Source: an uncultured Alphaproteobacteria bacterium
GTDB lineage: Bacteria > Pseudomonadota > Alphaproteobacteria > HIMB59 > GCA-002718135
Reading direction: 5' to 3'
Length of the DNA stretch: 45,022 nucleotides
Assembly (NCBI GenBank): GCA_902619045.1
Contig: CACNCX010000003.1
Location: 1-45,022, forward strand
The number at the start of each line of letters is the position of its first letter. Within the stretch, counting starts at the first letter, position 1. The translations under genes and the position numbers were made by a program. The notes under the pieces are model-generated. The model was not told where the DNA came from and searched no databases. It saw nothing but the letters and a program-made list of their open reading frames with translations. Shown here one piece after another: positions 1 to 45,022 of this stretch.

Positions 1-671
1 ATTTCACTGATTTTATTAATTAAGTAAGCTAGATCTTTTGATTTTCCATCTGAACCCATACCATGATAGGCATTAACATTTTGACCTAGCAAAATTACTT
101 CTTTAATCCCATTGGATATATATTTTTTCGTTTCTTCTAGTATATCATCAACTGGTCTAGAAAATTCAGGTCCTCTTGTGTAGGGAACTACACAAAAAGA
201 ACAAAACTTATCACAACCTTCTTGAATTGATATAAATTCAGATGATAAATTAGAAGAATTGAAAATTAAGTTTTTAAATTTTTCATTTTGCAAAAACTCA
301 CTATTTTCTATTTCATCTACTTTATCAATCATATCAGGTAATTTGTGGTAAGATTGAGGTCCTACAACATAATCAACTGATGGAGATCTTTTTTTTATTT
401 CAAGACCTTCAGCTTGAGCTACACAACCGGCAACTACTAATTTCATATTTTGTTTTTTATCTTTAATTTTTTTTACTCTGCCAATATCAGAATAAACTTT
501 TTCAACTGCCTTTTCCCTAATATGACAAGTGTTCAAAACTGTTAAATCTGCTTTAGAAATATCTTTTGTTATTTTATATCCTTTATTCGAAAATAAATCT
601 TTAATACGGTTACTGTCATATACATTCATCTGACAGCCATATGATTTAATATATATGTATTTATCACTCAT
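1..671 (-). CDS. miaB: MiaB-like tRNA methylthiotransferase, N-terminal part (truncated by window edge)
   Basis: Minus-strand translation from the ATG at 671 gives MSDKYIYIKSYGCQMNVYDSNRIKDL, the typical MiaB N-terminus; not listed in the ORF track because it runs off the window. Confidence 0.9.
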   Translation of the reverse strand, partial: MSDKYIYIKSYGCQMNVYDSNRIKDLFSNKGYKITKDISKADLTVLNTCHIREKAVEKVYSDIGRVKKIKDKKQNMKLVVAGCVAQAEGLEIKKRSPSVDYVVGPQSYHKLPDMIDKVDEIENSEFLQNEKFKNLIFNSSNLSSEFISIQEGCDKFCSFCVVPYTRGPEFSRPVDDILEETKKYISNGIKEVILLGQNVNAYHGMGSDGKSKDLAYLINKISE

Positions 672-1143
672 GATTAATTTTTTTTATGAAGCATTTAGCA
701 TGAATATTTTTGTTATTATATCTATAATAGTTATGTCTAAAATTTAAAAAAACAAAGTTGTTTTTTTGATAAAAATTTATTGCTTCTACATTATCTTCAG
801 CAACTTCAATGAAAATCTTTGAAAAATTAACATTATTTGTTTCAATATAATTTAACAATTTAGTTGCAATTTTTTTTCTTCTTAGGTTCTTTGATACAAA
901 TAAAATATGCAGTTCCAAATCAAATGCACTATCGTTTTTAATAATATCACCAATTAACACCCCTACCAAGTTATCAGCCTCATAGTAACCAATGGAGTAA
1001 TTATTATTTTTACTAAATTGGTTTTCAATATTTTTTAAATTCCAGCCTATCTTTTTGAAATAATTAAATTCATTACTATTATCATCTATAAACTTAATCA
1101 TTGATGATAATTGTTCTTTTTTTATCAAGCTAATTCTATTCAA
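664..1143 (-). CDS. GNAT N-acetyltransferase, RimI-like
   Basis: GNAT-like pattern (LRRKKIATKLLNYIE, EVAEDNVEAINFYQKNNF); located between miaB and tsaB, a common location for rimI. Confidence 0.8.
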   Translation of the reverse strand: MNRISLIKKEQLSSMIKFIDDNSNEFNYFKKIGWNLKNIENQFSKNNNYSIGYYEADNLVGVLIGDIIKNDSAFDLELHILFVSKNLRRKKIATKLLNYIETNNVNFSKIFIEVAEDNVEAINFYQKNNFVFLNFRHNYYRYNNKNIHAKCFIKKINHE

Positions 1144-1751
1144 TTTAGTAATTGATTATTGGATATATAAATTGGCTTAATAATAATATTTTTTTTAAAA
1201 GTTAAATTGTTATAATTATTGTAAAAATCCTCAAAAAAAGAAAACTTCATTTGTTCTATTTCATTATTTTCATTAATTTTACTATTATTAAAAAGAATTA
1301 AATCGATATGTTGCGGAATTGAATATTTATTATTTTCAATTTTATCGTACTTTATTTCGTTATCTTTAGTTTTATAACATAAAAATTTCTGCTTGTTAGA
1401 TGAGTTTACAAAAACTGCCAAATTTCTTCTAGAATATTTTATTGAATTAAATTTTAAGATATCCTCAATAGATAATGGGTAATAGGGAATGTCACGAGCA
1501 ATCATTAGACCAGACATAAATGCTGAACCAACTCTTAAACTTGTATAAGATCCAGGACCAATTGTCGTAGAAATTTTTGTAAGATTTTTTGTTAAATTTA
1601 ATCGTTTATCTATTTCTAAATAGGATTGTATTATATTATCACTTAACTTATCTGTTTCTGATTGAGTAATTTTCTGCTGTAATATTATTTTGTTGTCATC
1701 AAATACACAAAATTCTGGTATTGGTGATATAATATCTAAAAACAATAACAT
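1140..1751 (-). CDS. tsaB: tRNA threonylcarbamoyladenosine biosynthesis protein TsaB
   Basis: GPGSYTSLRVGSAFMSGLMIARDIPYYPLSIEDIL is the characteristic TsaB segment; overlaps rimI-like gene. Confidence 0.85.
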   Translation of the reverse strand: MLLFLDIISPIPEFCVFDDNKIILQQKITQSETDKLSDNIIQSYLEIDKRLNLTKNLTKISTTIGPGSYTSLRVGSAFMSGLMIARDIPYYPLSIEDILKFNSIKYSRRNLAVFVNSSNKQKFLCYKTKDNEIKYDKIENNKYSIPQHIDLILFNNSKINENNEIEQMKFSFFEDFYNNYNNLTFKKNIIIKPIYISNNQLLN

Positions 1752-2780
1752 ATGAAATTACATAACTACATTCTATTGCTATTTTTAAAAAGTATTTCTT
1801 TAACTTTTTTATTAGTAAGTGGAGCTTTTGCAAACGAAGTAAAAAACTCCGCAACTGTATTTATGTATCATAAATTTGGAGTTTCTAAATATCCCTCAAC
1901 AAGTGTAACTATTGATCAACTTAATAGTCATATTGAAGAATTAACAAAAGAAAAATATACGATTAAATCACTAGATTTTATTATTGATACGATTATTAAC
2001 GATGGTGATCTCCCAGCAAATACTATTGGTATAAGTGTAGATGATGCTGATAAATCTTTTTTAGAAGTTGGATGGCCTTTATTTAAAAAAAATAATATTC
2101 CTGTAACATTATTTGTAACAACGGGGACAATTTCAAATAATAAAAAATATATTAACTGGGATCAAATAAGAAAACTGAAAGAAGAAGGTGTAGTGATTGG
2201 TGCACACTCTCATACACATGCTCACATGCCAGATATAAGTATTGAAGAAGTAAGAGATGAAATAGAAACATCGAATAGAATCTTCTTAAAGGAGCTTGGG
2301 GAGATACCAACTTTATTTGCATTTCCTTATGGTGAGACAACAGATGAAATAATTGAATTAGTAAAAGAATTTAAATTTAAGGTTGCTTTTGGGCAGCATT
2401 CCGGAATAATTAATGAAACTTCTAACATGTATTATTTACCAAGATTTTCATTAAATGAAAGGTATGGTGAAATAGATAGAGTAAAATTTGCTGCTTCTTC
2501 TAAAGGATTAGGGGTTTATGACTTTATACCTCAAGATCCAACTATTAAACAAAACCCACCATTCATAGGTTTCTCACTTCTTGATGAAAAGAAAGCTCAA
2601 TCACTAGATTGTTTTATCTTTGATAGCAAAGGTCAGGTAGATAGAGAAATTTATAAATTTAACGAAAGAATTGAAATAAGACTTTCACGAGAATTGTCAC
2701 CTGGAAGATCTAGAATGAATTGTACTGTTAAAGATAGTGAAGGAAATTGGAGATGGTTTGGTCACCAATTTTATTTTTAA
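1752..2780 (+). CDS. polysaccharide deacetylase family protein (NodB-like), signal peptide
   Basis: ISVDDADKSF, HSHTHAHM and FAFPYGE motifs of carbohydrate esterase family 4; hydrophobic N-terminus. Confidence 0.8.
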   Translation: MKLHNYILLLFLKSISLTFLLVSGAFANEVKNSATVFMYHKFGVSKYPSTSVTIDQLNSHIEELTKEKYTIKSLDFIIDTIINDGDLPANTIGISVDDADKSFLEVGWPLFKKNNIPVTLFVTTGTISNNKKYINWDQIRKLKEEGVVIGAHSHTHAHMPDISIEEVRDEIETSNRIFLKELGEIPTLFAFPYGETTDEIIELVKEFKFKVAFGQHSGIINETSNMYYLPRFSLNERYGEIDRVKFAASSKGLGVYDFIPQDPTIKQNPPFIGFSLLDEKKAQSLDCFIFDSKGQVDREIYKFNERIEIRLSRELSPGRSRMNCTVKDSEGNWRWFGHQFYF

Positions 2781-3764
2781 TTAGTAAGAAATAGTTTTTT
2801 GATCAAAGATACCAAAGTTATTAGTTTTAATAACTTGTCTTATTGTATTAATATAATTTTCATCTTCTGCGTAAGTGCTTAATTTATTAACAAGTAAGTT
2901 AACATTGGAAAAATTATTTCGTTTTCTCATTATATTTCGGATATCACGAAAATCTTCATATGCGTAATGAGAGTTAATATTATTAAAATATGATTCTACA
3001 CTGTTGCTGTATGAACTGAATGCTTTAATTAAATGAGTATCACCATTTTCTCTTTCAAGTGGAATAACACCTTCCGCATCATCATATGTATATTCGCCAA
3101 AAAGTGCATTGTATTCTTTTGCAAATCTAGACTTACCCCATCCACTTTCTATTGCTGCTTGGGCTAATACTATTGAATTAGGTATTACATCGACGTTTGA
3201 AAGTATTTCGTCAACTAAATCTAATTTGTGCTTATTTTGATACTTAATATTGTACTTTTGAGCAATATCATTAAGTTTTCTTATTTCATTATTATTAAGA
3301 GTTCTAAAGGTTTCTAACTTACCTTTGAGCTCATTAACAAAACTTCTAATCATTAAAATATTTTGATTTTCATTAATAATTATTGGTAAAACAGTTTTTA
3401 CGAATTCTTTTTTATTTGAATCAAGGTAATCAAAGTCTTTATCAGATAATGTTAACTGCAAACTGGGATTGTTTTGCTCTTCAATCTTTGAAGTGATAAT
3501 AGGATTGATTGGCTTTATTCTTACTTTAACAATTAATTTTTCATTCACTATTTCTGCAATAGGAGGACCTTTAAGAGTAATTTCTTTTTCAGATAGTGTA
3601 ATTTCTTTTTGAGAATATAATTTGTTTATTTGATTTGCAGTTTGAATGTTATTCTTAGTATCGACTGCATTAATTTCTACATAACCAACAAAACCATTAC
3701 CTATAAAAATTAATCCAATAAGTAATAAGGGAAAGCAAAAAAAATTTAACAGTCTATCCATCAA
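2781..3764 (-). CDS. Bax-like protein with glucosaminidase domain
   Basis: PNSIVLAQAAIESGWGKSRFAKEYNALFGEYTYDDAEGVIP motif; N-terminal membrane segment. Confidence 0.8.
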   Translation of the reverse strand: MMDRLLNFFCFPLLLIGLIFIGNGFVGYVEINAVDTKNNIQTANQINKLYSQKEITLSEKEITLKGPPIAEIVNEKLIVKVRIKPINPIITSKIEEQNNPSLQLTLSDKDFDYLDSNKKEFVKTVLPIIINENQNILMIRSFVNELKGKLETFRTLNNNEIRKLNDIAQKYNIKYQNKHKLDLVDEILSNVDVIPNSIVLAQAAIESGWGKSRFAKEYNALFGEYTYDDAEGVIPLERENGDTHLIKAFSSYSNSVESYFNNINSHYAYEDFRDIRNIMRKRNNFSNVNLLVNKLSTYAEDENYINTIRQVIKTNNFGIFDQKTISY

Positions 3765-4323
3765 TAGGCCTTACTTCTTGGACTTCTGGAACATAGTGCT
3801 TTAACATATTTTCAATACCCATTTTTAAAGTAGCAGTTGAACTTGGACATCCGGAACATGCGCCTTGCATGTGGAGATATACGACACCATCCTTAAAACT
3901 ATCGTAAATAATATCACCACCATCCATTGCAACTGCAGGTCTTACTCGTGTATCCAATAATTCTTTAATTTGTTTTACAATATCGGTATCGTTTTCATCA
4001 ATCTCTAATGATTTATCCTCACCTTTTTTACTAATATTAATTGTTGCATCTCCAGAATTATAATGATCCATTATTGAGCCTAAGATCAATGGTTTCATAA
4101 CTTGCCAATCTAAAGATTGATTTTTAGTAATAGTAATAAAATCACTTCCAAAAAAAACTCCTTCAACTCCCTCGACTTCAAATAGGCGTTTTGCAAATGG
4201 TGAGTCAGCTGCTTCACCTATATTTTGAAAAAAAGCCGTTCCATCATCCATTACAACCTTTCCAGGTAGAAACTTTAATGTTTGTGGATTGGGTGTTTGT
4301 TCAGTTTGTATAAACATATGCAC
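3754..4323 (-). CDS. NifU/NfuA-family Fe-S scaffold protein
   Basis: N-terminal FIQTEQTPNPQTLKFLPG (Nfu N domain) and C-terminal CSGCPSSTATLKMGIENMLKHYVPEV (CxxC). Confidence 0.92.
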   Translation of the reverse strand: MHMFIQTEQTPNPQTLKFLPGKVVMDDGTAFFQNIGEAADSPFAKRLFEVEGVEGVFFGSDFITITKNQSLDWQVMKPLILGSIMDHYNSGDATINISKKGEDKSLEIDENDTDIVKQIKELLDTRVRPAVAMDGGDIIYDSFKDGVVYLHMQGACSGCPSSTATLKMGIENMLKHYVPEVQEVRPIDG

Positions 4324-4390
4324 TATATATAGTTATTAATATGTCTTTAGTATGAATATTCTAAAAAAAAATTTAAAATTTGGGGAATTA

Positions 4391-5398
4391 TTAGGATAAA
4401 AAACCAATAATTTCTTTAGTTTTTTGCAAAACAGGTTCTGCTACTGATATAGCGTTCTCTTTTCCCTGATTTAAAATAGAATCGATATAAGAAACATCAC
4501 TCATAAGTTTATTCATCTCACTCGTAATTGGCTCTAATTTAGATACGGATAAATCCGCAAGATCTTTTTTAAAGGAGGAAAATTCCTTACCAGCATAATC
4601 TTTAATAACACTCTCAATAGATGTGTCTTGCAAAGAAGCAAATATCGAAATTAGGTTTTCAGCTTCTGGTCTCTTTTCTAAACCAGTTTTATCTTGTGGT
4701 AATGGTTCAGGATCTGTTTTGGCCTTTTTAATCTTTTGCGTAATATTTTCTGCTGTATCAGTTAACATGATTCTTGAATAATCAGATGGATCTGATTTAC
4801 TCATTTTTTTTGACCCATCACGAAGACTCATAACTCTTGTAGCCTCTCCTAAAATTAATGGTTCAGGAATAGGAAAAAAATCTGTCTTAAAATCATTATT
4901 AAATTTTTGTGCGATATCTCTAGTGAGCTCCAAATGTTGTTTTTGATCATCGCCTACAGGAACGTGCGTTGCTAAATAAATTAATATATCTGCTGCCATT
5001 AGTGTTGGATAAGAAAATAAACCAACAGAAACGTTCTCACTATTCTTTCCAGCTTTATCTTTAAATTGCGTCATACGATTTAACCACCCCATCCTCGCAA
5101 CACAATTGAATAACCATCCAAGCTGTGCATGTTGAGGAACTTGTGATTGAACAAAAATATTATTTTGATTAGGATCAATACCAGAAGCAATAAAGGCAGC
5201 TGTTACTTCTCGTGTTTTATTTGCTAAAACTTTAGGATCTTGCCAAACGGTAATAGCATGTAAATCGACAACACAAAAAAAACATTCGTATTCTTTTTGA
5301 AGACTAACAAAATTTTTTATAGCACCAAGATAATTTCCTAAATGAAGATCACCAGATGGTTGGACACCGGAAAGTATTCTTTTTGTTGGTTTTTCCAT
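4391..5398 (-). CDS. trpS: tryptophanyl-tRNA synthetase
   Basis: [18 protein letters not shown] (HIGH-type) and KMSKSDPSD (KMSKS) motifs. Confidence 0.97.
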
Positions 5399-5399
5399 A

Positions 5400-6947
5400 T
5401 TATTTTTTTAAATATTCTCTTAACTGATTTACCGATAGGACTTTTAACACAATTACTAATCCAAAATAAATAATTATAGATAAAAAGATCATCAGAAATA
5501 AAAGTGTTGAATTTAATAACACTGAATTACCACTTATATTTGCAAAGAATAGTCCATTTAATAGGTAGATTCCTGCAAATAATAGAAATGAACTTAGTAA
5601 AATTTTAATAGAATTCTTTACTAAAAGATCGTCAAATTTCATATGATTCCTAATAGCTAAAAAGAGGTACAGTAATAATGCATTTATCCATGCACTAATT
5701 GCTGTTGCAACAGCAATTCCCATTTCTCTCATTGATCCAATTAAAAGTAGCGATAACACAACATTACTAATCACACTGACAATAGATATATAGAGTGGTG
5801 TTTTAGTATCTTCTCTTGCAAAGTAACAGGAAACTAAAACTTTAATTATAATGTAAGCAGGTAGACCTATAGCAAAGTAACTTAATACTTTAGCAGTATA
5901 AAAAGTATCTTCTTTTACAAATGCACCTCGTTCAAATAAAATATGAATAATGGGTTCAGCTAAAATAAATAGTCCTAGGGCTGATGGTAAAGAAATTAAT
6001 AATGAAAATTCAATAGATCTATTTTGAATATTATTTGTTGTTTCTTGATCTGATTGTTTAATAGCCTTTGATAAACTTGGTAAAAGAACTATGCCAAGTG
6101 CTATTCCAAAGATGGCAAGTGGTAATTGGTTAAGACGATCCGCATAATAAATATGACTGATAGCACCCACTGGTAAAAAGGAGGCGATAATAGTGCCAAT
6201 AACAATGTTTAACTGAATAACACCTGAACCAACAACACCTGGTAAAAATAATTTGAAAAACTTTTTTAATTTTTCATTTAAAACTGGAAGGATAATACGT
6301 GGTCGATAAAAGTTTAAAACCGACCTGTATAAATATAGAAATTGTAACACTCCTCCTATTAATACACCATACGATAATGCGTGACCTGCAGTAGTTACAA
6401 ATGGTGTTAAAAAGAATAATGACAGAATAAAACTTATATTCAAAATGGCAGGAGCAAATGCACCAGCAGCGAAACGTTCATGAACATTATTAATTGAAGC
6501 AAAGTGAGCAGCTAAGGAAATAAAAATAATATAAGGGAAAATTATTTTTCCAAAATGCACAGCAAGTTCATAGGCTTCTTTATTATCGGTAAAACCTGGT
6601 GCTAAAACTTGAATGATATTATGCATTCCAAAGAAAAAAAGGATCGTTAAAACGACCGTAGCAAATAGTAACATGGAGGTTGTGTTTTCAACAAAATCAG
6701 AAGCTTCACGTTCATCTTTTGGATTGAGAACAACACCAGAGAAAACCGGGATTAATGCAGCACTGTATGCTCCTTCTGCTAGGACACGACGAAAGAAATT
6801 AGGAATACGAAATGCTACGAAGAATGCGTCAGCAATTACTGTCGATCCAAGATATCTTGCTATTAATATGTCACGAATAAAACCTAATACTCGACTTAAA
6901 AATGTATAGAAGCTGACAGTAAAGAATGATCTAAAAAGACTCTTCAT
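5400..6947 (-). CDS. murJ: lipid II flippase MurJ
   Basis: [18 protein letters not shown]-terminus and polytopic MVF-family sequence. Confidence 0.95.
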
Positions 6948-7001
6948 ATGGTGGTTTTATAGTTTGGTAAGTGATTTGTATAAGTGAAATTTATGGCTTA
7001 A

Positions 7002-7685
7002 TTACGAGCCAAAACAATATCCTGCTGATCTCACGGTTCTTATAAAATCTTCTTTTACGTCATTATTTATGGCCTTTCGTAGTCTTCTTATATGAACATC
7101 AACTGTTCGAGGTTCTACATGGGCCTCATTTTTCCAAACATGATTAAGTAATTGTTCACGGCTAAAGACACGACCAATATTTTCCATAAAGAAAGCTAAT
7201 AAATTAAATTCTGTTGGACCAAGATGAAGAGTTTCTCCATCTCGTGATGCCGAGTGAGATACAAGATCAATTACTATTCCTTTATAAGTTAAAACTTCAT
7301 CTACAAACATTGGTCTAATTCGTCGAAGAACAGCTTTTACTCTTGCCACTAATTCGTTAACCGAAAAAGGTTTTGTTATGTAATCATCTGCTCCAGTTTC
7401 TAAGCCGCGAAGTTTATCTTCTTCTTCACCTTTTGCTGTTAACATTATGATAGGAATATTCTTATGTTCCTTATTTTTTCTAATTCTTCTACAAAGTTCA
7501 ATTCCTGATAGTTTAGGTAACATCCAATCAAGAATAATTATGTCAGGTGGTTTATATAATATTTTTTCTAAAGCAGTTTCACCGTCCGTTGCAGTATCTA
7601 TTTTATATCCTTCTTTGTTAAAATTAAATTTAAGAAGATCAAGTAATGCTTCTTCATCTTCGACGATAAGCATTTTTAGTTTCAT
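7002..7685 (-). CDS. phoB: phosphate regulon response regulator PhoB
   Basis: Receiver domain (IVEDEEALLDLL, IILDWMLP, ITKPF) plus winged helix (RTVDVHIRRLRKAI, IRTVRSAGYCF), at end of the pst operon. Confidence 0.95.
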   Translation of the reverse strand: MKLKMLIVEDEEALLDLLKFNFNKEGYKIDTATDGETALEKILYKPPDIIILDWMLPKLSGIELCRRIRKNKEHKNIPIIMLTAKGEEEDKLRGLETGADDYITKPFSVNELVARVKAVLRRIRPMFVDEVLTYKGIVIDLVSHSASRDGETLHLGPTEFNLLAFFMENIGRVFSREQLLNHVWKNEAHVEPRTVDVHIRRLRKAINNDVKEDFIRTVRSAGYCFGS

Positions 7686-7696
7686 GAATCTTTACT

Positions 7697-7725
7697 ATTA
7701 AATTTTTGTTACAATTCTATTACAA
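7697..7725 (-). promoter_or_regulatory. Pho-box candidate upstream of phoB (three 7-mers, 11-bp period)
   Basis: Minus strand reads TTGTAAT-AGAA-TTGTAAC-AAAA-ATTTAAT immediately upstream of phoB. Confidence 0.6.
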
Positions 7726-7726
7726 T

Positions 7727-8437
7727 TTATTTTTTCTTTGGAAGAATTGCTTCCCAGGTTGGGTCTGGATTACCATCAAATAGGGGCTCACCAGAAACTG
7801 CATAATAAATATCTTCAGCTATATTTTGTACATAATCACCAATTCGCTCTAGGTCTTTAACCATATATAAAAGACTTGTACATGCTGTGATTCTTTTTGG
7901 TTCTTCCATCATGTAGGTTAATAGTTGTCTTAATATTCCAAGATATTCTTCATCAATTTGTCTATCCATTAACCAAACTTTTTTTGCGGCTTGATCTGAA
8001 AATTCTAAAAAAGCTTTTATTACTTCACTAATCATTATATTTACTTGTGCACCCATATTAATAATATCTCTCGAAGGTTTTTCTGGCAAAACTATTTCTG
8101 CTACTGCTACTCTTTTGGCAATATTTGTTGCATGATCTCCTATTCTTTCTAGATCTTTATTGATTTTAATTGCTGAAAAAATTGTTCGTAAGTCTGCAGC
8201 CATCGGTTGTCTTTTGCCAAGTATTTCAACTAAGCTTTGATCAAGAGTATTATATGCTTTATCAATTACATCATCGTTTTCTATAATTTTTTCTGCAAAT
8301 TCTGTATCTTTATCCTTTAAACATTGAAGTGAGTCTTTTAGTTGATTTTCAACTAAACTGCCCATATCAACAATATTATTTTTAATGTCTCTAATTTCTT
8401 CATCATATGATTTTACAATATGTCCTTCTTGTTTCAT
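7727..8437 (-). CDS. phoU: phosphate transport regulator PhoU
   Basis: SYDEEIRDIKNNIVDMGSLVENQL, DLERIGDHATNIAKR and DLERIGDYVQNIAE repeats. Confidence 0.95.
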   Translation of the reverse strand: MKQEGHIVKSYDEEIRDIKNNIVDMGSLVENQLKDSLQCLKDKDTEFAEKIIENDDVIDKAYNTLDQSLVEILGKRQPMAADLRTIFSAIKINKDLERIGDHATNIAKRVAVAEIVLPEKPSRDIINMGAQVNIMISEVIKAFLEFSDQAAKKVWLMDRQIDEEYLGILRQLLTYMMEEPKRITACTSLLYMVKDLERIGDYVQNIAEDIYYAVSGEPLFDGNPDPTWEAILPKKK

Positions 8438-9198
8438 TAACCAAATCTCCCTGTAATGTAATCCTGTGTTTTTGTATTATCAGGATTTGTAAAAATTTTG
8501 TTTGTCTCACCCGTTTCTATTAATTCTCCTAAATGGAAGAAACATGTTTTCTGCGAAACCCTGGCTGCCTGTTGCATAGAATGAGTTACTATAATAATTG
8601 TATAGTTTAATCTTAACTCATCAATTAATTCTTCTATAATAGCAGTTGCTATTGGATCTAAAGCAGAGCAAGGTTCATCCATTAGGATTATTTCAGGATT
8701 AACAGCAATTGCTCTTGCAATACATAATCGTTGTTGTTGACCGCCTGATAAACTTGTTCCAGGTTCATTTAATCGATCTTTTACTTCATCAAATAGACCT
8801 GCCTTTTTTAATGATGAATGTACAATTTCTTCTAATTCATTTTTTGAGTCAACTAAACCATGTATAGTTGGGCCATAAGCAACATTATCAAAAATAGATT
8901 TAGGAAAAGGATTTGGTTTTTGAAATACCATTCCAATTTTAGATCTTAGACTTACAACATCGGTTTTTTCACTAATAATTTCTTCGTTATCTACTTTTAT
9001 TGATCCCGATACTTTACATATTTCAATTAAATCATTCATTCTGTTTATACATCTTAAGAAAGTTGATTTACCACATCCTGAAGGACCGATTAATGCCGTA
9101 ACTTCTTTCTCCTTGATATCCATTGAGATTCCAAAAAGAGCTTGTTTGGATCCATAATATACATCTACACCATTTGCCAATATTTTAGAGTTACTCAT
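8437..9198 (-). CDS. pstB: phosphate ABC transporter ATP-binding protein PstB
   Basis: Walker [10 protein letters not shown], signature [14 protein letters not shown], Walker [12 protein letters not shown]; operon context. Confidence 0.97.
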
Positions 9199-9201
9199 GT
9201 T

Positions 9202-10482
9202 TTACCACTTCCTTTCAAATCTATTTCTTAAGAACACTGCAATGGCATTCATCATAAACAAAAATATTAAAATTACCATTATTGCTGCGGCTGATTTTTC
9301 TTGAAAACCTCTTTCTGCACTTTCCACCCAAAGATATATTTGAACAGGTAGTGCTGCTGAAGGTTCTGTTAAACCAGTTGGAATATTAGGAATAAATGCA
9401 ATCATGCCAATCATTATTAGTGGTGCTGTTTCTCCTAATGCTTGTGCTAATCCAATAATAGTCCCTGTTAAAGTCCCTGGTAGTGCAAGGGGTACGACAT
9501 GATGAAATACCGCTTGTGTTTTTGTTGCTCCAACTGCAAGTGCTCCTTCTTTAATTGAAGGAGGAACAGCTTTCAATGAAGCTCGACAGGCAATGATAAT
9601 GGTTGGTAACGTCATTAAGGCTAATACGGACCCTCCAACTAACGGTGTACTCCTTGGAAGACCAAAAACATTAAGCAATACCCCCAACCCAAGTAGTCCA
9701 AAAACTATTGATGGGACTGCTGCTAGATTTGAAATATTTACTTCTATTAATTCAGTTATTCTATTTTTTGGAGCAAATTCCTCAAGATAAACAGACGCTC
9801 CTATAGCAATTGGAAAAGATAAAATAAAAACAGTAAAAAGAGTAAATAATGATCCCATAAATGAACCAGCTACACCAGCAATTTCAGGATGCCTTGAATC
9901 TGCTTTAGTAAAAAAGAAATTATTAAAAACTTGTTTAACTCTATTTTCTTCAACTAATTGATCAACATAACTTAATTGAATATCATTTAATTTTCTTCTA
10001 TCTTCTGGCACATCCCTTCTTGAATTACCTTTTAATAGTTGATCCACATCACTATGGGCGGTTACCCAAATTTGTTGCTTAGTATTAATAACTTCAGGAT
10101 TATCTAAGAAGTAGTCTTTAATTTCCTTATCTACATTTATAGAAAATAATTTTTTTACTAATTTAATATCTGATTTTGAGAGATCAGGGAAAAAATTTTC
10201 AATAGCCTGTTTTTTAACTCTAAAAAATTTTCCTTTTTCCATATCTTCATCTGAAGAGTCAGGTGTTAGTTTTAAAACCTCTTGATTATAATCAACTTCT
10301 AGGAGAACAATTGTTTTTTGAAAAGCAGTGTATCCTTTAGAAAATATTGTATACAAAAGAAAAACTAAAACTGCTAAAGATAAACACATAGCTGTAAAGC
10401 CGTAATACTTAAATCGCATATCTTCTAAGCTTCTCTTTTTTCTCAAAGAAACAATTTTTTCTTTAGCAATAGAATTATTCAT
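9202..10482 (-). CDS. pstA: phosphate ABC transporter permease PstA
   Basis: Permease signature GALAVGATKTQAVFHHVVPLALPGTLTGTIIGLAQALGETAPL; large N-terminal extracytoplasmic region. Confidence 0.95.
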   Translation of the reverse strand: MNNSIAKEKIVSLRKKRSLEDMRFKYYGFTAMCLSLAVLVFLLYTIFSKGYTAFQKTIVLLEVDYNQEVLKLTPDSSDEDMEKGKFFRVKKQAIENFFPDLSKSDIKLVKKLFSINVDKEIKDYFLDNPEVINTKQQIWVTAHSDVDQLLKGNSRRDVPEDRRKLNDIQLSYVDQLVEENRVKQVFNNFFFTKADSRHPEIAGVAGSFMGSLFTLFTVFILSFPIAIGASVYLEEFAPKNRITELIEVNISNLAAVPSIVFGLLGLGVLLNVFGLPRSTPLVGGSVLALMTLPTIIIACRASLKAVPPSIKEGALAVGATKTQAVFHHVVPLALPGTLTGTIIGLAQALGETAPLIMIGMIAFIPNIPTGLTEPSAALPVQIYLWVESAERGFQEKSAAAIMVILIFLFMMNAIAVFLRNRFERKW

Positions 10483-11848
10483 AACGCTCCCTGTATCTCT
10501 TTACTATTTGTAGAGCTATAATGTTAAGAAATAATGTAATAACAAATAAAACTAATCCTAAAGCAAATGCTGATAATGTTCTTGGGTTATCAAATTCTTG
10601 ATCACCTATTAAGGCCACAACAATTTGAACTGTAACTGTTGTTACGTTTTCAAAAGGATTGCCCGTAAGATTGGGGGCTGTGCCTGCTGCAACTACAACA
10701 ATCATAGTCTCCCCTATCGCTCTGGATATTGCTAATAAAAATGCTCCTACAATTCCAGGTAAAGCTGCTGGTAAAATTACTTTTTTAATAGTTTCTGCTT
10801 TATTAGCGCCAATACCAAGAGATGCTTCCCTTAGATTTTGTGGGACAGAGTTTATTACATCATCAGATAAAGAAGAAATAAAAGGAATAATCATAACCCC
10901 CATTACCATGCCGGCTGCAAGAGCGCTTGTTGGTGAAGCATCAATTCCAATTGATTGTCCAAATGCTTTAACGAAAGGTGCAACACTAACAAAAGCAAAG
11001 AACCCGTAAACTATTGTTGGTATCCCTGCCAAAATTTCGAGAAGAGGTTTAACTATTTTTCTAACTCTTTGACTTGCGTATTCTGCTAAATAAATTGCTG
11101 TTAATAATCCAAGAGGTGCCGCTACACACATGGCTACTACCATTACTAAAAATGTTCCAGCAAATATTGGTACTGCACCAAAGGATCCCTCTGCAGCTGT
11201 TTGACCTTCTCTAATTGGAATAAAAGGATACCACTCAGTACTAAATAAAAATTCGAATATTGATACTTCTGCAAAAAAGCGAAGGCTTTCAAATATTAGT
11301 GAAAAAACTATTCCTATTGTAGTGAAAATAGCAACAGATGAACAAAATATAAGTATATATTGAATATATTTTTCAATTGTATGTTGAGCATGAAATTCTG
11401 GTTTTAATTTTTGTGAAGCGTATAAGGCTCCAAGTAACATTATAATGATTATTGAGGTATAAAAAGATATTTGACTTATTTGTCTTAAGGAAGAATAATG
11501 AGATGCAGCATTAATTATTTCTATAGATTTACCATCAGCAAAAGAGGGGTTATTAGCAACATTTCTAATCTCTGCTAACAATAATCCTTCGTTGTAAACT
11601 GCGCCCTCAATATATTCAAAGTTACTAATAACTATGTTTTGAATAATCTGTTCTTGAAAAATAGCCCATGAAAAATAAACAATTAGCGCAGGAAACAAAC
11701 ACCACATTAAAACGTATTGTGCGTAATAATTGGGAAGAGATTTGCTTTTCGTACCTTGTTTTTTAGAGTTTAATTTAATTCTTGATCTTCCGTATATAAA
11801 GGATGAGAAAATTCCGACTGCAATTAAAACTAAAGACCAAAAAAACAT
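10475..11848 (-). CDS. pstC: phosphate ABC transporter permease PstC
   Basis: REASLGIGANKAETIKKVILPAALPGIVGAFLLAISRAIGETMIV; operon context. Confidence 0.95.
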   Translation of the reverse strand: MFFWSLVLIAVGIFSSFIYGRSRIKLNSKKQGTKSKSLPNYYAQYVLMWCLFPALIVYFSWAIFQEQIIQNIVISNFEYIEGAVYNEGLLLAEIRNVANNPSFADGKSIEIINAASHYSSLRQISQISFYTSIIIIMLLGALYASQKLKPEFHAQHTIEKYIQYILIFCSSVAIFTTIGIVFSLIFESLRFFAEVSIFEFLFSTEWYPFIPIREGQTAAEGSFGAVPIFAGTFLVMVVAMCVAAPLGLLTAIYLAEYASQRVRKIVKPLLEILAGIPTIVYGFFAFVSVAPFVKAFGQSIGIDASPTSALAAGMVMGVMIIPFISSLSDDVINSVPQNLREASLGIGANKAETIKKVILPAALPGIVGAFLLAISRAIGETMIVVVAAGTAPNLTGNPFENVTTVTVQIVVALIGDQEFDNPRTLSAFALGLVLFVITLFLNIIALQIVKRYRERYE

Positions 11849-11863
11849 TTATAACTTAGTATT

Positions 11864-11889
11864 AAAAAAAAGGGGGCTTGTATGCCCCC
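11864..11889 (-). terminator. intrinsic terminator/attenuator between pstS and pstC
   Basis: Minus strand GGGGGC-ATACAA-GCCCCC followed by a run of T (A-run at 11864-11871 on the + strand). Confidence 0.85.
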
Positions 11890-11911
11890 ATTTTATAAAA
11901 ATTTAAGATTT

Positions 11912-12919
11912 TTATTTATAATTTGTTTGATTAGAAATAGCATCAAGAACAGCTGCTCTATCCGCAGGACTTAGTTGAACAAGTCCGGCATCTAGTAAGT
12001 AACCTTCTGTTGCTTCTTCACTTACAAACTCATTAACATAATCCATTAAACCTGGAATAACGCCAATGTGTGCTTTTTTAATGTAGAAGAATAAAGGTCT
12101 TGCTATTGGATATGAATAATCTTGGATACCTTCCATAGAGATTTCAACACCGTTAATCATTGATGCTTTAACTTTATCAGAGTTATTAGATACAAAACTA
12201 TAACCAAAGATACCGAATGCACCTTGTTCTTTAGTTATATGCTCAACATACAGTTCATCATTTTCACCACCTTCAATAACATGGCCATCTTCACGATACG
12301 CTTTACAATCTCCGTCAGCAACTAACATATCTTTAACACAACCCTTTTTCATTACAAGTGAGTCAAATGCATCTCTTGTTCCAGAAGTTGGAGGAGGTGC
12401 CATGATAGAAATTTCAACTTTTGGTAATCTTTTATCTATTTCATACCAAGTTGTTGGAGCATTTTCATTATCTCTAGCCATTGCCTGCCAGATTTCTTCT
12501 TTAGTTAAATCAATGCCACCTTTCATTGTAGCACCGTTAGTATATTTCCATTCATAATCTGCAGCGTATGCAAAAGCTATACCATCATTACCAACTCTAA
12601 CTTCGATGATATCGGTTACACCGCCATCTTGGCAAAGTTTGAATTCTTTATCTTTTTGTGCTCTTGAAGAGTTAGTGATATCTGGATGTTCAATTCCAAC
12701 ACCTGCACAAAATAATTTGTGTCCTCCACCAGAACCAGTTGATTCAATTACGGGTGCTTTCATTCCTTGAGATGCCATTTTTTCAGCAACTAAAGTTGCG
12801 AAAGGATAAACTGTAGAAGATCCTACAATTGAAATATAGTCTCTTGCTGAAACTGAAGTAGTTCCAAATAAAGCAAGGACAGCAATTAATTTGATTATAT
12901 TTTTCATATTAAGCCTCAT
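11912..12919 (-). CDS. pstS: phosphate ABC transporter substrate-binding protein PstS (start possibly 12907)
   Basis: ISIVGSSTVYPFATLVAE and ESTGSGGGHKLFCAGVG phosphate-binding loops; signal peptide. Confidence 0.95.
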   Translation of the reverse strand: MRLNMKNIIKLIAVLALFGTTSVSARDYISIVGSSTVYPFATLVAEKMASQGMKAPVIESTGSGGGHKLFCAGVGIEHPDITNSSRAQKDKEFKLCQDGGVTDIIEVRVGNDGIAFAYAADYEWKYTNGATMKGGIDLTKEEIWQAMARDNENAPTTWYEIDKRLPKVEISIMAPPPTSGTRDAFDSLVMKKGCVKDMLVADGDCKAYREDGHVIEGGENDELYVEHITKEQGAFGIFGYSFVSNNSDKVKASMINGVEISMEGIQDYSYPIARPLFFYIKKAHIGVIPGLMDYVNEFVSEEATEGYLLDAGLVQLSPADRAAVLDAISNQTNYK

Positions 12920-12937
12920 TTAAAATAAGGTTGTCCT

Positions 12938-12966
12938 ACAGAATATATATTAAGGATTTATTACAG
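12938..12966 (-). promoter_or_regulatory. Pho-box candidate upstream of pstS
   Basis: Minus strand CTGTAAT-AAAT-CCTTAAT-ATAT-ATTCTGT overlapping the phoR 3' end; resembles the 7-4-7 Pho box (CTGTCAT-N4-CTGTCAT). Confidence 0.5.
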
Positions 12967-14002
12967 TTTGCTGAAATACTGGTAAAGAAATAGTAAATGT
13001 TGAACCCTTATCTACCTTGCTTTTTATCGATAATTTACCATTATGCCTATTAGTTATATGTTTAACAATAGATAAACCCAAACCCGTACCGCCTTGATTT
13101 CGAGATCTATTTTTATCTACTCTATAAAATCTTTCAGTAAGTCTAGTTAAATGCTCTTTCGATATGCCTTCTCCCTTATCTATAAAACTTATTTGGCAAA
13201 AGGCGGTATTGTCATCAATTACACTCTCAAGCTCAATTTCAATAGTAGAATTTTCTCTGCTATATTTAATTGCATTATCAGTTAGATTTAAAAAAACTTG
13301 GATCAAAGCATCTTTGTTTGCTGATATTGTAGACTTATCAAAATCATCCTTGATTTGAACTTCAATTTTTTTTGCCATTAACTTGTTTTGTAAATTATCT
13401 ACTACGCCTTCAATTAATTGCCTTATATTCGCTTCTTGAAATTCTATCGGCTTATCTTCAGTCTCATATTTACTTAGTAATAATAAATCTTCGACTAATC
13501 TAGTCATACGCCAAGCCTGATCTTCCATTGTGTCTAAAAATTTACCAACCGTTTTGTCATTGATCTTATCTTCATTGAGTGAATTTTTAATTGTTTCAAC
13601 ATAGCCTAGAATTGAGGAAAGAGGAGTTCTCAATTCATGGCTTACATTAGCCACAAAATCTGTTCGCATTTGTTCGTAGTTTTTAAGAAGACTTTGATCG
13701 TTTAGTGATATTAACAATTCTTCATAATCTTTTTCAACAAATATTAAGTCAGCAATAAAATACATATCACTAAAATTAGATGGGGTGAATTCAAACTTAA
13801 AATCTTCTTTCTCCCTAAAGGCTTTATCAACAAAAGTATTTAACTCTGTTGATCTAATAATATTATTAAGATCTCTTCCTTCATCAATAAATAAAAATTT
13901 TTGTTTAGCTGCATTATTGTAAAAAATTATTTCCTTATTTGTATCAATTGCAATAATAATCGAAGGTATCTTACTTAGACTTAGTCTTAGTTTTTTTTTC
14001 AT
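12950..14002 (-). CDS. phoR: PhoR-like sensor histidine kinase (PAS-like N-terminus, no evident transmembrane helix)
   Basis: H-box FVANVSHELRTPLSSILGYVE, N-box NLTDNAIKYS, G-boxes GGTGLGLSIVKHI; directly upstream of pstS. Confidence 0.88.
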   Translation of the reverse strand: MKKKLRLSLSKIPSIIIAIDTNKEIIFYNNAAKQKFLFIDEGRDLNNIIRSTELNTFVDKAFREKEDFKFEFTPSNFSDMYFIADLIFVEKDYEELLISLNDQSLLKNYEQMRTDFVANVSHELRTPLSSILGYVETIKNSLNEDKINDKTVGKFLDTMEDQAWRMTRLVEDLLLLSKYETEDKPIEFQEANIRQLIEGVVDNLQNKLMAKKIEVQIKDDFDKSTISANKDALIQVFLNLTDNAIKYSRENSTIEIELESVIDDNTAFCQISFIDKGEGISKEHLTRLTERFYRVDKNRSRNQGGTGLGLSIVKHITNRHNGKLSIKSKVDKGSTFTISLPVFQQTVINP

Positions 14003-14471
14003 ATTTTTTTAATTTTGGCCAATCATTGTCACTTAAAATATAACCTACACAATTTCTAGAACCACACTTACAAATGTGATCCACAAAATCTGTATCAAAA
14101 GGATAACCATAGTTATAGAAAAGTTCGTCTCCTTTTTTTATTCGTTTAATAGAAGAAATCCAAATCTCATTATCTATTATGTCTACTTCACAATTCGGAT
14201 TACATGAGTGATTAATAAATTTTGCAAAATTATAATCGACATCACCGTCTATGTCGTATCGCTTGTTTAGTTCAAAAACATAGACCATGCCGTTATTTTT
14301 ATCTTTTTTTGCTTTGCGGATTTGTTTATCTGCTCTTTTGTCACCCTCTCTTTTAGTAACTTTATCACCAATATATTGGATTACTTTCTGGCCTTTTTTA
14401 ATATTAGTTTTTGCAAATAAGCCAGAACCGTGAAGAGGTGATTTTTTTTTAAACCAAATTTTCTGTGTCAT
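13971..14471 (-). CDS. SET-domain protein (putative lysine methyltransferase); ORF track extends to 14546 but MTQKIWF start at 14471 is more likely
   Basis: NFAKFINHSCNPNC, DELFYNYGY and post-SET-like CKCGSRNCVGYI motifs. Confidence 0.85.
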   Translation of the reverse strand: MTQKIWFKKKSPLHGSGLFAKTNIKKGQKVIQYIGDKVTKREGDKRADKQIRKAKKDKNNGMVYVFELNKRYDIDGDVDYNFAKFINHSCNPNCEVDIIDNEIWISSIKRIKKGDELFYNYGYPFDTDFVDHICKCGSRNCVGYILSDNDWPKLKKYEKKTKTKSK

Positions 14472-14556
14472 ACTGTTATTTTTATACAATACACACATAT
14501 AATAAGAAATTGTATTATAAAATGATACATTTATGTATAAGACCAAAATTTAATTA

Positions 14557-15369
14557 ATGAAATTTGAAACAAATAAAAAATTTTACCGCACAATTTGGAT
14601 TTCGGATACCCATCTAGGAACTAGTGGCTGTAAAAGCAACATGCTTTTAGAATTCTTAGAAGAAACAGATTCAGAATATTTATTTTTAGTAGGCGACATT
14701 GTTGATGGATGGCGCATGCGTAAGAAAATGTATTGGTCACAAGAACATAATGACGTTGTTCAAAAAGTTTTAAAGAAAGCGAAAAACGGAACTAGGGTAG
14801 TGCTTATTCCAGGAAATCATGATGAGGTATTAAAAGATTTTACAAATTTTTCTTTTGGAGAAATTTCTATCAAAAATGAAGATACGCATCAATTAGCTGA
14901 TGGAAGGAAAGTACTGATTACACACGGAGATGAATTTGATGCTGTGATAATTAATGCGAGGTGGTTAGCCAAAGTGGGATCAGCACTTTATGAATATTTA
15001 CTAAAGTTAAATAATGTATTTAATTTTATTCGACGAAAGATGGGCTTGTCTTACTGGTCACTGTCTCAATATTTAAAAAAGAAAACAAAGCATGCAACTA
15101 ACTTTATTAGTAATTTTGAGTTTGCTGTATCTGATAGAGCTAGAAGAGAAAATGCCGATGTTGTTGTATGTGGGCATATACATAGACCAGAAATAAAAGA
15201 ATTAAATGGTGTTCTCTATTGTAATGATGGTGACTGGATTGAAAGTTGTACAGCACTTGTTGAAGATGAAATTGGCAATTTATCAATTCTTAATTGGCCC
15301 GAAGAAAGAGAAAAATTAAAATTAATTTCTTTAGAAGAAAGACGAAAAATAAAAGAGGATGCAGCCTAA
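14557..15369 (+). CDS. plcP: PlcP-like metallophosphoesterase (phosphate-starvation phospholipase C family; LpxH-like fold), copy 1
   Basis: WISDTHLGT, LVGDIVDGW, PGNHDE, THGDEFD and CGHIHRPE metallophosphoesterase motifs; coupled to a GT4 glycosyltransferase next to the pho/pst operon. Confidence 0.8.
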   Translation: MKFETNKKFYRTIWISDTHLGTSGCKSNMLLEFLEETDSEYLFLVGDIVDGWRMRKKMYWSQEHNDVVQKVLKKAKNGTRVVLIPGNHDEVLKDFTNFSFGEISIKNEDTHQLADGRKVLITHGDEFDAVIINARWLAKVGSALYEYLLKLNNVFNFIRRKMGLSYWSLSQYLKKKTKHATNFISNFEFAVSDRARRENADVVVCGHIHRPEIKELNGVLYCNDGDWIESCTALVEDEIGNLSILNWPEEREKLKLISLEERRKIKEDAA

Positions 15370-16360
15370 AAAAATCGCGTTAATTAGTGATGCGTGGGTT
15401 CCTCAGGTAAATGGCGTAGTTACGACATTTCAAAGCGTTATACCTATTCTAGAAAAAAAAGGTTTTGAAATTAAAATATTACATCCTGAGATGTTTAATA
15501 ATTTTAGTTATCCTAGGTACAAAGAAATAAAAATTTCTTACAATACTAAAAAAGTTACTGAAAAATTTTTTAAAGAATTTAATCCAGATATTGTTCATAT
15601 AATGACTGAAGGTCCAGTAGGTTTTGCTGGTCGTAAGTACTGTCTTAAAAATAAACTACAATACACTTCTTCCTTTCACACCCGTTTTCCTGATTATATT
15701 AAACAAAGAGCTTTTATCCCAAAGAGATTTACATACTCCATATTAAGAAGACTACATAGTGATTCAGAAAGAGTTCTTGTTCCATCAGTTTCAATGCTAA
15801 ATGAGTTAAAAAAATATGATTTTAAAAATTTAGTAGTTTGGAATAGAGGTGTTGATACAGAATTATTTAATCCAAATAAAAGAGACACAAACAGTAAAGA
15901 TAGACAACTGACTTATGTTGGAAGAGTAGCAATTGAAAAAAATATTGAAGAATTTTTAAAACTTAAAGGAAATTATAATAAAATAGTTGTGGGGGATGGT
16001 CCTGAATTAGAAAAATATACTAATAAGTATCCTGAAGTAAATTTTGTTGGTTTAAAAACCGGAGAAGAATTAGCAAAGTATTATGCAAACGCAGATGTGT
16101 TTGTATTTCCTTCTAAAACAGACACTTTAGGAAATGTAATACTTGAAGCATTGGCTAGTGGAACACCAGTTGCTGCATATCCAGTAACTGGGCCTATAGA
16201 TGTATTAACAGATGAGAAGATTAACACTTTAGATAATGACTTATTACAATCAATTAAAAAAGCGCTTAAAGTAAAAAGGGTTGATTGTAGAAATTTTACA
16301 CTTAATTTAACATGGGATAAATGCGTGAAAGAATTTTTAGAATACATGGTAAACGTCTAG
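15359..16360 (+). CDS. agt: GT4 glycosyltransferase, Agt-like (diacylglycerol glycosyltransferase), copy 1
   Basis: SDAWVPQVNGVVTTF, TEGPVGFAGR, FVFPSKTDTLGNVILEALASGTPVAAYPVTGP; overlaps plcP copy 1. Confidence 0.75.
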   Translation: MQPKKIALISDAWVPQVNGVVTTFQSVIPILEKKGFEIKILHPEMFNNFSYPRYKEIKISYNTKKVTEKFFKEFNPDIVHIMTEGPVGFAGRKYCLKNKLQYTSSFHTRFPDYIKQRAFIPKRFTYSILRRLHSDSERVLVPSVSMLNELKKYDFKNLVVWNRGVDTELFNPNKRDTNSKDRQLTYVGRVAIEKNIEEFLKLKGNYNKIVVGDGPELEKYTNKYPEVNFVGLKTGEELAKYYANADVFVFPSKTDTLGNVILEALASGTPVAAYPVTGPIDVLTDEKINTLDNDLLQSIKKALKVKRVDCRNFTLNLTWDKCVKEFLEYMVNV

Positions 16361-16380
16361 TTATTTAGGGTAATTTTGTA

Positions 16381-17037
16381 ATGACATATTCTTTAAGACA
16401 AAAAATACTAGCAGAATTTATTGGGACATATTTTCTTGTACTAACAGTTGTAGGTAGTGGAATTATGGGAGAGTTAATGTCAAATGACCTTGGTATAATA
16501 TTACTAGGAAACACAATTGCAACAGGTGCCATTTTATTTGTAATTATTTCTATGTTTATTAATATCTCAGGGGCATACTTTAATCCTGCTGTTGTATTAA
16601 GTGATATTATTCAAAAAAATATTCCTATTAATTATGGAATAATTTTTATTTTTACTCAGATTATTGCTGGTATATTTGGTTGTTTAACTGCAAATTGGTA
16701 TTTTGAATATCCCATAATTGAATGGTCACTCAATGAAAGAGTTGGTGTATTTAAATTCTTTTCAGAAATAATTGCAACTGTTGGATTATTATTAACTATT
16801 TTTATATTAAAAGAGGTAAACAAGGAAAGAATAGCTATTGGTGTCGCTCTATTTATTACTGCAGGATATTGGTTTACATCATCAACAAGTTTTGCAAATC
16901 CAGCAGTAACCATAGGAAGAATGTTTACAGATAGTTTTAGTGGAATAAGTCCATCAAGCGTTATAGGTTTTATTTTAGCTCAGATTATTGGGGCTCTTAT
17001 TGCTACAGTTACTGTTAGATTGTTTTTTAAAAATTAA
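16381..17037 (+). CDS. MIP-family aquaporin/AqpS-like channel
   Basis: Two NPA boxes (YFNPAVVLSD, FANPAVTIGRMFTDSFSGI); 20 nt downstream of agt copy 1. Confidence 0.82.
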   Translation: MTYSLRQKILAEFIGTYFLVLTVVGSGIMGELMSNDLGIILLGNTIATGAILFVIISMFINISGAYFNPAVVLSDIIQKNIPINYGIIFIFTQIIAGIFGCLTANWYFEYPIIEWSLNERVGVFKFFSEIIATVGLLLTIFILKEVNKERIAIGVALFITAGYWFTSSTSFANPAVTIGRMFTDSFSGISPSSVIGFILAQIIGALIATVTVRLFFKN

Positions 17038-17939
17038 TTCAACATATCATGTAAATAACCTTCACGAATTCCATATCTTACAAAAATAATATTTTTAATA
17101 TTATAAAATGAAGCAAGGCTAAATAAAATATATGTAGATAATTTTAATTTATCTAATCGATTGGGTTGAACAACATTCAATTTTTTAATTTGTTTTTTAT
17201 CCATAGAGTATAATTTGTGATAGAATATTTCTAACTCTGAAAATGGTATCAGGTAGCCATGTAGTTTATTTTTCTTGATGCCATTTAGATGTAAATGTAG
17301 TTTTGCAAGATTGCGCCACATGCCTCCAATAACATAAATATTTCCGACGTTTTTAGAAAATTTAAGAGATTGGTTTTTAAATTTCGAAAATAAAAAATTA
17401 TCAAATTTAATTTTAGTAGTTTTGTACATATCAGATTCACTTCTTAAGATGCCAATTTTTAAACTTTTAGTCTCAAGTATGTTCTTATTTTTTATTGAAC
17501 TAAGTTCTAAACTTCCACCTCCCAAGTCTGCAACTAAACCGATTGGATTTTTTATTGAACTAATTACACCTAGGGATCCACATTTAGCCTCATTTTTTGG
17601 TGAGAGCACTTCTACTCTTACTGACTTTCTTTTCTTGAAAGGCTCAATAATTTCTTTTCCATTTATTGTTTCACGAATTGCGGCCGTTGCAATTATATGA
17701 ATATCTAAGGACTCATAATCTTTTGCAATCTTAATATATTCTTCTAAGCATTTTATAGCTTCTTTTATTTTTATCGATGGGAGTTTACCTGTGTTAATAC
17801 TTTCACCTAATTTTAAAAATTCTCTTTTTTGATAAAGTATTGGAAAAGGATAAATAGCTTGCTCATATATAACCAGTCTAAATGTATTAGAACCTAGATC
17901 AATCACTGTTATGGGATTTTTGTTTTTCATTTTAGCCAT
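17034..17939 (-). CDS. Ppx/GppA-family exopolyphosphatase
   Basis: TVIDLGSNTFRLVIYE, VADLGGGSLELS, VRYGIREGYL motifs. Confidence 0.9.
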   Translation of the reverse strand: MAKMKNKNPITVIDLGSNTFRLVIYEQAIYPFPILYQKREFLKLGESINTGKLPSIKIKEAIKCLEEYIKIAKDYESLDIHIIATAAIRETINGKEIIEPFKKRKSVRVEVLSPKNEAKCGSLGVISSIKNPIGLVADLGGGSLELSSIKNKNILETKSLKIGILRSESDMYKTTKIKFDNFLFSKFKNQSLKFSKNVGNIYVIGGMWRNLAKLHLHLNGIKKNKLHGYLIPFSELEIFYHKLYSMDKKQIKKLNVVQPNRLDKLKLSTYILFSLASFYNIKNIIFVRYGIREGYLHDMLN

Positions 17940-17971
17940 GGAAATGTATATATCTAAAGTATTAAACTCGA

Positions 17972-18430
17972 ATGCTACAAGTTTATTTATTACGTCATGC
18001 CAAATCTAGTTGGGATAATTTAGAGCTTGATGACATTGATAGACCTCTCAATAAAAGAGGTATGAGAAATGCAAAACAATTTTCTAAAATATTAGATAAA
18101 AGAAAATTTCAAATTGGTCAGATAATATGTTCTCCTTCTAAAAGAACAACTAGCACATATAATATAATTTCTAACTCGTTTGATCGCTCAGTAAAATTTA
18201 CAATTGATAACGATATTTATGAATGTCCATCAAATATACTTGTAAGAAAAATTAAAAAATTAAAAAAAAATACTCTTATCATTGGACACAACCCTAGTTT
18301 GATAGAGTCAATTAATATTTTATGTAATTCAAATATTGAACATTTTCCAACCTGTGCTTTTGCTATAATATCCTTTAAAAATAGCTGGACTATTGATAAA
18401 ATTTTAAAACCAAAAAATAAAAATTATTAA
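17972..18430 (+). CDS. SixA-like histidine phosphatase
   Basis: LRHAKSSW catalytic motif, DDIDRPLNKRG, IGHNPSL. Confidence 0.88.
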   Translation: MLQVYLLRHAKSSWDNLELDDIDRPLNKRGMRNAKQFSKILDKRKFQIGQIICSPSKRTTSTYNIISNSFDRSVKFTIDNDIYECPSNILVRKIKKLKKNTLIIGHNPSLIESINILCNSNIEHFPTCAFAIISFKNSWTIDKILKPKNKNY

Positions 18431-18490
18431 AGAAATATGAATTTTTTATGAACATGTTTTTTTTATACCTAAAAAATATAAAAAAAAATT

Positions 18491-20590
18491 ATGTTAAAAA
18501 AAAATACCGCTTATAACTATGCAAACAGGGAATTGTCTTGGCTAAAATTCAATGAAAGAGTCTTAAGTCAGACATCTGATAGTAAAATTCCACTTTTAGA
18601 AAGGGTTAGATTTTTATCAATAGCATTCTCTAATTTAGATGAATTTTTTATGGTTAGAGTAGCAGGATTGAATGTTCAAAAATTTTCACGAAATAAAAGT
18701 TTTGATGGATTAACACCACAACAACAACTCAAGCTGATAGATAAAGAAACATCGAAGATGATTTCAAATATAAAATCAATATGGATAGATTTACTAAGAG
18801 AGCTTTCAGAAAACAAAATCCATATAGATGTAGAAAAAACACTGAAAACAAAAGATAAAACATTTATTAAAAATTATTTAGAAGAAAATAATTGGGGGGT
18901 TTTAACGCCAATTATTATTGATCCATCTCACCCATTTCCTTTTATACCAAATAAAGAAACAACCTTAGTATGTCGTTTAATGAATAATAAAAAAACTTTT
19001 TATGGAATACTAAGAGTGCCAGAGGGATTAGAAAAATTTATTAAATTACCTGGTAAAAAAACACGTTTTGTATCTATGGAGACAGCCCTACTTATTTCTT
19101 TAAAAGAAATTTTCCAGTGTGATAGGGTTTTGGATAAAGGTGTTTTTAGACCAATTAGGAATAGTGAATTAGAATTAGGGGGTGAAGGAGAAGATTTATT
19201 TTTAGTATTTCAAAAAGCTATTTTTGAGAGAAGAAGACAAGAGGTAATAAGAATTGATTTTGATGAAAGTATATCTAGTCACTTAATTAAATTCATAAAT
19301 AAAAAACTTAACTATAAGGATGTAAATACATATAAACTGCCAATACCCGTTAATCTTTCGAGTATAGAGTCAATTTTTTTGAAAGATTTTAAAAAATTAT
19401 TTTTTCCAAAATTTAAGGTACGATTTCCTGAAAGAATTAAAGATTTTAAAAATGATTATTTTAAAGCTATAGCAAATAAAGATATTGTTATTCATCACCC
19501 TTTTGAATCTTTTGAAGTAGTGACGCAGTTTATTGATCAAGCTGCAGATGATCCAAAAGTCTTATCAATAAAACATACTTTATATCGAACTACTGATGAC
19601 TCACCAATAGAAGCAAGTTTAGTTAGAGCAGCACAAAAAGGAAAATTAGTAACTGTCATTATAGAGTTGCAAGCACGTTTTGATGAAGAGCGTAACTTAA
19701 AATGGGCAAAAGAATTAGAATTAGCTGGAGCGCAAGTTGTTTTTGGCAATATTGATATGAAAACTCATGCAAAAATTACACTTGTAACAAGGAAGCAAAT
19801 GAATTCTGTTGTAAATTACGCACATTATGGAACAGGTAATTATCACCCGAGAAATGCAAGAGTTTATATGGATTTATCTTACTTCACCTGTGACAAAACA
19901 TTAACAAATGATGCTGCAAAAATGTTTAATTATTTAACTAGTTATTCTGAACCAACAACAATAAAAAAAATAGTATATTCTCCAATAACTGCAAGAAACA
20001 AATTAAATGAACTAATTAGAAATGAAATTACAAATGCTGGAAAAAATAAACCATCTGGAATAGTATGTAAGTGTAATGCTCTTGTTGATAAACAAATTAT
20101 TGATGAATTTTATAAAGCATCTCAAAAAAATGTAAAAATTGAATTGTTGATAAGAGGAATTTGCTCTCTAATACCTGGTAAAGAAAATCTATCAGAAAAT
20201 ATAGTTGTTAAAAGCATAATTGGTCGTTTTTTAGAACATACGAGAATATATTGTTTTTATAATGGTCATAAATTCCCTCATAGAAAAAATATCTTGTTTA
20301 TTTCTTCTGCCGATTTAATGCAAAGAAATCTAGATAGGCGGGTTGAAACATTTATTCCTATTGAAAATGAAACTGTACATGAACAAATATTAAATCAGAT
20401 CTTAATTGCCAGTATGACAGATAATACAAATTCTTGGCAAATGTTAAGTAATGGCAATTATCAGAAAAAAGAAATATCAAGCAAAGAGAAAAAATTTTCC
20501 TCTCACAATTTTTTTATCAAAAATCCAAGCTTGTCTGGGAGGGGTTCAGCAAAACTCAAATCTAGAGCTAAGTCTAATTTAAAAATTTGA
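18491..20590 (+). CDS. ppk1: polyphosphate kinase 1
   Basis: NRELSWLKFNERVL N-terminus, SIKHTLYRT, THAKITLVTRK, YAHYGTGNYHPRNARVY. Confidence 0.96.
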   Translation: MLKKNTAYNYANRELSWLKFNERVLSQTSDSKIPLLERVRFLSIAFSNLDEFFMVRVAGLNVQKFSRNKSFDGLTPQQQLKLIDKETSKMISNIKSIWIDLLRELSENKIHIDVEKTLKTKDKTFIKNYLEENNWGVLTPIIIDPSHPFPFIPNKETTLVCRLMNNKKTFYGILRVPEGLEKFIKLPGKKTRFVSMETALLISLKEIFQCDRVLDKGVFRPIRNSELELGGEGEDLFLVFQKAIFERRRQEVIRIDFDESISSHLIKFINKKLNYKDVNTYKLPIPVNLSSIESIFLKDFKKLFFPKFKVRFPERIKDFKNDYFKAIANKDIVIHHPFESFEVVTQFIDQAADDPKVLSIKHTLYRTTDDSPIEASLVRAAQKGKLVTVIIELQARFDEERNLKWAKELELAGAQVVFGNIDMKTHAKITLVTRKQMNSVVNYAHYGTGNYHPRNARVYMDLSYFTCDKTLTNDAAKMFNYLTSYSEPTTIKKIVYSPITARNKLNELIRNEITNAGKNKPSGIVCKCNALVDKQIIDEFYKASQKNVKIELLIRGICSLIPGKENLSENIVVKSIIGRFLEHTRIYCFYNGHKFPHRKNILFISSADLMQRNLDRRVETFIPIENETVHEQILNQILIASMTDNTNSWQMLSNGNYQKKEISSKEKKFSSHNFFIKNPSLSGRGSAKLKSRAKSNLKI

Positions 20591-20605
20591 AAATAGAATT
20601 TAATC

Positions 20606-20654
20606 CCACTCACAATAATTGGACATAAGCAGGAAGAAATAATACTGCGAGTGG
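20606..20654 (-). other. 49-nt hairpin, copy 1 (candidate structured RNA/terminator)
   Basis: Minus strand CCACTCGCA ... TGTGAGTGG: 9-bp stem with one G-U wobble. Confidence 0.55.
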
Positions 20655-20729
20655 TAAGATGTAATTAAATTTTATTTTTTACAGACGTGTTAATAGAATA
20701 TTAAATTTTTATAAATTAAACTAATTTTT

Positions 20730-20796
20730 TAATTTATTGGTTTTCAAATAAATTTTTTAGTTCCTTCAATTTTTGAAAATTGAATCTCTTACTTCT
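20730..20796 (-). pseudogene. remnant of arsC-like 3' end
   Basis: Minus-strand gaagtaagagattcaattttcaaaaattgaaggaactaaaaaatttatttgaaaac matches the last ~60 bp of the arsC-like gene at 23747-23807 with a 1-nt deletion. Confidence 0.65.
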
Positions 20797-20816
20797 TAGT
20801 AACTATAATTTTAAAA

Positions 20817-21812
20817 TTAATTTTTTGCATTTACAACATTTGATAGAAATTGATTTGCACATTTATCCCAAGTAAATTGCATTGCAAATTTTCTACAATC
20901 TTTTCTATCAATCTTTAAGGCTTTATTAAGTGAGTTTTCAATATTATTATCAAGGCTATCAATTAATGAGTTTTTTAAAATATCTTTAGGACCTGTTACT
21001 GGGTAAGCAGCCACTGGTGTGCCAGAGGCTAAAGACTCTAAAATTACATTTCCAAATGTATCTGTTTTGGATGGGAATACCAATGCTTCAGCATTTGCAT
21101 AATAGTTTGCTAGATCTAGACCTTTTTTCATCCCAACGAAAGACACATATGGATATTTATTTTGTAATCGTTGCTTTTCTGGACCATCTCCAACAACAAT
21201 TTTATGCATCTTAGTTCTTATTTCTAAAAACGCTTCGATGTTTTTTTCTAATGAAACCCTACCAATGTAAACAATATACTTTTTCATTCCCTTTTTTCTT
21301 TTTAAAGGATTAAATAATTCAGTATTAACTCCCCTTGACCAAATTTTAAGATTTTGAAATTGATATTTAGTTAATTCGTTACGCATAGATATTGTTGGGA
21401 CCAATACATTACATGCATTTTTATGAAAATTTTTTAAAAAAGAGTACCCAATTATTTTTGGTATCATTATTCTTTGCTCTATATATTCTGGAAATCTCGT
21501 ATGAAAAGAGGTTGTATATCTCAACTTATTATTCTCACAGAATTTTTTCCCCGCAATTCCAACTGGTCCTTCAGTGGCAATATGTATAACATCTGGATCA
21601 TAATCACCAAAAAATTTTTCTGTTATTTTTTTTGTATTAATTGCTATTTTTATTTCCTTATACCAAGGATAACTAAAATTAGTAAACATCATTGGGTGGA
21701 GTACTTCAATTTGATACTTTTGTTTTAAAAATGGATTAATATGTTGGTATGTATTTACCACACCATTAACTTGGGGAAGCCAAGCATCGGTAATGATCGC
21801 TAATTTTTTCAC
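20817..21812 (-). CDS. agt: GT4 glycosyltransferase, Agt-like, copy 2
   Basis: TDAWLPQVNGVVNTY, ATEGPVGIAGKKF, LVFPSKTDTFGNVILESLASGTPVAAYPVTGP; clear paralogue of 15359-16360. Confidence 0.75.
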   Translation of the reverse strand: MKKLAIITDAWLPQVNGVVNTYQHINPFLKQKYQIEVLHPMMFTNFSYPWYKEIKIAINTKKITEKFFGDYDPDVIHIATEGPVGIAGKKFCENNKLRYTTSFHTRFPEYIEQRIMIPKIIGYSFLKNFHKNACNVLVPTISMRNELTKYQFQNLKIWSRGVNTELFNPLKRKKGMKKYIVYIGRVSLEKNIEAFLEIRTKMHKIVVGDGPEKQRLQNKYPYVSFVGMKKGLDLANYYANAEALVFPSKTDTFGNVILESLASGTPVAAYPVTGPKDILKNSLIDSLDNNIENSLNKALKIDRKDCRKFAMQFTWDKCANQFLSNVVNAKN

Positions 21813-22615
21813 ACTAATACACTTTCTGCTAGTTTGTTATGTTTATGTTGAAAAATTTTTTCTCTTTCAATTGACCAGTCAATAAGGGATAATTGTCCCT
21901 CATTATTTTCCACTAGCGCAGAACAACTCTCAACCCAATCACCATCATTGCAATATAAAACTCCATTTAATTTTTTTATAATGGGCTTATGAATATGGCC
22001 GCACACAACAACATCAGCATTTGCTCTTTTAGCACTATCAGATACGGCAAACTCAAAGTTAGAAATAAAATTCGTGGCTCTTTTTGTTTGATGTTTGAGA
22101 AATTGAGATAATGACCAATAAGATAGACCTAGTTTTCTTCTGACAAAATTTAGATAGTTATTCAACTTTAATATAAATTCGTATAGAGATGACCCAATAC
22201 TTGCCAGCCATTTAGCGTTTAATATAACTGCATCAAATTCATCACCATGTAAAACAAGGGCATTTCTTCCATCAGCTAATTTGTGTGTAAACTTATTTTT
22301 TATTGATATATTCCCTAGTGAAAAACTTGTGTAACTTTTCACAAGTTCGTCATGATTACCTGGGATAAATATTACTTTTGTACCTTTTCTTGCTTTACGC
22401 AAAATCTTCTGGATAATGTCATTATGAGTTTGATGCCAATAAATTTTTTTTTTCATTCTCCATGCATCAATAATATCGCCAACTAAAAATAAATATTTTG
22501 AATCTGTTGATCTCAAAAATTCAAGAAGCATTTCACTCTTGCTATTTTCTGTTCCTAGATGAAGATCAGATATCCATATAGTTCTATAATATGAAACTGA
22601 TTGCTGATCTTTCAT
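21809..22615 (-). CDS. plcP: PlcP-like metallophosphoesterase, copy 2
   Basis: WISDLHLGT, LVGDIIDAWRM, PGNHDE, LHGDEFDAVI, CGHIHKP; clear paralogue of 14557-15369. Confidence 0.8.
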   Translation of the reverse strand: MKDQQSVSYYRTIWISDLHLGTENSKSEMLLEFLRSTDSKYLFLVGDIIDAWRMKKKIYWHQTHNDIIQKILRKARKGTKVIFIPGNHDELVKSYTSFSLGNISIKNKFTHKLADGRNALVLHGDEFDAVILNAKWLASIGSSLYEFILKLNNYLNFVRRKLGLSYWSLSQFLKHQTKRATNFISNFEFAVSDSAKRANADVVVCGHIHKPIIKKLNGVLYCNDGDWVESCSALVENNEGQLSLIDWSIEREKIFQHKHNKLAESVLV

Positions 22616-22642
22616 TTTATTAATAAATAATAGAAAGAATTT

Positions 22643-22671
22643 GTTAAAATTTTATTTCAATTACATTAACT
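22643..22671 (-). promoter_or_regulatory. Pho-box-like repeats upstream of plcP copy 2
   Basis: Minus strand AGTTAAT-GTAA-TTGAAAT-AAAA-TTTTAAC, 11-bp period. Confidence 0.4.
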
Positions 22672-22692
22672 AAATTTTTTTTTACAGAAGTA

Positions 22693-23535
22693 TTAATTAA
22701 ATATTGAGTTTTTATTACTTGGATCTAATCTATAAGTGCTATTCCTTAAAAATTTTGTAATCTCTATAAGATTGCCAATTTCTTTTATGGTTTCAAAGGG
22801 TATTCTTTGTCCAATATGAACATCAATTTTTTTTCCCATTCTTCTTTTAAGTTCATATATCATTAAAGAATATCGAAAGACTTGCCCAATTTTATCAGCA
22901 ACATGAAAAAGTTCGCTATTTTGTCCTTCAAAAAAAATTGGGAGGACAGGTGATTGAGTTTTCATTATTATTTTTGAAGTAAATTGTTTCCATTCACGAT
23001 CTATTGCTTTGATTCCTTTTTTTAATTTTGGTTTCGTTGAAACTGATCCTGATGGAAAAATGATTAGTGCCCCATTATTTCTTAAGTGTTCTTCGCATTC
23101 TTTACGTGCAGCGATATTATTTATTAAAGCATTTCTATTTTTTGAAAAATCAAGAGGAATAATTTTATTCTTAATAAGATCTGCTCCTTGTAAAACTTTA
23201 TGCGTAATAATTTTGTAATCTTGTCTAATTTTACTAATTAAAGAGCATATTGTAAGACCATCAGCTATTCCAAATGCATGGTTAGCGATTACTACAAGTT
23301 TGCCATTTTTAGGAATATTACTTTTAGAATGATAATGTGTCTGAACACGGAGACCTAATCTTTCAATTGCATCATGCCAAAAATTCTCTGGAGGTAAATT
23401 TTCTCTTAAATAATCCTCATACAACTTACGTAACTTAATTTTACCCGTTCCCAATTCGGTTAATTGAATAATAATCTTTCCAACAGGATTAACTTCGGAG
23501 TTAGAAAAGGTAAGCGCTGGTTTATTAATTTTCAT
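22693..23535 (-). CDS. PlsC-like lysophospholipid acyltransferase family protein
   Basis: VIANHAFGIADGLT (NHxxxxxD-type), IIFPSGSVSTKP; upstream of plcP/agt copy 2 on the same strand. Confidence 0.75.
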   Translation of the reverse strand: MKINKPALTFSNSEVNPVGKIIIQLTELGTGKIKLRKLYEDYLRENLPPENFWHDAIERLGLRVQTHYHSKSNIPKNGKLVVIANHAFGIADGLTICSLISKIRQDYKIITHKVLQGADLIKNKIIPLDFSKNRNALINNIAARKECEEHLRNNGALIIFPSGSVSTKPKLKKGIKAIDREWKQFTSKIIMKTQSPVLPIFFEGQNSELFHVADKIGQVFRYSLMIYELKRRMGKKIDVHIGQRIPFETIKEIGNLIEITKFLRNSTYRLDPSNKNSIFN

Positions 23536-23566
23536 AAAATTTACTTTAAATTCTTAATTTTATAAT

Positions 23567-23584
23567 GTTAAACAATTGTTAAAG
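23567..23584 (-). promoter_or_regulatory. Pho-box-like repeat upstream of the acyltransferase gene
   Basis: Minus strand CTTTAAC-AATT-GTTTAAC (7-4-7). Confidence 0.4.
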
Positions 23585-23609
23585 TACTCGAAAAAGGAGA
23601 AATAAAAAA

Positions 23610-23807
23610 TTAATCCCACTCACAATTATTGGTAATTAGCAGGAGGAAATAATACTGTGAGTGGTAAGAAGCATTTAAATTTTATTGTTTACAGATAGAT
23701 TAATGGAATATTAAATTTTTATAAATTTAATTAATTTTTAACTTCATTAATTCTCAAATAAATTTTTTAGTTCTTTCAATTTATCAAAAATTGAATCTCT
23801 TACTTCT
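23610..23807. repeat. direct repeat copy 2 (~198 bp), overlapping the 3' end of the arsC-like gene
   Basis: See 20600-20796. Confidence 0.85.
23616..23664 (-). other. 49-nt hairpin, copy 2 (candidate structured RNA/terminator)
   Basis: Minus strand CCACTCACA-GT-ATTATT-(17-nt loop with CCTCCT)-AATAAT-TGTGAGTGG followed after 5 nt by TTTTTT. Confidence 0.6.
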
Positions 23808-24166
23808 CTAAATTTATCTAATTGGTTTGAACTAAAATGATCTGATGCCGGATCATCAAATGGTATTGAAAATATCTGAGCTTTGGAATTTAAAACTGGA
23901 CATACCTCTTCTTTACAAAGCGTAAAAACGGTATTTAATTCATCTCTAAATTTGTTGTCTAAACTTTCAAAATCTTTTGAATAATGTTTTGATATATCAA
24001 TATCGATTTCACCCATAACCTCGATAGCATTAGGATTAACTTCTTTGGGCACTGATCCTGCACTTTGAATAATGCAGTTAGGATATAATTTTTTTGCAAT
24101 TCCTTCAGCCATTTGACTTCTTGCTGAATTAGCAACACACATAAAAAGAATATTTTTATTTTTCAT
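23747..24166 (-). CDS. arsC: ArsC-like arsenate reductase (low-molecular-weight phosphatase fold)
   Basis: MCVANSARSQMAEGIAK (CX5R P-loop), FTLCKEEVCPVL and DDPAS motifs. Confidence 0.85.
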   Translation of the reverse strand: MKNKNILFMCVANSARSQMAEGIAKKLYPNCIIQSAGSVPKEVNPNAIEVMGEIDIDISKHYSKDFESLDNKFRDELNTVFTLCKEEVCPVLNSKAQIFSIPFDDPASDHFSSNQLDKFREVRDSIFDKLKELKNLFEN

Positions 24167-24390
24167 GTTAGCAAATAAATATATCCAAAAATAAATAGTG
24201 GGAGTTGTAAACCAAAGTTTGTGAGCAGAGCTCTATCTTTTGTCATATAACCAACAATTGACCAACCAACAGCACCTGTACCGTGAATAATTATGTTAAT
24301 TGGATACGCATTTAAATTGGTTAATAATATTCCTGATAAAATTAACGCGGTGCTAAACCACTTAATTCTATTAATTGATAAATCTGTCAT
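24163..24390 (-). CDS. small membrane protein of unknown function
   Basis: 75 aa with hydrophobic segments, 4-bp overlap with the arsC-like gene. Confidence 0.65.
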   Translation of the reverse strand: MTDLSINRIKWFSTALILSGILLTNLNAYPINIIIHGTGAVGWSIVGYMTKDRALLTNFGLQLPLFIFGYIYLLT

Positions 24391-24456
24391 ATCTTCTCCT
24401 AAATTCTATATATTGCGAATATTACACTTTACTTAAAGATAAAGATATTAATCAAA

Positions 24457-24474
24457 TTGTAACAAAAATTTAAC
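24457..24474 (+). promoter_or_regulatory. Pho-box candidate upstream of the pit operon
   Basis: TTGTAAC-AAAA-ATTTAAC (7-4-7), 40 bp upstream of 24514. Confidence 0.55.
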
Positions 24475-24513
24475 ATTTCTTTCTTTTTTTTTGAAAAGTT
24501 CTATAAGCACGCC

Positions 24514-25176
24514 ATGTTTGGATTAAAAAGTGCATCATTATTTGGTGATACCAAAAAGCTTGAAAGAGAAATTGATGAGTTTGTTGATATTGTCTCTGAA
24601 GTGGGCTTAGTATTTAAATCGATAGTTCCAACTTATCTCAATCATTCCGCCAATGGTAAATTTGAGGAAATGGTTGAAAAAGTTAAAGAAATGGAAAGTA
24701 AGGCCGACAAAATTACAAAAGATGTTGAGCATACTCTTTATGAAGAAACACTAATCCCAGATGCAAGAAGTGATGTGTTACGACTTCTAGAACACATCGA
24801 CGAATTAATTGGAATGTACCAAGGAAATTGCTATCACTTCTCTATTCAAAAACCTAATTTTCCAAAAGAATTTCATGAAGATCTTATTGAGTTAACAGAG
24901 ACTGTTGTAAATTGTGTTGAGTCACTTTGTTTGACTGTCCGATCATTTTTTAGAGATATTAAATCTGTTAGAGATAATGCTCATAAAGTAACTTTTTATG
25001 AAAAAGAATCTGATATAAAATTTAGTTCACTTGCAAGAAGAATTTTTGATTCTGAATTACCTCTAGATCAAAAAATGCATCTTCGATATTTTGTAGAAAA
25101 GATTGATCGTATTTGTGATCAAGCAGAAGACATAGCTGACGAGGTTCAAATTTACGCTATTAAACGTTCCGTTTAA
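24514..25176 (+). CDS. Pit accessory protein, DUF47/PhoU-like
   Basis: ESKADKITKDVEHTLYEETLIPDARSDVLRLLEHIDELI and IDRICDQAEDIADEVQIYAI. Confidence 0.9.
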   Translation: MFGLKSASLFGDTKKLEREIDEFVDIVSEVGLVFKSIVPTYLNHSANGKFEEMVEKVKEMESKADKITKDVEHTLYEETLIPDARSDVLRLLEHIDELIGMYQGNCYHFSIQKPNFPKEFHEDLIELTETVVNCVESLCLTVRSFFRDIKSVRDNAHKVTFYEKESDIKFSSLARRIFDSELPLDQKMHLRYFVEKIDRICDQAEDIADEVQIYAIKRSV

Positions 25177-25182
25177 TTTTCA

Positions 25183-26235
25183 ATGGAAATTACAATTCTA
25201 ATTTTTTTATTTGGTGGTCTTTTTTTAGGTTGGTCACTTGGTGCCAATGATGCAGCAAATGTTTTTGGAACTGCAGTTGGAACACGAATGGTTAGTTTCA
25301 CAAGTGCAGCAATAATTTGTAGTGTCTTTGTTATTCTAGGTGCAATTATTAGCGGAGCAGGTACAACAGAAACCTTAGGAAAGTTAGGTGCTATTAATGC
25401 ATTGCCTGGTGCTTTTGCAGCATGTGTGGCTGCAGGAATATCTGTTTATTTAATGACTAAAGTTGGCTTGCCTGTTTCAACAACGCAAGCAATTGTTGGA
25501 GCAATTGTTGGTTGGAATTTATACACGGGATCTTCAACTAATCTTCAAGTTTTAATTACTATTTTAGGAACATGGATACTCTGCCCTATCATTGCAGGAG
25601 TTATTGCAATGGGTTTATTTACTTTTACAAAAAGAGTTATACTCAATAGAAAATTACATATTCTCAGACTTGATGCCTATACAAGAACAGCTTTACTTTT
25701 AGCGGGTGCTTTTGGTGCTTATAGTTTAGGTGCAAACAATATTGCTAATGTAATGGGTGTCTTCGTACCTATATCACCGTTTACTGATGTTACTATTGGA
25801 AATTTATTCGTCTTTTCCTCAAAAGAACAACTATTTCTGCTGGGTGGTTTAGCCATAGCTGTTGGTGTTTTTACTTACTCGAAAAGAGTTATGTTTACCG
25901 TGGGTAATGATCTCTTAAAAATGACACCAGTGGCAGCATTTATTGTTGTTATATCGCATTCTATTGTTTTATTTTTATTTGCATCCCAGGGCATAAGTGC
26001 TTTTTTACAATCTATAAATCTTCCTTCTATACCTTTGGTACCAGTATCAAGTTCCCAAGCTGTTGTTGGTGGCGTAATTGGAATTGGTCTTTTAAAAGGA
26101 GGAAAAGAGGTTCAATGGTCAATTGCAGGAAGAATTTCTTTGGGTTGGATGACGCTACCTATAATTGCAGCTTTAATTTCTTTAATTGTTTTATTTATTC
26201 TAGAAAATATTTTTAATTTAACGGTCTCTTTTTAA
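25183..26235 (+). CDS. pit: inorganic phosphate transporter, Pit family
   Basis: GANDAANVFGTAVGTR, GLPVSTTQAIVGAIVGW, SLGANNIANVMG, PVSSSQAVVGGVIGIG. Confidence 0.93.
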   Translation: MEITILIFLFGGLFLGWSLGANDAANVFGTAVGTRMVSFTSAAIICSVFVILGAIISGAGTTETLGKLGAINALPGAFAACVAAGISVYLMTKVGLPVSTTQAIVGAIVGWNLYTGSSTNLQVLITILGTWILCPIIAGVIAMGLFTFTKRVILNRKLHILRLDAYTRTALLLAGAFGAYSLGANNIANVMGVFVPISPFTDVTIGNLFVFSSKEQLFLLGGLAIAVGVFTYSKRVMFTVGNDLLKMTPVAAFIVVISHSIVLFLFASQGISAFLQSINLPSIPLVPVSSSQAVVGGVIGIGLLKGGKEVQWSIAGRISLGWMTLPIIAALISLIVLFILENIFNLTVSF

Positions 26236-26756
26236 TTAACTGCTCGATAAGAAAAAATAAAATCTTCCTGTATTTTAGATTCAATAGCTCCTTTTCTTCT
26301 TGATCGCACTAAATCAATAGCTTCTTGTTTTTCATAATTAAATTCAACAAGTAAAATAGCAGCTATAGTGCCAGCTCTTCCTTTTCCTCCACGACAATGT
26401 AAGACTATATTTTTACCATCTATCAATTCGTTCTTTAATAAAACTTTTGTTGTTTCCCATTTATATTTAAAATCTTTATCTGGTGCTCCCATGTCATAAA
26501 TGGGTAAATGGTACCAATGTAATTTATGTTCATAAATATTTTTGACAAACAAAGTTTTATCACACAATTTTTCAAATTCGCTATCTTCAACAAAAGAAGT
26601 AATAGAACTACAATTATTATTTTTAAATATTTCTAATTCGTTTGCTAAAATTGTTTCTTCAAATAAACCATTAGAGTTAAGACCTGGGAAAGAAGTTAAT
26701 ATAATTTTTCCTGCAAATGACTTAGAGTCAATAAAATCATAATTGCTAAATTGCAT
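26232..26756 (-). CDS. dual-specificity/protein tyrosine phosphatase-like protein
   Basis: VLHCRGGKGRAGTIAA (HCX5R signature) and upstream conserved Asp region. Confidence 0.85.
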   Translation of the reverse strand: MQFSNYDFIDSKSFAGKIILTSFPGLNSNGLFEETILANELEIFKNNNCSSITSFVEDSEFEKLCDKTLFVKNIYEHKLHWYHLPIYDMGAPDKDFKYKWETTKVLLKNELIDGKNIVLHCRGGKGRAGTIAAILLVEFNYEKQEAIDLVRSRRKGAIESKIQEDFIFSYRAVN

Positions 26757-27332
26757 TTACGCTTGTTTAGCTAAAAAAGACTCTCTTGCTTCTTCTAAAT
26801 AGGGACGGAAATGTTCAACATCGGGAGTTTTTTTATCTAGAACTTTTGCTAAATCATCAAATCTCCTAAGCTCTATTGCTTCATCCATAAAAGGTTTGCT
26901 TATAAATGCATCTGCTTCTTCTTTTGTGAAAGGACCGCCTTGAACTTTTAATGAAAGTTTCGATGCTTCTGATAGGCTATCATAATAACCCTCTTCAACA
27001 CTTGATAAATATCTTTTTGAGTCAACATGTGCTCTAATTGGTAAAATAACATCCTCACCAAAATATTTTTTTAAAAAATCAGCACCTAAATTTTCATGAT
27101 GACCATCTTTGCCTTCATGAATGGGATCGCCGTCCTCATAGATAAGGTGGCCAACATCATGCAGTAATGCTGCAGCAATTGTTGGTCCTGGTAATTTATT
27201 TTTTTCAGCAAGTTCAGCGCATTGGAGTGCGTGCTCAAGCTGTGTCACATCCTCATTACCATATTGAATATCAGCACCTTTTGTTTTCAAAAGATCTAAG
27301 AGATAATCTACAATATTTTCTTTCATTCTCAT
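26757..27332 (-). CDS. PhnZ-like HD-domain oxygenase (phosphonate degradation-associated HDIG protein)
   Basis: QYGNEDVTQLEHALQCA...LLHDVGHLIYEDG...HHENLGADFL...RAHVDSKRYL; Tyr-x-x-Glu preceding QLEH as in PhnZ; adjacent to phnW. Confidence 0.8.
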   Translation of the reverse strand: MRMKENIVDYLLDLLKTKGADIQYGNEDVTQLEHALQCAELAEKNKLPGPTIAAALLHDVGHLIYEDGDPIHEGKDGHHENLGADFLKKYFGEDVILPIRAHVDSKRYLSSVEEGYYDSLSEASKLSLKVQGGPFTKEEADAFISKPFMDEAIELRRFDDLAKVLDKKTPDVEHFRPYLEEARESFLAKQA

Positions 27333-27420
27333 TTATAATTAACTTATTAGAAAATAAATTCAATTCCAACTTTAATAAGATTGATCAAATTTATAATAAT
27401 ATTTATTAAGTAAATATTTA

Positions 27421-28518
27421 ATGGATAAAAAATTATTAACCCCTGGGCCTCTCACGACATCGATGTCAACAAAAGAGGCAATGCTTCATGATTGGGGTTC
27501 GAGAGATACAAAATTTATTGATCTCAATGCATCAATTAGAGATTCCCTTGTTAAATTAATAGACGGTGAAGATAAATATCAATGTGTTCCAATGCAGGGA
27601 AGTGGAACTTTTGCTGTAGAGTCGATGGTGAGCTCTCTTACTCAAAAAGATTCTAAAATTCTGATTCTGATCAATGGTGCTTACGGACAAAGAATGAAAA
27701 AAATGTGCACATATTTAGGGAGAGATTTTATTGAATATGAAGTTGCTGAACATGAAGTACATGACATCAATAAAATTGAAGAGTTAATTGATAACAACAA
27801 CTTAACACACGTCTTTGCTGTATATTGTGAAACAACATCGGGTATTTTAAATCCTATTGAAGACATTGCAAAATTGGTTGAAGGGAAAAATTTATCGTTA
27901 TTCATCGATGCAATGAGTGCCTTTGGTGCATTACCCTTAAGTTCTAAAACAATTACTTTTGATGCTGTAGCCGCTTCATCAAACAAATGCTTAGAAGGTG
28001 TGCCAGGTGTTGGTTTCATTCTTGTAAAAAATGAAGTTATTCAAAATGCAAAAGGCAATAGTCACTCACTAAGTCTAGACTTGTATGATCAATGGCAAGC
28101 AATGGAAAAAAATAAACAATGGCGATTTACACCTCCAACACACGTATTAGCTGCATTCAACCAAGCTATTGAAGAACATAAAGAACAAGGCGGTGTAGAA
28201 GGAAGAGGTAAAAGATATAAAAAAAATTGTGAAATTATTTGTAATGGAATGAAAGAGTTGGGATTTGAGCAACTACTTCCTGATAATTTACAAGCACCAA
28301 TTATTATTACTTTTAAACAACCTAATGATCCTAAATTTAACTTTGACCAATTTTATAATGCTCTTAGTGAAAAAGATTTTTTAATTTATCCAGGAAAACT
28401 AACAGTGGCAGAAACTTTTAGAATTGGGTGTATTGGTAATTTAAATGAACAAGACATGATGGATACAATAAAAGCTGTAAAAGAAGTTGTTACTGAGTTG
28501 GGACTAACATTAAACTAA
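27421..28518 (+). CDS. phnW: 2-aminoethylphosphonate-pyruvate transaminase
   Basis: LLTPGPLTTSMSTKEAMLHDWGSRD, VPMQGSGTFAVESMVSSL, SSNKCLEGVPGVGFIL. Confidence 0.93.
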   Translation: MDKKLLTPGPLTTSMSTKEAMLHDWGSRDTKFIDLNASIRDSLVKLIDGEDKYQCVPMQGSGTFAVESMVSSLTQKDSKILILINGAYGQRMKKMCTYLGRDFIEYEVAEHEVHDINKIEELIDNNNLTHVFAVYCETTSGILNPIEDIAKLVEGKNLSLFIDAMSAFGALPLSSKTITFDAVAASSNKCLEGVPGVGFILVKNEVIQNAKGNSHSLSLDLYDQWQAMEKNKQWRFTPPTHVLAAFNQAIEEHKEQGGVEGRGKRYKKNCEIICNGMKELGFEQLLPDNLQAPIIITFKQPNDPKFNFDQFYNALSEKDFLIYPGKLTVAETFRIGCIGNLNEQDMMDTIKAVKEVVTELGLTLN

Positions 28519-28525
28519 CAAAACA

Positions 28526-29158
28526 ATGACAAAAGAAATTGAAATACCTTTAGTTAAAGCAACAAATGAAAATCTTAAAGGATATGGGTATTTAATCGAT
28601 AGTTTTGAAAATAGTGATATTGAAATTGTTACTTGGCCAAAACAAGGATGGCGTGACATAGAAGAGGGAACTGGTAATGAAGGTGGAACTACCGAAGGTT
28701 CTTTTGATACCTGGTGGCAAGGTGACGTGCTTTATGGGCAAAATAATGCTGTTCAACATAAGAGCGATTATGAAGTAGATGGAAAATATATACTGGGTTA
28801 TGCCAATAATCCTGATCAAGAATTACAAAAAGATAAATATTCAGATCCAACAAAAATTTTTTTATGGCATGCAAATTATCATCCTGATGGAGGTCAGCTT
28901 TTCTTTCCTGAAGAAAATAAACCATTTATTTGTCCTTTAGCCTTACCTACAGACGACATTGAACCAGAACATTTTAAAGCATTTTATTGTGACGGATCAA
29001 AAGGTTTGTATATTCATCCAAATATTTGGCATGAAGGGGTGTTTCCAGTTACAGAAAAACAATCGTTTCAAGGAAAACAAGGTAAAGTACATGCAAGAGT
29101 TAGCATCGACTTAAAAGAGGAATTTAATAAGTATATTTATTTTAAAACTGCGATCTAA
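28526..29158 (+). CDS. ureidoglycolate lyase (AllA)-like cupin protein
   Basis: LWHANYHPDGGQLFFPE...FYCDGSKGLYIHPNIWHEGVFPV; 8 nt after phnW, same strand. Confidence 0.65.
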   Translation: MTKEIEIPLVKATNENLKGYGYLIDSFENSDIEIVTWPKQGWRDIEEGTGNEGGTTEGSFDTWWQGDVLYGQNNAVQHKSDYEVDGKYILGYANNPDQELQKDKYSDPTKIFLWHANYHPDGGQLFFPEENKPFICPLALPTDDIEPEHFKAFYCDGSKGLYIHPNIWHEGVFPVTEKQSFQGKQGKVHARVSIDLKEEFNKYIYFKTAI

Positions 29159-29178
29159 TTATAAATTTATATTTAATA

Positions 29179-29967
29179 ATGAAAATTATTCACCTTTCAG
29201 ACCCTCATATTTATATTGATAAGATTCATGGCATAGATCCTGTCAGTAAATTTAAAAAAGCATTAACTCATATAAAAAATAATCATGGTGATGCAGATTT
29301 ATTTGCCATCACAGGTGATATTACAGACTTAGGTGATAAAGATTCTTATCAGTTATTTTTAAAAATAATTGATGAAGCAGGTCTGCCGAAGAATTTAAAT
29401 CCTCAACTAATTATAGGTAATCATGATAACAGAGATGAATTTAAAATAAACTTTCCTAATATTGAAACCGATCCAAATGGATTTATTCAATACTTTAAGG
29501 ATATAGATAATAAACGTTTAATTTTTATAGATACTAATCTGATTAACACTCACCAAGGACATTATTGTGAAGAGAGGCAAGAATGGTTAAATAATATTTT
29601 AAGTAAGACTAATACGGATACGTACATCTTTATGCATCATAATCCACTGGCATTAGTAAAAGAGGAAAGTGATGGAATAGGATTACAACAAAAAAAAGAG
29701 TTTCAACAAATTTTAACTAAAAATAATAATATAATAAAACATATTTTTTTTGGTCATCAACACATTACAAGTTCTGGCTCTTATTGTGGTATTACTTTTT
29801 CCTCCCCAAGAAGTACTTGGTCTCCTCTAATACCTAACTTTTCAAATGAATATCGTTTAGGAACGGCTAATACAGATACAAATTATAATGTTGCAATAAT
29901 TCGATCTGACGCCTTAATTATTCATACAGAGGATTTTTTAAAAACAGAAGTTAATTGGTTTAAATAA
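29179..29967 (+). CDS. CpdA/GpdQ-like metallophosphoesterase
   Basis: HLSDPHIY, ITGDITDLGD, IGNHDNR, HHNPLAL, FFGHQHI motifs. Confidence 0.82.
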   Translation: MKIIHLSDPHIYIDKIHGIDPVSKFKKALTHIKNNHGDADLFAITGDITDLGDKDSYQLFLKIIDEAGLPKNLNPQLIIGNHDNRDEFKINFPNIETDPNGFIQYFKDIDNKRLIFIDTNLINTHQGHYCEERQEWLNNILSKTNTDTYIFMHHNPLALVKEESDGIGLQQKKEFQQILTKNNNIIKHIFFGHQHITSSGSYCGITFSSPRSTWSPLIPNFSNEYRLGTANTDTNYNVAIIRSDALIIHTEDFLKTEVNWFK

Positions 29968-29971
29968 AAAA

Positions 29972-31078
29972 TTATTTTTTTTCGATTACAAATATTTCAT
30001 TGTTAAAATAAAGACCTTTATTTTTAGCAACAATGTTTTGAACAATTTTTTCATAGTTTTTAGTTTTTTCTACTTTCATTACTTTGTCGTCATCCATTTG
30101 ATTGACATATATGGAGGCATTCCAAGCAGAAAAAACTAATGATGTCGCTATACCTCCGCTGATTTCTGTTGGTAGAGCTCTCAATTTACATTTAATAATT
30201 CTTTTTTCTCCAAAAGATAATCTTCTTAATAAATCTTTATCTAAATTTTTCTTAAGATAAGAAATGATACTATTTCCAAGAGAAGGAAATGGGTCCTCTT
30301 TTGGCCAAATTTTACGAATTATTTCATTAGCAGGATCTTTTCCTGAAGCATGAATAGTTAATAATTTCCCTTTTGATTTTAACGCTCTAATCATTGGTTC
30401 GATGACATATTTTGATTTCTTTTCTGCTGTGATTCTTGAACGATAAGGCTGTGAAGCAATAATAAGATCAAATTTATTATCTGATTTTTTTTTGGTAGGT
30501 ATTAATTCATTTACATTAAATTCTTGATCTTCGCGGTAGATAACCATGACTGAAGGCTCTTTATAAGTATGGTTACCTGACTTTTTATTAATTTCTATAT
30601 TCCATTTTTTTTCTAAAAATTCATTTTGTTTTCTTAATTGTTGGGCAAATTCAAGAGAGGTATCTCCTTTTAATTTAATAATATTCCAATTAATTTTTTT
30701 CTGTTTAACTTCATTTTTTGATTTTAGGTTTGCAGCTTCAGCGTAGTGTAGATTTGAAATGACAAAAACCGTATTCTTATGTTCAACAAACCTATCGGGT
30801 AATTTTTCTAAACCTAATCTTACATCTTCTATGCTTATTTCTTTTGTGCAAACTAATAAAGGTACGTTAGGCTTAGCCTCGTGGCACTGACGCATAACAT
30901 TCATAAGTAAGGAACCATCACCCATACCAGCATCAAATATTTTTATACCAGGTTTTTGAGGTTTAATTTTATTTACGTGAGGGCGTATCGCATCAGCAAT
31001 TTGATTTTTTTCATTTGTTGTTGTGACAAATAATAAGTATTTTTGTCTGTTATCATAAAACCTGAAATTTTTTTTCAT
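29972..31078 (-). CDS. SAM-dependent methyltransferase-like protein
   Basis: KIFDAGMGDGSLLMNVMRQC (motif I-like) and FDLIIASQPYRSR. Confidence 0.6.
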   Translation of the reverse strand: MKKNFRFYDNRQKYLLFVTTTNEKNQIADAIRPHVNKIKPQKPGIKIFDAGMGDGSLLMNVMRQCHEAKPNVPLLVCTKEISIEDVRLGLEKLPDRFVEHKNTVFVISNLHYAEAANLKSKNEVKQKKINWNIIKLKGDTSLEFAQQLRKQNEFLEKKWNIEINKKSGNHTYKEPSVMVIYREDQEFNVNELIPTKKKSDNKFDLIIASQPYRSRITAEKKSKYVIEPMIRALKSKGKLLTIHASGKDPANEIIRKIWPKEDPFPSLGNSIISYLKKNLDKDLLRRLSFGEKRIIKCKLRALPTEISGGIATSLVFSAWNASIYVNQMDDDKVMKVEKTKNYEKIVQNIVAKNKGLYFNNEIFVIEKK

Positions 31079-31080
31079 TA

Positions 31081-32193
31081 CTAATAAAGTCCCATTGATT
31101 TAGCAGAAGAGATGAAGGCTTCTTTATTGCCAATAAAGTTTTTACCTCGTTCCCCTAAAAACGCATCATCTACTATATTATTCCATTCTTGAATAGGAAC
31201 TTTTATTTCATTTAAGTTAAGAGGAACCTCTAAAGAACGCATAAATTCACTCAGATGATTTGCGGCATTCTCTAGGTTATCGTTAAAAATTAGTTTTAGT
31301 CTTTCTTCAGCTACACTATCAATGCCAACCATACTTTTAGTAATCATGGGTAATGTAAATGAGCAAGCAATACCATGTTGAATGCCGTAATTGAGCGTCA
31401 CAGGGTATGATAGATTGTGCGCAATAGCAGTTTTTGTATTGGAAAACGCTAAGCCAGCATGAACGCATGCCAGTGCAATGTTTGAACGTAATTCAACGCT
31501 TCTTAAATCTTTAGCGAGAAGTGGTAAATTTTCTAATACTAATTTTGATGCTTGTATTGCATGAGAAGCAGAAATTGGGTTTGCATTAATATTCCAAATA
31601 CTTTCCATTGAATGAGAGAGAGCATCTAAACCTGTTGAAATGGTCAAGCCTAAAGGCTTATCAACCATAATTGATGGATCGATAATTGCTTTTTCTGCAT
31701 AAAGAGATTTATGCGCCAAAGATAATTTATTGTTTTTTTCTTTATCCCAAATTGTGGCCCAACACGTAAGCTCACTTGATGTTCCTGAAGTTGTAGGTAT
31801 TGCAATAATCTTGATTGGATTTTTGACTCTTGGACTTTTCTTATTGCGAACGAAATCTGTTAGATATTCTTGTTTATCTTTAAAAGCAGCAATTGCTTTA
31901 GCTGTGTCTGTAACAGAGCCACCACCTATAGCTAAAATATAATCTACCGATTCATTGATTGAAGAAAATTTTTTTTGTAGCTCTAAAATATCCTTATAAT
32001 CTGGATTAGGCTGAACATCCGTCATAATGGATAGTGGTGGATTTGAAGAAGATTTTAATTCATCGCTATATTTTTTAAAAATTTCTTCTGGATGAGTGAT
32101 TATGATGTAGTTCTTATTTTTAAGAGCATCATGTACTTCTGTAAATCTATTTTCTCCAAAGATAATTTCAACAGGATTAAAATAATTCCACAT
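31081..32193 (-). CDS. iron-containing alcohol dehydrogenase, phosphonate-associated type (candidate phosphonoacetaldehyde/hydroxyethylphosphonate oxidoreductase)
   Basis: ILAIGGGSVTDTAKAIAAF, AIPTTSGTSSELTCWA, GLDALSHSMESIW, IAHNLSYPVTLNYGIQHGIACS. Confidence 0.8.
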   Translation of the reverse strand: MWNYFNPVEIIFGENRFTEVHDALKNKNYIIITHPEEIFKKYSDELKSSSNPPLSIMTDVQPNPDYKDILELQKKFSSINESVDYILAIGGGSVTDTAKAIAAFKDKQEYLTDFVRNKKSPRVKNPIKIIAIPTTSGTSSELTCWATIWDKEKNNKLSLAHKSLYAEKAIIDPSIMVDKPLGLTISTGLDALSHSMESIWNINANPISASHAIQASKLVLENLPLLAKDLRSVELRSNIALACVHAGLAFSNTKTAIAHNLSYPVTLNYGIQHGIACSFTLPMITKSMVGIDSVAEERLKLIFNDNLENAANHLSEFMRSLEVPLNLNEIKVPIQEWNNIVDDAFLGERGKNFIGNKEAFISSAKSMGLY

Positions 32194-32197
32194 TACA

Positions 32198-33277
32198 TTA
32201 AATTGATTTTGCCGCTTTAGTTAAAATTGTCATTTTCTCAATTGCTTGTTCTCGAGTAAAGAAACCTAAACCACAATCTGGTGCAGCTATTAAGCGGTGT
32301 TCATCAATATGTTCAAGTGAATCTTTGATACGAACTCTTACTTCTTCAACAGATTCCATTCTGCTTTTTGCAATATCAATAAATCCAAAAATTACTTTTG
32401 TTTTAGTAAATTTTTCTAAAAGATTTAAATCATTATGCCTATGTGAGTCTTCTAAAGATACTTCATCAATAGTTGAATCATCTACAAGTGATGCAATTCT
32501 ATCATAAGCATCTAAATCAGCCTTTTTATAACCTTCTGAATCTAATGAATTAGGATAACCACAACAAATATGGCAAACACGTTGCACTTCTTTAGGTATA
32601 CCATGCATCATTCTTTCTAAATTTTCCATACCATATGAATGAGCTTCATCGGGCTTTCTAGCAAATACTGGTTCATCAATTTGAATATACTGACAACCTG
32701 CATCCACAAGTGCCTTAATTTCTTTATTGAGAGCTAATGCTAAATCAAAACCAAGTTTTTTCATGTCATCATAGTAATTGTTGGCAATTGAATCTGTAAT
32801 TGTCATTGGTCCAGGTAGCGTAATTTTAACTGGGTTTTTTGTAAATTGTTGTGCACTCTTCCAGTCTAAATGCATACGTATTTCTTTACTTGAAATCGGT
32901 GCAACAATAGTTGGAAGGTCAGCTTCGAACGCACCTTGTCTTACTGACTTATGTGTAACTTCCTTAAAACTTACTCCATTTAAAAATCGGCATTGATATA
33001 ATACGTAACTCTCGCGTCTGACTTCTCCATCTGTTGGAACATCAATACCCGCATTTACTTGATCAGTTATAACTTCTTTAATTGCTGCTAAAAATAATTT
33101 TTCAGCATCTGCACCTGCAGACTCTAATGCTTTTTCATATGCGCCAGGTGACCAATTTGATAATAATCCTTTTGACGCTTTTCTCTCTTCTTCTGATTTT
33201 GTCCCTAAAAACCAATCTTGAATAGGTGTTTGTTTCGGTTTTGGATAAGCACCTATTGTAGTTGTTTTAAGAGGCAT
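32198..33277 (-). CDS. MetE-core (cobalamin-independent methionine synthase C-terminal) family protein
   Basis: TTTIGAYPKP, DVPTDGEVRRESY, GPMTITDSI, IQIDEPVF, zinc-ligand-like HIC...E...DCGLGF; lacks the N-terminal half of MetE. Confidence 0.82.
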   Translation of the reverse strand: MPLKTTTIGAYPKPKQTPIQDWFLGTKSEEERKASKGLLSNWSPGAYEKALESAGADAEKLFLAAIKEVITDQVNAGIDVPTDGEVRRESYVLYQCRFLNGVSFKEVTHKSVRQGAFEADLPTIVAPISSKEIRMHLDWKSAQQFTKNPVKITLPGPMTITDSIANNYYDDMKKLGFDLALALNKEIKALVDAGCQYIQIDEPVFARKPDEAHSYGMENLERMMHGIPKEVQRVCHICCGYPNSLDSEGYKKADLDAYDRIASLVDDSTIDEVSLEDSHRHNDLNLLEKFTKTKVIFGFIDIAKSRMESVEEVRVRIKDSLEHIDEHRLIAAPDCGLGFFTREQAIEKMTILTKAAKSI

Positions 33278-33303
33278 CTATTTTTACTCCCATTTAAATT
33301 TAA

Positions 33304-33334
33304 AATAAAACAGCGGCTTTTATAAAGCCGCTGT
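33304..33334 (-). terminator. intrinsic terminator after the ugpB-like gene
   Basis: Perfect 11-bp stem ACAGCGGCTTT-TAT-AAAGCCGCTGT at 33310-33334 with T-rich tract on the minus strand. Confidence 0.85.
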
Positions 33335-33364
33335 AATAAAAAGTTAATAATAAATAATCTCAAA

Positions 33365-34618
33365 TTACATAAGATCGTTTATTTCTTCCATCATTTCTTC
33401 TTGGAGATCACCCATATCATCAGCGTCGCCTGTAGCAATTTCTTCTGTGTAATCATAGATTACCTGTGTAACAGCTAATCCATTTTCTCCAGGATATGCA
33501 AACCAATCTGCAAGAAGTGGAAGTTGTTCAACTGCAGTAAGTTTATTAGGGTTTTTACTATAGAAATCACCTAATAATTCATTCGCTGCTTTGTTTGGTG
33601 GAACATATCCAGTTGTTTCAGCAACTAATGCAGCACCGATACCTGATGTAATGAACTTTAAGAAAGTCCATGCAGCATCAACTCTTGCTGGATCATCAGA
33701 TGTAGACACTAACATTGCAGCGTTTCCACCTGCTGGTAATCTTGCTGGTGTTCCATTGTTAACTCCAGCCATTCCAGGGAATGGTGCAGTTTTTAAAACA
33801 AAGTCTGCCTTTGCAGCATTAACTGAACCCAAGCTTGAAGTAGACCAGAACATCATACCAATAGTACCTGCGTTAAACGCAGCTTGACCATCAGCAATTG
33901 AATAGTTTGGCATATTACATCCGCTCATGATTGCTTTCATTTGCTCTAACGTTGCAAGTCCTGCATCACCACCCATATTTACAGCTCCATCTTTAACCAT
34001 TGGAACATTCTGAGTGTGCATTAATGCTTGGTGGAACCAGTTACCTGTGATGTTCCAACCAAAGTATAGAGTTCCTTTACCTGCTGCTTCCAATTTATTA
34101 CATGCTGCAATAACTTCGTCCCAGTTAGTTGGAATACTATTTACACCTGCTTCAGCTAATAAATCCATGTTATAATATCCAACTGGCGTTGATACAGAAA
34201 ATGGTAATCCATAAACTTCACCACCAAATGTTGAAAGACTTAACATAGCAGAATGGTAACCATCTTTTTCAAAAGCAGCTTCTTTTGCAATAAATGGCTC
34301 TAAAGACTTAGCAATACCTTTGTCAACTAGAGGTGCTTGTCTGTTAAGACCTTGCATTGTTACATCTGGTAAATTACCTGAAGTAGACTCTCTGAAGATT
34401 GTTGCAGTTGCATCCTCATAGTTTTCATAAGTTGCTCTAAATTTAACTTGAATATCTGGATGTGCTTTTTCAAACTCTGGCATAATAGCTTGAAAAGTTA
34501 CATCGAATAATCCTGAATAAGGATAAGCTACTTCTATTTCAATAGACTTAGCTGAATTAACAGAACCATAAAAACCAAAAGCTAATACGGCAGCCAATCC
34601 TGTAATTAATTTTTTCAT
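33365..34618 (-). CDS. ABC transporter extracellular solute-binding protein, family 1 (UgpB-like)
   Basis: IEIEVAYPYSGLFDVTFQAIMPEFEKAHPDIQVKFRA, YYNMDLLAEAGV, signal peptide. Confidence 0.85.
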   Translation of the reverse strand: MKKLITGLAAVLAFGFYGSVNSAKSIEIEVAYPYSGLFDVTFQAIMPEFEKAHPDIQVKFRATYENYEDATATIFRESTSGNLPDVTMQGLNRQAPLVDKGIAKSLEPFIAKEAAFEKDGYHSAMLSLSTFGGEVYGLPFSVSTPVGYYNMDLLAEAGVNSIPTNWDEVIAACNKLEAAGKGTLYFGWNITGNWFHQALMHTQNVPMVKDGAVNMGGDAGLATLEQMKAIMSGCNMPNYSIADGQAAFNAGTIGMMFWSTSSLGSVNAAKADFVLKTAPFPGMAGVNNGTPARLPAGGNAAMLVSTSDDPARVDAAWTFLKFITSGIGAALVAETTGYVPPNKAANELLGDFYSKNPNKLTAVEQLPLLADWFAYPGENGLAVTQVIYDYTEEIATGDADDMGDLQEEMMEEINDLM

Positions 34619-34670
34619 TTAATCCCTCCGATTCAAATATAATAATTAATCTAACACGTAGCCTCAAAGG

Positions 34671-34699
34671 GTTACAATTTTATTACGAAAATATTACTA
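34671..34699 (-). promoter_or_regulatory. Pho-box candidate upstream of the ugpB-like gene (three perfect-period 7-mers)
   Basis: Minus strand TAGTAAT-ATTT-TCGTAAT-AAAA-TTGTAAC. Confidence 0.65.
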
Positions 34700-34755
34700 A
34701 AAAATAAGCTTATTTTTCCACAGCATTAAGAAAAATTAGAGAAAAACTGGTTTAT

Positions 34756-36198
34756 TTACCAAGGTAGCGAAAAGGTTTTTACATTAGTAAAACTTTTCAT
34801 TGCTTCAATAACACCCTCTTTGTAACCAAGACCTGAATCTTTAATTCCTCCAAAAGGAGACATTTCAATTCTATAGCCTGGAACTTCCCAAATATTTACA
34901 GTGCCAACATTTAAGCCTTGAATATATTTTTTTGCTCGCATGAAGTTATTTGTACATACACCAGATGATAATCCGAATGCAGTTGAATTAGATATTTTCA
35001 TTACAGCTTCATCGTCATTAGGCACACGAATGATTGGTATAACTGGACCAAATGTTTCTTCTAAAACTAATTCACTTTTAGGATCAACATGATCTACAAC
35101 TATTGGAGGTAACAAAGCACCCTTTCTTCCAGGGTGATATAAAATTTTTGCACCGTCTTCTTCTGCCATTGAAACTCTTTTATCAAAAAGTTCTGCAGCT
35201 TGAGCATTAACAACTGTACCTAAGTCTGTTTCCATATTCATAGGATCACCAAATTTAATTTTCTTAGCACGCTCAAGAGCCATTTCAACAAATTGATCTG
35301 CAATAGATTCTTGAACCAGTATTCTTTTAACAGCTGTACAACGTTGACCAGAATTTTTCGTTGCTCCCGTAACAGCTAGCTCAACAGCTTTTTTAAGATC
35401 ATCACCATCTAAGTCATTTAAAACAATTAATGGATCATTACCACCTAACTCAAGAACAGTTCTTTTGTATCCAGCTTGTTCGGCAATTAATTTTCCTACA
35501 CCTACACTACCTGTAAAAGTAATGAGATCAATATTTGGATTCTTGATCATTTCTGATCCGATATCTTGAGGCCATCCAGTTACAACTGAAAACATTTCTG
35601 GTGGCAGACCTGCTTCATATAAAACATCAGCGAGTACCATTGCTGTTAAAGGTGTTAATTCTGTCTGCTTACATACTGTACAATTATTAGTTGCAATTGA
35701 AGGAGCAATTTTATGCGCTACCATATTCAAAGGGTGATTAAATGGAGTGATTGCTGAAATTGCCGTTAAAGGTTCTCTTATGGTAAATATTTTTCTCGCT
35801 TTTCCATGCGGAGTTAAATCACAAGAAAATATTTCTCCATCATCAAGAATACAAAGTTGAGCCGTTAAAGAAAAGACATCAAAAGCTCTTCCTACTTCGT
35901 ATAGAGAATCTTGTTTTGAAATACCAAGTTCTAAAGTAATAATATCAGAAATTTCTTCTTTTCTTTTAACAAGTACTTCTGCAGCAGTTTGAAGAATTTT
36001 TTGTCTCTCGTATCTTGTAAGTTTAGGTTGGTAATTTGCAGCAATATCTAAAGCCTTTCTTGCATGCTCTGCAGTACCGGCTGGAACCGTTCCGATTACT
36101 TCACCTGTAAAAGGGTACTCAACATTTATTGTTTTATCTGAAGTAACTTTTTCTCCAGCAATACGCATTGCTTCATTAATCATTTTTTTGTGCATCAT
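34756..36198 (-). CDS. phnY: aldehyde dehydrogenase, phosphonoacetaldehyde dehydrogenase type
   Basis: ALDH signature [26 protein letters not shown]; 4-bp overlap with phnA. Confidence 0.85.
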
Positions 36199-37436
36199 AG
36201 GGCTCCATTTATTGCATAATAAAATGCATCATAGTTATATAATTGTTTGCTAGTATCTAAGTTTTGTAATTTTAAATTTGATATGAATGGAACCTCTCTT
36301 TCATGGAGTCCTCCATGAGAACGTAAAGGTTCATTTAATCCAGAAAGATTGTGTTTATCTTCCGATGAACCAATAGTCATAAATTCTGAAGACATACATA
36401 TAATATCCCCCATTCTATCAGGAGGTAAATTATAAGTAGAGCATCCTTCATCTTTTGTTAAAACAACTTCTATATCTTTTATTTCTTTAATAGCATTTAC
36501 AACTGAATCTACCCTGCTCTTGTCTTCTAAATAAATTGTTGCAAAAGAACCAAGTGAACCATGATGAACGACATATGGATCTGTAATTGGTAGGATGACT
36601 TTAGCCATGTTTGGTTCAAATTTTTTATCTAAATAATCTTGTAAAAATATTGCATTAGGTGAACCATCTTCTTTTGATTTTGGTTTCATTCCGTGATCTG
36701 CTGTGATGATTATAGAAACATTCTCCTTATTTAAAAGACCAATATATTTATCAAACATTGCATAAAATTTATTTGCTGTTTCATTTCCCGGAGCATATTT
36801 GTGTTGAATATAATCTGTAGTCGATAAATACATGATATTTGGTTTGAACTCTTCAAGAAGCTTTACACCTGCAGCCATTACAAATTCAGAAAGTCCTTCA
36901 GAATATACTTCTGGCACTGGCATCCCCAACCAATCGTTTACATTATCTATACCATTGAGATCTTTTGCTGCTTGATCAGATTTTTCAGCAGAAAAACAAA
37001 TAGCTCTCTCATCATCAAAACTTAATCCGTTTCCTAAAAGTGTTCTCAACTTGTCTTTTGCAGTAACAAGAGCAATTTTAGAACCAGAATTGTAAAATTT
37101 TTCAAAAATAGTTGGTGCTCGCATATATTTTGGATCATTCATCATTACTTCTTCACCAGTCTCAGGTGTATAAAAGAAGTTTCCGCATATACCGTGTACA
37201 GAACTTGGTTGGCCTGTTACAATCGAAATGTTATTTGGATTTGTAAAACTTGGAATAGCGCTGTGAACAAGTAGGTTTTCACCACTTGCAATTAATTTAT
37301 CAAGATTTGGTGTAAGATTAGATTTTGATGCTTCTTCGAGATACTCTTTTTGACTACCATCAAGGCATATAACAATAGCAGTTTTTGAGAAAGAGCTTGG
37401 ATATTCTCTTTTATTAATTTCTAAATTATCGGACAC
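36195..37436 (-). CDS. phnA: phosphonoacetate hydrolase (GTG start)
   Basis: Alkaline phosphatase superfamily protein: [63 protein letters not shown]. Confidence 0.88.
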
Positions 37437-37514
37437 AAATTCAACTAATATATATTATTAAAAATACAAATTTATAGTTATCTGGTAGTTAAACTCAATC
37501 ATAATTTGAATATT

Positions 37515-37543
37515 TGTTAATAAAATTGAAATAAAACTGAAAT
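37515..37543 (+). promoter_or_regulatory. Pho-box-like repeats in the phnA/ABC-transporter divergent intergenic region
   Basis: TTGAAAT-AAAA-CTGAAAT preceded by a weaker unit 11 bp upstream. Confidence 0.4.
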
Positions 37544-37612
37544 AAATAGATTTAAAATATTCTCAAATTTAATAAAATTTTGTAGATTAAAGTTAAGATA
37601 CAGGGGGAATGA

Positions 37613-38746
37613 GTGGGAACAATATCGCTTAAAAATATTTCAAAGTCATTTGGGTCTACACAAGTACTTAATAATTTGAATGTTGATATAAACGATGGAG
37701 AATTCTTAACATTAGTTGGTCCATCTGGTTGTGGTAAATCTACATTACTTAGAATAATTGCAGGATTGGAACAGCAGACTTCAGGCGATGTATTAATTGA
37801 TAATAAAAATGTAAATAGAGTTAGAGCCAGTGAAAGAGATTTGGCAATGGTATTCCAGTCATATGCTCTTTATCCTCATCTCACAGTAAGAAGGAATTTA
37901 GAAACCCCATTAAGACTAAGGGATTATAATGCATTTGAAAGACTGCCCTTAATTGGTAATTTTTCTCCAAGCAAAAAAGAGAAAACAGAATCTATAAATC
38001 AATTAGTAAATAAAACTTCTGAAACTCTAAAAATTTCAGAACTATTGGATAGAAAACCAGGACAATTGTCAGGTGGTCAAAGACAAAGAGTTGCTCTTGG
38101 TCGTGCTATGGTTAGAGAGCCTGTTGCCTTTTTAATGGATGAACCTCTTTCAAATTTAGATGCGGCTCTGAGAGTTCACATGCGATCTGAACTATCTGAA
38201 CTTCATAATTCACTTAAAACTACTTTTGTGTACGTAACACATGATCAAGCAGAAGCGTTAACTATGTCTTCTAGAATGGCTGTGATGATTGATGGAAATT
38301 TATTACAACTAGATACGCCTCAAGAAGTATATGACAATCCTTCCTCATTAAGTGTAGCTCAATTTGTTGGAAGTCCAAAAATAAATATATTTAAAGGAAC
38401 TGCGGACTCTGGTGGGACGGTTGGTTTTCTCAACGTTAACCTAAAAAGAAAAAGTTCTGAAAGTAATACAGACTTACATATTGGTATTCGACCAGAACAT
38501 TTAGAAATTACAAATGAAAATAATGAAAATACATTTAGTGGAACAGTTGCATATAGAGAAAATTTAGGTTCAGATATTTTCTTTCATGTAAATATTGAAG
38601 ACGGTTCAAATAAAATAATTGTAAGGGGCTTACCACAATTTACACACCAAATTTCAAACGGTTCTAGTGTGAATATTAAAAGAGTTTCAGATAAAGCATT
38701 ACTATTTAATCAAGCAGGAATGAGAGTTCAATTTACTAATGCATAA
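37613..38746 (+). CDS. UgpC/MalK-like ABC transporter ATP-binding protein (GTG start)
   Basis: [52 protein letters not shown]-terminal TOBE-like region. Confidence 0.92.
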   Translation: MGTISLKNISKSFGSTQVLNNLNVDINDGEFLTLVGPSGCGKSTLLRIIAGLEQQTSGDVLIDNKNVNRVRASERDLAMVFQSYALYPHLTVRRNLETPLRLRDYNAFERLPLIGNFSPSKKEKTESINQLVNKTSETLKISELLDRKPGQLSGGQRQRVALGRAMVREPVAFLMDEPLSNLDAALRVHMRSELSELHNSLKTTFVYVTHDQAEALTMSSRMAVMIDGNLLQLDTPQEVYDNPSSLSVAQFVGSPKINIFKGTADSGGTVGFLNVNLKRKSSESNTDLHIGIRPEHLEITNENNENTFSGTVAYRENLGSDIFFHVNIEDGSNKIIVRGLPQFTHQISNGSSVNIKRVSDKALLFNQAGMRVQFTNA

Positions 38747-39695
38747 TTCAAAAGCTCACATATGGTTTATTGCACCAGCAATCATACTGATGATAATTAT
38801 TTTAATCTTTCCTCTTTTTCTTGCAGGAGGAATTTCTTTTACTGACTACAATTTAGGAAACAAAACATTCGAGTGGGTTGGACTAGAAAATTATGACAAA
38901 ATGTTCAATCGAAAAACATATGTCAAAATGATTTGGGCCACAGCGACGTATGTTATTGTTGTCGTTCCAATTTCTGTTGTACTTGGATTATGTGCTGCTA
39001 TGCTCTTAAACTCACTAAGGTTTGGCGCTGATATATATAAAACAATTTTTTTTCTTCCAGTTATGGCAACTCTTCTTGCAATGGCAATTGCATGGGAATT
39101 TACTCTTCATCCAACATTAGGAATTGTAAATAGTTTTTTAGCGAATGGATGTGGAGGAGTTAGGGAATTCATTCTTGGTTTTCATTGGTTGCCATGGGTA
39201 GACTCACAAGAAAGCTGGTACGCTATAGCATGTGCAAACAACATGGATTTTCCATATTGGTTAAAACAAAAAAATACTGCGATTTGGACAGTATGTTTCA
39301 TAGGAATTTGGCAGGCTTTTGGTTTTAATATGGTTTTATATTTAGCTGGCTTAACAAGTATACCAAGGGAGTTATACCAAGCTGCAGAAATGGACGGGGC
39401 TAAATCTACATGGGAGCAATTTAAACTTGTTACATGGCCAATGCTTGGTCCAACAACGTTGTTTGTTGTCACTATTACTACCATTAGAACATTTCAGGTA
39501 TTTGATACCATCGAAATACTTACTAAAGGTGGTCCATCAAAAACAACATATGTCATGATGTATGCAATTTTTGAAAAAGCTATTCAACAAAACTTAACAA
39601 GTATCGGTGCAGCAATCACTGTTGTCTTTATTGGATTTATTCTTGTGTTAACGTTTTTCCAAAGATATGTCATTGAGAAGAGGGTTCATTATTAA
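38739..39695 (+). CDS. UgpA-like ABC transporter permease
   Basis: LYQAAEMDGAKSTWEQFKLVTWPMLGPTTLFV EAA-type motif. Confidence 0.9.
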   Translation: MHNSKAHIWFIAPAIILMIIILIFPLFLAGGISFTDYNLGNKTFEWVGLENYDKMFNRKTYVKMIWATATYVIVVVPISVVLGLCAAMLLNSLRFGADIYKTIFFLPVMATLLAMAIAWEFTLHPTLGIVNSFLANGCGGVREFILGFHWLPWVDSQESWYAIACANNMDFPYWLKQKNTAIWTVCFIGIWQAFGFNMVLYLAGLTSIPRELYQAAEMDGAKSTWEQFKLVTWPMLGPTTLFVVTITTIRTFQVFDTIEILTKGGPSKTTYVMMYAIFEKAIQQNLTSIGAAITVVFIGFILVLTFFQRYVIEKRVHY

Positions 39696-40588
39696 TGGAA
39701 GCTAAACAATATATTGGGGAAGGTTGGAAGCATGCAATCTTAATTATTGGTGCTATCGTAGTGATGCTTCCTTTTTATATGATGGTTTCTATGTCATTAA
39801 AATCTCAGCAAGAAATCCAATCAATTTCTGGTGGTCTTATTGGTGCGCAAGAAACTCAAACGTTTCCCGTATGTGTTAAAACTGGTTATTCAGAAGAAAC
39901 ATGTACAATGAAGCCATATCAATACAACTATTGGTTTGCATTTGAAAAAGCCCCTATTCCTAGATACTTAATGAATGGTGTCATTGTTACTTTATCAATC
40001 TTCATTATTCAGGTTTTAGTCGCCTTACCGTGCGCATATGCACTCGCCAAGTTACGGTTTTACGGACGAGAATTTGTTTTCTCGATGGTTTTATTTTGCT
40101 TGCTCATTCCAGTTCATGGAATTGCACTTCCATTATATGTTATGTTGGCCCAGGCAGGATTAGTTGACACCTATTCCGCCTTAATACTCCCCTGGACAAT
40201 ATCGGTGTTTGGAATCTTTTTAATGCGGCAATTCTTTATGACTGTGCCCGATGAATTAATTGATGCCGCCAGGATGGATGGTATGGGAGAGTACGCAATC
40301 GTATGGAAAGTAATGCTTCCAACTGCAATACCAGCGTTACTTGCTTTTGCAATATTCTCAGTTGTTGCACACTGGAATGATTATTTCTGGCCACGTATGG
40401 TAATAACAGGAAATAGAGATCTCTTTACTCCGCCGCTTGGTATAAGAGAATTCAGAGGTGGAATTGATAGTGACGAATTTGGTCCTATGATGGCTTCGAT
40501 AGTTACTGTAACTGTTCCTCTTATTGTTGCTTTTATAATCGCGCAAAAACGATTTATTGAAGGAATTACTTTGACAGGCATGAAGTAA
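39695..40588 (+). CDS. UgpE-like ABC transporter permease
   Basis: ELIDAARMDGMGEYAIVWKVMLPTAIPALLAFAIF EAA-type motif. Confidence 0.9.
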   Translation: MEAKQYIGEGWKHAILIIGAIVVMLPFYMMVSMSLKSQQEIQSISGGLIGAQETQTFPVCVKTGYSEETCTMKPYQYNYWFAFEKAPIPRYLMNGVIVTLSIFIIQVLVALPCAYALAKLRFYGREFVFSMVLFCLLIPVHGIALPLYVMLAQAGLVDTYSALILPWTISVFGIFLMRQFFMTVPDELIDAARMDGMGEYAIVWKVMLPTAIPALLAFAIFSVVAHWNDYFWPRMVITGNRDLFTPPLGIREFRGGIDSDEFGPMMASIVTVTVPLIVAFIIAQKRFIEGITLTGMK

Positions 40589-40602
40589 ATTCTTATCTAC
40601 TG

Positions 40603-41451
40603 ATGGCATTGTCAGTAAATTTTATTTTTATCTTAATTCTTGTATCTGCTCTATGTCATGCAGTTTGGAGTGCTATAATAAAATCAAGTAAGAACCCTTT
40701 ATCGTTAATGGGTATAACATCTGTCTTAGAAGTTACTATTTTTTTACCTTTGACATTTACTGTTCCATTTCCAACTTTAGAGGTTTGGTATTTTTTAATT
40801 GCAACCGTCATCATTCATGTCATTTATAGATTAAATGTAATTTATTCTTATAGATACGGAGATCTTTCGTACATATATCCAATTTCTAGAGGAAGTTCAT
40901 GTTTGTTTGTAGCGATCATTAGTATTTTATTTTTAAGTTCTGATATTAGCGTTGCTGGTTTTGTAGGAATATTAATTGTTTGTATTGGATTATTTTTAAT
41001 TTCTTATTCTAAAAATTTATCTTTTAACTTCAGAGGTTTTGCTCTCGCAATATCAACGGCTATTCTAATTACTGCTTACACTTTAGTTGACGGGGTCGGG
41101 GTTAGACTTTCTGAAAATGGTTTTTCCTATATTTACTGGCTCTTCACACTTAATGGAATACCTTTACTAATTATTGGTTTGATCTCGAAAGATGGTTTAC
41201 GAAAAAAAGAAACGTACACTTTTAGATCGGGGATTGCTGCTGGTGTATTTGCAACAAGTAGTTATGCGATTGTTGTTTGGAGTATGCAATTTATAGAAAT
41301 AGCTTATGTCTCTAGTATTAGAGAAATAAGCATTGTGTTTGCTGCAATTATTGGAATGCTTTTCTTATTTGAGAAGAATGCAAAATCTCGAATAATACCT
41401 TCTATTTTAATAGTGAGTGGTATTTCGGTTGTTTATTTTCAAATTCTTTGA
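40603..41451 (+). CDS. DMT-superfamily (EamA-type) transporter
   Basis: Polytopic membrane protein with EamA-like repeats. Confidence 0.75.
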   Translation: MALSVNFIFILILVSALCHAVWSAIIKSSKNPLSLMGITSVLEVTIFLPLTFTVPFPTLEVWYFLIATVIIHVIYRLNVIYSYRYGDLSYIYPISRGSSCLFVAIISILFLSSDISVAGFVGILIVCIGLFLISYSKNLSFNFRGFALAISTAILITAYTLVDGVGVRLSENGFSYIYWLFTLNGIPLLIIGLISKDGLRKKETYTFRSGIAAGVFATSSYAIVVWSMQFIEIAYVSSIREISIVFAAIIGMLFLFEKNAKSRIIPSILIVSGISVVYFQIL

Positions 41452-41486
41452 GGAAAAAATATAGACTTTTTGTACGAAAATTTTAT

Positions 41487-41657
41487 ATGACTTTTATGAC
41501 TGAGGATATTGTGGAAGTGGATCCAAAAACCGAAACTATCTCTTGCGATGGTGGTGAAGATGGTTTAGGACATCCCGCAGTTTATTATACCTTCAATAAT
41601 GAGAACAAAATTGTTTGTGGTTATTGTGGTAAAATATTTATAAAAAAAGAAGAGTAG
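41487..41657 (+). CDS. CHCC-type zinc-finger protein (ORF track starts at 41448 with TTG; ATG at 41487 more likely)
   Basis: ISCDGGEDGLGHPAVYYTF...IVCGYCGKIF. Confidence 0.8.
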   Translation: MTFMTEDIVEVDPKTETISCDGGEDGLGHPAVYYTFNNENKIVCGYCGKIFIKKEE

Positions 41658-41659
41658 AA

Positions 41660-42013
41660 ATGTACAAAGAATCTTGGGGTTTAAAAAGAATATGTCCTAT
41701 GTGTAGTAAGCAATACTACGACTTAGGAAGAACCGAATTGGAATGTCCTGAGTGTGGTAAAGAAATTGAAGTTACTACAATGACTAGACCAAGACGTGGA
41801 AGAAAACCTGGAAGTACTAATGCTGCTCCTTTAACTAATCCTATTCCTCCAAAACCAAAAGAAAAAGATGATGAACTTGATATCGATAATTTGGATTTGG
41901 ATAACAACGAAGACAATCTTGAGGATGATACTGTTTTATTAGAAGATGAAACAGAAATTGATCCAATAGCCGAAGGTATTAAACCTAAAGAAGACGGCGA
42001 AGAAGAATACTAA
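41660..42013 (+). CDS. FYDLN-acid-type zinc-ribbon protein
   Basis: WGLKRICPMCSKQYYDLGRTELECPECGKE plus acidic C-terminal tail. Confidence 0.85.
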   Translation: MYKESWGLKRICPMCSKQYYDLGRTELECPECGKEIEVTTMTRPRRGRKPGSTNAAPLTNPIPPKPKEKDDELDIDNLDLDNNEDNLEDDTVLLEDETEIDPIAEGIKPKEDGEEEY

Positions 42014-42035
42014 AATTTCAATAAAAATTTAGAAG

Positions 42036-43274
42036 ATGTTTAAGGTACTACAAAACACTTGGGCCCTTTTTTTTGGCTTTGCTTTAATTAGTCTTGGTCA
42101 CGGTTTGCAAGGAACACTAATCGGTGTTCGTTCTGTTTTAGAAGGTTTTAGTTTTTTTGCATCAGGACTTATTATAGCTGGTTATTACGTTGGATACTTA
42201 ACTGGCGCGTTAACAATTCCAAGTTTTTTACAACGTGTTGGTCACATAAGAGTTTTTGCTGCTTTAGCATCGCTTGCTTCTATCGCTATATTATTACACT
42301 CAGTATTTGTTCATCCCTATTCATGGATGTTTATACGAATATTAACTGGTTTAAGTCTTGCTGGAATTTATGTAATCATGGAGAGCTGGTTAAATGAAAA
42401 ATCAACTAATCAAACTCGTGGTCAATTACTTTCCGTTTACATGATTATTACTTTTGTATTTGTTGGAGCAGGACAATTTTTATTAAATTTAGGCGATCCA
42501 GCTAAAGTTGATTTATTTATTTTAGTATCAATCTTATTATCATTCGCACTTCTTCCTATTCTTTTATCTTCAACAGAACAACCTAATACAGAAAGTCCTA
42601 AATTTTTTTCTTTAAGAGAATTTTATACTGTTTCACCTTTAGGTTTTGTTGGCGCATTAGCTACTGGTTTATCGCATAGTGCGGTTTTTGGGTACGGTGC
42701 AATTTATGCATCATCTATTAATTTAAGCTTATTTGAAATTTCTCTGTATATGATGATTATAACGTCAGCTGGCGCCCTATCTCAATGGCCTATTGGGTAT
42801 TTGTCAGATAGAATTGATAGACGTATTATTCTTATTGGTGTTTCTTTTATGGCTTCAGGTTTGAGTTTATTTTTTGTTTTTGCAAACTTTATGCCACTAA
42901 CATTGTTCTTAATTTTTGCTGGTCTTTTTTCAGTTGCATGTTTACCAATGTATTCACTTACAGTTGCTCATACAAATGACTTTTTACAACCTAATGAGAT
43001 AGTATCAGCAAGTGCAACCTTTGGTATACTTATTGGTATTGGATCAATTATCGGACCTTTGTTTGTTTCTGGATTCATGGAAATTTTAGGAGCGGTAGGT
43101 TTTTACATCTATTTATTTTTAATACATGGACTGCTAGGACTGTTTGGTTTGTATAGAATGACACAAAGAACTAAACCACGTGATCTTGAATCACAATACA
43201 ATCCTTTACCACGAAATATTAGTCCTGCCGGTATGGAAATGAACCCCGTTACTGAGCCAACTGAGGACGAGTAA
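42036..43274 (+). CDS. MFS transporter (YcaD-like)
   Basis: 12-TM-like protein with QWPIGYLSDRIDRR loop motif and ILTGLSLAGIYVIMESWLNE. Confidence 0.85.
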   Translation: MFKVLQNTWALFFGFALISLGHGLQGTLIGVRSVLEGFSFFASGLIIAGYYVGYLTGALTIPSFLQRVGHIRVFAALASLASIAILLHSVFVHPYSWMFIRILTGLSLAGIYVIMESWLNEKSTNQTRGQLLSVYMIITFVFVGAGQFLLNLGDPAKVDLFILVSILLSFALLPILLSSTEQPNTESPKFFSLREFYTVSPLGFVGALATGLSHSAVFGYGAIYASSINLSLFEISLYMMIITSAGALSQWPIGYLSDRIDRRIILIGVSFMASGLSLFFVFANFMPLTLFLIFAGLFSVACLPMYSLTVAHTNDFLQPNEIVSASATFGILIGIGSIIGPLFVSGFMEILGAVGFYIYLFLIHGLLGLFGLYRMTQRTKPRDLESQYNPLPRNISPAGMEMNPVTEPTEDE

Positions 43275-43854
43275 GTCTTTTAAATATTCTATGAAGTAAT
43301 AAGAGGATAATTATTCCCATATAAATGACTGGTTCGGTTTTATCAGCGCGAACTAGAACATAAAAATGCATACTAGCCAGAATGGCTACTGGGTAAATTA
43401 AATAATGAATTTTCTTCCATAATTTAAAACCTAATCGTTTAATCATATTGTTTGTTGAAGTGCTAGCAAGTGGGATTAAAAAAAGAAAACTTATAAAACC
43501 AAAAGTTATAAATGGTCTTTTTATAATATCTTGTATGATAAATTGCATATCTAAAAAATGATCTAAAACTATGTAAGTGGAGAAATGCAAACAGACATAA
43601 TAGAAAGCAAAAAGTCCAATCATTCTTCGTAATACAACTATCGATTTTAAAGGTTTAATATTTGATAGAGTAGTAATCATAAGAGTTATTATTATTAATC
43701 TAAGTGCCATTAGACCTAACTCATCCATTAGTTTTTCAATTGGATTTACTCCAAGATTTCCAGTAACAAATTGGTACGCCCAGAGTAGACTAGGAAATAA
43801 AATTAAAATAAATAAGACAGGTTTACTGCGATTAAAATTTCTTGTTGAAAACAT
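43249..43854 (-). CDS. msrQ: MsrQ-like heme-binding membrane subunit
   Basis: Ferric-reductase-like TM protein (RRMIGLFAFYYVCLHFSTYIV, WKKIHYLIYPVAI); adjacent to msrP. Confidence 0.88.
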   Translation of the reverse strand: MFSTRNFNRSKPVLFILILFPSLLWAYQFVTGNLGVNPIEKLMDELGLMALRLIIITLMITTLSNIKPLKSIVVLRRMIGLFAFYYVCLHFSTYIVLDHFLDMQFIIQDIIKRPFITFGFISFLFLIPLASTSTNNMIKRLGFKLWKKIHYLIYPVAILASMHFYVLVRADKTEPVIYMGIIILLLLHRIFKRLTRPQLAQ

Positions 43855-43857
43855 TCA

Positions 43858-44775
43858 TTAATAAAATTTAGTCAAATCTAAATCTTTATAGAGATGTGCT
43901 ACTTCTTCTTCATAGCCATTAAACATAAGTGTTTCTCTTCTTTTAAACTCTCCAATTCGTCTCTCTGTTCCTTGACTCCATCTTGGATGATTAACATTAG
44001 GATTAACATTAGCATAAAAACCATATTCCCAAGGAGCTAAAGTTTCCCAAGATGTTTCAGGTTGAGTATCTAAAAATCTAATTTCCACAATTGATTTAAT
44101 TGATTTGAAACCATACTTCCATGGAACAACTAATCTTATGGGTGCGCCATTTTGATTAGGCATTTCATGACCATACAATCCAGTTGCTAATATTGTTAAA
44201 GGATTCATTGCTTCATCCATTCGAAGACCTTCTCTATATGGCCAAATAATTGTTCTCTTTTGCTGACCTGGCATTTCTTCAGGTCTGAAGACAGTTACAA
44301 ACTGAAGATACTTTGCTGAACTTAAAGGTTCGGCCATTTTTATAAGTTCAGATAACTGAAAACCTTGCCAAGGAATAACCATGGACCATGCTTCAACGCA
44401 TCTTAATCTATAAACCCTATCTTCTATTGTTACATTTGATAAAATTTTTTCTAAATCAAATGTTTGAGGCTTTTTCACAAGACCATCTATTTTTATTGTC
44501 CATGGCCTAGGTTTAAAATTTCCAGAATTTAAATGAGGATGTTTTTTATGAGTCCCAAACTCATAAAAATTATTGTAGGTTGTGATTTCTTCGTAAGAAT
44601 TAAGCTTATCGTTTTCATTTAGATTTTTAGTATAAATTGAAAGATCACTATCGTGGTTTGCAAATGCTGATGAGGTAACCGTTGCTACCATGGCGCTAGC
44701 TAAAGATCCCTTTATAAACTTACGTCTATTTAAATATGTCTTATAGGGTGTGATTTCAGATCCTAAAATTTTCAT
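43858..44775 (-). CDS. msrP: MsrP, molybdopterin-dependent methionine sulfoxide reductase catalytic subunit (TAT signal)
   Basis: Twin-arginine LNRRKFIKGSLASAMVA; RLRCVEAWSMVIPWQGF; RLVVPWKYGFKSIKSI. Confidence 0.93.
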   Translation of the reverse strand: MKILGSEITPYKTYLNRRKFIKGSLASAMVATVTSSAFANHDSDLSIYTKNLNENDKLNSYEEITTYNNFYEFGTHKKHPHLNSGNFKPRPWTIKIDGLVKKPQTFDLEKILSNVTIEDRVYRLRCVEAWSMVIPWQGFQLSELIKMAEPLSSAKYLQFVTVFRPEEMPGQQKRTIIWPYREGLRMDEAMNPLTILATGLYGHEMPNQNGAPIRLVVPWKYGFKSIKSIVEIRFLDTQPETSWETLAPWEYGFYANVNPNVNHPRWSQGTERRIGEFKRRETLMFNGYEEEVAHLYKDLDLTKFY

Positions 44776-44826
44776 AATAATAATATATATCTTAAATATT
44801 AAAATTGAAGATTTGCTTCAATAATC

Positions 44827-45022
44827 TTAGCTTTTAAAATGGGAGTTATATTTATTTAGTATTTTTTCTGGCCATGTACTTTTGATAAATTCAAGAATAG
44901 ACCAAACATCGTCATCTGATAACGCATCATTACCAAGCATTTTACCTTCATAATCAGGATTTGATTTTTTAAAACCATATTTAATGACATGAAATAATTG
45001 TGCAGGAGAGTGGTGCCAAGTA
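44827..45022 (-). CDS. cytochrome c family protein, C-terminal part (truncated by window edge)
   Basis: Own translation of the minus strand: TWHHSPAQLFHVIKYGFKKSNPDYEGKMLGNDALSDDDVWSILEFIKSTWPEKILNKYNSHFKS*, a cytochrome c-like C-terminus. Confidence 0.65.
   Translation of the reverse strand, partial: TWHHSPAQLFHVIKYGFKKSNPDYEGKMLGNDALSDDDVWSILEFIKSTWPEKILNKYNSHFKS

Follow-up and report, generated by a model that had tools for sequence, protein, structure and literature searches.

The closest described system is the phosphate-related flexible genomic island of HIMB59, fGIp-H (Molina-Pardines et al. 2023, PMC10734472), and the main text of that paper proposes homologous recombination as the mechanism by which the whole island is exchanged. 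A second relevant system is the plcP-agt gene set of marine bacteria: PlcP strips phospholipid head groups and Agt then glycosylates the resulting diacylglycerol, activities that have been experimentally demonstrated in relatives, and adjacent plcP and agt genes constitute the type 2 arrangement, seen in SAR11 HTCC7211 (Sebastian et al. 2015, PMC4796936). Finally, cassettes have been described in Ca. Actinomarinales whose flanking repeats are tRNA fragments, read as signs of site-directed recombination (PMC7771536).

The window, by which we mean the whole stretch of 45,022 nucleotides that was analysed, comes from a marine alphaproteobacterium of the HIMB59/AEGEAN-169 order and holds pstSCAB, phoU, phoB, phoR, ppk-sixA-ppx, a channel gene, two plcP-agt pairs and an arsC-like gene (Table 1). 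The locus studied here lies inside fGIp-H, with which, as far as the main text of PMC10734472 describes it, the window shares the order and the gene set (pstSCAB, phoU, phoBR, ppk, ppx, sixA, a glpF-like channel, a phosphatase), including a paralogous phosphoesterase and glycosyltransferase, there named LpxH and RfaG. PstC, PstA, PstB, PhoU and PhoB exceed their NCBIfam cut-offs, and PstS and PhoR score strongly, yet below theirs; ppk, sixA and ppx with the upstream channel gene are all present, as are the phosphoesterase and glycosyltransferase with their core paralogues. The reference genome of that paper, AG-891-K05, is also among the loci that we recovered, which come from single-cell and metagenome-assembled genomes titled marine Alphaproteobacteria (AG-series, MarineAlpha5 bins). 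In the main text of PMC10734472 we found no mention of repeats, sub-cassette polymorphism, mosaic junctions, the acyltransferase or lipid remodelling. Genes for phosphonate use flank the phosphate island within the window (27421-37436). The name arsC for the gene at the left border is plausible but unproven, because its arsenate-reductase scores fall below the curated cut-offs (TIGR02691, 93 bits against 174); the family-level match to PF01451 is above threshold.

Table 1 Features of the locus and its surroundings in the window
Feature	Position	Strand	Remarks
plcP1-agt1	14557..16360	+	core paralogue pair, outside the cassette
ppk, polyphosphate kinase	18491..20590	+	right border of the slot, convergent with arsC
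Repeat copy 1 (agt/ppk side)	20600..20796	-	decayed arsC tail (about 20737-20796), AT-rich spacer, hairpin
Hairpin of copy 1	20606..20654	.	9-bp stem, long loop
agt2, glycosyltransferase family 4	20817..21812	-	PF13692, PF00534, PF13439
plcP2, calcineurin-like phosphoesterase	21809..22615	-	PF00149
Third, partial copy of the repeat spacer	22681..22705	-	directly after the acyltransferase stop codon
Acyltransferase (cassette)	22693..23535	-	resembles the acyltransferase half of OlsF and GlsA, below NCBIfam cut-offs
Repeat copy 2 (arsC side)	23610..23807	-	true arsC 3' end, AT-rich spacer, hairpin
Hairpin of copy 2	23616..23664
arsC-like gene (low-molecular-weight phosphatase / thioredoxin-type arsenate reductase family)	23747..24166	-	left border of the slot
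phnW-type 2-aminoethylphosphonate transaminase	27421-28518		flanks the phosphate island
Phosphonate-associated alcohol dehydrogenase	31081-32193		flanks the phosphate island
Phosphonoacetate hydrolase phnA	36195-37436		flanks the phosphate island

We consider it likely that the acyltransferase, plcP2 and agt2 form an optional cassette of this island that has been gained and lost by homologous recombination; this recombination would depend on RecA, the cassette would go back to a single founding event, and it would presumably benefit the cell. The initial annotation had described the three genes as bracketed by two direct repeats, and their coordinates bear this out. An ungapped repeat search aligns 20581-20779 with 23591-23789 (199 nt, 83% identical, spacing 3010 bp), and BLAST widens the match to 20581-20796 against 23591-23810 (84% over about 217 nt, E = 3.9e-63), so that the two intervals match end to end as had been claimed; a BLAST search of the genome assembly returned no other comparable copy, the next best match being 75% identical over 68 nt (E = 3e-4). 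Since the similarity takes in about 60 bp of arsC coding sequence, the repeat is not an artefact of the hairpin or of low-complexity AT sequence, an explanation that the initial annotation had itself raised. Also as described there, the coding part of copy 2 is the intact 3' end of the arsC-like reading frame and that of copy 1 is an orphan fragment with a 1-nt deletion, in which the stop codon is lost as well. The deletion is missing from copy 1 of several relatives and is therefore later decay. The third, partial copy of the spacer had escaped the earlier description; this sequence is matched exactly at three places in the window, where 0.39 matches would be expected when up to three mismatches are allowed. 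Weak extra matches to the arsC tail/spacer part, 77% identical over about 70 nt, were observed away from the locus in two relatives (L150 of G053, 8298-8368; L151 of G042, 7965-8041).

Both repeat copies hold a hairpin with a stem of 9 bp or longer and a long loop. A diverged relative whose arsC is 68% identical (G004) keeps an equivalent hairpin after arsC, in which the outermost pair has changed on both sides, from C-G to T-A. Lying between convergent genes, the hairpin is probably a terminator. A known RNA family was considered and rejected, as the hairpin has no match to any Rfam family.

The cassette holds a metallophosphoesterase with an adjacent family-4 glycosyltransferase, and both plcP copies retain the metallophosphoesterase motifs DxH, GNHD and GHxH in their translations. 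By homology, its products are predicted to act as PlcP and Agt, and the benefit would presumably be extra capacity to replace phospholipids with glycolipids under phosphate starvation. The adjacency of plcP and agt is shared with the genes described by Sebastian et al. (PMC4796936); unlike there, the pair is here a second, older paralogue pair, accompanied by an acyltransferase, flanked by repeats and optional in the population. The copies plcP1 and plcP2 are about 70% identical, agt1 and agt2 are likewise old paralogues, and the paralogue trees, in which some deep nodes are moderately supported, place both splits before the divergence of these genomes. One relative, G006, carries both plcP-agt pairs in tandem at the core locus (L174, 1166-4840), which may be the ancestral arrangement. 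Given the old split and this tandem layout, the cassette was acquired or relocated rather than copied from plcP1-agt1 here, and a recent duplication of that pair as its source is ruled out by the trees. The initial annotation had suggested that a duplication or insertion next to arsC installed the second plcP/agt set; the insertion next to arsC holds, but an origin of the second set by duplication finds no support, and the stretch that is in fact duplicated is the arsC tail and hairpin and, in larger alleles described below, also the ppk tail. Many genomes of the family hold a second acyltransferase about 57% identical to that of the cassette. We looked beside this core paralogue for an ornithine-lipid neighbour, and no lipid genes were seen at the locus examined.

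We searched for the repeat in 110 genomes of the family, all of them draft assemblies (53-96% estimated completeness), and drew gene maps of the recovered loci and a full alignment of the repeats. The cassette lies between two repeats in 31 genomes, the window's and 30 others, in the order arsC-repeat-[extra]-acyltransferase-[extra]-plcP2-agt2-repeat-ppk. Seventeen of the 110 have the empty site, arsC-single repeat-ppk, which is the cassette-free allele that the initial annotation had proposed to look for, and two (G044, G105) have arsC-repeat-acyltransferase-ppk. As in a flexible island, the position is the same and the borders are conserved, and the content between arsC and ppk varies among empty, 3-kb, 4.8-kb and 9-kb forms. 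The incompleteness of the assemblies gives some ground for reading the empty alleles as artefacts of single-cell amplification or of assembly across repeats, as does one empty genome, G022, which is the only one of its class and switches between repeat copies (see below) in a tract of 7 nt, and which could be an amplification chimera. Against this, two classes of 11 and 5 members account for the 16 other empty genomes; each is found repeatedly, in separate assemblies, and has alleles of its own, and none of the 16 has plcP2 elsewhere, nor was it found elsewhere in the assembly of any empty genome. An artefact is thus a highly improbable explanation of the empty alleles.

A tree of the 16-kb rpoB region had suggested transfer of the cassette between deeply separate species. 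The region around rpoB-rpoC (L176-L215) shows a local excess of divergence, with only 79-93% identity among these genomes vs 92-99% to the window genome, for most of the same genomes, in two other core stretches; it is therefore unrepresentative, and we discarded the tree. The argument for such transfer stands only for the outliers, namely G046, with 77% and 82% identity in the two core stretches yet 93-100% in the cassette proteins, and G044/G105, with 71-74% core identity yet about 95% in acyltransferase nucleotides to other cassette genomes.

Copies 1 and 2 differ consistently at 43 diagnostic sites of the alignment, and at these sites all 17 empty repeats pass from copy-2 states at the arsC side to copy-1 states at the ppk side. 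Agreement at the outer ends of the repeat is to be expected whatever the model, since these ends border arsC and ppk; what is informative is that the switch falls at three different positions (no repeat having more than two exceptional sites) and that for two of the three classes it lies well within the repeat. In G022, the one repeat present equals, with 0 mismatches, a fusion of the two copies (copy 2, then copy 1) from any one of five cassette genomes; the repeat of G050 is likewise a 0-mismatch fusion of both copies of G069, with 1 mismatch in the remainder of the G050 class; the 11-genome class is 5-9 mismatches away from a copy-2/copy-1 fusion and may represent the ancestral state. The neighbouring alleles are those of cassette genomes as well: G022 is 99.86% identical to cassette genomes in ppk and 99.76% in arsC, vs at most 99.0% and 97.8% to empty ones, arsC of the G050 class is 99.5-100% identical to that of G069, and G050, G091 and G069 have one arsC allele and one pit allele in common, the latter only about 86% identical to other genomes. 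The ppk of one further empty genome, G087, is identical to the window's. Two cassette genomes, G039 and G027, have a mosaic copy 2, which indicates exchange in the other direction too. The junctions are thus mosaics of parental alleles, and the switch points together with the exact fusions lead us to conclude that the repeats served as recombination sites for loss or exchange of the cassette, the excision that the initial annotation had envisaged. Loss is the best-supported direction for G022 and the G050 class; for the other alleles gain and loss are indistinguishable.

One could also imagine that the cassette is exchanged only within larger segments, through crossovers in flanking genes between cells, the repeats being passive leftovers of its insertion. 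The flanking genes are indeed a patchwork (G030 has the same arsC, repeat and ppk alleles as the rest of its class, but identity falls to 82-87% in the genes that come next), and homologous recombination is proposed for the whole island in the main text of PMC10734472. Since crossovers in flanking genes also exchange the neighbourhood as a whole, the repeats are not the sole route. That they played no part is nevertheless unlikely, considering that empty alleles switch at three positions within the repeat, that G039 and G027 switch within copy 2, and that two empty alleles exactly join the two copies of a single genome.

Six larger alleles bear on the origin of the repeats. They carry a gene of 476 aa between the acyltransferase and plcP2, followed by an orphan ppk tail of 57-63 bp (84-91% identity), giving the order arsC-repeat-acyltransferase-476-aa gene-ppk tail-plcP2-agt2-arsC tail-repeat-ppk, in which the tails of both outer genes are duplicated around plcP2-agt2; the window's allele equals such an allele minus about 1.8 kb. 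The gene lies at 7275-8702 of L141 (G018) and also occurs in L138, L139, L140, L142 and L143. Its product has no Pfam match and, in our own reading of its sequence, appears to have beta-helix-like repeats and a signal-peptide-like start. In G044 and G105 only its last codons remain, between the acyltransferase and ppk. L138, L139, L140, L142 and L143 lack the phoU-like (DUF47) and pit genes that otherwise separate arsC from a phosphatase-like gene, so that low-affinity phosphate transport has been lost beside the cassette. In G027 (L139, 4215-8356) and G034 (L138) an operon of ugpB-ugpA-ugpE and an ATPase, a ugp-type glycerol-3-phosphate uptake transporter, has its insertion point precisely where the copy-2 hairpin ends, so other phosphorus genes, too, enter this slot. 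It is tempting to regard the arsC-tail/hairpin stretch as a recurrent landing pad, beside which the lipid cassette, the ugp-type transporter and the 476-aa gene were added and lost again, although we hold this broader reading to be rather doubtful.

Campbell-type single-crossover integration and tandem duplication are part of general bacterial genetics. Either would be expected to duplicate the tails of both outer genes, and a single such event best explains the origin of the locus; the left junction of copy 1, identical in all 31 genomes, likewise suggests one origin. As in the textbook case, the added DNA is bordered by duplicated tails of both genes and the repeats allow its loss; unlike it, the event here is old, the copies having diverged to 83-87% identity, and no circular donor was seen. 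Under the recombination model that we favour, DNA carrying plcP2-agt2 and a piece of the arsC-ppk junction would have joined the chromosome once in this manner, so that the arsC tail and hairpin came to be duplicated at one end and the ppk tail at the opposite end; a later deletion of about 1.8 kb in the window's form would have taken the extra ppk tail with it. The two copies of about 200 bp would then act as recombination sites, and a crossover between them, or between a filled and an empty chromosome inside them, would remove or transfer the cassette and leave a mosaic repeat. Identical tracts between the copies reach at most about 30 nt, which at 83-87% identity makes them poor RecA-type substrates, so crossovers within the repeats should be rare.

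Direct repeats that contain the 3' end of a gene resemble the attachment sites of tyrosine-recombinase elements, a likeness that might lead one to see in the cassette an integrase- or transposase-mobilised element with the repeats as its attachment sites. No recombinase gene is present in the 3-kb, 4.8-kb or 9-kb forms, in line with the initial annotation, which had seen neither transposase nor integrase; there is no tRNA in the window, and the repeats, about 200 bp long and 15% diverged, show crossovers at scattered points and no single fixed core at their border. We also found no viral or phage relative, for which reason carriage of the cassette by a phage or virus was rejected, and mobilisation by a dedicated enzyme is very unlikely. 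The locus resembles the Ca. Actinomarinales cassettes (PMC7771536) in being a small cassette of a streamlined marine genome beside a duplicated gene end, and differs from their tRNA-fragment repeats in that the repeat is the tail of a protein gene with variable crossover points.

With the wider island already described in the main text of PMC10734472, the locus is a well-resolved new case of a known kind. For optional nutrient genes that streamlined ocean bacteria carry without mobile elements, the mechanism of exchange is usually inferred indirectly; here the crossovers are legible base by base, since filled, empty and exact recombinant alleles coexist among close relatives. Should the landing-pad reading prove true, the population would have a reversible slot for phosphate-starvation genes that needs no dedicated recombinase. 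Only some members of this abundant ocean population carry the three spare lipid-remodelling genes, and the locus offers a practical marker by which cassette gain and loss could be tracked along phosphate gradients in metagenomic data.
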